This document shows positions 1-64,000 of a DNA stretch of 64,000 bases, piece by piece. Within the stretch, counting starts at the first letter, position 1. Each line of letters starts with the position of its first letter. A program made the translations under genes and the position numbers. Source of the DNA: Ceratothoa steindachneri. Taxonomy: Eukaryota; Arthropoda; Malacostraca; Isopoda; Cymothoidae. Under the pieces are notes generated by a model. It ran no database searches and was not told where the DNA came from. It saw only the letters and a program-made list of their open reading frames with translations. Where the stretch lies: the NCBI GenBank assembly GCA_963969495.1, contig OZ018327.1, positions 38,052,720 to 38,116,719 on the forward strand. Direction: 5' to 3'.

Positions 1-42
1 TTTATACTAGCAATACTTGTATAACATTATGTCAAAACAAGC

Positions 43-327
43 ATGCCCGCCCGTCAAAAATGTAGCACTGTTAGGTCTCTTAGAGCTAGGTTCTTTTCTC
101 ATATGGGGATTAGTTGGCGCACAAACAAAATATTAAATAAAAAGGAAAAGTCATCTATTAGGGAACACACCATAAGCTGTAAAACTGACATTTATATTGA
201 GGATTTTCCAGTATTAGCCTTTAACAACAACAAACATTGCCTAAGAACCCTCGAATCTTTATATATCAAACACTACAAACCTACACTCAATGAAGATTTA
301 AGGGCAATATCATTATTAATTAACTAA
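43..327 (+). pseudogene. Penelope-like element, GIY-YIG-type C-terminal fragment
   Basis: A 94-codon open stretch that resembles the C-terminal GIY-YIG endonuclease region of Penelope-like retroelements. It carries a basic segment, then SSIREH, a cysteine-containing stretch, and LRTLESLYIKHYKPTLN near the end, which matches the conserved tail of that domain as I know it. The reverse transcriptase part would lie upstream of the window, so this is only the 3' end of a copy. The ATG at the start is internal to the domain and is probably not a real initiator. PLEs insert by target-primed reverse transcription, and GIY-YIG nicks the target. The family call is inference from motif order; it is weaker than the copy at 1140-2800. 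Confidence 0.55.
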
Positions 328-870
328 TTCTAACTACAGTTTGTTAGTTGGTTTGCTTTTCAACAAACCAAGCGTCACTATAACCTATAAATACTGGCCC
401 CTTGGTAAACCCACCATTCACTCTCTAGGATGGATCCACTTTAGTAAGTACCAAAATTTACCGTTTTTATATTAAATGTTTTTTAACTCTTACAGTCTTT
501 ACAAAATTAAAAACAAAGTTTAAATTTAATATCTTTAAATAATGCCAGGTCAATTTCTTTTATAGTTTTTAATTAATTTCTGCAATAAACCTTAAATTTA
601 TTAACTAATTTTTGAGTCAGTTTTAAAGCAAATTTAACTGTTACCAAGTCATATTTAATAACAAAAAATTTAACTCATAGTACATTTTACTGATATTTTA
701 TAATTGGTCACTATTTAAAATAATTTTTTGTTGGCACTTTCAAGTTTTCTTCAGATGTATTAACTTTGTAAACTTTTTCTAGCCTGAAGATGAAAACTTG
801 TAGTTTTTGAAACGTAGTGAAAAATTAAAAGATGCTGCATCCGTTTATCGTGGCTCTGGGATTTATCCTC

Positions 871-874
<4 letters not shown>
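328..874 (+). other. Probable 3' flank of the Penelope-like copy
   Basis: No reading frame. The stretch contains TATAAATA at 385-392 and, at 784-812, CTGAAGA, a 6-bp hairpin (AAAACT/AGTTTT) and GAAAC. That is the order of hammerhead ribozyme core elements, but the expected cleavage triplet reads GUG, which is not permissive. It is best read as an untranslated or terminal-repeat part of the PLE ending in the (TA)n tract. Confidence 0.35.

Positions 875-915
<41 letters not shown>
875..915. repeat. (TA)n microsatellite
   Basis: About 20 uninterrupted TA units following the presumed PLE 3' flank. Confidence 0.95.
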
Positions 916-917
<2 letters not shown>

Positions 918-929
918 CTGAAGAACTCA

Positions 930-1060
930 ATATCGAGTTATGGTATATGATAGTGAAACCACTGTATAGGAGCATAGAATTTAATTGCGAAACTAGTTTC
1001 GGTTGAAGTTTACCATACCTTCTTCAGTCATATACTGAGACTGAAATGAACAACATAAGT
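930..1060 (-). repeat. Dispersed repeat R, copy 1 (PLE-associated)
   Basis: A roughly 120-bp sequence that recurs in inverted form at 46640-46915. Shared blocks include TGATAGTGAAACCACTGTAT and TAGGAGCAT. Read on the minus strand it lies just 3' of the GIY-YIG part of the PLE at 1140-2800, so it is probably that family's 3' untranslated or terminal repeat. It contains a decayed hammerhead-like motif. Confidence 0.7.
986..1032 (-). ncRNA. Decayed hammerhead-ribozyme-like motif
   Basis: On the minus strand: CTGAAGA (1027-1021, fits CUGANGA), a weakened stem II, GAAA (1000-997), a minimal stem III C-TA-G, and a GUU triplet, which fits NUH. Stem I is reduced to about 3 bp and one stem II arm has lost a base relative to the copy at 46.8 kb. 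Probably inactive. PLEs are known to carry minimal hammerhead motifs. Confidence 0.45.
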
Positions 1061-1139
1061 TATTAAATATCTCAAAATCCCAGCCCCCCTCCCCCGGAGA
1101 AAAAGGGTCATTAATTAAGAGGTGTGGTTCTAAGATCAT

Positions 1140-2800
1140 TAACTAAACTTTATAATCAGGTTCTGGGAATAGGAGCTACATTTAAATTGACCATCCAAAA
1201 GATTAAAATCGGGAATTTCTTCTATTAGTATCAATTCTACAATTTTTCTTTTACGGAAATCTTTACAATTATATATAATTTGGGGCTTTGGATAATCTAG
1301 TTGATGGTTTTAATTGCTAATATGGTTAAAAATACGGGATGTTGTACTTCCTCGCCTGACATCACCTTTGTTTTCGTATATCCGTTTTTGTTTAATGTTC
1401 TCCCAGTCTCTCCTATGTAGAATGAGGGACAGTTAGTGGATCCACACGGAATTGCATATACGCCCTCCTCATTTGGCTGATCCTTGTGCTTGGTCGAAGT
1501 GAAAGATTTAAGGATGGAAAAAGGGTATTTAAACGAGGCTCGACCTGGAGAAATAACTGTTTACTCCTTCGAGGAGGGAAGAGAACGGGAGGGATAGACA
1601 ATTCATGTTTCTTACTTTGTTTTTATCCTTGGGACGGTAGTTTGTAGAGTTAGCTTAAGATAAACTCTCATTGATGATGTGGAGAGGATAATTTAATTCA
1701 ATGAATCCTCTGGTTATATATGTAATCTCGTTTTCTAGAAAGCAAGAATCACATATTCTAAGTGCTCTCAAAAACATACTTGATGCAACGGCTTTTTTAA
1801 TATTAACATCATAATGTGAAAAGAAATGGATATAAGAGTTAGAATGAGTCGGTTTACGGTACATAGTGAACCTAATTTGATCAAAGACTTACAATTTTAA
1901 CATCGAGAAAGGCTATACAATTATCTTTTTCCCCTTCTACCTTAAAATTGATGGTGGGATGGAGGTGGTTAAGATTTTTGAGGAAATCGTCGAATGAATT
2001 TAAACTTTTTATAGGCCAAATCGATATGACATCATCTACATACCTAAACCATACAAAGTTTGATGCGGAATAACAGAAGGGAGTAAATTAACTTCAAAAT
2101 GTTCCATAAAAAGGTTACATAATATGGGCGATAAGGGATTTCCTATGATAAGACCGTATTTCTGACGAAAGAAACCCATTTCAACAATAAATACATTGTC
2201 ACTAACATACAGTTTTACAAGATTTCTAATTTTTATTTTTGCTTCGAGGGAGGTTTAATATCGGATTATCTAATACCTTAGATATAACATCAAGGGATTC
2301 ATTAACTGGAACATTGACGAACAGGCTATCTACATCAAAGCTAACTAAGCGGCTACCTTCTATGTTGATTTTTCTCAATTTTTCAAGGAAATCAGAGGAA
2401 TGGATTATGTGTGAAAGAGAGGTCAATCAAACGGCGTTAGCAAGAAGGGAGGCTAACTACTTCGAGAATTTGTATGCATGAGAGTCAATACACGATATAA
2501 TAGGTCGGAGTGGCGTCCCTCTTTTGTGGGTTTTCGGCATACCATACATACGGGGCAGTGATAGGTTGGTAGGTTTAAAACGACGTAAAAGGTCTGGGTT
2601 GGATCATTGTTGAAGATCTCAATTTTATTATTCAATGGATTGGAAGATAATTTATCATAAATCCTGTCATTTATCCGTATAAGAATTTTTGTCTAACAGA
2701 ACAATTTGGTTAGTTTTATCGGATTTTGTTAACACAATATTTTTGTTAGAATTAAGTAATTTTATTAGTCTCAAAACTATTAGCTATAACTGTACATCTC
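1140..2800 (-). pseudogene. Penelope-like element: reverse transcriptase plus GIY-YIG endonuclease
   Basis: Reading leftward on the minus strand, fragments in shifting frames give an ordered PLE protein. N-terminal: NIVLTKSDKTNQIVLLDK (around 2750-2700). Then the segment with TQTFYVVLNLPTYHCPV near 2580, and SRLVSFDVDSLFVNVPV, the A motif region, near 2340. Next GNPLSPILCNLFMEHFEV near 2110, and the catalytic box YVDD at 2042-2031. After that comes VYRKPTHSNSYIHFFSHYD near 1850. The GIY-YIG domain follows: GVYAIPC (about 1463-1445) and FYIGETG (about 1425-1409). At least four frameshifts and several stops make it a dead copy. Motif order is exactly that of GIY-YIG-bearing PLEs. The repeat at 930-1060 is its likely 3' end. 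Confidence 0.85.
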
Positions 2801-3189
2801 AAATGGTATTAATTTCTTAGAAACACCCTGAATTATTAGTTTACCTATTCTTGTTACACACTTATTTCTTTACCCCCAAATAAACCTATCTCTGTGTGTA
2901 TCTACGATTCGTACAGGTTTAATCAAATAAACCTCAAAGCCACCTGCACTCGAATACAAATTCACAACACAGGAAAGAATATGAAAGATCTTCCTCTTTC
3001 CGCAATCATCATCTGCTAAGGGTGAATGTAAAGAGTGATAAGAAAGTGGGAAAGGAAGATGAGCACCGCATTTGCACAAATGAATTTAGGGAAGTAATCG
3101 CTGGGATTATTTTCTTTTTATCCTTATCCTTTCTGGTGCCCAGTTAAGTTGAAGTTCTTATCTTTAGTTTTATTCAGATAATTTTTACA
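2801..3189. other. No recognisable feature
   Basis: AT-rich sequence with only a short minus-strand open stretch (2870-3079) that shows no motif I recognise. Confidence 0.5.
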
Positions 3190-4085
3190 TTAAAATATAC
3201 TCAAGTTGATTTTTAGACATTAACTGACTTACTTTTCACTCCTCGGCTTGGTAGACAATTCCTTTGAGCTATGGCCATGTTGAAGCTCTTGTTTGCCAAT
3301 TTTAGTCCATTTTTACGAATGTTTGTTCTATCATCCATTAAAGACAGCAGTTTATAATTAATATTACTCAATCACTTTAGTATTATAAACACTTAAGTCA
3401 GTCTACGTAATCGCCGACTTACAAGTGATAATTGGTCTAAGGATCGAAGTCTTTCTTCCCACAGTTTATTCCTTAGTTCGTTAATAAGTTTGTTTGTGAT
3501 TCGTTTCACCCGTTCTAGCAGCGCTAAGTAATTTATTCACGTTGTGAGACCAAAACTGATTTGTATAGTCGAATGAGGACCTATGAAAGATTTATATAGA
3601 TTCCCTATCCTATCAGATTATTTAGAAGCTTCCATACATTGTTTTGAACATTTGAGAGGTCTTTCTTAACTAAGATTCACATCTCCCTTGCTAATTTTAC
3701 CAACTTGAATTTCCCCCGTCATTTAGTAATATCCTTTTAAATTTCGCCCAAGTACAGAACCTTGGGTTTATGTATTTTAAAATTCATCTACTATTTATCT
3801 CCCGACTCAACAGTTTCATTTAGGTTTCGTTTTGCTAGTGAATTTTGAGTTTTACTAAGCAAACCTTAATTAAAATTATTTATACTATTAATAAAAGAGC
3901 GCCAAGTACTGATCCTTGGGAAACTCCGTTTATAACACGGGCCCAGTAGAACTTGCGGCGTTTGCGACAACTCGCTGCAAACGATTTGAAAGCCAATTTT
4001 CTATCCCTATAAAAAGTTTTCCTCTTATTCTATCTGCATCTATAAGACGCCCGATCCTACGGCCACAACGTTGTTCGCTCATAAC
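3190..4085 (-). pseudogene. CR1-type LINE relic (RT and C-terminal part)
   Basis: On the minus strand, the segment around 3930-3890 reads GVSQGSVLGALL, matching the GVPQGSVLGPLLF motif of CR1/jockey-type reverse transcriptases. Further leftward come NKLWEERLRSLDQLSLVSRR (about 3480-3410) and a C-terminal tail with DRTNIRKNGLKLANKSFN and LPSRGVKSKSVNV (about 3340-3210). These match the conserved CR1 tail seen in the better copy at 51990-54160. The FADD region between them is unreadable, and frames shift several times. An old, heavily mutated copy. Confidence 0.75.
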
Positions 4086-4147
4086 TAACGCTCATTAACG
4101 CGAGTGCGTAAACTGTCGGGCGCGCGCGGTAAAACGTTTACTCATTG

Positions 4148-4206
4148 TAAGTATATTATACGATATTATATAATATTATATGATATTGTATGATATTATA
4201 TGATAG
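4148..4206. repeat. Short AT-rich tandem repeat
   Basis: Imperfect repeats of TATGATATTATA, about five units, followed by a short GA run. Confidence 0.7.
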
Positions 4207-4335
4207 AGAGAGTGCGTAGCTCTCCTAAATCTGCCTTCACCCAACATATAATAATAATACTCTGCAAGTAAAGATATTTTTGTACCACAAAATAAGAATT
4301 TCAAACAAGATGGATCTGTAATTATTTGTAACACT

Positions 4336-4372
4336 ACCTTTTATCCCGGGCAACGCCGGGCACCGAGGCTAA
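4336..4372 (+). mobile_element. Helitron-like 3' terminus
   Basis: A GC-rich hairpin CCCGGGCAACGCCGGG (4345-4360) is followed eight bases later by CTAA (4369-4372) and then T. Helitrons end in a short hairpin about 10 bp before CTRR and insert between A and T, so the geometry fits. The 5' TC end and any Rep/helicase protein are not visible; the body may be the 4090-4335 stretch or may be truncated. Confidence 0.5.
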
Positions 4373-4775
4373 TTGGCTATAAGTTTCAGTAATGCATTTT
4401 TACATGCAGGATAACGAAGGCTATTTGAAAGTCTTGGTAATCCATACCCACTGTTTTGTGCTCACCGTAGATAACCCCCCCCGCCCCAACATTTTGTAAA
4501 CAAAAAATCCACTCGATGAGTTGAACACAAGTGTCGTAGCCGAAATGCATACGGTGTCCATAATTAGATCATTTGAATCGTGATTGTTCAGTCTCCTTTC
4601 TCTAGTTATGATTCTAACAGTTTACTAATAATTAATGTTAAACCCATAGGCGATAGGTGTTACTAAGATCATTTGTCTCTTTTTTACAGAAGATTTAGGT
4701 TACATTTATTTCTAATCTATAAGAATAGATGGGACAAGAAAAAGAACAGAATGGGTTGAAAAGATAATAACTATA

Positions 4776-4995
4776 GGGTGGTCCGAAAATCTTGCCACTC
4801 CTTCCCGAAAAGTAATAAAAACAATAAAGGAACAATATAATAATACCACCACATGCTTTTGCCAAAGGGCACACGATCATGTGCCCACGCACTTACAATC
4901 AACCACTCTTCCTAACTGTAGGAGCTCGTGTCAATTATCTGAAATAGAAAATTAAAACAATATTTACAGGAGGTGACAAGAATTTCGGACCACCC
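4776..4995. mobile_element. Tc1/mariner-type MITE, 220 bp
   Basis: Left end GGGTGGTCCGAAAATCTTG and right end CAAGAATTTCGGACCACCC are inverted repeats with one mismatch over 19 bp. TA dinucleotides at 4774-4775 and 4996-4997 give the expected TA target duplication. No transposase inside. The minus-strand open stretch overlapping it is judged spurious. Confidence 0.85.
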
Positions 4996-4997
4996 TA

Positions 4998-6400
4998 ATA
5001 ATCAACTTTAAGAGCTAGGGATGACCAGTTGGCATGGCGGCCTTTAGCAACTAATTCCTATAAAAGATAAGGTTACGGAATTAGTAACTTGGAATATAAA
5101 GTATTAGTTTGTCTAGAAATTAATGCCATTTTCTTAAAATGGAAGTGAAATAGTTTTTAATGTACAAAATTACATCTATTCATCCAATAAGTTTCCAACA
5201 TTATTGGCAATGCTCTTCCATTGTTTATCTAAGGAGTGGAACCTTTCTTGAAGAATTAATTCGGGTTTGATGAAATATATGCTTTGAAATCCGCCCCTAC
5301 CACCACATCAGTGTAAACTTCGCCATTTTGGATGATGTTGTAATGACTTCAAAAATAATATTGATGCAAATTCCGGTGAATATTAATGATGAGAAAAAAC
5401 TTCCCAACCTAATGCAATATTATTTGATTAGGTCAAACACGTCACCCATTATCATAAGGTAGGAGGCCGCCCTTAGGCTTGACCAGTCATTGACGTTTTT
5501 GCTGAAGATCTTCATTTTACTTTTCCTTTCTTTTTAACATTTATGACGAGAAAACTTTTTGTTTATTATTGAGGAACTGTATAAACTCCTTCCACAACCC
5601 AGCCAATGCAGAGTTGTTGAAGAGCAAGCAAGTTCAGGAGTATGAATCGGTTTGTGATCAAGCCAGTCTTTGGTACTTATTATTGCAGTAAAGACACCAT
5701 TTTTTATCTCCCGTAACAATTATGCCCCTAAATGGCTCACCCGCATTTCTAGTGATTAGACAGAAAGAAAAATTCACCCGCTGTAAACGTTGTATTACAA
5801 ACAATTTATGGATCACCCAAAACACCATTTATTTACCTTAGAAAAGGCATTGGCATTACGATAGGTATCTAGGATCTTGCAAAGATGAAGGATCGTATTT
5901 TTTTTAAACTTAATATAATCTAACCGCAAGCTCTTATGGGGAGATTGTTTTGAGGAAAGTGAGAGAGGGAAGTGGGGGTAATGGGGATTATAGTGTGACA
6001 CGGGGGAAGATGAAGGCGAGATCCCAGAGAAACAGGTTTAGGATGTCGTGTTATAGGATGGCCTAAATCCTTCGCCCCACCGCTCCTTGTCTTGTCGTGA
6101 TTTTCGCCCTGTGAACGAAGACTCCAGACATAGCCTCGTTGCAACTCTGCATTTCACTTATAAATTGCAAGCTTCGAGGAAAAGTGGTTTGCTGTCTAGC
6201 CCACTGCGGACCACGAAGTCAATAGACATTCTGGAATGGGCCCGGGTTACAACCTGTGGGGTGGTACTCATCCTAACCTGTGGGTCCAGTCAGGACCGCA
6301 GAGAGACTTTACACCCGTTTATGTATAGTTGGGAGTAACTGAATAACCAAAACCTATTAGAAGGGCGGCACCCTCAGGTGGATGTCGTTGATTCGTCCAC
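4998..6400. other. No recognisable gene
   Basis: AT-rich to about 5.9 kb, then base composition becomes more GC-rich up to about 6.4 kb. Several short open stretches overlap on both strands, but none shows a motif I can name. Confidence 0.4.
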
Positions 6401-6429
6401 CATCAATCATCAAGTCCGCCACGTTTTTA

Positions 6430-7576
6430 CATACTCTTGAAGAGCCGATCCAGGTCCATACTCATATTTTCACCTCTCATGGGAGTCATATTTTTTCGAG
6501 GTGTGGTCAGCAGCGGGGTGGGAGACTTTCTCCAGCCAATTCAGTACCGCATGATCAAGAAAAAAATACACGCAATGGCTGGCGAGACCACCATACGCCT
6601 CCTCCATAACAGCAATACAAAATGCACCCTACCACTCGCACAAACACTTCGACTCTCTTGCACACTCAACTCAACACCAACATCACCAACATTCTCAACA
6701 CACACACACTGGGTAGACACTTCGTTTCAGGTCTTCAGGGGATGCCCATAATTTTCACATACGCGTAAAAGCTGCTCTTGCAGACGCAGAACATTACACC
6801 ACACTGTTAGACTCAGATACAAAACGACATCAAATACGCATAAGACGCACCAATCCTTTCTGGCTGGAAGTTACCACAAAAGAGATACCAAACTGAAAAA
6901 TGATTACGGTTAGGACGCAATCCAACACATTTACTACAACCGCACCAAAGAATGGGTCGTTATAACACTATTTGAAGACAAACACACAAACACACTGCTA
7001 GTTTAGGGGATTAAGGTCCTCGGACTTTCACACTAGCACAACAAATAGAACAACAACACAATATACTCCCACACCAATGTCTGCGTTAGTACAGGACTGG
7101 TCAGTGGATAAACTCGTGGAAGGCCGAGCTTGTCTGCTCAAAATGCAGGGAAAGGGAAGCACTTTTAGATCATATACAAAAGCACTGCCCTCCGAGGTGT
7201 GAACTGCGGTGGTAGCCACATTGCTGCCAGCATAAGGTCTCCATACCTCATGAATAGCGCGCGGATGGCGTATCGCAGCTATCGAGGCCACAACATATCC
7301 CCACTCTCTTTTTATCTCCACTACCCATAAACCGACTCATACCCCCACTTTCACAAGAACATACACTTTGATTACCGGCACTTCCAGAGCCACCCAACCC
7401 ACCACACCGGTCAAAACGCTCACACCAATACTTACACCAATACACCACCAAGTACATCACAGCAACCCCAAGACCCAACTGGCCATTGTGGTCCCAAGGT
7501 GTCAAAAGACACGTTTGGGGTCACCTCAATTTATACACCTTTATGCAGCGAACGGTTCTGGGCAAATTGTCTTTCC
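6430..7576 (+). other. Decayed coding-like sequence of unknown family
   Basis: Composition and codon texture differ from the AT-rich surroundings. Plus-strand reading across shifting frames yields protein-like pieces: KAALADAEHYTTLLDSDTKR (about 6770-6830), RIRRTNPFWLEVTTKEIP (about 6840-6890), and ALVQDWSVDKLVEGRACLLK with GKGSTF (about 7080-7165). TAVVATLLPA follows near 7205. Frames switch several times and stops occur, so if it was a gene it is dead. I do not recognise the protein and assign no function. It runs directly into the 40-bp minisatellite. It could be part of an unidentified mobile element or an old viral insertion; nothing seen decides this. Confidence 0.35.
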
Positions 7577-8372
7577 CGAGATGGTGTCCGCTCTAATAGA
7601 TGAACACAAATATGCACGAGATAGTGTTCGCTCTAATACATGAACAAAAAAACGCACGAGATGGTGTTCGATCTAATACATGAACACAAAAACGTCCTAG
7701 ATGGTGTTCGCTCTAATATATGAACACAAACACGCATGAGATGATGTTCGCTCAAAACATGAACACAAAAACGCACGAGATGGTGTTCGATCTAATACAT
7801 CAACAGAAAAACGTCTGAGATGTTGTTCGCTCTAATATATGAACACAAACACGTACGAGATGGTGTTCGCTCTAATACATGAACACAAAAACGCATGAAA
7901 TGTTGTTCGCTCTAATACATGAACACAAAAACGCACGAGATGGTGTTCGCTCTAATACATGAACACAAACACGCACGAGATGGTGTTCGCTCTAATACAT
8001 CAACACAAAAATGCATGAGATGGTGTTCTTTCTAATATATGAACACAAAAACGCACGAAATGGTGTTGGATCTAATACATGAACACAAAATCGCACGAGA
8101 TGGTGTTCGCTCTAATACATGAACACAAAAACGCACGAGATGGTTTTCGCTCTAATACATGAACACAAACACGCACGAGATGGTGTTTGATCTAATACAT
8201 GAACACAAAAACGTCCTAGATGGTGTTCGCTCTAATATATGAACACAAACACGCACGAGATGATGTTCGTTCTAATACATGAACACAAAAACGCACGAGA
8301 TGTTCGTTCTACTGCATGGACACAAAAACGCACGAGATGGTGTTCGCTCTAATACATGAACACAAAGGCGCA
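7577..8372. repeat. Minisatellite, 40-bp unit, about 20 copies
   Basis: Head-to-tail copies of a 40-bp unit built from AGATGGTGTTCGCTCTAATA followed by CATGAACACAAAAACGCACG. Units differ by scattered substitutions, and one near 8300 is shortened. Because 40 is not a multiple of 3, the array cannot encode a repeated peptide in one frame. Confidence 0.95.
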
Positions 8373-8777
8373 CGACTACCACTCCTCCCCACACCTGGAT
8401 ACACGCTACCCCTTTTTAATCTGAAGAATTGTATGGGTATCGCGTATAAGTGGGGTTAGATGGGAATACTTTTGTTTCAGCGACGTGGTGGTTTGGTGTA
8501 TGGGGATGGTTTTCGTACAGGCAATTGTGAAGGTGAGGGTACTATTTTGGACTGTTTGTATCTTGTATAGATGTTATTAGATTTGATTAGCACTGAAGTA
8601 GTGGATGCGTAGATTAACGTGTATGTGCTGAATGAATAAAATGTTTTTAACTATAACATATTATTGATAAAGAAAGTAGTTGATGAAAGTTATGTAAGAT
8701 AAAAATATATGATCCTAGAATTCCTTCTAGAGAAAATATAGAAAATAAATCTCAGAGCATTTATTCTACCTCACCCA

Positions 8778-8781
<4 letters not shown>
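8373..8781. other. Flank of minisatellite with AATAAA
   Basis: No frame. The sequence becomes GT-rich and contains AATAAA at about 8634, which could be a polyadenylation signal for the decayed unit upstream on the plus strand. This is weak on its own. Confidence 0.25.

Positions 8782-8857
<76 letters not shown>
8782..8857. repeat. (TA)n microsatellite
   Basis: About 38 TA units. A unique stretch of about 138 bp separates it from the next (TA)n tract. Confidence 0.95.
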
Positions 8858-8859
<2 letters not shown>

Positions 8860-8991
8860 CTTAATGATGACTAGGACATGTTCTGCAGGGGAGAGGATGA
8901 GGTGAATTGTCGTGAATGTCAAATCACACCTCAAATCTTGTCAATTAATGCATTGTACGCTTTACCCATAATTGCAATCAACAGAAGACAC

Positions 8992-8995
<4 letters not shown>

Positions 8996-9064
<69 letters not shown>

Positions 9065-9069
9065 TATAT
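8996..9069. repeat. (TA)n microsatellite
   Basis: About 35 TA units with one TACA interruption near the right end. Confidence 0.95.
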
Positions 9070-9439
9070 GCGTGGGCAAATGTTTTCAGACTCCTGAATT
9101 CTTTTCCTTTGGTACGTCTATGAATATATGGGTGTATGTTTGGATGAATGTGTCCAATACATCTGCCATGCAAAATAAAAGTACAAGATTTCTTATAAAC
9201 TTTTTTGAAGTATCTAAAATAGCGATGCTATTGAAATGTATGAAATCCTGGTATCTGTATGCGATATTTTACTCAAATATCTTCATATAACATCATATTT
9301 GTTAATTAATATGATATTACATGTTGACAAGTTCTGATAATGGAAAAAATGCATAACTATACCATGAGGGAAAGAAGTTTGATATTTACGATGAGGTATT
9401 AGCTGTCAAAAAATCACCCAGAGGGTCGGCGGACTACAT

Positions 9440-10385
9440 TTGGGTGTTGCAGAAGCGTTGATGAAGATCCAAGAGAGTGGGAACATCCCATACTGACATC
9501 GTTGGGCCTCCCCATGTTCAACAGATTAAACTTAATTCGTTTTCACTTCGCGAAAGGGTAGCTATTTTCCTTCTTACGTTCAGCACGCAACGTGATGACA
9601 TGTCTCAAGGTCACATGAGCCTTCGAGATCGTAAGAATACTGCTATCCATCTATAACGTAAATGGATGGAAGGCTGCTAAGTTAATGTATCCGTTAGAAC
9701 AGTCCGTCGCAGACAGCACAAAGCCTGAAGTCATGTTAAGCCTCCCGGAAGCCCGTAATCCAATTTCAGCAAAAGCGATGTCGACTGGCTTGGGTGCGCG
9801 CTAACGGCAACAGGACCCTTCGTCAATGGGGACGTTTCTTATGATTCGACGAGTCCACTTTCTAGTTGTTCTCGATCCCAGGCAAAGGTTAGAGTCCGCA
9901 GGAGATCGGGGGACCATGGAATCGAGAGTGCATCGTATCCATTTTGTAATGGTATGAAGCTGCATGTCAAGGTCAAAGATGGATCGTCTCACCGTTTTTG
10001 ATGGCACCATAAATTCAGAGAAGTACCAAGCTCTCCTGGGAGATTACACACTACCATAAACCTAAACCATTTCCAGAAATACCCGGAATGTGATTTTCCT
10101 GCAGGAAAATGACTCATGTCACAGGTCTGCGTTCACTAGACAAGGGTTCTGTGACAACAATATCACGGTGATGTAGAAACCACCTCAGTTCCAGGATATG
10201 AATCCTCTGGGAAACCTTTGGAAGGACCAGAAAGAAACAGTAAGACGTCATCAACAAAAAGTGGGCAAGCATCATGCCCCTTAGGGGGTTGTACCTTCGT
10301 CAAGAGCAGGCATTGATGAATGGATACTCACATTGCTCAATGCCAAGGGACTCTAGACACGCTACTGAGCTTCTTGTATCTGTTT
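9440..10385 (+). pseudogene. Tc1-like transposase relic
   Basis: A plus-strand transposase in broken frames. The first catalytic region reads FDESTF (about 9850), matching the SDESxF box. LTVFDGTINSEKYQALL follows near 9990-10035. The second catalytic region is QENDSCHRSAFTRQGFCDNN (about 10100-10160), in place of QDNDPCH; the QEND spelling may reflect mutation next to the Asp. The third is FQDMNPLGNLWKDQKETVRR (about 10190-10245), where SPDMNPIENLW is usual. The C-terminal tail runs to about 10385. Many stops. DD34E-type spacing is likely but not exact because of indels. Confidence 0.8.
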
Positions 10386-10394
10386 AAATTTTTT

Positions 10395-10690
10395 TCCCAT
10401 TAATCCTCGAGTCACGTCGCTTTTGAATGAGGGAGACGATTTGTATGGGCAATCCTTCGTGCCATATAACTCGGGGGATGAACTCTTCACATCACCGCAT
10501 CTATATCTTACACTTGTTTTTCGATTGCGTAATGACGTTTGGGTGGAGATTTTCTGCCTATTCCAGTCTAATTTTGTTCTCCTACTTATTTCCTTTCCAC
10601 CACTCCAATCAAGAGTGCCAAACTGTCCTAATTAGACGCACGCTTGTATCTGCGCCCAAATTTGATGGTTTATCATCTACAAATCTAACG
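10395..10690 (+). repeat. Dispersed repeat D, copy 1
   Basis: Shares several blocks with 41064-41385 in the same orientation: TTAATCCTCGAG, AGACGATTTGTATGGGC, ATCTATATCTTACACTT-like, and AATTAGACG. Roughly three quarters of positions agree by eye. Translated shadows of both copies also look alike, including SQTVVIRR-type pieces, but no known domain is visible. Confidence 0.7.
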
Positions 10691-11087
10691 ATCATAATTT
10701 TGGTCTTTGAACAATTATTTTCATTCTCACTAAGGATGTGGTTAAACCATGAACTAAAATGTTTACTGAACACGAGGAAAATTATTCGATAACAACAACA
10801 AAGAAAATTTGGTTTAAATATATCCCGTTAATTTCGATTCTCCTCAGTTCCAAGTTTGAGTCTGGAATATCTTAAGCAATGCTGTAAATAGTTTGAGGGA
10901 TCTGGAGTCTTCTTGTCTCACTCCTTGGTTTTATTTCTTTTGTGCATAGAGGAAAATGTTAATTAACTGTGTATGAATGAGTGTATGTTAATGTAGGTGT
11001 TACTAACTTATTGATTTCCTATCTCTTACTGTAGTGCAGCTGCGTTTACTGAATTATTTAATTGGCTTTTTCATTGGTGACCCCGGA
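10691..11087. other. No recognisable feature
   Basis: AT-rich sequence without a supported element. Confidence 0.5.
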
Positions 11088-11985
11088 CTATTGACCCAAC
11101 AAAAAATTCATCATCTTCAGGTCAACACAAATCAACCAATCATGCTGATCACAACGAATTTTCTCCAGCACATACTTCACCACTTCATACTTCTTCAGTG
11201 TAGTCGAGTAAGCGAGAGGTACAGAGGCAAACTGGTTGCCATTGTGGAGCAGAACACATTTTAGCGATCGCTTGCTGCTGTTAATTAACAGTCTCCAATC
11301 TTCCGATTCGTACTGTGGTACTCCAAGCTTGTGCAAAATCTACACAATATCTGTATAGTACACCAAACCCTTCTCTTCATAGATAAAAACTTAGGTACTC
11401 TTGATGTCTGTTGCGGTAGAGGGTGATGTGAGCACTTTCAGAAAGGAGTTTTTTCCTTCAAAGGTCTTTGACAATCTGATACCGCAAACTAGATCATTTA
11501 GACCCTTTTTGGAGAAAAAGTGGGGCATCATCATAAAAACACTTCTTTATTTTCTTCAACGCTGGAAGAATCTTCGTCACTAATGGCAGGAAGTTCTCCA
11601 AAGCCAGGTAGTGGAATTTAGTCACAATGAGCTACAAGATGACGTGCTGATTGAAGATCAGGATACTTAAGGCTGCTTCAGTTCTTTCTGTTCATCCTAG
11701 TCAAATCAATGGCGCAGAAGTAGCACTCAGTGCCATGGTTTGTTGGCTGCCTCCAAACCATGTAAATACCAAACTTCAGACAACTCTTCTTTCCCTTGGT
11801 CCAACAACGCAGATACTTGGTGCATGTCTTCCATACCATGAGTGGTGCTCAAGCTTTATTCTGGTCACCAAGTTTCATACCCAAATAAACATGGTTAGCA
11901 AGCTTTATGAAACTTGTGACTGGATTCCTGTTAGGAGTAACGGTGTCTTCGCCGCACATGTAGCAGAATAATTCGGGCTTATTTT
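11088..11985 (-). pseudogene. Unassigned multi-copy family F, N-terminal part
   Basis: On the minus strand, a frame-shifted but ordered protein. It starts with CYMCGEDTVTPNRNPVTS (about 11970-11915) and GMKLGDQNKA, then KTCTKYLRCWTKGKKS. Next come QPTNHGTECYFCAIDLTRMN and SSLKYPDLQSARHLVAHCD (about 11700-11640), an acidic patch with SDEDSSSVEE, and the final piece at 11336-11088 with EDWRLLINSSKRSLKCVLLH and LICVDLKMMNFLLGQ. Paired CxxC/CxxxC-like cysteines suggest a zinc-binding N-terminus. The last segment overlaps by homology with the copy at 35070-35640. I recall similar uncharacterised multi-copy proteins in arthropod genomes but do not know their function. Several stops and frameshifts. 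Confidence 0.6.
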
Positions 11986-14364
11986 TGCAAGACCGGATCT
12001 CTCCTATTTACCTGCAAAATAAAATTACCAGTTAGTCAAAAATTGCCGTATGTAAACTATTCAGAATTCGTTTACTTAAAGAAATAAGAAAGATTTTTGC
12101 ATCATATAAATAGAAAATATATGCAGATGTTAAAAAAACGTAAAAAATGTGACGATAAATAAAAAATTTGACAAGATTGAGCAAAAGCAAATGTGATTTT
12201 TGGATCCAGCACATAAAAATTGATTTAAATCAGCTTTAAAAAAACTGAGAAAATAAAGTTTGTGTTGGCAAGTGCGATGATTACCATGGGGACTTCCATT
12301 AACTATGATTGCCATTGGCATTTTCATTGACTCCAATTGTCATGGATATTTTCATTGAATATGTATGATTGACCAAGGATGGGGGGGGGGGGGCATTTCG
12401 TGACAATTAGTTGGATGCAATATTTATTGAATTGCCACCACATAGTCATAAGAAATATCGGTTCTTATTATTAGCACATTTAACACACGACACGAGCGTT
12501 GTTATTAAACAGGTTCTGTGGTCATGTATTATAAATATTATAAATATATAAATTACCAATTTTAAGAACTAAAATATACATTTAAGGTAATAAATTAAAG
12601 TAAGTCAAGCGTAATTCAAGCCTATACTAGTAAATGATTTTTAAAAAATCGTGAGTTAGTTGGTTAAGTAATGAGCAAACAGCGAATAATTATATATAAT
12701 AAAATATACAATATTCCATCTTTTTGTCTCTAATATACCAAAGATTTCTATAAATTATTTATTCATTTTGCAAACGCAAAATATAATATATATCCATCAA
12801 ATCATCCTATAATTAATTCTTTTTTGGTGGAGTGTTTGTTGGTTACGTCTCTTTTTAGTAATTTGTATATTGGTAATTTGAACCTGATTAGCCTTTCCGT
12901 ATCCCTTTTATAAATGAGGTAAATCTAAAACTCTGAATCTAGACATTTGTATATTTTTTCTTTTATATATTTTGCCAAAAGTTATTTTTTTCCCAGTCTC
13001 CTTTGAAGTTTGAAAATCCGTCATCTTCTCCAAGTAGCTTGCCATTTTTCATGCGCTTAACTGCATGAAAAAGTTCATAATTCTATTATGGCGGTTCATT
13101 CTCATAATTCATTAAATAGCCACTATCTAGTGTTTGGTTTCCATGGTAATAATAATATTTCTTAGATAAATTTTTGCCCCTCTCTGTATTTTTTTAGTAT
13201 TTTTATAACCATTTATCTTCTGGTGTTTTAATTTATTGTCTTCTAAATTGTAAGCTTTCTTCCATCTCTTTATGAACTGTTATTAAAAATGATTTTTTCT
13301 ATTGAGTTTGGAACATTTCTTGTGCAAGCCTCTCTCAGCTGCTTTTTAACAAGCTTTTTGAGTTCAATATCTTCAAGTATTTCTCTAAACGTTCCACTAC
13401 TTTACATTTTTCGCATCTTATCTAAAAGTCTTTTAATCACCTCACGTATTTTAGTGTTAGATAATCTAGCCTTGATCTTTTTTCTTGAGATTCACATCGT
13501 AAATCCGTTATAGTTATAAGTTTATTGGTCTTCCAATGAGGATTCTGTCATGCGGTCATAAAGTAAGTTACCCCATTTTTTTTTACTCTTATTTGGAAAA
13601 CTTTTATTTTGTTATTATTCAAGCTTTCGTAAATTTTTTTTGGGAAAATTTATCGAACAGTTGATTCCCTCTTCAATTAGTTGTATTTAAATTTTGCACC
13701 TGGTTGTTTCTTATCGTAACCTGTGTTGAAAAAGCTGATAACTGATAAGTCAATGGAATTTTCCCAGTTTAAGTGAATATACTCGAATCCTTTTTTCATT
13801 TGATCCGTCATATGTCCCCAAGCCGCATATGCGTCGTGTCATGCCATTATGTGTCACTATCATAGGATGGAAGAGAAAATAACTCCTGGGAACTACTCTC
13901 ACCATTCCCCATATACAAGTTACAGGCCCCAGTTTTATCATTTTATTTATCTACTGGAATGCTTTATTGGTTTTAACAGATAAGGTTCAAGCCTCTTGCT
14001 AAATAAGGCGCCACCTCTCAAGTTATATGGATTCAAGTATGGCCCATACAAATAAGTTCCAAGGAAAAATATCATCCGGATTCAATCGACTACTTAGGTT
14101 TACACTTCATTTTACTTGCACTCTAACGAGTCATTAATAAATAAATATAGCCAGTGACGAGGAGTGAGGTAGAGGGGCAATGATAGATAGCAGAAATCGG
14201 GAGAAATATGAAAAAATGTGTAGTGCCAACAAAAACTAAGGTGAATATGGCAAAATCATCTGGATGATCTTATCCTGAAGTAGTAAGATCATGACTACTA
14301 ATGCCCGGAATAGTAATTGACAGGTCAACAGGAGACTAAGTGACAGTTCACTGGAAGTGATCAA
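11986..14364. other. No recognisable gene
   Basis: Long AT-rich stretch. It holds a G homopolymer at about 12381-12393 and several short open stretches on both strands without motifs I can name. Confidence 0.5.
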
Positions 14365-14630
14365 AGTAATGAAACAAGTCAATATATGAGTTTAGTTTAT
14401 CTTGATTTTCAGAAGGCGGTTGATATTGTTCCGCATAGGAGGCTTCTGATAAATCTAAAAGGGCATGGCATAAGGGGAAATCTTCTGATTGGATGACTGC
14501 AAGTATTAGTCGTGGTAAATGTGATTGACTTGAGCTGGCCATCGGTCTGTAGGGATGTTCCTCAGTAATAAGTTCTTGGTCCATTGTTGTTTATAATCTA
14601 TATTAGCCATCTCGACAGCGATTTATTAAG
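14365..14630 (+). pseudogene. CR1-type LINE relic, RT palm fragment
   Basis: Plus-strand reading gives MSLVYLDFQKAVDIVPHRRL, the CR1 YLDFQKAFDTVPH box, and then VLGPLLFIIYISHLDSDL with frameshifts between. The copy breaks off where a SINE begins and probably continues at 15412 after the SINE, (TA)n and MITE cluster, with about 100 codons including FADD missing. Confidence 0.8.
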
Positions 14631-14639
14631 AAAGATATA

Positions 14640-14842
14640 AAAAAGTGTCATAAGAACATACATTAGACGCTCATACAAATGCAGTTTGTCATAGGCATTG
14701 TTCCATGGTTCGAATCACTTCCCTGCACGGATTTTTTCGAAAAAAGGTAATAAATATTATTGTAAAAAAAATTGATTCTGTTTTCTCTTTAAATGTGGTT
14801 TATTGCATTCATCTTCATCATTCTCTCGCGCTACTTTGAGGG

Positions 14843-14845
<3 letters not shown>
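14640..14845 (+). mobile_element. tRNA-like SINE, copy 1, with (TA)n tail
   Basis: Contains TGGTTCGAATC (about 14705-14715), the Pol III B box. The 3' body matches the copies at 16135-16243 and 16244-16428: GGTAATA, TTCTGTTTTCTCTTTAAATG, TGGTTTATTGCATTCAT and GCTACTTTGAGGGATA, running straight into (TA)n. The A box is poor here. Confidence 0.6.

Positions 14846-14924
<79 letters not shown>
14845..14924. repeat. (TA)n microsatellite
   Basis: About 40 TA units between the SINE tail and a MITE. The last TA serves as the MITE's target duplication. Confidence 0.95.
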
Positions 14925-15410
<486 letters not shown>

Positions 15411-15411
15411 G

Positions 15412-15865
15412 ATAGGTCGCTTATGAGACCTCATATGGACTATGCGGGGGAATTTTGGTCTCTCCATCTGAATCTTAATCTTAAAACGCGTTGAATGTAG
15501 ATCACCGAAATTAATCGCAGCAATTAGAAATAAATCGTTAAGTCCAAACAGAGGGAACTTAGTTTGCTTCCACTGGAAACTTGCTGTTTGTGCGGTTATT
15601 GGAGTTTATAAAATACTAAAAGGCTTAAGTCCTATAAAGGATAAGTTGCTAATTGAGTTAGATCACCGAGCGACTGCTATAATAACTGCGTCAACTTTTT
15701 AAAATAAAATATTGAAGAGTGCTATAGCTCAGAACTTTTTCTCTTATAAAAGTAATCAGAAATGGAATATTTATCCCAGCAGGTCGTACAAAGTACATCA
15801 GTCACCAATTTTAAGAATAGAATTGATAAACATTGCTTTAACATATAAAATTACTATAAAGAGTA
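15412..15865 (+). pseudogene. CR1-type LINE relic, C-terminal fragment
   Basis: Plus-strand pieces: [17 protein letters not shown] (CR1 LVRPHLEYAVQFWSP), RELSLLPLE, YKILKGLSPIKDKLL, and near the end SRSYKVHQ/STSVTNFKNRIDKH, matching the conserved VVxSxSVxxFKxRLD tail. Frames shift repeatedly. Probably the continuation of the copy at 14365-14630. Confidence 0.8.
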
Positions 15866-16066
15866 ACATTGTGTATAACTAATGTATAATTCATATTCCC
15901 TTTTTCGTCCGCTCTGATTTTATCTGCTTCATTTTTTTCTCTGGAAATCCTGGTTACCTAAGGAAACTTCCGGTCGAGCATCCGTCTACGCTCGCGCGAG
16001 ATAGAGAGAGAGAGAGAGAGAGAAATAGAGTTCGAGAGATAGAAGAAGGAAGGGTGGGAGGAAGAG

Positions 16067-16070
<4 letters not shown>

Positions 16071-16142
<72 letters not shown>
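16071..16142. repeat. (TA)n microsatellite, tail of the inverted SINE copy
   Basis: About 32 TA units plus a GTATAT variant, preceded by a GA-rich run at about 16000-16025. It abuts the 3' end of the minus-strand SINE at 16135-16243. Confidence 0.9.
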
Positions 16143-16243
16143 CTCTTCAAGTAGCACGAGAGAACGATGGAAATGAATCCATTAAACCACATTGAAAGAG
16201 AAAACGGAATAATTTTTCCTTGCAGTAATATTTTTATTACCTT
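16135..16243 (-). mobile_element. tRNA-like SINE, copy 2, 5'-truncated, inverted
   Basis: The reverse complement matches the 3' body of the SINE at 16244-16428 and also the copy at 14640-14845, including the last block ending GCTACTTGAAGAGATA before (TA)n. The promoter half is missing. Together with the next entry it makes a head-to-head pair with about 70-bp inverted arms at 16173-16243 and 16358-16428. Confidence 0.7.
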
Positions 16244-16423
16244 GGTTCTCTGCGTAGCGTAGTGTACTAACGGCATACTTTTAACTGGTATCAAAGTGGT
16301 GCTCGCTGCCTCAGTGTGCCTGGTTCGAATCGCTTTCCTGCTCGGATTTTTCGAAAAAAGGTAATACAAATATTACTGCAAGGAAAAATTATTCCGTTTT
16401 CTCTTTCAATGTGGTTTAATGGA

Positions 16424-16428
<5 letters not shown>
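16244..16428 (+). mobile_element. tRNA-like SINE, copy 3, with (TA)n tail
   Basis: The best copy: it has both Pol III boxes, a tRNA-like head, then a body with CGAAAAAAGGTAATACAAAT and CTCTTTCAATGTGG, ending ATGGATTCAT and (TA)n. A SINE of this type would depend on a partner LINE for movement; which one cannot be told here. Confidence 0.65.
16255..16332 (+). promoter_or_regulatory. RNA polymerase III type 2 internal promoter (A and B boxes)
   Basis: A box TAGCGTAGTGT at 16255-16265 is close to TRGCNNAGYGG. B box GGTTCGAATCG at 16322-16332 matches GGTTCGANTCC at ten of eleven positions. Spacing is about 56 bp between the boxes. Confidence 0.6.
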
Positions 16429-16479
<51 letters not shown>

Positions 16480-16515
16480 CAGAAAGAGAGAAAAAGAGAG
16501 AGAGGAAGAGAGATA
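16427..16515. repeat. (TA)n then (GA)n microsatellite
   Basis: About 17 TA units that form the tail of the SINE, followed by an imperfect GA run. Confidence 0.9.
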
Positions 16516-16752
16516 GGGAGTTACAAGGAAAGCAAGCACCTTAAAAGTTATTTCGGTCCATGCCGAGAAGGTACTTGTGTAAGTTCCCTATCCTAATATA
16601 TACACAAAAATTAACTCTAAGTAGGAGACCAATGGAGAGTAAAGTTGAAGGCTCTTCATACTCTCCTCCTCTACTCGTTACTTAGCTGGGAGAGAAAGAG
16701 AGAGAGAGAAAGAGAGAGAGAGAAGGGGCTAAAGGGAAACGGGCTAAAGGAG

Positions 16753-17071
16753 GAGCTTTTTCTTCTTCGTTTCGGAATTCCTCAAGTGCGAGGACTATTT
16801 AGGTGCTTTGTGCTACACCAGGATAGGGAGGGGGTTCTCTGACGAGACTAAGTTGAACTTGGACAAGTTAACTTAAAGTTCGGTTTAGTAACCAGGAACT
16901 AGCTAGAGGATGAGCTTCTTAGTTCCAGTCTTCCTCAAGGACGAGGCCTATTTCGGTGCTTTGGGATACACCAGGATAGGAGGGGGGGGGGGGGTTCTCT
17001 GACAAGAATAAGTTTAACTAAAACAAGTTAACTTAAAGTTCGGTTTGATAACCAGGAACTAGCTCGAGTAT
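16753..17071. repeat. Tandem duplication, two units of 159-160 bp
   Basis: Each unit starts GAGCTT and shares TTCCTCAAG, TACACCAGGATAGG, GGTTCTCTGAC, AAGTTAACTTAAAGTTCGGT and AACCAGGAACTAGCT. The second unit has an expanded G run. A third unit begins at 17072 but degenerates after a few bases. A GA-rich run precedes it at about 16690-16722. Confidence 0.9.
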
Positions 17072-18485
17072 GAGCTGCTTCTCAGTCCGTTCTCTTGGTA
17101 GCCCGGGCCTCTTGCCGGGAACTTCGTCGCCTTGATTACTAACCGAATCTACTACGTTTTTCCCAAGTGTTTGGTATTTATACCTCGTCACCCCACTGTG
17201 CTAGGGGTAGGAGGGAAGTGGCTTGTGGACGGGCCGCAGGATAGTTCTTACTCCAACGGGGTTTTTCAGGCCGTCTTACCTCTGGTCTTGATGGGCCTTC
17301 GAGCTTGTGCGAAACGCGTCTCCAATTTCGTACTTGAGGTGAAATGGAATACACACTCGTAGGGAAGATCTTGCAGTTTTGACCGTTCTGATTTTCATAA
17401 GTCAGAGGGGCGAGGGGCGAGGGGCTGTGGTTACGAGATTGACCCAAGGTGCCTACACGGCCCAGATGTTTTGCGGTTAACGTCCCGTGTCTCAACTGAG
17501 AGAGGAGGGAGAGGGGCGATTCCCCTACAATGAAGATAATGAGAGAGAGAAGGAAACAACATTTTTTCTGCGCCTTGATAGATAAAGGCGTTCATAATCT
17601 CCTTTTCCTTTCCCTCGGATAAGCCTTCCTTTGAAAAAAACTCCCCCTCAAATAAGGAAAACGTCAGACTTTTATAATTTGGATAGGAATAAAACGTACT
17701 TTTCTCGAGAGAAGTTCTTTCACTTACGGCCAGCTCAGAAGTCAAGAGTTCATCCAATCTTTACTCTCAGTAGAGACTCCTACAAAACGAGACGCTCTCA
17801 CCTCCACTCGTATCCATAGTAACTGTAGTCTACATTTCAAGGTCAAAGTACATGTCTGACCACTACCGTGTCCTTGATTCATCGTCGAGTGATACTCATT
17901 GGCGTCTATTTTTCAATCGAAGCCTACATCTCCATTCGCCTGGCAAGTTTTAAAATTCACCGAACTTTAAAGACCCTTTAACTCACTCCGAACGTTCACA
18001 AGCTCTAATATACGGCGAAAAGCATCATTCTGGATTTGACTATTATTGCAGCGTTGTCATAAATTCATTGTATTAAAGTCGATTTAATCCTTACTATTTA
18101 GAAATTCTTACTGAAGTGAACTCTATATTTACCGTGTTACTATAGTTTTGTATATTCAATTAATATAGTTAAATTATTTTTAATAGTAAAACACAAAATC
18201 CAATCTCTTTCCTTTCAAATTCCAGAGCAAAGAGTATCCATTCAAATTCCTCTAAATTTGCTCCATGCTGGAGGTGAATCAAAAGTGTGGGTTCCTACAT
18301 TCACAGTTGTGTACACTCCCAATAACAACGTCTGCATGCTTACCTGATGCAAGATGTTTTCTATCCAGTTTCACTTCTTTCATCTGCAGCACTTTCTTAA
18401 GATATCTCTCTTTAAAAACTTTCTGAACGGTCATCACTGGGTTTTGTTTTAAATTAAAAGAGAATCACATATCCTCAGGGGCATA
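17072..18485. other. No recognisable gene
   Basis: Moderately GC-rich at first, then AT-rich. Overlapping short open stretches on both strands between 17.1 and 17.8 kb show no motif I can name. Confidence 0.4.
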
Positions 18486-18493
18486 GAATAGAC

Positions 18494-18804
18494 CAGGTGT
18501 GAGTAATTGTCCTTGTGTTGAAGGCCACATTAAGTTAGCTGTAGGCCGCATTCATAAGATTTTAATTAGATATGTTGCAGGTTGCACATCAGTTTGTTTA
18601 TAACTACTATGTCTATTTATCAGCTTAAAAATTAAACAAAATGATCAATTCTAAAGCTAACTTTGAAATGACTTTGTTGCCAGTACTTTTTGTATGAACG
18701 CAATAAAATGATTTGATTTTCAAAATTTGTATTCATTCAGAAGGCCCCAATTAATGGCTAAGAAGGCCATATGCGGCCCAGACGCCGCAGGTTTTCCACC
18801 CCCG
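18494..18804. mobile_element. hAT-type MITE, 311 bp, with perfect 8-bp target duplication
   Basis: GAATAGAC occurs directly on both sides (18486-18493 and 18805-18812). The left end is CAGGTGTGAG; the right end read on the minus strand is CGGGGGTGGAAAACCTGCGG, both of the CAGGGGTG type usual for hAT. No coding capacity. Confidence 0.85.
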
Positions 18805-18812
18805 GAATAGAC

Positions 18813-21628
18813 TGTAGCAGAATTATTTTCACGGTTCACTTTACAACCCTGATAAAATAAAGAAGAAATTTCGTTTGCGCTGGTTTACCATGTCTCATAC
18901 AGTGGTAATTTGAGATCTCTCCCCATATAAAGGCTGCGAGAATACATCCCTCCAAGTTGTTTTTGCTTCACACTCCTCGTATGTCACAACCTCGATGTTC
19001 CAAAACACACTCCATTTCATCACATCAACAGATTCGAAAGAGAGACATCACGGAATAATCGCTGCATCAATATTCACAACGCAGGACGAACTAAGATGTT
19101 CACGTCGTTGTTTTGTTGTTTCCCGTCCGGTTTTATTTCACGTAATATGGCGGCTGGCTTTAGGTTATGGCCATTCACTATCGTATTTAGTTCCCGCAGT
19201 GTATTTATGGAATGGTTTTGTAGCCATTTCTCCTCCTCGAACGTTACGGCTCTTCCTCGTATGTCATTCTTCAGCAGGGTAACCGACGGCTCGTACTCAT
19301 ATTTTTGTCGTGCCCCACTTTTATACCCTTCTCCGTCGTACTTAACGTCTTCACTCAACTATTCAATTACAAACAATATAACTTTCTCAACGTTTACCAA
19401 AAAGAGTTTTCTCTTCCGGTGATCACTGGGAAATCACGTGAGTTTTTATTGCTCTTTTGTTCACGCCAGCCTCACTTCTTTCAGTCACGATATGCATGAG
19501 TGGTAAAACGCGGTAACAACTGTTATTCTGTAATTATTCTTGTTATATCAGTCACTTTTGTAATTCCTTTGCATTTCCGAATTTAATCCGTTATCTCTTT
19601 ATTTTTATCTCTTTAGTAATTTACGTCATTCACGCATTCTTGTTTGTCTTTTGTGTAATAAAACCGTAAAAACCCGATGCCATTTATTTGAGCTGGAAAG
19701 AGCAATTAAGTGCTCTTAGTCGACTGACTATACTCATTCATATGGTAACCGAAAGTAATTACAATTTTAACTAGTTAGTGATTCAGCTGAGGTGTAGTTG
19801 CATTATTATTTTATTATTTAAATGATTGTTATATTAATATTATGATTACTGTTATTATTATTTTTCATTTTTTTCTTCTTCCTCTTATTATTTTATTATT
19901 TTTAATATGATCTTTATTATTATTATATTATAATTATTTTTTGAATTATTATTTTATAAAATGGATGAAATTATTTTTATTTATTGCAAAGATTATTGGT
20001 ATATTATTAAAAATAAATGTACATTCAATGGGGGATAACATTTCTCAGACTTTTTGAAAAAAAATTCGAGTGGTGCAGTTAGAGGAAGTGCAATTGTATA
20101 AAAGGTGCTCGACCCGACCAGCCAAAGAATGAGACTACTTGGAGAACCTTCGTTCAACAATTAAGTTAACGCAGGAAAGAACCATAAAATTAAATTCTGT
20201 ATTTTCTGTTTTCTCTCTCACTCGCTATCACTTCCTTCTCTCGCTCTCGCGTCGAAAGTTGTTATAAAGAGCATTAAAATATCATTAAACTACTAAAATA
20301 CTAAGTATTTATGAATAAGACTCCCTAATAATTATTCATATTGTTAAGAATAAGGTTTAATATACAAACACTGCATTATAATTAATGACTTGACGATCAC
20401 GAGTATTTTTAAGTATCGCCTGAAAAAAGAAAGAAAACGGATCCTATAAATGGCAATTTTAAATCCTAATACCTCGGTCATCCCATACTGTTCTCAAACC
20501 TTTAAAAAACCCGTAAAATCTGCTATCAGATTGAAAAGTAATTGTTTTAATATGTGAAAGCTCAACCGATAAGCTGTTTTGCATTTTCCTATATAAGTTT
20601 AATGAGAATATCGTTTTCATAGCTCGGAGAAGCAATGCCATGAAATTAGCTTCAGCGCTGATCTTGAGCAGATTGTTGAACGCACATTTGGCAGGGCTAA
20701 ACATAAAAAAATAAATGGAAAACACACAAAAGCCAGCCTTATGAACACCACTCTGTCCACATTCAGAATAAGACCCTACCCTCCCGTTCTTCATCCCCGT
20801 TCCCCCTCTCTTCACGGAGACGGTAGCCCTCCTGGAAGAGATGGTAAACTTTTTAAATTGGTCTATCAACCACAATTCAAAGAGCGTAGAAATAGGGAAG
20901 ATTCTCCGATTAATTTCCTACCTAGCGGAATTCTTAGAGTAATTGGCGAGTCTACTGGAAGAAAGAATTGGTCAACCAATTACGCGGTAACCATACATTG
21001 AATTTTTTATTTATTTAGCGTAAAATTATAACATAGTGACGGAAATATCTGTGAGAAATGAATGCAAAGTCAGCGACGGAAGCAAACAGCGACAAACTAA
21101 CCCCTTATCGGAGCGAGCAAGCCTTCTCTTAATGACTACGATATATGCAAAGACACGCACTCTTCCCGTTGGAATGCTGGCACAGACCATTTTATTTTTT
21201 ATTTGCCACTAAGATAGCTCCTGTTGCGAGTTTATTTATAAGGGAAAAAGGCTGTGAGCGAATGGACGATAAATTATAGGAATATTTTTTTTTTTTGGTT
21301 ACCGGTAAATTCGTTTTCTATTACGAGGTTTCGGATTTACGTCACTAATAAGTTTAGGAAAAGGCGGTTTTTATAGATTCCCTTACATTCATAATAAGGA
21401 GGTTTAGAACCCTTTTTCATAATAGATACACTACGTTTGCACTTTTGTAAGCGTTGGATGTATTTTGGAACATGTCTGGGTGAAAATTGCGAAATACGTA
21501 CAACTGCAGATAATTATTGTTGTAATATTTTTTTTAATAATGTTTTATATTACTAATTCCTGTTCATGCATAGTTTCATTAAATTTTTCACGACCTTGTG
21601 CATATTTATTTGCAAATTTCATGTTTCA

Positions 21629-21630
<2 letters not shown>
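18813..21630. other. No recognisable gene
   Basis: The minus-strand stretch 19074-19358 (94 codons, with WLQNHSINTLRELNTIVNGH) and another at 20459-20875 (138 codons) are open, but I recognise neither. 19800-20000 is TTATTA-rich low-complexity sequence. Confidence 0.35.

Positions 21631-21701
<71 letters not shown>
21631..21701. repeat. (TA)n microsatellite
   Basis: About 35 TA units to the left of a palindromic insert. Confidence 0.95.
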
Positions 21702-21703
<2 letters not shown>

Positions 21704-21730
21704 AAATAAGTACAGTAACGTACATGTAAA

Positions 21731-21825
21731 TGCAAGAAAGAAAGAACAGTGTTTAAGATTGATACATTTGCGAAACACCAGGTTTCACAAATATGTAAAT
21801 CAAACCTAACACTGTGCTTTCTTTC

Positions 21826-21833
<8 letters not shown>
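21731..21833. repeat. Near-palindromic fold-back sequence between (TA)n arrays
   Basis: Left arm GCAAGAAAGAAAGAACAGTG and right arm CACTGTGCTTTCTTTCCTGC are inverted with few mismatches, and the pairing continues inward to the GAAACACC/AGGTTTC centre near 21780. Arms are about 48 bp with almost no loop. It may be a MITE or a small inverted duplication. Confidence 0.75.

Positions 21834-21920
<87 letters not shown>
21831..21920. repeat. (CA)n followed by (TA)n
   Basis: About 12 CA units then about 32 TA units. Confidence 0.95.
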
Positions 21921-21923
<3 letters not shown>

Positions 21924-21969
21924 ATGGAAAAATTATTATGGATTTTTGCAATCTTTTGCTATTTCTATA

Positions 21970-23555
21970 TATAAAGGTCAAATTAACTGAATTTATTTAT
22001 TGACGGATGATTTATTTCCTATTATTTATACCTAACTAGTATTTGAGTAGTCAGTTTGCCCCCTTTAATAGCATTAACTGCTCGTACACGACGAGGCATG
22101 GCAAGAATTAGTGTTCTGCAAAGATCTTTGATCTCTGCAGAACGCTAATGAATGAGGCGATCAATGAGGTCTTTGTAATAGGAAATTAAAGCATTTCATT
22201 CTTCGACACAAACCCTAAACCCTCGATGGGGTTGATGTCAGGTGAATTACCTGGCTATGGTAACACGTTAACGCCATTTTTGTCTCACCCCTCTTTACCG
22301 ATTTTGCTGTATGGCATGGGGCCGAGTCATGTTGAATAATCCGAGGCCTATCTTCATAGGATTCCCTTACTTGTGGTAGTGGACGTCCTCTAAGTACCTG
22401 TATGTACCTCTCTTGGTTCATAGTCCCTTCAATTATCTTCAGGCGACTAGTTCCATGGATACAAATTACCCCCTAAACCACAATCCTTTGTGGAAATTTT
22501 ACCATTTTTCGAAGACTATATGGTAGAAATTCCTCATCAGGCCTCCTTCTTACGCTTTACACCGGTCATCGAACACTGCTATTGTGGATTCGTCAGAAAC
22601 CACCTGCAACAATTGAAAACCATTATTGGCTAATAACACCTCCAGAATAAGTGACTGATTTAGTGTATGGCAATCAGAAATTAAAAGTCATTTTTAAATA
22701 ATTCTTCAAAAAGCTAGTTTGATGATTGAAATCAATCATAACATGTTATTTTATTATTAAATGTCATATTTAATCCATCATTTTAGATGGTCTTCTTACC
22801 CCGTCCCATTGCTCAGAAGTCCATGCAATATGAGTTTTAGCCCATGCAGGGCGCGCTTCCACCATCGTCGGGGTAAGCCTAAGTTTTTTCCTTGGACGAT
22901 ATACGTCTAATCCACTTTCTAAAAGTATGTCGTTAATTGTTGTAGGATGCACAATGATGTTCTCTTGCATTAATCCATGGGAAATCCTGCTACATGAGTC
23001 TCTCTTATTGTTGAGAGACATTCTTTTGATTTTTTTATCAATCCTAGGGGCAACTCATCCCTGCTATTTTCTCTTAATTGCACTAATTGTCTGAGTTAAA
23101 ACATTAAGTTTCTTTGTAATTTCTACTTGTTTAAATGTGGTTTCAGTCAAATACACTTATATTTGTCCAATTTTATGGGGACTAATATCACTATTTTTAC
23201 CCATCTCGACCTGAAATTAAAATAACACGTTACATACACTTTCAATGAAATTTATTACATGAATTTGTTGCAAGTTATACAACATAGAGTGGCTAAAAAT
23301 GTATTAGAACACAAACAAGCATCCTATACTGACATCTACTGGATTATAACTGAAAGAAACGTGGGCTGTAGTTTGACCGCATATTACCATATTGAATATT
23401 GCCACATAACGACGGCTTGTTAATGCAAGATGTCACTAAAACCTGCTAAAGGGGGGCAAACTGATTATTGAACTACTAGATCTGTATAAATAATAGGAAA
23501 TAAATCATATGTCAATAAATAAATTCACTTAATTTGACGTTTCTATACAAAAACG
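21970..23555 (-). mobile_element. Tc1-like element with long terminal inverted repeats
   Basis: About 90-bp inverted ends: left (about 21975-22066) with GGTCAAATTAACTGAATTTA and CAGTTTGCCCCCTTTA, right (about 23454-23550) the same in reverse complement with scattered differences. Both ends include TTTATTTCCTATTATTTATA. Exact outer edges are uncertain because the left flank is AT-rich. Encloses a dead Tc1 transposase. Confidence 0.8.
22030..23204 (-). pseudogene. Tc1-like transposase
   Basis: Minus strand from ATG at 23204. MGKNSDISPHKIGQI then a stop, followed by the paired-like DNA-binding region (FKQVEITKKLNVLTQTISAI) and the second part RLTPTMVEARPAWAKTHIAW (about 22880-22820). The first catalytic region reads DESTIAVFDD near 22590. 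The second is IIQHDSAPCHTAKSV at about 22350-22310, and the third is GNSPDINPIEG near 22235-22205. A TAA-rich AT insertion interrupts it at about 22625-22765, plus several stops. All three acidic catalytic positions can still be located. It ends in the left inverted repeat. Confidence 0.85.
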
Positions 23556-23687
23556 GGCCCCAACTTTCGATTGGTCTCATTTCTTAATTTTATGCAAGGA
23601 TTGAATGAAAGTTTGGTGATAACTAGTTTATTGTGTTTAAAAACATCATGTCAAAACATGAGAGTCTTTGGACTTTTCTTCTTTATT

Positions 23688-24795
23688 CTAGAGCTCGTGT
23701 TCGAGATGACCTCTATTTAGCTCTGTGCATTTCTTGAGGCGCAGCACAAAGTTGTCCATGACGTCCTTACAAACCGACCGACTAATGGCTCTGATCTCCT
23801 CCCTGGTGGCTTCCTTGAGTTCCGTGATTGTTTTGGATCTCCCTGCATACACTCTGTCTTTAAGGTAGCCCCAGACAAAGACATCTGTGGGGCTAAGGTC
23901 TGGGCTGTAAGGTGCCCACTCAAAATCAGTCTTGAGACTCATCAGACGGCCACCAAAGTTCTCTTTCAGCATATCTCGAGACAGGTTTGCGGTGTGAGAG
24001 CTTCCTCCATCTTTATAGAACCAGAAGCTCCCCATAAGAGACGGAAACATGGTCTGCAGCTCCCTCTTGAAGGTTCTGAGGACCTCAACATACCGCTCTT
24101 TGGTGACTGCCACTGTCGCGACAGATTCCTCGAAGAAGAATGGTCCGATGATGCCTCTGGCTGAGATTGCAGTCCATACCGTGCAGTTAGGGGAGTGTAG
24201 GGGCTTGATAGCTACCTCATTTGGGCTGGAGGTCTCCTAGAAGACATTTGTCTTCGAGTTTACCTTTCCTTTAAGATGGAAGTGAGCTTAATCTGAGGTC
24301 CAAAGGAGGTTAAGGAAAGTTGGGGTCTTCTGAATCTTCTCCAGTATCTTGACTGCCATAGCCTTTCTCTGCTCCTTATCTGGGGCTATAATGATCTGCT
24401 TCTTATGTATGGTAGACATTTACATCGATAAATAGCAATATACTACAAGTCTCATGAGATATACCGAGGGAGTGACTTCGCTTGCACACAGAGCGTTTTG
24501 GACTCTGCTGAACTGACTCTCTCACGCTCTCGACCAGCTCAGCTATACGCTTCCTGGGGCGTCCTGAGTGGCTTGGATGGTTGTCACTGGCTGTATTGAC
24601 GTTCTCCACTTTCTCATAGTTCTCGAAGTCGTCCACCCATTCCTGAATTCTGCTCTTGGAGGGGGCTTTTTTACATTCGAACTGATGCACGAAAGTGTCC
24701 TGCACTTTCTTCAACGAGCCTGTCTTATAGTAATGTTTGACGCAGTATATTCTTTGCTGGAGCTCCCGTTGAGGTCTAGTTGTATTCACAGGCAT
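23688..24795 (-). pseudogene. Mariner-superfamily transposase with DUF4817-like N-terminus (DD41D-type)
   Basis: Two long minus-strand frames, 24795-24403 and 24113-23688, joined by a readable middle. The N-terminus has IYCVKHYYKTGSLKKVQDTF and SKSRIQEWVDDFENYEKVEN, then SHSGRPRKR and a second helix-turn-helix. The first catalytic Asp is in LLWTSD followed by a stop and AHFHLKGKVNSKTNVF (about 24305-24255). The second is YKDGGSSHTA, and the third SPDLSPTDVFVWGYLKDRVY. I count 41 residues between the second and third Asp, so DD41D spacing. A second copy of this family lies at 36880-37561. One stop and one frameshift separate it from an intact frame; Q in QDG is replaced by K. Confidence 0.85.
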
Positions 24796-25143
24796 TGCTT
24801 CTGTTATGTCCTGAAAAGTAAGGGTGATTAGTGAATGAATGAAGGATATATCACAAAAAAGTGTGAAGTAGTTTCAAATGAAACAACTTCATTTTTTTTG
24901 TCGAGTTGGTTCCTTAAAAAATTGAATCTTTTTGCCACCTTACTCTCTACTTAATATCCCTTGAATTTTGCCTACATTTTATCTTCATCCTGGCTATATA
25001 ATTAGTGCTATTCGAGGTCAGAAGCCCTTCTTAATTTCGATCTCTCATCTCTAACATCTCTGAAGAAGGGTCTTTTCTTAGGTCCAAAATCTTATAAATT
25101 AAAATCGGAGAAGCTCAGTTGTGCGTATTTTACTCTTAACATA
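24796..25143. other. No recognisable feature
   Basis: Spacer between two transposon relics. I looked for the inverted terminus of the 23688-24795 element here and could not find a convincing one. Confidence 0.4.
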
Positions 25144-25429
25144 CAGTGCCGTCCGAAAATATAAGAACATTTGTATTTCCTTCACAGCTTACATATTCCC
25201 TAATTTTGGCCAGAGCCAATCCAAAGTTTCCAAAATTGGTGTAAGATAACCTATAGGTATAAACTACATAAGATTAAATGTTATGCAAATTTGATAAATA
25301 AAATGAAAGTTATCAGCAGAGCAAAAGCAATTTACTAGAAAAATTAAAATGTCAAAATGATCCGAATGTCAGCGGAAACAAATTCCTATTGGAATATAAC
25401 AATTACATTATTAGTGAGACACTTTTGTA

Positions 25430-25725
25430 TAAGTTATAAGTAATTAGTATTTAGTGTGGAAGAATTGTTCTCGATGATACTTTGACATCATCTAACACAA
25501 AAACTAAACAACTGTTGACACTCTTGCGTAGTAATCTTGATCTATCCATTTTGAAGAATTTCTCAGAGTTCTTGAACTGATTTCGGATTCCTCGAGTTAG
25601 ACCTCTCGCCGAGGGTCTTCTAATGGGATTCAGGTCCGGACTCTGTGTTGGCCAATTCATATCAGTGATGTGGTTATCGTTCACAAAGGTCTTTACTAAC
25701 TTTGTGTGTGGTAGGGAGCATTATC
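25430..25725 (-). pseudogene. Tc1-like transposase, C-terminal half of the split copy
   Basis: Directly left of the hAT target duplication the minus strand reads DNAPYHT, the second catalytic Asp box (about 25724-25704). NHITDMNWPTQSPDLNPI follows (about 25680-25625) with the third catalytic region; the expected E after NPI is lost (NPIRRP). The tail runs to about 25450 without known motifs. Confidence 0.85.
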
Positions 25726-26379
25726 CATAGGTGGACACAGTTAAATAAAAGGTTAACTTTGTTTACCGTTAGTCTCTTAACTAAAAAGTAAGCTTCGTTT
25801 ATCGTTAAATGTTAAAAGTTTAACGAAAGTTAACACTAAAGTAGTAACGTTAATAATTATTATTTTAAACGAATAGAGAAAACTTTTATTTGCTCTAAAA
25901 CAAGTTAAAACTATAAAATAAAATATAAAAATTGCCAAAATTATAGAGAACCCCCCAAAAGAAACAGAAAGCTTTATTGAAACACAATATTAGTGTTAAA
26001 CTAGAAATAAATTATTGATAGGTCTGCCGAATGAAACAAAAATGAAAAACAATGAAAATGAAAGAAATAAAAGAATGACATGATAGACGATAGAGGTACT
26101 TTTGTTTTTGTTACCTTATTCCTTTCATTATAAAGTTTTGTCCTTGATAATCATGTTTCCTTTCATGAAAAGTAGCATCTCAAAGTTTCCATCAGATAGG
26201 AATGATCTCTTGACCCTCAAGAAAAAAAAAACATTACACTGCAGCACTCGGGGAGGTGGTTGTGTTGAACCTGATGAACAAGTCCACTAAAACTTGCTCT
26301 CCCAAGAAGCAGCATCTTTCAGCAACTGCTTATATTTGATCTCCAGCTATCTCTTGACCAATTTATTTTTTCTTAGCCT

Positions 26380-26800
26380 TCATTGTTTTTTGTCTCCTGC
26401 TGTTCTCCTGTTACTGGATAACAGTAGTGAAGAAGTCATACTCCTTATCTTCTCTGTTATTGCGTCCATGTGCTGCTTCAAGGCCTCCTCAACTTTATTA
26501 CCACCCTCCATACTTTTCTTCATCTTGGCGACCTGAGCTTTGTCATACTTCTCCAAACACAAAAGGCTAGACTTGGGGTAGCAGGCAGCAGCCAGGCGAT
26601 ATTATCATCCTTCATCAGGGTTAAAACCTTTTGTCACTGCCTGCTAAAGGTGCGTCGACCAAATGTTGCACTAGATGAGCTATTGTGACTTCAAGTCTTT
26701 GAGCCTGAAGACCGTACCAGCAACTGTTGGTAGCAGAGTGCCAAGGTTGATTTTCTCCTTCCTCTGGATCTTGCCGAGCACTTGAGCCACAGTTGACATG
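26380..26800 (-). pseudogene. hAT transposase fragment (central/C-terminal)
   Basis: Minus strand: STVAQVLGKIQRKEKINLGT and LLPTVAGTVFRLKDLKS (about 26798-26690). Then after stops and frameshifts FNPDEG and YPKSSLLCLEKYDKAQVAKM (about 26590-26520), and the helical segment EEALKQHMDAITEKIRS. This matches the region of hAT transposases between the RNase H-like core and the C-terminal dimerisation domain, as I recall it. No intact hATC motif was found. Confidence 0.55.
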
Positions 26801-26959
26801 ACCTAGAAATAAATCAATGGAACATTAACTATTAGTAATTTAGTAAATTTTAGAAATTAAAATTTGTATGGAAACAAACTAGTAAAGTAAATATTGCTAA
26901 ATGAAATCATTTAAATGTAAATATTAATTCAGTTAATTGATTTTTATTATTAATTAAAT

Positions 26960-27470
26960 GACTTATTTTCTTGCATACTCCTTCAGTAAATCGACATCCT
27001 GGTTGTTGAAGCTGTTGACCTTCAGCTGCGCCATGACTCTGGAGGGCAGACCTCTTAGTGTCCGGGAATACCACTGAGTCCGAGGTGGTGTTCCAATTTG
27101 TCTTCCAGGAAACGACACTCCTCCTTCCCACCTTAGCCTAGATGCTGTCTGCTACCAAAGTCCTACGATCCTGCAGGTTCCAGAGGGCACGTGCCTTGGC
27201 TATAGCATCCTAAACACTGCACTCTGCAGTGCAGCCTCTGCAACCTTGCTGACCACTAGTGCAGGCAGCATGTCTCATGTGAACTGGCTGTTTGATGGGA
27301 TTGTTAACGATACCAGGTATTATGTTTAGGAGCCATCCTTAAACTCCTGCTCGAGCTCGTCCACGGATTCATCCAACAGGGTAGTAACAGCAGCAGCCTC
27401 ACTTTTATGGTATTAGTTCACATCCCGAGCCACTGGTAGATCTGGTAGTGTGTCAACATCTTATCGAAAC
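26960..27470 (-). pseudogene. hAT transposase fragment (core, RWNS-type region)
   Basis: Minus strand pieces include KARALWNLQDRRTLVADSI (about 27200-27145), then GRRSVVSWKTNWNTTSDSVV (27127-27068), which corresponds to the T-R-W-N-S motif of hAT transposases with R replaced by N. ALQSHGAAEGQQLQQPGCRF follows. Several stops interrupt it. The N-terminal BED zinc finger was not located. Confidence 0.5.
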
Positions 27471-28163
27471 TAGACAAAGACCTTCACAAAGTTCTTGGCT
27501 TTCTTGTTGTTATCCTGAAGTAGAATGACATTCTGAGTTGTTTATAAAATGAGTCTTACAACTAGTAAATATTAAAATTTAATTTACAAAATTAATTTAC
27601 AATTTATTTTAAATAAAATCCAAATAAAAATGGTTAATAAAACTAATCATCATCATCACTAACTCTATAATTTAAGAAGGGGATTTTTTGAGTATTTGAA
27701 TAATAATTTCATCTTAGTTTGGTTATGACTTATGTTTTTTATCAAACTTATTTCTAATAATTCTATTATAATATAAAAAAAACAAAATGGTGAAGTTCAG
27801 AAATAAATATAAGTATCGAAATTTCGTGGATTTTTTAAAACCCAAAGAATTACAAATAGTGAAGTTCAGAAAATTTATTTTTATATACCTTCTATAACTC
27901 TATTTTAGCAACGTGATATTTTGAATTATTAAATTTAAATCTTAGTAGCGAAGCAATTGCCTGGTAGAGTAATAAAACAATAATCTGATATTAATAGAAT
28001 AAAATATCAACTCTATAAAATAAAACCTGGTGAATTTGTTCTGAATGTGGAATTCAAAGTGGACATTGACTACATACAGCCTGTGTAAGCGCAACGTACG
28101 TATGGTGGCCTGTCAGTCTAATGCACACAAGAACTCTATGCTTTTTGTGGGGAAATGCCAGTA

Positions 28164-28456
28164 GTCAGCTGTGGTGGCTAAACACGGAACATCATCAAGA
28201 GCGATGAAAGTTAACAAGGTCAACATATCTAAGTCATGACCTTCAAAACTTTCAATAATTCTCGGACTAACCTTGGAAGGAACTTGGCAATTATACCATT
28301 CGAAAAGGAATGTAAAACATTAGACTTTCAAAGTTCATTAGAATCGGCCGAATAGTTACGGTGTTATTGCCAAAAGACTCATTGAAAAGTAAAATGCTTA
28401 CCATCCGTCCGTCCGAGCTATGGACCGACATAGTAAGTTAGAGAGTCACACGCGAC
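28164..28456. mobile_element. TA-flanked MITE family G, copy 1 (one subrepeat)
   Basis: The right end AGTCACACGCGAC is followed by TA (28457-28458); the left end GTCAGCTGTGGTG preceded by TA is a weak match. The interior shares with the 47590-47964 copy the blocks CATGACCTTCAAAACTTT, CGGACTAACCTTGG, AGAATCGGCCGAATAGTTA and a CCGTCCGTCCGA/ACCGACATAG segment. One copy of the ~126-bp internal unit is present here. Confidence 0.65.
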
Positions 28457-29248
28457 TAAAAAATCATAAGCTTAACATTTTCATTTTTAAAGTTGAAATG
28501 TAAATTTGGGGAAAAAAGGTAGCTCAAGTATAAATATAGCATATACACTATTTTCTATGAATATAGCAACATTCTGACTCAACTATGACCTCACGATAAC
28601 GGAATTATCGAAATATCACTCTAGAAATGAGACATCCTCTTACAAACGAGAAATTTTAGAAAATCGCAAAAAATCCCCAAACAATTATAACAAACTCCTA
28701 ATAATAAATGGTTTTGTGTGATTTAGACTATTGGTATTATTTTTTACATCAAACTAAATTTATTGAAATTGGACGTGCTGTCTAGGATTATAAGCAATAT
28801 GAAGATGTCATTCTTAGTATTGGGGATAAGGATTAAAAAGATATGAGAATTACCTGATCATGTGCAACTTGAAGTCAGGATGCGATTTAACAGTTCGTCT
28901 TCCGCGAGAGGGAGCTCTTGGTGGGAGTCAGGGTCTTGATCAGTTTCTTGATCGTGTTAGACTCTACAACGCTGAGTAGTAGCATGTTGGCTACAAACAT
29001 GTCCATAATCCTTAGGTCCACAGTATCCTGATTTACGCCATTTTAAGAAGCAGTGATGCCAAAGGACTCGCCAATATTTAGCTGGCGTTGCTTGGAACTG
29101 TGAGGTGGAAAAAGCCTCTGCTTGTGTTTTGTCGCTCTTCCAAGAGATGAACCTGGCTTGAAGTTCTCCTTAAACTATATGACTTAGCTCGGTGGGTCTT
29201 CTTTTTGTGCTGTTTGAGATTAGTGAAGTTCGTTTTGTGCCTCTAGAT

Positions 29249-29290
29249 CAGAGGTTCCCAATCTTTTTGTTCCTCTGTACCCCTAAAAAT
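29249..29290. mobile_element. Possible second hAT terminus
   Basis: CAGAGGTTCCCAATCTTTTT resembles the CAGNGGTTCTCAAAC termini of some hAT MITEs. No matching right end was found before 29898, so this may be a solo end nested in the larger hAT element. Confidence 0.3.
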
Positions 29291-29906
29291 TGAGGATGAA
29301 AAAGAAAAACAATGAAATTGAATTTTTATATTTTATTATAAAATCTGTTTGACTAAACTACACTGTACCATGTACATATATATTTTTTATGATTATCCAT
29401 AACATCAATAAATGAAGCTTCAATGAATCATTGCCCAGTGTTTTTGACAAATTACACACAGTGAAATATCCAAGCCATTGTTTACTGTTGATGTAAACCC
29501 AAACTGTAAGCAGATCTCTGAGTATTTTCTTATTTTGCTTGTCATTGTTAACTTCATGAGGGCTAGAAATAAAAAAAATAAATGAAACGTTTTGCCAGAA
29601 ATGCACAAATTACACTAATTGCTCTGAAACCCAACGTCTTCTCTTTCCTGCCAGACGCAAATTGAGAGCGCCGCTCTGTAATTCCTGCACATTTGGCAAG
29701 TTTTTCCAAAAATTTACACGCTAAAGCTGGAATGAGATATGGATGTAATTTAAATTATTTGGTAGGTTAACGGACCTGAGCTAAAGATAGGTATATGTAA
29801 CAAAAATTAATTTATCCTTTAATAATTTTAAAAGTTAATTTCAAAGAGAAATCGTTAACTTGGTTAATTAAAGATTAACAGTCTGGTGCCCAGCTTTGGC
29901 CTTATC

Positions 29907-30470
29907 CTATATGAAAATTGCAAGTTGGACTGTGGAATTTGAAGATGGAGCAAAGCATGCTGTTACAGCAATTCCTTGTACACCTAGGCATTTAGTGTAC
30001 ACTTAATAGTACGAACGGCACACTGCATTCTACAGAAATCATGCTCCAGAACATGAAACCCTCTGCCAAACTTCATACATTTTTTCATGCTATTGACAGT
30101 CGAGCTTACGTTTGCTCGAGGGCAATCGAACCTCATCCAATTAGATACGAATAAATTAAATTTAGATTCGTCACTGAAGTGAACTTGGCTTTAAGGGTTA
30201 TATAACCATCTAACATGCTCAGTTGCGAATGCAAAATGATTTCCTAGCCTTATATTAACCTGTTTTTGTTATAGGTTGAAATAATATTATGGACTACACT
30301 TTTGGAGCACTTGGCAATCTCTAAAATGGCTACAATTGAGAGACATGTTAGTGGTGAAACTTTACGATCAGCTCGCGGACAGAAAGAGGCGTGGTAGATT
30401 TCTTAGGTATTTTCATGGACGAAAGCTGACAAGAGAGTGACCTAACGTACAAGAAATTGAACAATAGTTA
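29907..30470 (-). pseudogene. Tc1-like transposase, N-terminal half of the split copy
   Basis: Minus strand: IAKCSKSVVHNIISTYNKNR (about 30330-30270), a helix-turn-helix piece of the DNA-binding domain. Then FSDESKFNLFVSN (about 30175-30135), the first catalytic Asp box, and further degraded sequence to the insertion point. The stretch joining DNA-binding and catalytic domains is shortened. Confidence 0.8.
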
Positions 30471-30659
30471 GTTGCTATGCAAACAATTTCGCTTCTCTCT
30501 ACAAAAAAGCTGAGCATTCGAATAATTTGGGACACTTAAATTATTCATTCATCCAAATTTGCATACCATTTAACAAACTTAGTTTATACCAATTTTGGAA
30601 ACTTTGGATTTTCTCAAATTCTGTGCATGATGTGTACAAGTAAGCGACTGGACGTCTAA

Positions 30660-31444
30660 AGACATCTACAGATGCTAACATTTCTGATGAATTACTACAA
30701 ATATTCAATCGATTACCAATACAATGTATGAGAGAATGTGGCCATTAAACAGGAAAAAGACAAGTGTCTACATAATTCTTAAGAATCTTCTTCTTCTGGG
30801 CTTTTCTCTACCCGGGATCGCCGTTCTTGGTGAGTCGTTTCATTCGGTAAAAGACTCATCCATTAAAGTTTTTGCCGGACTTTATGGACAGATGCCCTAC
30901 CTGAGTCCAACCCTCCCTATTTATCCGGGCTTAGGACCGGCACTGGGTTGGGCTGGCTTTTCCCGAGATTATTACACGTCGTGAATTAGAATAATCCAGA
31001 TTACAGAATCTAGTGTTACGAATGGTTTCGAGTAAAAAACAAAAGAACGCAGGCAATTTGAGGACAAAATTATTTAGTTGATGAAGAGTATAATAAATCT
31101 TCATAATTTTACATAAAAGTCAGAAGAAAATCGTCACATTTTTGTAAAATGAGATGTAAATTTACGGTGTTTATCTGTCTAGTGTAGTTTTCTTTGAAAG
31201 GTTTGGTTTGTCCTTTCATGTTTGATGGTATAATTACCAGTTAACGTACTTCAACATGCTTCAGAGAATAGGTTTTTCTGCGAATCTTCACTTATACGGA
31301 GATAAGCCGCTGTTCTCTTCCTTAACAGGAAGAGCTTGGTTACACAGGTACCCCTGCGGGGGTGTGGCCTACGGCCTTATTTGCTAATCTTAACCGCCTT
31401 TTTTAATCCCCTTTATAGACTCTTGAATTTAACACCCTGAACAC
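30660..31444. other. No recognisable gene
   Basis: Contains a short plus-strand open stretch (30724-30984) with a hydrophobic core but no recognisable domain. Confidence 0.4.
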
Positions 31445-31489
31445 CCTTCTTCTTCTTCTTCTTCTTCTTCTTCTTCTTCTTCTTCTTCT
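31445..31489. repeat. (TTC)n microsatellite
   Basis: About 15 TTC units immediately 5' of a truncated CR1 copy. Confidence 0.95.
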
Positions 31490-32085
31490 AGTATAGCCCA
31501 AAACTATTTTACATTTAAAGTTACTCAAAATTGGAATCGGCTGCCCACCCACGTAGTAGATAGCACTTCGGTTAATATGTTAAAAAATCGTCTCGACGTG
31601 CATTTGAATAGTTTAAATATAACGTAGTTGAGCACTGTGAATTTGGACGTCCTTGCAGAGAGAGAGTTTGGAGCGGAGGTTTAAGGATATGAAATTATGA
31701 TGACTAAAAATGATGCCGGCGATTCTCTGCATGTGTAGCTTAGATGTCCCATTTCTTTTCCGCCTATCCTATAAGTAGTCTCTATCCCTAAATTAGCTTT
31801 TCACCACTAGCAGTCGAGTGGCTGCGGAAGATGAGAAGAAAAACTTTCTATCTCCCCCGACCCCTAGTTTGATTAGTTAAAATTGCACGATAATGTACAC
31901 ATGTAGATAAGTGTGTACAGTAGATAGTATTAAAAAAAAAAAAAATAGCATGTTAGAGATACACTCGTAGATAAGGGTGTATCGTAGTTTTTGATTTAGT
32001 GTAGCGGACTAGCCTCGAGCGGACCTTAGGGTCTTTGCTGGTCCTAGATTCTGTAGTTCTGTAGTTCTGTAGTTCTTCTTCTTCT
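31490..32085 (+). pseudogene. CR1-type LINE 3' end
   Basis: Plus strand: KVTQNWNRLPTHVVDSTSVN followed by MLKNRLDVHLNSL (about 31510-31615), the CR1 C-terminal tail, then a stop and a 3' untranslated region of about 450 bp. It ends in ATTCTGTAG/TTCTGTAG repeats (about 32050-32072), like the short 3' tandem repeats typical of CR1 elements, followed by TTC repeats. The 5' end is truncated at the (TTC)n tract. Confidence 0.8.
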
Positions 32086-32214
32086 TCTTTTTTTAAGTTT
32101 TTTTTTAGTTTTTTTTTAGTTTTGTTTTAGTTTAGGTGACAACCGAACTAAAAGAAAAAATCTTATTCAAACACCTTCAAAAAATCTCGTTCTTAAAATA
32201 TAAGGTTATGGAAA

Positions 32215-32400
32215 AGAATCAAAAATTTCAACAAGATGGAGGAACTTCTTATTGCCACTTTGATTTCAGGAATTACATTGATGAAACATTTCATCAGATG
32301 ACGAGGTAGTATCAAGTATCTGCCGCGTTGTTTGTCAGATTGGAACGCCATTGAGCTTATGGGGTCATTTGAAATATAGGGTATACTACTAATCATATTA
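32215..32400 (+). pseudogene. Mariner-superfamily transposase fragment
   Basis: NQKFQQDGGTSYCHFDFRNY and IDETFHQ (about 32216-32290) fit the second catalytic box (FQQDGAPPH) of DD41D-like or related transposases. A frame-shifted IELMGSFEI near 32352-32380 would be the WGHLK region. Short and decayed. Confidence 0.5.
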
Positions 32401-33224
32401 ATAAAAATGGTTTATTTCCAAGAAAGTTACCAAAAACATTATTATATTTTTGAAAATAACGACTTATTTAACAAAATTCAACTTATATACTAATAATATT
32501 TGTACATAATTATAATTAATACTAATATTTTAAACAAAAAAACTGTATAAAGTTATTGTATTACAGGGATTTACTATTACATCGACTCGAGTCATATCGT
32601 TGTGTTGTACAATCTCACTAAGTAAGGAATTGTAGAGTTGTGAAGCCGTGTGGTTCTACCCCTAATAGATCTGAGAGTTGTTGAACCCCTCCTGGTATTC
32701 GGATTGTGTACTCGATGTAAATATGGTGGTAGCAGGTTCCTATGGCCTTCAGATCCCAAGACACCCGTGGTGAACTTAAGACATGAGATGGTCCCGCCTT
32801 TCATGAAGTGTCCAAGTCTCAAGAATACCAAGCGCTCTTTCATAATCCGTATAATGATTACCGAAGATGATCCGGAAAACGCTCTTTTGTATTCGTTCAA
32901 TACAGAGTATACAGTAGAAGACCTACTAACTTGAACATTCAAATAGCACAGTTGAACAAACACTTTGAAGTTTGAACACACACTTTGAAGTTTGAAAACA
33001 CACTTTGGTTGAAGTTTGCGAATCAGTAAATTAAAAAGCACACTGGAATATTCATGGCAATGGACGACACTGCGAGCAAATATGGACGTCTTGAAATAAA
33101 ATTGAATTTTATATTATTTTGATGTGTTTATATTTTAAATAAAAAAAATCATTAGAATCTGTTAGTGGAAACGCTTTTAATGGTATTAAAAAAAATGTAT
33201 ACATGGTTTTGGTAGATACACACT
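32401..33224. other. Open stretch without known domain
   Basis: A stretch that is open on both strands (plus 32650-32934, minus 33041-32592), embedded in AT-rich DNA. Composition suggests former coding sequence, but no motif is recognised. Two short direct repeats of TTTGAAGTTTGAACACACAC lie near 32965. Confidence 0.25.
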
Positions 33225-33475
33225 CACTACCTCTCTCCTCTCTCTCTCTCTAGCTCACATTCTCTTTCTCTCTACTTCTCCCTCTCCCCATATCCCTCTC
33301 TATCACACTCTCTCACTTTGCTTATCTCCCTTTTACTTCCTCCTTTTCTCTCACATACTCTACCCTCTTCGTCTCTCCTCACACACTCTGTTTTGCACAC
33401 TCTCCCCGTCTCACACTTCTTTATTACACTATCTCACAATCTTTCTCTCCCTCTTTCCCTTTCTTACAAATTTCC
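33225..33475. repeat. CT-rich low-complexity tract
   Basis: Imperfect CTCTCT/CACTCT sequence of the same character as the tracts at 51-52 and 54-55.6 kb. Confidence 0.9.
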
Positions 33476-34189
33476 TTGGAAATCTATTTTTTAATTTTTT
33501 AATATACAAGAAGGTTTTTTTTATATTGTATTTGTCAAAATTATAATTATAAGGCAATAATAACTATGGTATAAAATCTATTTTTCAAATTTTCCCTATT
33601 CTCCAAATTTCCTCCTAGAAATTTATTATGATAATTTTCCTAGAAATCTATTTTTAAAATTTTAATGAACAGGGTTAATGTTTTTATATTAAATGTGTCA
33701 AAATTCTAATAACAAGGATCTCATTAGGGTATAAAATCTATAGCCGCTATATTTCTAAGAGAAAGTTAAAATCCATGACCAAATTTAACTAAAAACTGAT
33801 CAACACAAAAAGTAGAGCTCAATAAATTGCCGGATCCAATATGAACTATCAGCATAATTTTAACGAAATTAAATTAGTTCTTGGAAGTCAATATCAACTT
33901 TAATTAATAATTCTCCTCCTTATTGGTTATATATAAAGAATGTTAGGCGAATATTAAAAAAATTGGAAAATTCTCTCCTAGACAAAAAGAAGCAGAACTT
34001 AGATTATAATTAAGAAAATAATTATATCAAATATGGATAGCCAGTATCTGTGTGAAGCAATTAACAGTATTTTTAATAACACAAATTGTGTCTTTCAAAA
34101 TTATACTCCAAATTGTCACTAAATAAGCTTTAAATATTTTTTTCAATATTAAATATCTAATTTAGCTATATTTAGGTAATAAATTGCTA
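33476..34189. other. No recognisable feature
   Basis: Very AT-rich. An approximate duplication is visible (blocks TAGGGTATAAAATCTA-like and AATCTATTTTT recur at about 33480-33590 and 33640-33750). Confidence 0.4.
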
Positions 34190-34690
34190 AAATATTCAAC
34201 TGAACCAGCCATAATAGACATTTTGGTCAGAGGTTAGTAATGAAAGAATCTAAAAGTCATGAAATTAGGGGAGCTGAAACAGTAAGAAAGTTTCAGCACC
34301 CGATTAGCCTAAAGAGGAGAATACTCGTGGCTTGGAGCAACGTTAAAGGGCGACTCTCCGGAACTTTCTAATCCTTTTCAGTTGGCGTAAGGCAGTCGTA
34401 TGGGCCAGGTCAAATTGTTCCGCGAGTTCCTTAGAAGTTGTAGCAGGATTAGCTATGCCAACAGCTTTCAACTCTTTGGAATCAAGTTCCTTTGGACGAC
34501 CTTCTTTTGGTCCATCGTTTCGACTGAAATCCCCAATTTCGAAACGGGCGAACCACTTCCTGCAACTTCCTGCATTTGCTGCGTAAGGGCTCGGAATAGA
34601 TTTTGCCGCTGTACTTGCATTGAGACCTTTATGAAACTCATAGAGTAAAACAGGTCTAGTGTGATCTTTAGATGGGAGGACATAAAGGGT
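34190..34690 (-). pseudogene. Mariner (SETMAR-type) transposase N-terminus
   Basis: Minus strand: MSSHLKITRPVLLYEFHKGL then NASTAAKSI, CRKWFARFEIGDFSRNDGPK and EGRPKELDSKELKA (about 34683-34460). Next IANPATTSKELAEQFDLAHT and TALRQLKRI. This is the two helix-turn-helix arrangement (HTH_48-like) of mariner transposases, with the characteristic WFxRFxxGDFS and GRP linker. Two frameshifts. Sequence to about 34190 is a heavily decayed continuation; catalytic boxes are not seen. Confidence 0.85.
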
Positions 34691-35069
34691 GAATACCGAA
34701 AAAGATTATGAAAAATATTTTTAGAATCTGAAAGAAAAAAAGTATAAATTACTCATTCTAACAGCATTACAAAAACGATTATACTAGCATTTGTTTTTGC
34801 CTAATTTGGATGCAGTGAATTCACATCTGAAGTCAGATTTTCTTAATAACCTACAGGTTTTGTCAATTCCTATTTTTCCTTTTTTTTTTTGCATAATTCT
34901 GACACTAAAGTATATTAAAATTAGACTTGAGATAACCATTTAGGCAAAAAAGAATCTGTATTTATTTCTCAACAGTGTGTGTATTCATCACAATGTATAG
35001 TAAAATTTGCAATAAAGGCATAAGAAATATAAAAAAAACGCAACAGAAAAATATGAATTACTTCTAGTC

Positions 35070-35640
35070 AAATCTGAAACCTGTTTTCTCATTATCATTT
35101 ATTTTTCTAACAAATTCCACATCACGTTTAAGGACACGAATTTGAGGTCCATCAAATACCCCTGCTTTGATTTTTTCATAGTCAAATCGAGAAAGCCAGA
35201 ACCTATGTGCTGAAAGCATTCCATGTCAATAACTCAATCCATTAACAAAATGCTTCATCAAGCCAAGCTTGAGATGGATTGGGGAAAAAATGATTTTCTC
35301 TCGACTGCTGATTAGATCATTTGCAATGTTTGGCATGCTTGCTTGCAGTGTGTCACGGACGGGCGATTCTTTGTAGGTCCAGATTTTGTTTGAGGATCGA
35401 CCCTCCCACAGACAGAGACAGCATGAAAAGTAAGGGAAACCTTTAACTTGGTCAAGGAGGAAGTTAACTATTTTTATGTCCACACAAATTATACATTTGT
35501 TCTCTTGATATTTGGGTAAGTCAATGATCATTTTTATGTCGTCATGGGTTTGTCGGAAATGCACCGAGCGACTAACCGACACTACACCTAAAACATCGCC
35601 ATTATGCAACACAACCCACTTGAGGATGCCCTTAGAACAT
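35070..35640 (-). pseudogene. Unassigned multi-copy family F, copy 2 (middle part)
   Basis: A 128-codon minus-strand frame, with flanking pieces: LKWVVLHNGDVLGVVSVSRS, IICVDIKIVNFLLDQ, FPYFSCCLCLWEGRSSNKIW, SREKIIFSPIHLKLGLMKHF. After a stop comes DYEKIKAGVFDGPQIRVLKR (about 35175-35115). ICVDxKxxNFLL is shared with the copy at 11088-11985, which supplies the preceding N-terminal part. Both copies are on the minus strand. Function unknown; the DxK and HxKLG motifs are candidates for conserved residues. Confidence 0.6.
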
Positions 35641-36880
35641 ACAAAAACAATTTCAATTCTGTAGTTATACGAAGCAATACTTACTTACTCTAAAAGACCA
35701 TGGATATCGTGATTGACACAAGATTACTCTTTATTTGGAACAAATGAATGGGAAAACTGAAGAAATTATTTGAAGATGTAAGAGAAATTTTAAAAAAGGC
35801 ACACAAAGAGAAATGTTGAGTACATTAAATTTGATAATTACAAAGTTTTTCAAATTTTTTGAAGTCAAGTTGAAGTTGAGGCCGTTGGTAGCGTAGCTAG
35901 GAGCCAGGGAGGGATGGCGGGGGAAGTCAGGGAACAGGAGAAGGTCACGCTGCGGAAGGAGAAGACCAACAGAGGTCTCCGGCCACGCGGAGTCCCTTAT
36001 ATAAGGGGGAGCCTAGGGTCAAGGCAGGTCGTCAAATGAAAGTTCTTGTGAAGGTACGGGAGAGCGCGTCCGCAGCGTTACTTTGAGACCTGACGAATCA
36101 AACATTGATGGCGGAAGCTTCGAAATTGAGCAGAATTCGACCAGAATTTTATCCGAGATGCGATGAAGAATGGGTCTCGGAAGCTTCCTCCGCCCCCATT
36201 TATGGATAGCAGGTTGGTTGTCGCAATCGTTCCTAGTCTCAGGAAAAATACGAGACAAATGAATGGCAATGGATTCGAGATGGAATATATTTGAACCAAA
36301 AAGGTATTAGGTATCCTCCAGCCACATTTTCCCCAATGTAGTCCAAGACTCACTTGAGAGGCGTCGCAAAAAATTGCTAACGAGTTACCCTTGAACCTCC
36401 CCCGGCGGGGGATCAGCCTACAATATAGATGGTGGGAAAAGGAGCACACCTCAACATGCTAACCTTTTCTCCTGTAGAAATTATCGCCCGCTAGCTGGAC
36501 TCAAACGAACAGTAATAGGATAAAATGAATTATAAAGCAGAGAAGTCCAGCGAGTCAATCAGAAAATGTGCTTTATTTGAAAGAGTTTGAAGTCCTTAAT
36601 AGCCTCAAGTGCTTTGACCAATTTTTTCACGGTTTTGGTTAATTGTACAAAGAATTTACCATTTCTTAAGCCTAATCCTTAAATAAATCAAAGCTTTTAC
36701 AGGACTAATTTGAGACTTTCATACTGAAATTTAGTGAAAATTCAAAAAGTTCATGTAACACTTGTAACAAATTCATTATACGACTCGTAAACGGAGAATC
36801 ATCAAGATACAGAAAAGCATTAACTGAATATTTTTTTGCGAGTTGCAGATTGCAGACATAATACCTTGCAAAATACATGC
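35641..36880. other. GC-richer stretch with TATA-like box, unassigned
   Basis: At 35880-36480 the GC content rises and CCCTTATATAAGGG at about 35995-36008 is a perfect palindrome containing a TATATAAG box. A minus-strand frame (36449-36078) includes LAIFCDASQVSLG, faintly like the DAS start of retrotransposon RNase H, but nothing around it supports that. It might be part of an LTR element. Confidence 0.25.
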
Positions 36881-37561
36881 TGCTCCATTAAAGCCCATAG
36901 GTAATTAAGTAAACTAAAAGAAGTGTAAATCCTCGAATAATTCAAAAGCGTGAGCTGCCTCCACTGAAAGCGAATCTGTGGTGTGGTTTTTGGGCAGGTG
37001 GATTGCTTGTACCGTTCTTCTTTGAAGATAATGGGGGCGGGGGATGCAGTTTTAATTAATGAAGAACGTTACCGAGACATGATATCAACTCAGTTATGGC
37101 CGAACTTGGAAGATACGAAGATTGACAACCTCTGGCTTCAGCAGGATGGAACGACCTGCCACACTTCGCGCCAAGTACTTGCATTACTCGAAGAAAAATT
37201 TCCGCAACGAGTGATATCCTTGCATGGTGACCAGGAATGCAATCTTACCCCTTGTGATTTCTTCTTATGGAAGTATGTGCAATCACAGGTATACGCCAAC
37301 AAATCACGCACAATTCCTGAACTCAAGGCTGAAATCAGGCGTGAGACGGGAGGCATTGAGCCACACATCTGTGAGAGAGTTATCAGAAATTTCGAGGAGC
37401 GGGTAAATGTAAGCAGACTGAGTGCAGGTGGCCACAATATGGTCGACATTGTGTTCCATACCTAAACAGGAGAAATAACTCATTAGAAATATGGAGAATA
37501 TAACCAGGTTTATATTTTTTTTCATTTAGCTTTCAAATTCAGCGCCCTTTATGGAACATCC
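36880..37561 (+). pseudogene. DD41D-type mariner-superfamily transposase, C-terminal half, with 3' inverted repeat
   Basis: Plus strand: NPRIIQKRELPPLKANLWCG and FWAGGLLVPFFFEDNGG (about 36927-37040), a frameshift near 37045, then NEERYRDMISTQLWPNLED. The second catalytic box is LQQDGTTCHTSRQVLALLEE (about 37135-37195), and the third NLTPCDFFLWKYVQSQVY (about 37240-37295). A deletion of about five residues before NLTPCD shortens the spacing from 41. The C-terminus ends at 37465. The 3' inverted repeat GCGCCCTTTATGGAACATCC ends at 37561 next to TA. The 5' part is missing. Confidence 0.8.
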
Positions 37562-37609
37562 TATATTTCGCACATTCTAGATGACCAAGAATCTTAAAGT
37601 TTAACGCCA

Positions 37610-37920
37610 TGACTAATCAGAAACCATTGTTTTCTTTTTTGCTAAGTCTTGAAGTCATGATAAAAGCGGGATGTATGGATGTCCTTTATCGTTGAGCCAT
37701 ATACTCCCAAATTACCTATTTGTTGTTTCCAAAGTGAAATCTTTTTCGTTGGTAAACACAAAATTTCTTGTGTCTTGAGATGAATAGCGATCGTAGAGCA
37801 ACGACGGGAAATGCGCATTCTTTTATAAGCTTTTAATTTTTGTCGTTTTAAAATCCGTTGCGCAGAAGAATGAGAAAACTCTAATTCACTTATCAGTTTT
37901 ACTATGATCTTCACTAACTT
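37610..37920 (-). pseudogene. Possible maT/mariner-like transposase fragment
   Basis: Minus strand: SHSSAQRILKRQKLKAYKRM (helix-turn-helix end and linker), then in another frame KFCVFTNEKDFTLETTNRQF and WLNDKGHP, which resembles the FSDEKxFTV... first catalytic region of maT-type elements with the Asp replaced (TNEK). Very short, several frameshifts. Confidence 0.4.
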
Positions 37921-38349
37921 GCTTTTAACGTATAGAACTAGTAGTTTTTATCTTATTAATTAAGTTTTAAACACTTCTACGAGTCCAGTATCTATTTGAA
38001 ATTACACGAAAAATACTATTTCCATTCCAGCCATTTTCTATAACACATGCTTCTATTATGATTTAAACTTAACGCCATTGTAATAGGGTGTATAATAACA
38101 TAAAGTCTAAGTTTAAAATTTAAATAAAGACTGAAAGCGAGAAAAAGAAACAAGGCGAATTATATCCCAGTAGCCTTGGCATGCACAAATATCGCACGTT
38201 TTCTTGATTCGGCAAGTAATATTTTTAGTGACTATTTCATTTTTTTTTAATTTTAACAATCCTATTATAGTTATATTATTGAAATATTCAAAGATAATAA
38301 AGAATACATAAAAGGTGTAGTATAATAATTTTTATTTATATCTAATTAC

Positions 38350-39990
38350 ATTTGACTGAGTTATTCAAGTTTGAATTTAGTGAATTTTTTTACGCTTGCC
38401 TTTAATACGGCTACTCCCCCTGTTAGGTAATTAGAGGTTTCATTAGCGGGAAGTAAAGGAACGATAGATATATCACCTACATTAGAATTTAAGTCAGTTA
38501 CCTTTTCTCTATGAACTATTTCACTTATAAATTCATTGCGGAAATCTCCAGCTATCAAAAGAGATATACATATTTGAAACCAAATCGCGTGAATGCGGGT
38601 CAGCTAATTTCACCTTTAACTGGATAATTGTTTACTTTGCTTGGCTCAACCACAGCATATAAAGGTCATTAGAGACCTGGTCCATTACCATAATCTTAAT
38701 ATTTACTTGCCCGTCATTAGTTATCACATTACACAATACCTCGCCGTATACCTTTGGTAGGTCTTGTTGGTTGAACCCATTTATAAATATCGTAATTTTA
38801 CGACAAATGGTTAGCTGCAAACGTTTGCTAAAATTTTATTAATTAAAGTTTTGAGAACCTTGGTCAAATAAATCTCTAGCATAGGTTTGTTTCTTAGACC
38901 CTGCCACCGTTACTTCGGCTATTAGTAGGCCAGCAGCGGAGGAACAATTGGAGAATAATGTATTGGCAATATATTCTGTGTTTTTCCTAGTATAAGGAAA
39001 GACACAAAATTCCATGGTGTCTTTTTTGACATACATAGATTTACACTCATTGTTTTAGTGATTCGACCATAAACAATTGGTACATAATTTCAACCTTTTG
39101 CCCTGATTTAGTTTATTAGAAGGAGAAACATATTTTGCCTATGCGGATACCTTATGGGGATTACTACATAGTGTGCACGGTTTTGGGGAAGGAAAGTTGA
39201 GGGGTTTCATAATAACATTATTCCACTTATTACCTTGTGTAGTTAGATTTTCCACGTAACGCTAAACGTAAACACTTGTTTTTTTACTCGGGGATCTAAA
39301 CTTTTCTTCACATCCTAATTGCTCATACTTATGGTGCAAAAATTTAATCTCTTCTTCCAAGGCTCTCGGAAGCGATTCAACTGCCAATAATAAGATTCAT
39401 TTTTAAGCGACCTACGAGTATTTATTTAATCTCGTACGAGAGATGGCAATTCACGCGTCAATAGCGTTATGATGAAAAAACCTGCATCGTTAATATCCAA
39501 ACCAAGAGCCTTTATACTCCTCAAATGACATAAGATGTCCTAAAGTCCGAGGGGGACTTAGAATTACATTTTAGCCCTGTTAATCTGAAATTGAGTAAAT
39601 GTCAATTTAAATGATTCACCGTTTATCACCGTAGTACGTTTGAGCAACTCTTAAACCTCTTCATAATGATTCCCAGAAATGGTAAACTTATCAAGGAGGC
39701 GCAACGCGTCTCCACTTAATTGTCCCAGAAGATATGCAAATTTGTGTGAATTCGAAATATTCATAATATGAATGATATTATGGAATAACTCGTCGAAGTT
39801 TGTCCCCCTGGAGAATGTCTCCTGAAAATACTGGTAGGTTAATTTTAGGCAGCTTAATTTCACTTGGCGAGCTAGAAACATGAGAGGGTTTAATTTCGTT
39901 TACGTCTTTCAAACATTATTCACCTATAGAGATTCCCCGCCTAATTTCAATATTACGCGTGGAAGCGTCCACGATTTTTTTGCCAAATCC
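38350..39990 (-). pseudogene. BEL/Pao LTR retrotransposon gag-protease fragment
   Basis: Minus-strand pieces in order. Gag (DUF1759-like): KLSCLKLTYQYFQETFSRGT, NFDELFHNIIHIMN, FAYLLGQLSGDALRLLDKFT and SGNHYEEV (about 39870-39655). Zinc-knuckle region: KLKLCTNCLWSNH, with CTLCSNPHKVSA nearby (about 39190-39060). Protease-like start: LIAEVTVAGSKKQTYARDLF then DQGSQNF (about 38925-38840), in place of LLDSGSQ. Then LTICRKITIFINGFNQQDLP and NVITNDGQVNIKIMVM. LADPHS near 38590 is a further protease-domain landmark. RT, RNase H, integrase and LTRs are not seen here. Many stops and indels. Confidence 0.75.
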
Positions 39991-40439
39991 TTCTCATCAA
40001 TTTCTTTTTAATATAAGTTCTCTAATGATAAAACTTTGACAAAATGTTACTTTAACTCTTCTATCTGGGAATACAAAGTATCGCAATCCAGAACCATGAC
40101 AACAACCAAAGAAGATATAGATTTAATAAAATAAGATGGGTATTGAGAAACAGATGTTTCCTTCAAGTTTTAACCAAATTCATCTTTGATTTAATTAACT
40201 CCACCGTCAAAATATGACCAATAAGAATGAATTTCTATATTTATCAACGACTCATTTGTGCACGTAACAGACAGGCAGATAGGCGTATTTGAATTTTAGA
40301 TAGAGACATGCAGGAGTATGTATCAATTAAATCTGTTCTTTCGCAGAGGACACAGATTAGATCTCGTCTCCACATGATCCCAAGAATTAATGATTAAATA
40401 AAAGAGTTACGGATTAGCCTAGTCGAAAAGCCTCTTCCT
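39991..40439. other. No recognisable feature
   Basis: AT-rich. May contain the 5' part of the BEL/Pao copy, but no LTR is discernible. Confidence 0.35.
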
Positions 40440-40660
40440 GATAAGACAAGTTAAGACACATTGGCTGTGGTTAGCCGCCGGATGGAACCATTCGGTTAAC
40501 TGCTGTGGCTCCAAAGACCTCTGGTTCGAACCGCGTGTTAAACTGTAGGGTACACTGGTGGTAAACAAGGACTAGGACGACAAAATGATCGAATCCATAC
40601 AACTGGGACGCACCGAACTAGGAGCCAGTTTAAGATACAGATTACAAGTGATCTTAATCA
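40440..40660 (+). mobile_element. Possible tRNA-derived SINE
   Basis: GGTTCGAACCG at 40523-40533 fits a Pol III B box; a weak A-box candidate TGGCTGTGGTT lies near 40462. It is followed by a GGACTAGGACGACAAAATGA-type segment. No second copy in the window, so this remains tentative. Confidence 0.3.
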
Positions 40661-41063
40661 TTATCATCAACAGGTTTAATTAGATTTCACTGATTACAGT
40701 CTTCAACACTCTAGTTTGCCTCCTTAGTGCCCCTGCCAGTGAAGGAATGCCATCCTCTCACCTCCCGCGAAGGCGTCTTCCGGGTTTCTTTATGTAGATG
40801 GTGTCCAGTTTAGGATTTGATTCCTCCATCTTAGGGTTATTCTCATTTTCCATTCAGATTTTTTATTCTTTTAAATATATCTATTACTCGCGTTTGCGTT
40901 CTTATCCATATGGTTTTTTAGGGTATATGCGGGTTATGTCTAACTGTATAGTCATATGTTTCGCTAAGTGGTCTTTAGTATCTGCAGACTTTTCGTGATC
41001 AGTGTCAAAGTTTTACGTCCTCAAGTTAAAACAGGTAAGATGCACTGTTTAAATCTTATACCC
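40661..41063. other. No recognisable feature
   Basis: Includes a short plus-strand open stretch (40798-40998) without motifs. Confidence 0.4.
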
Positions 41064-41385
41064 TTTAATCCTCGAGACGCGTCGCTTCTGAAGGACGGAG
41101 CTATTGGATTGACTCTGCTGTTGTGTGTAAGAGACGATTTGTATGGGCGTCTCTTCATGCCCTATAACTCAGGGGATGAACCTCTTGCATCATTCTATCT
41201 ATATCCTACACTTTTTTCAATCTTGCTATGGCATTTTGATGGAGCTTCCTACCGATCTCCAGCCTCATTTCGTCTTTTACCCATTTCCTTTTCTCTGCTC
41301 TCTTCAAGAGTCCCAAACTGTCGTAATTAGACGTATACTTGTTCTTGCTCCAAAACTTGATCGTTAGCTCTGAATCTTCGATCTT
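41064..41385 (+). repeat. Dispersed repeat D, copy 2
   Basis: Same orientation as 10395-10690. Shared landmarks are TTTAATCCTCGAG, GAGACGATTTGTATGGGC, TATAACTCAGGGGATGAAC, TCTATATCCTACACTTTTTT, and CAAACTGTCGTAATTAGACG. An extra 30-bp segment (about 41097-41130) is absent from copy 1. Confidence 0.7.
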
Positions 41386-41784
41386 CTGAACGAATTCGAC
41401 TTGTATTCACTACAAACCAACCACCTGAGAAGCCAACTACTTCCTGTTCTTTTAAGATGTTAAAGGATGCAAGTGTTAAAATAGAAAACATAAATACCGC
41501 AAATAAAGGAGGAAAAGAAGAAGGAACCAGTTTGTTTAATTAACTTGTGCTTATCTATTTCACTCAATTTGCTTAGAGCCTCTTCACACGAACCCATCAT
41601 TAAGTGGCGTTACTAATTTCTAGTCCACCAGTCAGGGCACAAAAAAGCGCATATCTTTTGAATAGGGTCATTAGTTTCCATGGAAACATGTGGTGGCGAC
41701 ACCAACATAGCAGCACGCAAAAGCAACTTGCTAATTTTTAACTAATAAATTAAAAGGGCTGGCAAAAAATACACATCATAACCA
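41386..41784. other. No recognisable feature
   Basis: Sequence between repeat D and the minisatellite without supported element. Confidence 0.4.
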
Positions 41785-44545
41785 AAGGTCGTTTCTAAAG
41801 AGCGTATCTAAACGCGCATCTAAAGGACTTCTTCCAAAGGGTGTCTTCATTTTGTGTGTGAAAAGGGTGTCCCGAAGGGTGACTCTAAAGGAAGTCTCCA
41901 AAGGGGGTCTCAAAGGGTGGTCACCAAAAGGCGTCTCTATAGGGCTTCTCCAGATAACTTCTCAAATCGGCGTCTCAAAGGCGGCGCTAGAGGATGTATC
42001 TAAAGGGTGTCTTGAAAGGACGTCGACAAAGAGAGTCTAGAAAGGGCGTCTCTAACCGGTTTAGCTAAGAAGAGTTTCTAAACGGCGTCTCCAAAGAGCG
42101 TCTTTAAAGGTCGTATCCAAAGGGTGTCTCCAGAGGGCATCTTTAGAAAGGCGTATCTAAAGATTGTCTCTTAACGGTGTATCCAAAGGGCGTCTCTATA
42201 GGGCTTCTCTAAAGGACTTCCCTAAAGGTCTTCTCTAATGGATGTCGCTAAAGGGTGTATCTAAAGAGCGTCTCTAAACGACGTTTCCAAAGGGCGTCTC
42301 CATAGGGCTTCTCTAAAGGCCTTCTCGAAAATGGGTCTCCAAAGGGAGTATCTAAAGGGCGTATCTTAAAAGCGTCTCTAAACGGGTCCCCAAAGGAAGT
42401 TTATATAGAGCTTCTCCTAAAGGCGTATCTAAAGAGCCTTGCTAAACGGCATCTTCAAAGGGCATCTCTATAGAGCTTCTATAAAGAGTTTATCCAAAGC
42501 GTGTTACTAAAAGGCACTTGCAAAGGGCGTCTCTAAATGGCTTATTCAAAGGGCGTATCTAAAAGGCGTGTCCGAATGGCGGCTCTAAATGCCGTCTCCA
42601 AAGAGCGTCTCTAAATGGCATCTCCATAGGGCGTCTCTAAGTGGTGTCTCTAAACCGATTCTCTGTAAAGGGTGCATCTAAAGAGCGGCTATTAACGGCG
42701 TCTTTATAGGGCGTGACTAAAGAGCTTCTCCAAAAGGCTTCTCCAAGGGCGTCTTCAAAGAACTCTAAGTAGCGTATCAAAATACCTTCTCTAGAGGGTG
42801 TCACTAAAGGGCGTCTTTAAATGGCGCCTCTAAAAGGGCTTCTCGAGAAGGGCGTCTACAAAAGGCGTCTCTAAAGGGTGGATATAAATGGTGTATTTAA
42901 AGTGTTTCAAACGCCTTTTCAAAGGGCCTATAAAATGTGTGTCCAAAGAGCGTCTCTAAAGGGCTTCTCTAATGGGGGTCTCCAAAGAAGGTTTCGAAAG
43001 GGCGTCTGGTAGAGACGTCTCTAAATGGCTTCTCCAAAGGGCATGTTCGTAGGCGTCCCTAAAGCGTCTATAAATGACCTCTCCATAGGGCGTCTCTATA
43101 CGGCGTCTCTAAAACGTTTCTCTAAACGCTCCAAAGGGCTTTTTCAAGGGGATAATCTTAAGAGCCTCTCTAAAATGCGTCTCCAAAGGGCTTCCCAGAT
43201 GGCATCTCCAAAGAGCGTCTTTAAAGGGCGTTTCTAAAGGGGCCCAAAGGGCGTCTCTAAAGCGCATCTCCAAACCACGTCTCTAAAGGGCTTTTCTAAA
43301 GGGCGCATCTAAGGAGCGGCTCTTAACGGCGTCTCCATAGGCCGTCACTAAAGGGCTTCTCCGAAAGGCTTCTCCTGGATCGTCTCTAAGGGTGTTTCTA
43401 AGTAGCGTATCTATAGATATTCTCTAAAGGTCGTGTCCATATGACGCCTCTAAAAGCGCTTTACGAGAAGGGCGTCTCTAAAGGGTGGATATAAAGGGCG
43501 ATTTTAAGAGTGTCTCATACGGCCTCTGGAAAGGGCGTCTCTAAAGGCCTTCTCTAATTGTGGTCACCAGACGGCGTCTCTAAAGGGCTTCTCTAATAGG
43601 GGTCTCTAAAGGGCGTCTTTAATGCCGTATCTAAAGATCATCTTAAGTGATATCTAGAGAGTGCGTCTCAAAAGGGTGACCACAAAGGGCGTTATAGGGG
43701 GCGCATCTAAAGGGCATCCGTCCCTAAACGACGTATCAAGAGGCGTGTCTTAAGAGATTCTCTCAAGGGCGTCTCCAAAAGGCTTCTGTTAATGGGGTAT
43801 CTAAAGATCTTCTTAAACGACGTCTTCTACGGGTGTCTCCAAAAGACGTCTTTAAAGGGCATATCTACAGACCGTCAGTCTCTAAATGACTTCTCAAAGG
43901 GCATCTCTAAAGGCTTTCTCCATAGGCGATCACCAAATTTCATATCCAAAGGTCTTCTCTAAAGTGCGCATCTTAAGAATGTCTAAACGACGTCTCAAAG
44001 GGCGTCTCTAAAAGGTTTCTCCATAGGGAATCTCCAACGGGCGTTTCCAAAATGCGTCTTTACAGAGCGTCTCTAAAGTGCTTCTTTAATGGACGTCACC
44101 AAAGAGTGGCTTTAAAGGGCGTCTTAAAAGTGCGTGTCTAAACGGTCATCTAAATGGCGTCTCCAATGCACGTCTCCAAAAGGCCTATCTAAAGAGCTCT
44201 CTAAATGTTTTGCCAAAAATGCTTATCTAAAGGGCTTCTCCAAAGGGCATCTCTCAAAATCGTCTCCAAAGGGCACCTCTATAGGAAGCATTTAAAAAGC
44301 GTCTCTCAAAAGGCGATTCTAAAGTCATCTCCAAGGGCGTCTCAAAAGGGCGGCTTTAAAGGGCATATCTAAAGAGTGTCTCTAAACGTTGTCTGCAAAA
44401 GGCGTATCTAAAGGGCTTCTCTCAAGGGCGTCTCCAAATGGTGTATCTAAATGTAGTCTTTAAGTAGGGGTGTCCGTAACCCCTCTCCAAGGGGCTTCTT
44501 CAAACGAGGTCCCCAAAGAGCGTCTCCAAAGGTAGTCAAATAGCT
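41785..44545. repeat. Minisatellite, ~13-bp degenerate unit, about 2.76 kb
   Basis: Roughly 200 imperfect head-to-tail copies of TCTCTAAAGGGCG, with a common TCTCCAAAGGGCG variant. Units differ at several positions and one-base length changes are frequent. The two commonest variants are interspersed, and larger blocks recur (for instance around TCTCCATAGGGCGTCTCT), hinting at higher-order duplication. Plus-strand open stretches inside it (41852-42040, 43025-43237) are judged by-products of the repeat. Confidence 0.9.
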
Positions 44546-46630
44546 CATCGGACGGGAACGTATTGAAACCCTTTTCACTCTTACTCTGGCCTTCTCAGAT
44601 TTACCAATGAAGGTGGAGGACAGGCATGGAAAGAAATAAGAAAGTAAAGGATCAGGTAGCAATTTTAGTAAATGGGGATTAAAGGAACTATCCTAACAAA
44701 CACCAACCCCCAAAGGAAGAGTTATCGCCCAAAAGGCAGATGCCGCGTTGGATTTGTGACGTTGAGGCGCGGCTTCAATCCAAGTGAAAGCGGACACAAG
44801 ACTTTCAGCTGCGTCATTAGCCGGTCACCCACTGGGCGGATACGCTGATACCTTTTGCCGGGTTGAGTACCTCTACATGTATCCTGCACAAATATATTGA
44901 TAACACCGCTATCATTTCCCTTGTCGCCTTCACAGCACAACATACCAACTCCCTCCTTCCTTCCGGAACCCTCCCGATTGGGTACTACTCTCCCCTATGG
45001 GGATATTTATATCCACGTACCCAAGACGCGGATTAGGGGCCAACTCCCAAGGTCACGAAAGATTCAACCCCCTCAATCATGACCACCCCCTGGCAACTTC
45101 GGGCTATTCAGCTTTCGTCATGCTTATCTTTATTCACATTTCATTATCCGGTTTGGGGATCTCGTCTCCCATGCAAGGGATAGATGGCGCTATCTACCGG
45201 CATAACTACACCCATAACAGGCGCCGAGGGTATTTAAAGCTTTTAGTATTAACTTTGAGCAGAATATATATGCAACTTTGCTCCTCGCCCCGTAGGGCGC
45301 TGTGTGCACTAATTCTATAAACCTTCCTCCACCCCAAAAAATTCTTTCCTGTTTTTATTAATTCCTAAAATTGCCACCAGAAAGCACCTAAATTCAATTA
45401 AATTGCAAATTCTTGTATATTTATAAATACGACTGTCCAGAGGATCTGCTAGTCTCTCTTGATCACTGGTTCCTCTATTCCTATGATCTCACAAAGATCC
45501 CAATAATATTAATTAAGATAATTCACGAATGTTTATTAAAGTCCAATAAATTCTAGAGACTCTGTTTGGTCCCTTTTGGGTTGCAATAACGCAAATTTCA
45601 TCCCTTCTTAAGTATTTCTACGTTCGTGGCTTCTCCTCCTTTCCCTTTCCATAAAATGGAAAGGGCCTTAACATAGACTTATGGAACATTCTATTTCTCC
45701 ATAAGTTTTGCAGTTTAAAAATTTAGCATTTAATATTTTCGTAACTTGTCTAGGTATCTCTCTGCTTCTCTCTCGCTTGATTTTTCACTCTCCCTCACTC
45801 TCTTTCTCTCTCTCCGCTGGCCTGGAATTCGTCCGGCGGTCGCAATATCCGTCCTTTGCCTGAAAGCCGTCAAGCACCCCGTCTGGTGCGTGTCGGCCCG
45901 AAACGAGTAAACAATACCTCGAGTTTTTGTCTTCCGTTTTTCTCCCTCTCGCCTAATGGAAGAGTCAGCTTTTAATTATCTAAAATATCATATATATACA
46001 TATAAACCTCACTCTCTACGTTTTATCCCATACATCGATATGCATTTGTACGTATGTGTAGTGGGTATGAACGCGCGTAGTGTTTAGTGTGTGTTTGCCT
46101 GTTAATACCAAGCCGAAGGTAATTAAACGAGAGAGGACCAACGCTACCTAAAGGAGGCATGGTTAATTGGAGAACTTTTAATAAAAATAGCATCCAGACA
46201 CTTTAGAAATTATGTTATAAACTAGAACAAATAACAACTTCAATGTATTAGTTGTTCTGATTTCATAGGAGTACTAATGCCAAGTGGTTTAAGGAAAAAT
46301 CATCTTTTCTGTAAAGTTAACTTAAACTGGTTGAATCATGATTTAAGAAAGTTCAGGAAGACGAAGTAGAGTCGAAAGTCAGTATATTCTCAAGTTTTAT
46401 ACCATAACCCCAAACAAAACATTGACTGGAACAATTTAGTGTAGTAGAATCAATCCATTTTAATGCTATTTTTATCTGGTTTTGTCTCTGGCTAAAGGTT
46501 CTTGAGAGTTGTAATTCGGTGACGTCATATTGAAGAATCAGTCGATGCCCTTAAATAGTACTCTTATATACGCCCTATAATCTCCTAATACGTCTTTTTC
46601 CTTAATAAATTTATTAAATAATGGAGTAGG
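44546..46630. other. No recognisable gene
   Basis: Moderately GC-rich from 44.6 to 45.3 kb with short open stretches on both strands (for example minus 44943-44722), none recognisable. A CT-rich run sits at 45740-45820. Confidence 0.35.
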
Positions 46631-46639
46631 TTTCATAGA

Positions 46640-46915
46640 CCTGATAGTGAAACCACTGTATAGGAGCATAAAATGTATTTACGAGACTAGTTTCGGTATG
46701 AACAAAAGGTCATTGATAACGGGCTGTGGTTATGACCTTTTGCTCCCTTCTTTTTCTTTTGTCCTGATCTTGAGGCTGTGTAGCGACACTTGTATCTATT
46801 CAATTCCCAGTATACGACTGAAGAGGTTATGGTAAACTTCATACCGAAACTAGTCTCGTAAGTTTTATGCTCCTATACAGCGATTTCACTGTCATATACC
46901 ATAACTCTCTATTGA
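46640..46915. repeat. Inverted repeat made of two copies of repeat R
   Basis: Left arm 46645-46700 (GATAGTGAAACCACTGTATA through ACTAGTTTCGGTATGAA) and right arm 46838-46905 (its reverse complement, with few mismatches) are separated by about 138 bp. The right-hand copy extends further and carries the best hammerhead-like fold; the left-hand copy has only its 3' half. Related to the PLE-adjacent copy at 930-1060. Confidence 0.8.
46813..46860 (+). ncRNA. Minimal hammerhead-ribozyme-like motif
   Basis: Read 5' to 3': stem I strand TACGA (46813-46817), CTGAAGA (46818-46824, fits CUGANGA), then stem II GGTTATG / CATACC (one bulged base) with loop GTAAACTT. GAAA follows at 46846-46849. Minimal stem III is C-TA-G (46850-46853), then U-C (46854-46855) giving a GUC cleavage triplet, and stem I strand TCGTA (46856-46860), fully complementary to TACGA. 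All core elements are present in order with compensating stems. PLEs are known to carry such minimal hammerheads with very short stem III. Activity is not shown. Confidence 0.65.
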
Positions 46916-47359
46916 ATTATTACACTTATTTCATAGACCTACCTCTTTTATGTTTCTTCAATTGCAGTGGATGCAACATATTAGGTCCTGAAGGTTTGAT
47001 CAGATTATATCTCATTGTAGAAAAGTACCTGTTTATATGAGTGTTCTTTTTGCTTGATATTATTTTAGGCTGGTCGCGAATCTTGTCCCAGATTAATCTT
47101 TTCGTTCATCGTTCTTATTAAAGGTCGTTAAAGATTTACGGTACGTAATGGTATCGCAAATTTCTGACTTTGTCCGATCGTTTATTATGTGATCGATTTA
47201 TGTTACACTGGTTTCAGGGTCTTGGCCGTTAACCTAGTTTTTTTTTTACTTCTTCCAACAGTAAATTCTTTCAATTAATGTCTACTTAATTTGGCATTTC
47301 AGTGGGCTTGCTTGTATCCGATATTACTTAATTTGATTAATTGATTCTTTTTATTTCAT
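46916..47359. other. No recognisable feature
   Basis: AT-rich spacer before the mariner-type element. Confidence 0.4.
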
Positions 47360-47589
47360 TACAGTATGTTTCACAAAAAAGTATACCCAAATTTAGATTT
47401 TAATATTTCCCCCAAATAGAGGTATTTTGAATATATTGATTTGATTTAATATCTAAAAGAATTTTTTGTTTAGCGGTAAATATATTTCTTCATTTAAATA
47501 ATTTAGTTTGGGAGCTTTCCGATTTTTAACAGAAGGGATTCAAAAATGTATTGCACGAATGTCAAGGAAAACAAGGGCTGCTGACCATA

Positions 47590-47964
47590 GTCGCGTGTTC
47601 TCACTTATTCTGATTTATGACCTTACGACCTTCAAAACTTTTGCTAATTCCCAGACTAACATTATAAGGACCTTGGGAATTGTATCATTTGAAAGAGAAT
47701 GTAAAACAAGATAATGGTTTCAAATTTCGTTAGAATCGGCCGAATAGTTATGATGTTATTGCCAAAACAAAATAATTCACGGGCTAACCTTGGGAGAACC
47801 TTGGAAATTATATTATTCAAAGGAAAATGTAAAACAACATAAGGGTTTCAAATTTAGTTAGACTCGGCCAAATAGTTATGATGTTATTCCCCAAACAATA
47901 AAAAGCAAAACGGGGACTGACGAACCGACCGACCGACATAGTGAGATATAAAGTGGCACGCGAC
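47590..47964. mobile_element. TA-flanked MITE family G, copy 2 (two subrepeats)
   Basis: Left end GTCGCGTGTTCTCACTT and right end AAGTGGCACGCGAC are imperfect inverted repeats; TA at 47588-47589 and 47965-47966. Inside are two direct copies of a ~126-bp unit (about 47646-47770 and 47772-47897), both with AAATAGTTATGATGTTATT-like or GAATAGTTATGATGTTATT blocks, followed by CCGACCGACCGACATAG. Confidence 0.8.
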
Positions 47965-48129
47965 TAATCTCACGCTACAAAGAATGTGTGTAATCTAGGT
48001 AATCAAAAGATACATAATATATACGTTCAACTAATTTAAATAAGGTACAAGGCAGTTTTGTAGTTGTTCCTTATTCCCAAAGTTATTTTAGATTCGATTT
48101 CTCTCAGCATTACCGCCATTCTTATCAAT

Positions 48130-48950
48130 ATAAATCTGTGCTCGAATTCTTATCTTTCTCATCACACTTTTGATAAGACCTGGAATTTTTTTAACAAGCT
48201 GATTTCAGCTGTGATGGGAGTCATGGAATTATCTAAATTGATAGGTAGCGACAAAAAAACTCTATTTTTCAAATGATCTCATACAAATTCACCACACGGG
48301 GCTAAGTCGTGGCTTCTGGAAGCCCATTCAACACCATTGCATAGAACAATTATTCTAGTGGAAGACTTTCTGCAAGCGTTCTTTCAAAATTACGCTTTTG
48401 TGAACAAGAGCTCCGTCTTGCATCCAACTAATACAATTTAATCGATTTCCATAGACAATAAATAGTTGTGAAAAGATTTCTCGGTATATCATTTGGAGGT
48501 AAGCTTCACCATTTAGATTGTCTGTCGAAAAGGACCGGGCCAATTAATCCTTAATTTCTGTACATTCATACAACAAATAGACAATTCTTGTCTTGAGATA
48601 TTTTTTTCGGAGATGTGATTTCCAGGCTGATGATTTTGTGGTGCATGCTGATGGAAGATTTTACTCTCCACTCCACCATTCATTCATAAAGAATGCCGCC
48701 TCTTCTCAGGCCATTAAATATTTCGTGAATCTTTGGAGCTTTTCAAGAAACCACTCAGCAAATCTTAGACGCCGAGGTCGATCTCTTTCACTGAGTTGAT
48801 GTTGAATTTGTATTCGGTACAATTTCAAATCATCACGAACTATTCGATGAAATGTCATTCGTGAGAGTTCTGTATCATTTCGTCTGGCAGACAATTTAGG
48901 ATGTTCCACCAATAAATGTCGCTCATGCTGAATGTTCTCTTCTGTTCATG
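48130..48950 (-). pseudogene. Transposase of the 47362-49508 element
   Basis: Minus strand: a helix-turn-helix end and linker, SARRNDTELSRMTFHRIVRD (48888-48830) and DRPRRLRFAEWFLEKLQRF. Then GPVLFDRQ-type region in another frame, AYLQMIYREIFSQLF, and the second catalytic box ISWMQDGALVHKSVILKERL (about 48430-48370). The third-box area is WASRSHDLAPCGEFV followed by a stop and DHLKNRVF (about 48325-48270); the Asp expected after PC is replaced. Decayed C-terminus to about 48130. Related to the DD41D-type group by motif spelling (QDGA..H, S-DL-PC). Non-functional. Confidence 0.8.
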
Positions 48951-49510
48951 CAGTTTCCAGGTGGCCTTTTTCAGATTGACAACCGTTCTTTCTACTTCCG
49001 AACATTCTTCAAAATTGTAGGTTTGGTGGGAGAAGCTCTATCCGGAAATTGCTATTCGAAGCCATACTTACTTGTTTTAAGTTTTTGGTTTTCAGATAAG
49101 CAGTGACTATGAAAACTTGCTACCTTCATGTTAACTGCTTTCTAAGTGTTTTAAAGAACTAATAAATTTAGTCATTTAGATTCTGATCCATGTCATTTGT
49201 GTGTATGGCTACTATCCTAAATGCCAAACCATCGTATTAAAAAAAATGCATAATCCTTCGAATAAAAGAGTAGCACAAATTGTTAAGCAGCATGAAGCCG
49301 TAACTGACCTGGAGAAAATACCATTTATTGGTATCATACAATTAAGAGCAGAAAGCTTCAAAACTAAATCATTTAAACAATATTAAATTTACGTATTAAC
49401 AAAGAATGCTTTCTTTTTATTAAACCCAACAAACAGTTTCAAAGTATCTCAAACTTTGAAAAAGATATTAAAATCTAATTTGGGTATAACTTTTTGTGGA
49501 CGATACTGTA

Positions 49511-51050
49511 TTTTGGTTAATGGTAGAAGTTCCATGTTAATTTCATCCCTAAAAATCGATGAAGAAAATTATACACATAAAATTTCAACCCATGGAAAAT
49601 TCTCGCATTGACCCAAATTGTGGAAGGTGTGTTAGATTGCGCCAAAAGGAAGCCTAATATAACCTCATCTATCTAACCTTACTCAATCTATCTTAACGTA
49701 ACCTCTCTCTCTCTCGCAGTGGTAATTTATACTTTCACATGGAATACTAAAATTAGATTTTGAGTATAGAATAAACAATTATCTGTGGAATGCTTTTTTG
49801 TTTTTTTGCGCCGGTAGTTTTCTTGGCAGAATCTTGTGAACACCGATGGTACCATTTATTCCATGTCCGATCGTCGTATGAAAATATTTCTAGATACATT
49901 TTTGTCTTTCATACCATGATTTGGTGATGTTTTTTCTGTTAACCATAAATTTCTCATCATCATCATTTTCAGCAGTATCAATACGTCATTGCACGATAGA
50001 AAAGTGTAGGATACAGGTGTAGTGATGTAAGTGGTTCATCCTCCAGAGTTATAGTTCACGAATCGTCCCCCTTACAAATCGTCCCTTACACACAATCAAA
50101 GAGTCAACCCAAAATTTCGACTGGCAGACTCAGCCCCTTTTCTGTCATTATGCCCACCCTCCCACTGCACTATTTTTTATTAACCTTTCTAACATTCGAT
50201 TTACATGCGTTTGCCTCCAAACACAACATTCAATACCCATCATTCTGGGTTCAATTTCACAACAGTTGTCTTCTCTCCTCTATTTCTTGTTACGTCTGTC
50301 TCCACTCAGCTAAAAATAAACTATTATTATGTACAAGCGTTCGCTCGTTTCAGGGTCTATTTGCTTACCTACAGGTGTGCGCGTAAGTTATGTGTGACTG
50401 CGTGGTCGTTAAGTCTTCAACCAACCTACAACACATAATTAGGCCATCTATATCTGAGTGCCGGTGACACATTGTGTGCACCAACTTGGCGCCTGTCTGA
50501 ATGCGAGCGAAAGGCAGAAATATGAAGCTGTCAACGGCGGATACATTTTCAATTTTCATATCAGCCACAATTGGCAGACGCGCGATAAGGACCAGAGCCC
50601 GGGAACGCGCGCAACGCTACAAAAGCCCGCCAAAATCGAGAGAGAAAGCGAGAGAGAAAGAGAGAGAGAGAGAGAAAGAGAGAGAGGGGAAGTAGAGACG
50701 AAAGGCAGTATGTTCTGAAGTTTTGAAGCATAGTCACAAGCAGAATGTTGGATGGAAGAATTTAGTGTAGTGGAATCGATGCATTGTGGATGTGCTAGTC
50801 TCATGATCCATTCACAAACAGGATGGATAGATAAATAAATACTGGCTAATATACAACGTTTCATTCACTTCTAATACAAGAGAACTAATAGTGTAAATGA
50901 AGGCAGGAAATATCTAAGGTTAAGAGAGGAGATATATTAAAATAAGGATCGATACATAGATAGTTATGGATGGAAAGACAGGAACCCAAGAATAGATCCC
51001 AGAGAGGAGTTGTTCTGCAGGAAGTGAACATTATGGACCTCTCTTTCACA
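49511..51050. other. No recognisable gene
   Basis: Several open stretches at 50.1-50.9 kb on both strands lack motifs. A GA-rich run sits at 50640-50692. Confidence 0.4.
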
Positions 51051-51985
51051 CACACACACACAAACACACTCTTTCAATATATCTGTCTATCAATCTTTTT
51101 CTTTTACTCTCTCTCTCTCTCTCTCTCGCTCTCTTACTCTCGCTCGTAGTATGTCTGTCTTCATCTATTGCTCTCTCTTACTCTCTTTCTCTCTTACACT
51201 TTCTATTAACCTCTCTTACTCTCTTTCTCTCTTATTATCTCTTACTTTGTTTCAATCTTAATCTCTCTCTCACCCGTACCCTATCTTTCTTTCTCTTTTA
51301 CACTCTTAATCTACATTACTTCCTCCCTCCTTCTTTTAAGTCTATCTCTCTCTCTCTCTCAAACACACACTCTTTCTTCCAGGCTCTCTAACGTGTTCAC
51401 TCTAACTGCCTCTCTTAAAATCTCTCTCTGATTATTTCTTATTCTCTCTCAAATATTTTATCTACCTTATTCTCTTTCATGCTCTCTTATTCGCCTTTTT
51501 ACTCACTCTATCTCGCATTCTCAATTAATATCAGCCTCTCTTTCTTACTCTCTTACTCTCGTACTCTTTCTTTCTCTTTACTTTCTCTCTCACTTTCTAT
51601 CTCACTTACTCTCTCTTAGTATTTTTTACTCCCTTAGTCTCTCTCTCTCTTATTCACTCTAACTTAATCTCTTATTTGCTCTCACTGCATCTCTTAAACT
51701 CATTCTGACTCTCTCACTTAATCTCTCTTACCTTCTTTCTTCCTCTCTCTCTCTTACTCCCTCTCTCACTCTCTCGTAATCTCTATCGCTTTTACAGATC
51801 CCTCTACTCTCTATCTTACTTTTACTAATCTCTCTCTCTCTCTTATTCACACTCCTACTCTCTTTATCTCTTTCTGTTAGTCTTACTTTTACTATCATAC
51901 TTTCGTGATTTCTCTCTTTCACTTTCCATTACTTCTTACTTAGTGTGTCTCTCTCATACGCACACATAGTCTCTCACTGGGCCTG
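51050..51985. repeat. CT-rich low-complexity tract
   Basis: CTCTCTTACTC-type degenerate sequence on the plus strand, with CA runs at 51048-51068 and 51360-51370. Stops abruptly where the CR1 copy starts. Minus-strand charged frames here are compositional artefacts. Confidence 0.9.
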
Positions 51986-51989
51986 CAAC

Positions 51990-54160
51990 TAGTAAATCGA
52001 AGAAACTCGATTTGAAAAGAGCAGACTTTGCAGGTCTTCGTGCTGGACTGACTGACGCGAGGCTAGAAGTGTGCGATGTTGTTGAAGACTCTTTGAACAG
52101 TTTCAAAACCACATTCATGAGTCTTCAATCGCGTTTCATCCCTCTGAAATGTCCCCGTCGGTCTTCTTTTCAACCAAAGTGGTTTAATCAAGAAATCAGC
52201 CAACTGCTTAGGAAGAAGAGAACTGTGTACCGGTAATCGAAGATCTCGGGTGACTTTAACGAATACCGGAGGCTAGCCAGGAGAGTGAAGTCCAGCATAA
52301 GGGCGGCTAAGCGGTCTGAGGAACTCCAAGTGGCGAGACTCTGTAAAGAGAATCCCAAGGAGTTTTTTGGATATGCGAACAGCCGTAAACCAATCCGTCA
52401 AACGATTGGCCCTTTGAGAAATAAGGAGGGGGCATTAAAGCACTTAGATGCAGAAAATGCTAACCTCCTCAACGACTACTTCTCTTCAGTGTTTACTGAA
52501 GAGTGTGGTCTCATCCCCCAGCCAATGGATTCCTACTCGGGGAAAAAGCTGGAGGATATGGACTTCACCGAAGGGGAAATCAAAAAGAAGATCAGTGACC
52601 TAATGACGAATAAGTCACCTGGCCCGGATGAATTTCTACCTAAAGTGTTAAAAGGAGTGCGCGATCAAGTGTCACGACACCTGAGCGCAATTTTTAACAC
52701 GTCAATCCCGGCCGAATGCGTTCCTAGAAAATGGCGTGAAGCGAAGGGGACTCCTATCTTCAAGAAAGAAGCCTGAAGCCAACCGTCGAACTACCGACCT
52801 ATCAGTCTGACTTCGATAGTCGGCAAACTCATGGAAAGCATGATGGTGGACAAAATGACGTCGTATTTAGAGTCAAACCTGCTACTGAGGAGTTCCCAGC
52901 ACGGCTTCCGAAGGCAACGGTCATGCCTGACGAACCTTGTGAAATTCTTCCACTTCGTTTTCAGTGAGCACGATCGGGACAAGGCGGTGGATGTGGTGTA
53001 CTTAGACTTTCAGAAAGCCTTTGATACGGTACCACACCGCAGCCTTCTCCGGAAAGTGCGAGCGCTGGGCATAGACGGAAAAGTAGCCGGCTGGATCGAG
53101 AACTGGCAAAGTGGCAGACGGCAACGGGTGGTGGTAAATGGACAGGCTTCTAAGTGGGTGCCCGTTACTAGCGGGGTGCCTCAAGGTTCTGTCCTGGGAC
53201 CACTACTATTCATCATCTACGTCAACGACATGGACGGTGACATAGTTGCGAAGATTTCCAAATTTGCCGACGATACCAAGCTTGGTATGAACGTTGCAAA
53301 GGATGGAAATACTGCCCGCCTGCATGGAGATCTTGGAAAGATTGGGGAGTGGTCGGACACGTGGCAAATGCCTTTTAACGTGAAAAAATGCAAAGTGATG
53401 CATATCGGCCACAGGACTCCCCCAATCTCAGTATATCCTTAAGGGCACTGCTCTTGAATCGAGTGACACTGAGAAGGACTTAGGTGTAACAATCACTAGT
53501 GACCTCAAGTTCTCGAAACAGTGCATTGAGGCGGAGAAAAAGGCCCAAAGGATGCTAGGCTATATTAAGCGCCAGTTTGGTTATCGGAACCAGGAGATTG
53601 TACTGTGCCTGTAAAACTCACTTGTCCGACCGCACCTGGAGTATGCCGTACAATTTTGGATCCTTCATTGCGAAAGGACATCGCGAGATTGGAACGCGTA
53701 CAAGCCAGGGCAACCAAGCTGATTCCCTCTATCCGACATGAAAGTTATGAGGATAGACTAAGGGAGTTAGATCTGTTCTCGCTGGAAACCCGTAGACTGC
53801 GTGGTCAGCTCATCGAAGTCTTCAAAATACTTCGAGGGTTCGACAATGTTGACTACCGGGATATTTACACACTCAGTGAGAACAGAACGCGCAATCACGG
53901 CTTCAAACTTGAACTGAAGCGTTACAACCGCAATCTGTGTGGAAACTTTTTCACTTACAGTATCTGCGGTAAGTGGAACGCACTTCCAGTGGAAGTTGTC
54001 AACAGTGAATCTGTTGACCAGTTCAAGTCAAGACTAGACAAAGTCTTGAAAAGTGGCCGTTTAGGGACGCAAAACAATTGAGCAGCCTTGTGCCCGCTCG
54101 ATTGTTAGTCCAAAGGTACCCTCTTTAAATGGACCGTAAGGTCTCTTAGGGTACTTACAT
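51990..54160 (+). pseudogene. CR1-clade LINE, 5'-truncated ORF2 (RT to C-terminus)
   Basis: The best CR1 copy. One frame runs 52012-53442 with two in-frame stops (52234-52236, 52774-52776), then a frameshift near 53430 and return to the first frame near 53660; it closes with TGA after 54081. Order: linker after the endonuclease (PKWFNQEISQLLRKKR), ENPKEFFGYANSRKP, NKSPGPDEFLPKVL, SNYRPISLTSIVGKLME, QHGFRRQRSCLTNLV. Then the catalytic motifs VYLDFQKAFDTVPH, GVPQGSVLGPLLFIIYVND and KFADDTKLG (FADD at 53263-53274). The tail has RPHLEYAVQFW, RRLRGQLIEVFKILRGF, NRTRNHGFKLELKRYN and FTYSICGKWNALPVEVV, typical of CR1. The endonuclease is missing. The 3' end is near 54160. Confidence 0.92.
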
Positions 54161-55600
54161 TCCTTGTTTCTCCTTGTTACTCTCTCGTACTCTATATCTA
54201 TAGTGCCCCCTCTCTTCCTCTTTACCTTGGAATTTCTCTCTCTCTCTCTCTCTTTTACTTGCTCTTTCTCTATGTTTTACTCGCGAAACCTTAATCTCTC
54301 ATTCTCTCTCTGTCTTTTACTCTCTGACTTACTATGTCTATTACTCTCTCTCTGAATCTCTCTTTCATACTCACACTCCTACTCTCTTAAGCTCTCTGTG
54401 CTACTTAATCTCATTATCTCTCTGTTAGCATCTTTATTACTCTGTCTCTTACCTTATTTCTTTAGTTGCTTCTTACTCATGCTCTTAATCTAACATTTTC
54501 TCTCTCTTATTCCTTCCCTTTCCCTCTCTCTCTCTCTCTTACTCTCTCTGTAACTCTAGATCTATTAGTTTATTTCACCCTAATATCTCACTCTCTTACT
54601 TTCTTTGTTCCTCTCTTATTCTAACTTTACTCTTTGTATCTCTCTCGTACTCACTCTCTCTTCATGTATCTATTACTATCTCCTGCTATCTCTCTTTACT
54701 CTCTGATTAATCTTCTATCCCTTACTATATAAATCTATTAGGATCTTACTTATTCTCTTTGTTCTATTTCCTTTAAATTATCTCTATCACTTGTTCTCTT
54801 GCTCTATCTTACCCTCTCTTTAATATTTTTTACTCTCTTTATCTATCTCTTACTGTCTCTCTTACTCTACCCCATACCTTTCTCCTCCCCCTTCTTTTTT
54901 TATATCTTACTTTCTTTTAATTTCACCTCGTTTCTCTATTTATTACTCCTTATTTTACACCCTTTTTCTCTCTCTCGTTTAATTGGTTTCTTTAAATCTT
55001 TCACTCTTAAAATCTCTCTCACTTTCTGTCTCTCTCTATCCTACACTTGCGAACGCTTTACCTCTTACTCTGTTTCTTACTCTGATTATCTCCTACCTTC
55101 CCTCTTAATCTCTCTTACTTTTTCTTTTAGTCTCTTTCTCCCTCTAAATCTCTGTCACACTTTCATAATCTCTCTGTTACACTCCGCCCTCTCTCTCTTG
55201 CTCTATTTCACACTGCCTCTTATATCACTCTTATATTATTACTTTTTGTTCATTTCTTCCTTACTTCCCTTTTTATCTACTTTATTAGTCTCTTGCTTAA
55301 CATCTCTTAAACTCGCTCTAACCTAGTTCTTATTCTCTCCTACTCTATATAGCTATATCTTATACTGTCGCTCTCTCTCTCTCTCTCTCCTTCACCCTCT
55401 CACTCATTTACCTTCGCCCTTATTATCACCTTTTCATCCTTTCTCTTTCACGGTCTCTCATTTACTCTCTCACTCTCTTATTCCTGTACTTACTCTCTTA
55501 ATATGTCGCTTATTCTCTTTATTTTTAGGCCCTTTCTTTCACCCTCTCTCTCTCTTTCACTTTCATAATTTCACTCACTCGCTCAATTTACTCACTTCGG
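54161..55600. repeat. CT-rich low-complexity tract
   Basis: Same degenerate CTCTCTTACTC-like composition as 51050-51985. The plus-strand hydrophobic frames (54164-54355, 54799-55326) are Leu/Ser/Phe-rich translations of CT repeats, not proteins. Confidence 0.9.
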
Positions 55601-55604
55601 GTCG

Positions 55605-56831
55605 CGCCCCTCTGCAAAGAGAACCCCAAGGAATTCTTCCTTTAGGTAAATAGGTACAAACCAGTTCGCCAGCGCAAAAGGCCTCTAAGAGTGGACGTTG
55701 GCGCATTCCAAGAGTCGAATATGGCGATCGCTAACGTGTTGAACGACTACTTCACCTCTGTGTTTAGAAGGGGAGAAGATGATCGCTCCCCGAGGCTGGG
55801 GGTGTATTTCAATGAAGGGGAGAGCCTATGCGGGATAATATTAGAGGATGAAGAAGTGGAGGCTAGAATAAAGAACCTTAACCAATACAAGCCTTCAGAT
55901 CGAGATGGCTTTCTCTCTAGAGTCCTTCGTGAAGTGAGCGGTGAGGTTGCTCCACAACTTACTGCAATATTTAACGAATCGTTAGAAACCGGGGAGGTAC
56001 CAGAGGACACGAGGACGGCAGACGTGACTCCCATATTTAAGAAGGGAGAGCACGAAAAACCCGCGTAACTTACAGGCCTATAAGTTCGAACTCCGTTATG
56101 GGCAAAATGTTAGAGAGAATAATAGCAGAAAAAATAGTAAAGCACCTAAAACAAACAACTCGTACAACCAAATCACAAATCTACTAGAATTCTTTCACGG
56201 CATTTTGGATGAGTACGATCGTAGTCGGGATGTGGACATCATATACCTGGACTTTCAAAGGCCTTTGGTAAGGTGCCACACCGTAAATTGAGAAGCAAAG
56301 TCCGCGCGATTGGCATCACAGGTAGGGTAGCCAGTTGGATTGAGAACTGGTTGGCAGTCAGGCGACAAAGAGTGAGAATAAACTGGGTAGCCTTGAGATG
56401 GGCTCCAGTAAGTCGTGGGGTAAGCCAGGGTTCCGTGCTCGGTCCTTTCTTGTTAATAATTGATATAAATGATATAGACGATGGGTTGCTTTGCTCGATA
56501 TCCAAGTTCGCGGACGATATAAAATTAGGAGGCAGCGTGAGCTCACGCGAAGGAGTGGAAAATCTACAGAGCAGCCTTCAGAGGATAGGTGAGTGGTCAG
56601 AGACTTGGTAGATGCCATTTAACCCTCACAAGTGCAAGATAATGCACGTTGGCTATGCCAATACTCGAGAAGACTACTACTTGTTAGGTAGAGTTCTAGA
56701 GGTGACAGACCTTGAAAAGGACTTGGGTGTGTAAAATAGAAACGACCTAAAGTTTCCCAGGCAGTGTGCAGATGTAGAAAAAAAGCACAAAGACTATTAT
56801 TGGGCTACATAAAGAGGCAATTTCTCCTCCG
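55605..56831 (+). pseudogene. CR1-clade LINE copy 2, left part
   Basis: Starts ENPKEFF, then NVLNDYFTSVFRRGEDD, KPSDRDGFLSRVLREVSGEV and TPIFKKGEHEKPA. After frameshifts come MGKMLERII, a deletion of the GSQHGFR segment, and YLDFQRPLVRCHT. Next AIGITGRVASWIENWLAVRR, GVSQGSVLGPFLLIIDINDI and KFADDIKLGG with FADD kept. It continues to GYIKRQF and stops at the target duplication of the inserted LINE; the remainder is at 63564-64000. About 70% like copy 1 in protein by eye, so a different subfamily or older. Confidence 0.88.
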
Positions 56832-57099
56832 TTTTTTTTTTTTTTTTCAAGGGGCTATCTGGCGACTGCCCATTTGGGCATAAGTCGCTGCAAACAAACA
56901 GTTTAGTTCAAAGCTACTTTAATATAAAATTTGAAAACTAAACAACCATAAAAGAGAAGATGACAATTAGGAAGCAAGCTCCGGCGTCGAGGGAAGTCCC
57001 CCTCCCCCCGGCGTAGGAACGTGAGACCTACAAGTAAAACAACTATAAAAAACCCCCGACAAAACCTAGGTAAATAAAGGAGAGAAGGCCAACCCCCCC

Positions 57100-60000
57100 C
57101 CCAAAGTCTATCAGTCCACCAGTCAAGGTGCATTCACTCGTCCTGAGTACAAGGGACAAACAATAGCGACCCCGCCCATCACGGTACCGGAACATGTAAC
57201 GTGCTCGAAGATCACCCAGACTGGGACATTCGACACAATAGGGCGCAGGCGAGCGCTCCATCAAATAGCGATGCGTCACACGAGTGTGTCCGATTCGGAG
57301 ACGACAGAAAGCGACCTGAAGCTGTCGCAGCATTGTGGGATAGGTCCATGGGAACAGTCACGGCGCAATGGCACGCAACGTTAAGTTCCCTTCGACCGTC
57401 TCCCATCTTCTTTGCCAAGCAGTCCGAAGAGCTGCCCGTATTCCTGCCATGTAGTCGGTGTGAGAAGGAGCGAAACGCTTGTTCGGTCGCAGAGTCCTCG
57501 CAGACTCTTTGGCACCCTCATCGGCGCGCTCATTCTCCGCAATTCCTACATGTCCAGAAACCCAGCAGAAGATAATCTCGACGTCCACCCGGTTCGCCAA
57601 AACCGTAGCGTCATGGATATCGCGAACCAGGGGATGCGGAGATTCCAATGCCCCAAGAGCACTCAGAGCGCTTTGTGAGTCGCTACAGATCACAATCCGG
57701 TCTCCGAACCGGGCACGTCGCGTAATTTCCCGTACCAAGTCGTGTATTGCTACCAGCTCGGCCGTGAAGACAGACGCAGCTCCTGGCATATCCCCGCTGA
57801 CTTCAAACAGAGGTGATACTGCGTGGAAGACGACCCCCTCTTTGGACTTGGAGCCATCCGTATACACTGGCACGGTACCAGTGTGACACGAGATGTGCTC
57901 CATAAAGGTCGAACGCAATACTTCCAGTGCTGTACAAGCTTTGGGAGCAGAGGCGTAGCGACAAATAGCCAAATATGGTACCCTCCAGGGTGGCGTCCTG
58001 GGCAGAACCAGGGGCGCCAACGGCCCGAGAGCTATATCTACCTCTCGAAGGAGTTTCCTGGCCCTAAATCCAAAGGGCTTAGGTTATGAGTGTCGTCTCT
58101 CGGCTGCATAGGCACCGTTAAAATCCGCTGCGAATGCAGTGAGAGCTGCTGGCGAATGAGAGAGGCGCCGAGCTCGCAAGTACAGGCGAATAATGCACTG
58201 TAGACGACGTAGAACGAGTGGCATCTCCCCAGCATCCACTAGTAGGCTCTCAATGGGGAAAGTGCGGAAGGCACCGGTCGCAAGGCGAAGGCCGGTGTAG
58301 TGGATCGAGTCCACCTTCCGCAATAAATGCTCGGCTGCGGATGCATTAAACTCGCATCCGTAGTCGAGCTTCGAACGAACAAAAGGACGATAGAAGAGTA
58401 AGGCAGTAGCCCTATCAGCGCCCCAAGCGCTGAACGTCACGGAACGGAGAATATCCATGGCGCGGGTATATGAGACGCTAAGGCTGCGAATATGAGCCTC
58501 CCAGGTGAAGCGTCGGTCGAATACAAGACCAAGGAAACGGTGCAATTCAACTATTTTCAGGCTCACCCCATTAAAAAACAAATCTGGGTCGATGTGGAGC
58601 CGTGGATAGCGGCAGAAGTGCACCACTTTAGTCTTGGCCAAAGAAAACTGAAACCTGTGCGCTTTGGCATAGCGAGAGTCGACGCTCCAGAGTTGGCATC
58701 TGGGCCACTCCAAATGAGATCCAAAGGTCGTCCACGTCGAGCGTAGCGAGAACATCTTTCGGCAGCACCGAGGTGATGCCGTTGATGCTCAGGGCAAAGA
58801 CTGTGACACTGAGGACACTTCCCTGCGGGACACCCTCTTTCTGCTCCTTTGGGCCGGAGAGAGCTCCCCCACCCGTACGCGGAATCGAAGATCTCGCGAA
58901 AATTCAGATATAAAGACCGGGAGTCGTCCCTTCGCCCCCATCGTGTGGAGAGTCTCCATGATACCGTATCGCCATGCGGTTTCATAGGCCTTCTCCAGAT
59001 CAAAAAACACCGTGGCGTAGTGCTGTCTACGAAGGAAGGCATTGCAGACGGCATTTTCCAGTCGGAGCAGATCATCCGACGTGGCCTCCGCTGTCGAGGA
59101 AAAACGCTAATCTAACATTTACCAATTTCTCCTTTAACTTGCACACGCAAAAAGTTAGAAAGATCCTGCGGAAATCGGCCGGAGTAGAGTGATCTCTCCC
59201 CGGTTTGCGAAAGGCGAGCACAGTAGCGGTCGCCAGGAATCTGGAAGGAGACACTCCACCCAGATCCTGTTGAACAAATCTAACAGAAAGGCCATGCCTC
59301 GCTCACCCAGGTTTCTAAGCATGGCGTACGGGACATCCTCCGGACCATGGGTGGTGTCTGCGCACGAAGCAAGAGCGGAGCGCAACTCACTCACAGTAAA
59401 CTTGTCGTTGAAGGGTTTTCCACCTCTGTAGGTAAAGTCCATCCGGCGGCCTTCTGCGACATCACGACGTGCATTGAATACTAGCGGAGCAGCATCCCGG
59501 CTAGAGAATGCGGAGGTTGCGGTCCCATTATCCTGGAGAACGGGAGGGGGGTCCTGCGAGAACTTGCCCCGAATCCTTTTGACTCGCTTCCACACCTCTG
59601 CCAGAGGGGTCTTCCTGTTAAGTGAAGACTCGTATGCCCGCCAAGAAGAGCGTTGGGCGTGCTTCTAAATATAGCGGAATCTAGCCCTAGCCCGACGAAA
59701 TTCACCGACAGTCAAATCGTTCTGGCGGCTCTTATAGGTATAACGCTTCTGTTTGAGGGCCATCTCACACTCGGCCGACCACCATAGGAGTGGTCGGCGT
59801 GCAAAACGGCCAGAAGTTTGGGGAAAAGTAGTCAGGCAGGCGGCAATGAGGTTGCCGGAGAAGAAATCAACGGCCTCATCTACCGATCTAAACTCCTCGA
59901 CTGAGATAGATAATTAAGTCATTTCCTGAAATTCAGGCCATCGCGCCCGCAAGAACCACTGAGGTGGGCTCTCATGCGGCAGTTGCCCTGAAAATGATAT

Positions 60001-60640
60001 TTGAATGGAAAAGTGATCACTACCATGAAGGTCATCGACCGCCCCCCAATCAAAATCAGGCTGTGCATCCAAAGAGCACAAAGATAGATCAAGGCAAGAG
60101 AAGGAAGCGGTTCTTCGGCATTGATGCGTAAACTTATCCACATTTAGGACACCTATCTCAAGCTCTTCGATCAGATAAGCAAGGACTTGTCTCCTGGGAT
60201 TTATTGAGTAATCTCCCAAGAGAGGATGCCTACCGTTCAGATCTCCAAGCAAGAGAAAGGGCTTTGGCAACCGTGCCACCACGCGGCGGAAGTCCCACGC
60301 GTCGAAGTCAGCTGACGGTGGAATGTACGCAGAAATGATAGTATACCTCCTATCCAGGTGAAGCTGCACAGCGGCTGCCTGAAAGGAGGTATTTAAAGTG
60401 AAAGAAAGAACTGAGACATCATGCCGGGTGTAAACCGCGCATCCCCCAGCCAAGCCATCTCGTGGTGGTGGAGTCGCAAGACCCTTATCCCCGGGAGGGC
60501 GGGCAGGGGGCACGCACCTAGCATGGTCTCCTGCAGAAAGATAGCTAACGGGGAACGGAACGAGACGAACCTCCGTAGCTGCTCCCAGTTGGCCCGGAGT
60601 CCACGGCAATTCCATTGAAGGAATATGCCATCCAGGCCTA
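57100..60640 (-). pseudogene. ORF2 (endonuclease-RT-RNase H) of the I-clade element
   Basis: Domains on the minus strand. AP endonuclease: FLQWNCRGLRANWEQLRR (about 60622-60569) with LQET, a frameshift, then ISAYIPPSADFDAWD, LLLGDLNGRHPLLGD and LHGSDHFSI (about 60035-60000). RT: THGPEDVPYAMLRNLGE, VFFDLEKAYETAWRYG (about 59015-58965), and the palm box, now DVDD instead of YVDD (58739-58728). Thumb: KVVHFCR, HRFLGLVFDRRFTW. RNase H: VYTDGSKSK, FTAELVAIHDLV, ICSDSQSAL, ENERADEGAKESA (57858-57470), with all four acidic positions present. The C-terminal piece has RLRIGHTRVTHRYLM and PYCVEC. At least five frameshifts/stops plus the Y-to-D change. Confidence 0.92.
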
Positions 60641-60739
60641 GCTCGGAGGAGACGCGGGGGCCCTCTTCGAACAGAAGACCCTCACGGGAATGGTTGTACG
60701 CTTCCTGGAGGAGGAACCCCTGGCGCTGTTGGCCTAACT

Positions 60740-62923
60740 AAGCGCTGAAGGCGCTGTCGCCTTCGAGGACTTATTGGGGGAGGTTGGGCTCGCCATGCGA
60801 GTATTTTCCTCCCTCCACCTTGAACCTTAGGCGGGCGTTGCGGCTTCAAAGGGCGGGGGCCCTCTTTTCGAGGAACCACCATCTCCGAGCCACTTAGGCG
60901 TGGATGAAGGAGCCGAAGCTCCTTTGTTGCTGTTCTCCTTTCGGGGGATAGCTTTAGGACCCCCAAAAGATGGCCTGGCGACTAACTTCAGGGGTGTTGA
61001 CTCCTGTGAGTCCAACGACTCGGTGGAGGCGTGTGGCCGTTTTGCCTTACGGGAAACGGTTACGCTAGGGGAAGGGGGGGGAGCCATGGTTTCAGCCGGG
61101 GCTGGGTGTGAACCCTTTTTGCCGCCAGCTTTACCAGGGGAGCGCCCGGGTTAAGTAGAACCTGCAGAAAGGCTCCGAATGGGCGTGGAAACAACCGTGC
61201 TCGTTGGCCTGGATAGGCCATGAGCAGAGGGTGCCTTTCTAACTATTGAGGCGTAAGACGTCCCAGGCAGAGCTGGGCGCACCAGGACTAAGTCCTTAGC
61301 CTCGTGGAATGAAAGTCGATCCTGGGCCTGAACGGCCAGGATTTCTTTCTCAAGGAGATATGCACCACATTGCTTCGATGAAGCGGGGTGCGGCTCTCCG
61401 CAATTGACACACATGGCCACACACGATTTAGACTTATCGTCTGCAGCCTTGGAGCAATTTACTCAAAATTCGGGTCACCCCGACTTTGCACGTCTACGAT
61501 TCGTATGGCCGAAGCGGTGACAGTAATAGCACCGCCGCGGCAGTGGAACGAATACCTTTACGCGGTAGCGGTACCAACCGGCACGTACTGACTCACGGAG
61601 CTTGTCACAGTCGAACGTGACTAAGAGTGTAGGGGTGTGTCTCGAGGCCCTTCGCTGTTTTCTCATCACACGTTCGACCTTGACCACCTCATGGTCGGCC
61701 AGCTCTAAGGTGATGTCCTCAATGGAGTAGTCAACGAGTTCCCTCAGATAAACTACTTGTTTCACAAAGTTCATGGTAGAGTGGGCGTCACACTCACCGG
61801 GGTGCCATCAAGTGTCCGAAGAGCACTTATCTGCCGCATTCGCCAGAAGGCTCCCGTCCGAGGAACGGGACACTTTCGGCTCTCTACCAATTACACTAGT
61901 TAATGCTTTCCTCTGATGCATCATGTTGCCCTTGGCCAACATGCTGCCATCAGTGGAGCAAATAACGAGGAAGCGTTTAAAGCTTTCGGGCTCGAAAACG
62001 CCAGGTAACCTCTGAATGAGGGGTCCCGATGTTATCAATGCTCCGCCCTGCGCACTTTTAGTCTTAGTCGGGGGCTCCGCACCCGTGGGGGTAGAGGGGC
62101 CGGATGTACCGACCTTGGCTTGGTCGCTTACCGTAGCAGCAGACCCATCCGCCCTCACAGCCCCCGCGGATGGAGAGGAGCCCCGAGTCTTCTTAGTCTT
62201 TTTCCCGTTCTTTTTCTTTTTTGGAGAGGAGGGCGGGGAATGAACCCGCTTCTCACCTCCACCGGCAGGAGCCCCCAGGCCAGATGGACCGGAATCAGCT
62301 AGGTCCTTTTCCGAAATGGAGAAGGTCCTGGCAGTCGTAGGGGCACCGGTCGGAGATCCCTCCCCTCCTTGTACTGCCTCAGAAACCCTAGCGGTTTGAG
62401 GAGGACCTTGCATAGGGGCGGATTCGTGTTCGGTGCTTAGCGCCGAGCCCGGATTGCCCCCCATGGAAGGGCCTACCGTCTGAGGCTGGGTTGCCTCAAG
62501 GACCATGTCTATCTCAGGAGGGGCCTCCAGTTGGCTATCCCCTCCCAGGACATCGCAGGTCCCGTTGGCAGCACCACCAGTCATGTGTGGGGAGGCACAG
62601 GCTTTGACCCCGGCCAGTTTCAATATTCTTGCCAGCAGGTCTTTTGAGGGAAGCGACCGAAGGGGCCTATCTTTCCTCTCCTCCCTAAGGGGGTTTGGCC
62701 TTCCGAGCCGCTTCACTGAGAGCGGTTGGCTATTAGCTGCCTGCTGGCTTTCTTGGCAGTCCCCTTGGAAAGAAAAGGGGGGACTGCCGCTAGAACAAGT
62801 AGAGGTGCCCGAAAGCACCTCTAGAGAATGGGGTGAGGGGGAGTCCTCTACAACCGTAGGCGAAGGAGAGGAGTAAGCCTCCTCTACGGTTAGAGAAATA
62901 TGGAGGGTCCCCTGCGCAAGCAC
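60740..62923 (-). pseudogene. ORF1 (gag-like) of the I-clade element
   Basis: ATG at 62923 opens a 371-codon frame. It has a low-complexity N-terminal half, a basic nuclear-signal-like cluster PKKKKNGKKTKKTRG (about 62228-62185) and FKRFLVICSTDGSMLAKGN. It ends at a premature stop at 61808-61810. Two frameshifts later the RNA-binding part continues (61774-61475): ELVDYSIEDITLELADHEVV, TPTLLVTFDCDKL, and the knuckle CYYCHRFGHTNRR with its last Cys in the next frame. The second knuckle is CVNCGEPHPASSKQC (about 61411-61370). A Ser/Pro-rich tail reaches about 60740. Would bind element RNA in the RNP; now broken. Confidence 0.88.
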
Positions 62924-63563
62924 ATAAGGGGACCTTAATTATTTCTGTGGAGCTGCCCGAGGGCGGGCTCCGTCGTTGGTACAGACGGAATTAAGGTGAT
63001 TTGATTGACTGATCATTGGGCATGGTGACCCTCTTTTTATTACGGGATGCAATAGCTCATCACCCCTCGCAGTAGCCTGCTCTGCAAGGGGTGCGTATGG
63101 TCTTGGCAGAGCCAGGTGCCACCATTTAAGGCCCCTCCTCCTGCCTGGTGACCTGGCAGCCCTTCAGCATGGCGGCTCTACCTTGGCCACGGCGTAAAAT
63201 CAAGGATAAATGGTGAAGTGAGAAGGAAAAGAGATGTAAGGAAGGTATGGGTTGCGATGAAGCAGATTGTTAAAAAAACACCATTCCGAACCGGAGCTCA
63301 GGGGTTAGGGAACGTTGTCCCCTTCCCCCTCAGACCCCATCCGGGACGGTTCGCTGAGAAGAACGTCAGCATCTACCCTGTAAAATTACAGGCTGACCAG
63401 AGAAACTTGTGGGAGAGGTTGTATGAAAAGCGAGGAAACCGGGGGGGGGGGGGGGAAACAAGTGTTTTGAAGGAAGGAGAAGAGGCTAAGTTTGGATTGG
63501 ACGGGATGCTGAATCCCGTCAGCACGGCGGCCAGGATGGCAAATCCCCGCGCTCCTTACGTGG
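62924..63563 (-). promoter_or_regulatory. 5' untranslated region of the I-clade element
   Basis: About 640 bp between the upstream target duplication and the ORF1 start. Contains a C homopolymer on the minus strand (12 G at about 63440-63452 on plus). An internal promoter would be expected here, but no specific motif was identified. The open plus-strand frame across it (63218-63646) is a shadow joined to CR1. Confidence 0.6.
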
Positions 63564-64000
63564 TTCTCCTCCGAAACAAGGAGAATGTCTTCAAATTGTA
63601 CAACTGTCTAGTCACACCTAACCTGAAGTACGTCTTTCATTTCTAGTCCCCTACGTTGGGTAAGGACATAGATAGACTGGGACCTGTTCAGGTTAGGACC
63701 ACCAAGTTAATTCACTCACTTAGGTACAAACGTTTTTTGAGTCGGCTTCAAGAATTGGGGCTTCTTTCTTTGTAGGCCCGCGATTAAGAGGCCAGCTAAT
63801 AGAGACCTTCAAGATTTTAAGGGTTGTCAAAAACGTGGACTACAGATGAGTGTTCACATTGAACACAAATCCGATCCGTAACCATGGTTACAAGCTGGAT
63901 TTTCCCTCATTTCATACTAGTATTTGCGGGAACTACTTCTCGTATAAGATCTGCTCTACATGGAACCGTCTTCCGGACGAGGTGGTGAATAGTTCGTCTG
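63564..64000 (+). pseudogene. CR1-clade LINE copy 2, right part (continues beyond window)
   Basis: Resumes in the sequence LLRNKENVFKLYNCLVTPNL, then SPTLGKDIDRLGPVQVRTTK and LIHSLRYKRFLSRLQELGLL. After frameshifts it has RGQLIETFKILRV, MVTSWIF-type remnants and FAGTTSRI/WNRLPDEVVNSS. It aligns directly after GYIKRQF of the left part once the 6.7-kb insertion and one target copy are removed. Confidence 0.88.

Follow-up and report, generated by a model that had tools for sequence, protein, structure and literature searches.

A probable minimal type I hammerhead in the 3′ UTR of a Penelope-like retroelement family of the isopod Ceratothoa steindachneri

Introduction

The question was what a hammerhead-like motif at 46813-46860 represents in a window of 64,000 nucleotides (contig OZ018327.1, positions 38,052,720 to 38,116,719) from the genome of Ceratothoa steindachneri: to which element it belongs, and what part cleavage plays in the life of that element. 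Minimal type I hammerheads have been described in Penelope-like elements (PLEs) (Cervera and de la Pena 2014; Lunse, Weinberg and Breaker 2017, as cited in the available parts of PMC7761336 and PMC6466107). In a literature search that stopped short of these two defining papers, PLE hammerheads of the present host were not met, and no priority is claimed.

Results

Sequence, rarity and model scores of the motif

46813..46860, plus strand: minimal type I hammerhead motif with core, both stems and one-pair stem III (covariance model, 75.9 bits)

On the plus strand the motif reads, in order, TACGA, CTGAAGA, GGTTATG..CATACC, GAAA, C-TA-G, (G)TC and TCGTA, with the predicted cleavage position after GUC, between 46855 and 46856. 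Core order, stems and triplet are as described in the original prediction, and a structural descriptor and a covariance model agree with it. The proposed stem II is present, but not as a plain 6-bp stem: one base is bulged or, equivalently, left unpaired after A9. Run over the 64 kb, the descriptor (stem I of at least 3 bp) matched at 46813-46860 alone, and 0.0075 sites with a stem I of at least 5 bp were expected per window by chance (400 first-order Markov windows). The covariance model, built from relatives of the motif with both window copies included, scored 75.9 bits here and 54.2 bits at a second copy (986-1032, minus strand); the only remaining match in the window (957-1004, plus strand) scored 12.1 bits (E 0.61). 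It had also been suggested that Infernal be run with the Rfam hammerhead models; with Rfam 15 this was negative, no family being matched in the whole window at gathering thresholds or in 46790-46890 at E up to 10, and no hammerhead was among the Rfam matches in loci L001-L010. We attribute the silence on 46813-46860 to the missing helix III. The motif is confirmed as real; it had been rightly recognised in the main point, with errors in details.

Assignment to a Penelope-like element

986..1032, minus strand: second hammerhead copy, partly decayed (covariance model, 54.2 bits)
915..1141, minus strand: 3′ UTR of a PLE, ribozyme followed by tail hairpin, with an (AT)n run at the border
1142..2783, minus strand: decayed, 5′-truncated PLE coding region with RT and GIY-YIG pieces in several frames (collinear protein alignment)
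25..327, plus strand: C-terminal piece of an endonuclease from a different, very abundant PLE family, to which the ribozyme at 986-1032 does not belong

The second copy is missed by the descriptor because one stem II base is lost, the triplet is GUU and stem I is reduced to 3 contiguous pairs. Upstream of it on the minus strand, the inter-stop pieces of 1142-2783 were collinear with residues 231-777 of the unnamed protein P0059 (789 aa; PF00078, PF28514, PF26215) and with residues 23-513 of a second unnamed protein, P0053 (598 aa; PF00078, PF28514, PF01541, PF26215). PF00078 is RVT_1 and PF01541 is GIY-YIG; since RT and GIY-YIG are thus united in one protein, the minus-strand element related to P0053 is a PLE. 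A Pfam scan of the short decayed pieces gave no RT or GIY-YIG match, and the combination of both domains in one ORF is found for this element through the collinearity of its pieces with P0059 and P0053. The GIY-YIG domain that belongs with 986-1032 is decayed and lies at about 1142-1560 on the minus strand. That 986-1032 is a related, decayed copy just 3′ of a PLE GIY-YIG domain therefore held, while the domain itself had been misread as the one at 25-327 on the plus strand. The plus-strand GIY-YIG family was rejected as the owner of the ribozyme, as the 3′ UTR profile of the motif's own family (family A) matched none of 29 other loci of the plus-strand family (L032-L060, 1.5 kb either side of each, E up to 1e-3).

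That the motif belongs to a PLE, as had been proposed, was borne out by 20 other copies of the minus-strand element, for each of which 220 bp beyond the coding match were searched: the ribozyme/3′ UTR profile matched in 18/20, and the match spanned the ribozyme positions in 14/20, the matches in L066 and L080 having large internal gaps. In most of 30 loci the unit consisted of the end of the coding region, a T-rich stretch, the ribozyme and about 50 nt, ending near TATCAT(AT) or about 35 nt further on, followed in many loci by (TA)n.

PLE coding sequence thus precedes this 3′ UTR both in the window and in the majority of the 20 sampled copies, which argues against a non-autonomous retrozyme, that is, a small element of tandem hammerhead repeats moved as circular RNA, rather than a part of a PLE. 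Ribozyme-bearing short insertions that lack coding sequence, among them the 286-bp one described below, speak for a retrozyme, but a direct tandem copy was present in none of 30 loci, and the one-pair stem III differs from the canonical form given for retrozymes in the available part of PMC7229834; we regard this reading as very unlikely.

Other mobile elements were seen in the window. A Jockey-like non-LTR retroelement occupies 57043-62938 (minus strand) in several open pieces, and its RNase H piece has its nearest named protein in a porcelain crab (41%). Named relatives of a neighbouring retroelement ORF, which are not the best-scoring matches, come from porcelain crab, spiders, horseshoe crab and scorpion. 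By eye, transposase-like pieces were noted at 23688-24873 (minus strand) and 36968-37465 (plus strand), and another LINE at 52237-54081 (plus strand).

Anatomy of the insertion that carries the motif

46631..46642, no strand: left target site duplication TTTCATAGACCT, the same 12-mer flanking the insertion on both sides
46643..46703, minus strand: inverted left arm, a partial inverted copy of the PLE 3′ UTR (L002 3′ UTR match)
46732..46928, plus strand: forward part, a 5′-truncated PLE 3′ UTR (pLTR-like) ending in a tail (alignment of 30 loci)
46897..46928, plus strand: PLE-type tail of about 32 nt with weakened hairpin (alignment of 30 loci)
46929..46940, no strand: right target site duplication TTTCATAGACCT, identical to 46631-46642

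The motif at 46813-46860 lies in an insertion of 286 bp (46643-46928) between 12-bp direct repeats; on the plus strand of the window this 12-mer occurs twice only, both times bordering the insertion. Target duplication was checked for this insertion only. With 5′ truncation, inverted left arm, tail and target duplication, the anatomy is of PLE type. The forward part (46732-46928) was matched at 76-87% by the best other genomic copies. The 3′ UTR of L002 aligned with the inverted arm of L001 over 61 bp at 96.7% identity, and the arm extends through the ribozyme cleavage site into loop II. A third half-copy of the motif, reported at 46645-46700, was a misreading of this arm (46643-46703) of the same insertion. 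Upstream inverted arms were present in 9/30 loci; L010 has a tenth inverted copy on the downstream side, a member of a second family (family B, below).

In the predicted fold of a transcript of 46630-46915, all bases of 46838-46860 were paired with the left arm. Since it is the 3′ half of the ribozyme that would pair with the inverted arm, the motif is probably silent in a transcript of the whole insertion, and on this model the copy at 46813 is probably a short, dead insertion whose motif is complete on paper.

Tail hairpins were folded for twelve hand-chosen copies, three of which gave no better than -1.1 kcal/mol. The window tail (46897-46928) reached -0.6 kcal/mol, other family A tails -3.7 to -6.0 kcal/mol (n = 3) or 0.0 kcal/mol (n = 1), and the tail of the minus-strand 3′ UTR (915-947) -3.9 kcal/mol. 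Pairing was AACTC..GAGTT in family A and up to TTTACTC..GAGTAAA in family B. By analogy with the Anolis PLE, the tail hairpin at the end of the insertions (46897-46928, plus strand; 915-947, minus strand) may mark the start of reverse transcription.

Conservation and covariation in two families

It had been expected that genomic copies of the repeat would keep the core and show compensatory changes in the stems; the outcome was mixed, negative within family A and positive between families. A first look at the 3.93 Gb genome gave 1,836 candidate relatives of the repeat, 40 of which were scored; such candidate numbers, here and below, are first-look search numbers and not confirmed copies, and counts obtained with protein queries should not be compared with those obtained with DNA queries. 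Among 51 family A copies spanning the motif, the whole core (CTGANGA, GAAA and NUH together) was found in at least 17, and the core with a stem I of at least 4 bp and the C-G pair in at least 10, both being lower bounds because a few rows were misparsed by the script (e.g. L018, L066). NUH was kept in 47/51 copies and ACTAGT in 36/51. Mean identity was 0.923 in the core and 0.922 in the flanks (62 matches), so that the core showed no extra conservation, and selection on it was not seen within family A. Covariation was assessed on 44 rows, seven of the 51 having been dropped as their core could not be placed; on five measures the shuffles were as high in 44 to 217 of 500, none of the measures being clearly above them.

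Family B (20 copies, L085-L104, fetched out of 1,186 first-look candidates; a further copy at L010:1761-1808, minus strand) resembles family A from the ribozyme onwards, and the sequences upstream look unrelated. From the shared ribozyme, the stretch that follows it and the tail, we infer that family B is a PLE as well. Stem I is AACGG..CCGTT in family B vs TACGA..TCGTA in family A, and stem II is GATATG..CATATC vs GGTATG..CATACC; core and ACUAGU palindrome are kept, and three stem pairs have changed on both sides. The complete core was present in 13/20 family B copies and NUH in 20/20; the outermost stem I pair was lost in 8/20. When both families were combined (64 rows), 46 cells were changed on both sides vs 16.8 in shuffles (0/500 as high), and slid controls gave at most 8 cells. 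The number of pairs with two-sided change (4 vs a shuffle mean of 4.4) was not above the shuffles, and further pair types were fewer than in the shuffles (12 vs 13.6). Compensatory support for the stems was thus found on three A/B pairs and is essentially one split, that between the families. RNAalifold alone recovered stem II only.

That repetitive DNA merely came to resemble a hammerhead by chance is very unlikely in view of the 0.0075 motifs expected per window, of the second family with its compensatory changes and of PLEs as known carriers. The equal conservation of flanks and core in family A would agree with such a resemblance, since a fortuitous motif of a master copy would give the same picture there.

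Folding and the double-hammerhead model

Helix III of the motif is a single pair, for which reason the ribozyme would work poorly alone. Its loop and neighbouring bases form the palindrome ACUAGU, so that two copies could share a helix III. As a monomer, the motif had a minimum-energy fold that was not a hammerhead, and 30% of the sampled folds had 4 or more stem I pairs. In two-strand folding of a family B sequence (L098 and L088, identical over the motif), the double hammerhead was the unconstrained minimum (-24.0 kcal/mol), as expected for those published PLE hammerheads which cleave as dimers. For three family A copies, the window's included, the double hammerhead was 3.8 to 4.8 kcal/mol less stable than the dimer minimum.

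According to the available part of PMC6466107, in which Lunse et al. 2017 are cited for PLEs, dimers of this kind require that loop III be palindromic and that the copies be arranged in tandem. None of 30 loci had a further copy in direct orientation within 1.5 kb; an ORF-spanning pair would lie further apart. The partner would consequently have to come from the far pLTR of a full element or from a separate transcript. Full-length copies with a ribozyme on both sides of the ORF were found in none of 11 (3 + 8) upstream stretches, among which much of L112 reads N.

On these sequence comparisons and fold models, the motif is very likely a PLE family's minimal type I hammerhead, set in the 3′ UTR or pseudo-LTR between stop codon and tail, where two copies would join through ACUAGU into a double hammerhead that would cut after GUC and so process the transcripts of the element. 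It is a fresh example of a kind already known from PLEs and not a new kind.

A remnant motif in the plus-strand family

784..818, plus strand: hammerhead-like remnant of the family at 25-327, with CTGAAGA, stem II and GAAA (triplet GUG; by eye no stem I)

The PLE family represented by 25-327 gave 26,395 first-look candidates for the 100-aa endonuclease piece, 150 of which were scored. Several of its matches were paired in inverted arrangement, one on the minus and one on the plus strand at a distance of 1-4 kb (loci L031-L060). By eye, L050 (289-1764) holds a 492-aa open frame in which the endonucleases of two different PLE families are joined across an (AT)n repeat. A related motif, GCCTGAAGATGAAAAC..GTTTTCGAAACGTWGTG or near it, was found in 23/30 loci of the family (among them L033, L035-L046, L048 and L050), with GUG in place of NUH in 22 and GGG in one (L056), and by eye without stem I. 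The stem II of this remnant, GAAAAC..GTTTTC, is unlike those of families A and B, yet still pairing. The cleavage triplet of hammerheads follows the NUH rule; because GUG and GGG break it, the motif of this family should not cut, and it may be a ribozyme on its way out.

Genomic copies and the cleavage site

The ends of genomic copies were compared with the predicted cleavage site in 40 copies (36 newly fetched, 4 from earlier sets), picked solely for their match to the 78 nt that follow the site; they are the copies most similar to the query and not a random sample. Homology extended upstream of the site in 37/40. In 16/40 its limit lay between -57 and +7 relative to the site, one (L117) at the site itself, two 4 and 7 nt short of it and 13 at 11 to 57 nt beyond; 6/40 ended 70 to 126 nt beyond, some perhaps at alignment limits in the variable T-rich stretch, and 18/40 reached at least 161 nt upstream. 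All nine upstream inverted arms (9/9) also began 5′ of the cleavage position, and in L011 an internal gap spans the site. With one of 40 limits at the site and 37/40 copies extending upstream, cleavage-defined 5′ ends of the insertions were not seen in this sample. Because the 37/40 copies and the 9/9 inverted arms reach 5′ of the site, the sampled copies appear to come mostly from RNA that was not cut there, and they speak against the simple idea that cleavage at the site sets the 5′ end of an insertion. The 5′ limits were denser over the ribozyme, with 16/40 within 64 nt (0.0076 vs 0.0029 per nt in the next 103 nt), a rate ratio of 2.6 with P about 0.03 if the limits are taken at face value.

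A less likely reading is that the motif is a fossil or that its RNA structure was kept for another use, e.g. in binding of the element's protein or in priming, with cleavage no part of the life cycle. The copies and inverted arms that reach past the site fit such a reading, as does the family at 25-327, which keeps the core yet has GUG (22) or GGG (1) in 23/30 loci; an Anolis PLE whose hammerhead was mutated was likewise unaffected in insertion in vitro, according to the available part of PMC11167929. A mere protein-binding hairpin, however, would need neither NUH nor stem I compensation nor the palindrome, and all three are kept: NUH in two families (47/51; 20/20), stem I by compensation, and ACUAGU as well. 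A hammerhead that processes the element's transcripts is the reading we prefer.

Beside the forward copy, an inverted match was present in 9/36 newly fetched loci. By eye, several head-to-head junctions fall on symmetric parts of the ribozyme. That of L116 is perfectly palindromic around ACTAGT, the helix III palindrome of the ribozyme, and others lie, by eye, in stem II (L134) and around TATACGACTGAAGA (L119, L137 and L143).

Discussion

The motif shares with the PLE-associated minimal hammerheads its type I form, its short stems, the near absence of helix III and the location in a PLE pseudo-LTR (PMC7761336 and PMC6466107, available parts), and a loop III palindrome suited to a double hammerhead (PMC6466107, available part). 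It differs from published PLE hammerheads in that none of 30 loci showed a tandem partner for dimerisation in cis within 1.5 kb, and in that 9/30 loci carry an upstream inverted arm that could mask the ribozyme.

Likenesses to individual elements can be drawn from the parts of the respective papers at hand. Poseidon PAc of Anolis carolinensis also has a pLTR hammerhead, an optional tail that ends the insertions and a stem-loop at the start of reverse transcription (PMC11167929); its ORF starts within the ribozyme, and its cleavage needs the protein of the element (PMC11167929), whereas the motif of the present family was located downstream of the ORF. A 5′ copy of the ribozyme as in Poseidon PAc was not found here, the sampled copies being 5′-truncated. 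Penelope elements of Adineta vaga resemble the present ones in a 5′ inverted pLTR shorter than the direct one, an optional tail (31 bp), target duplications and palindromes at inverted junctions (PMC3846280), and differ in a target duplication of 8-10 bp vs 12 bp here; no ribozyme is mentioned for them in the available part of that paper (PMC3846280). Metazoan retrozymes are similar in having a type I hammerhead within a short repeated element, but they consist of monomers of 170-400 bp repeated head to tail, with the hammerhead in canonical form (PMC7229834, available part), whereas no tandem monomers were seen here and PLE coding sequence is linked.

The inverted matches with palindromic junctions, together with the denser 5′ limits over the ribozyme, suggest a further idea, which we hold to be improbable but worth stating: ACUAGU might do double duty, in dimerisation of the hammerhead and, as DNA, in fold-back priming of the inverted left arm. 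If this were true, the ribozyme region would shape both the RNA processing and the inverted-repeat architecture of the element. Many copies, at least two motif-bearing families and an abundant PLE family without the cleavage triplet make this genome naturally suited to the question of which is kept: cleavage, dimerisation or the DNA palindrome.
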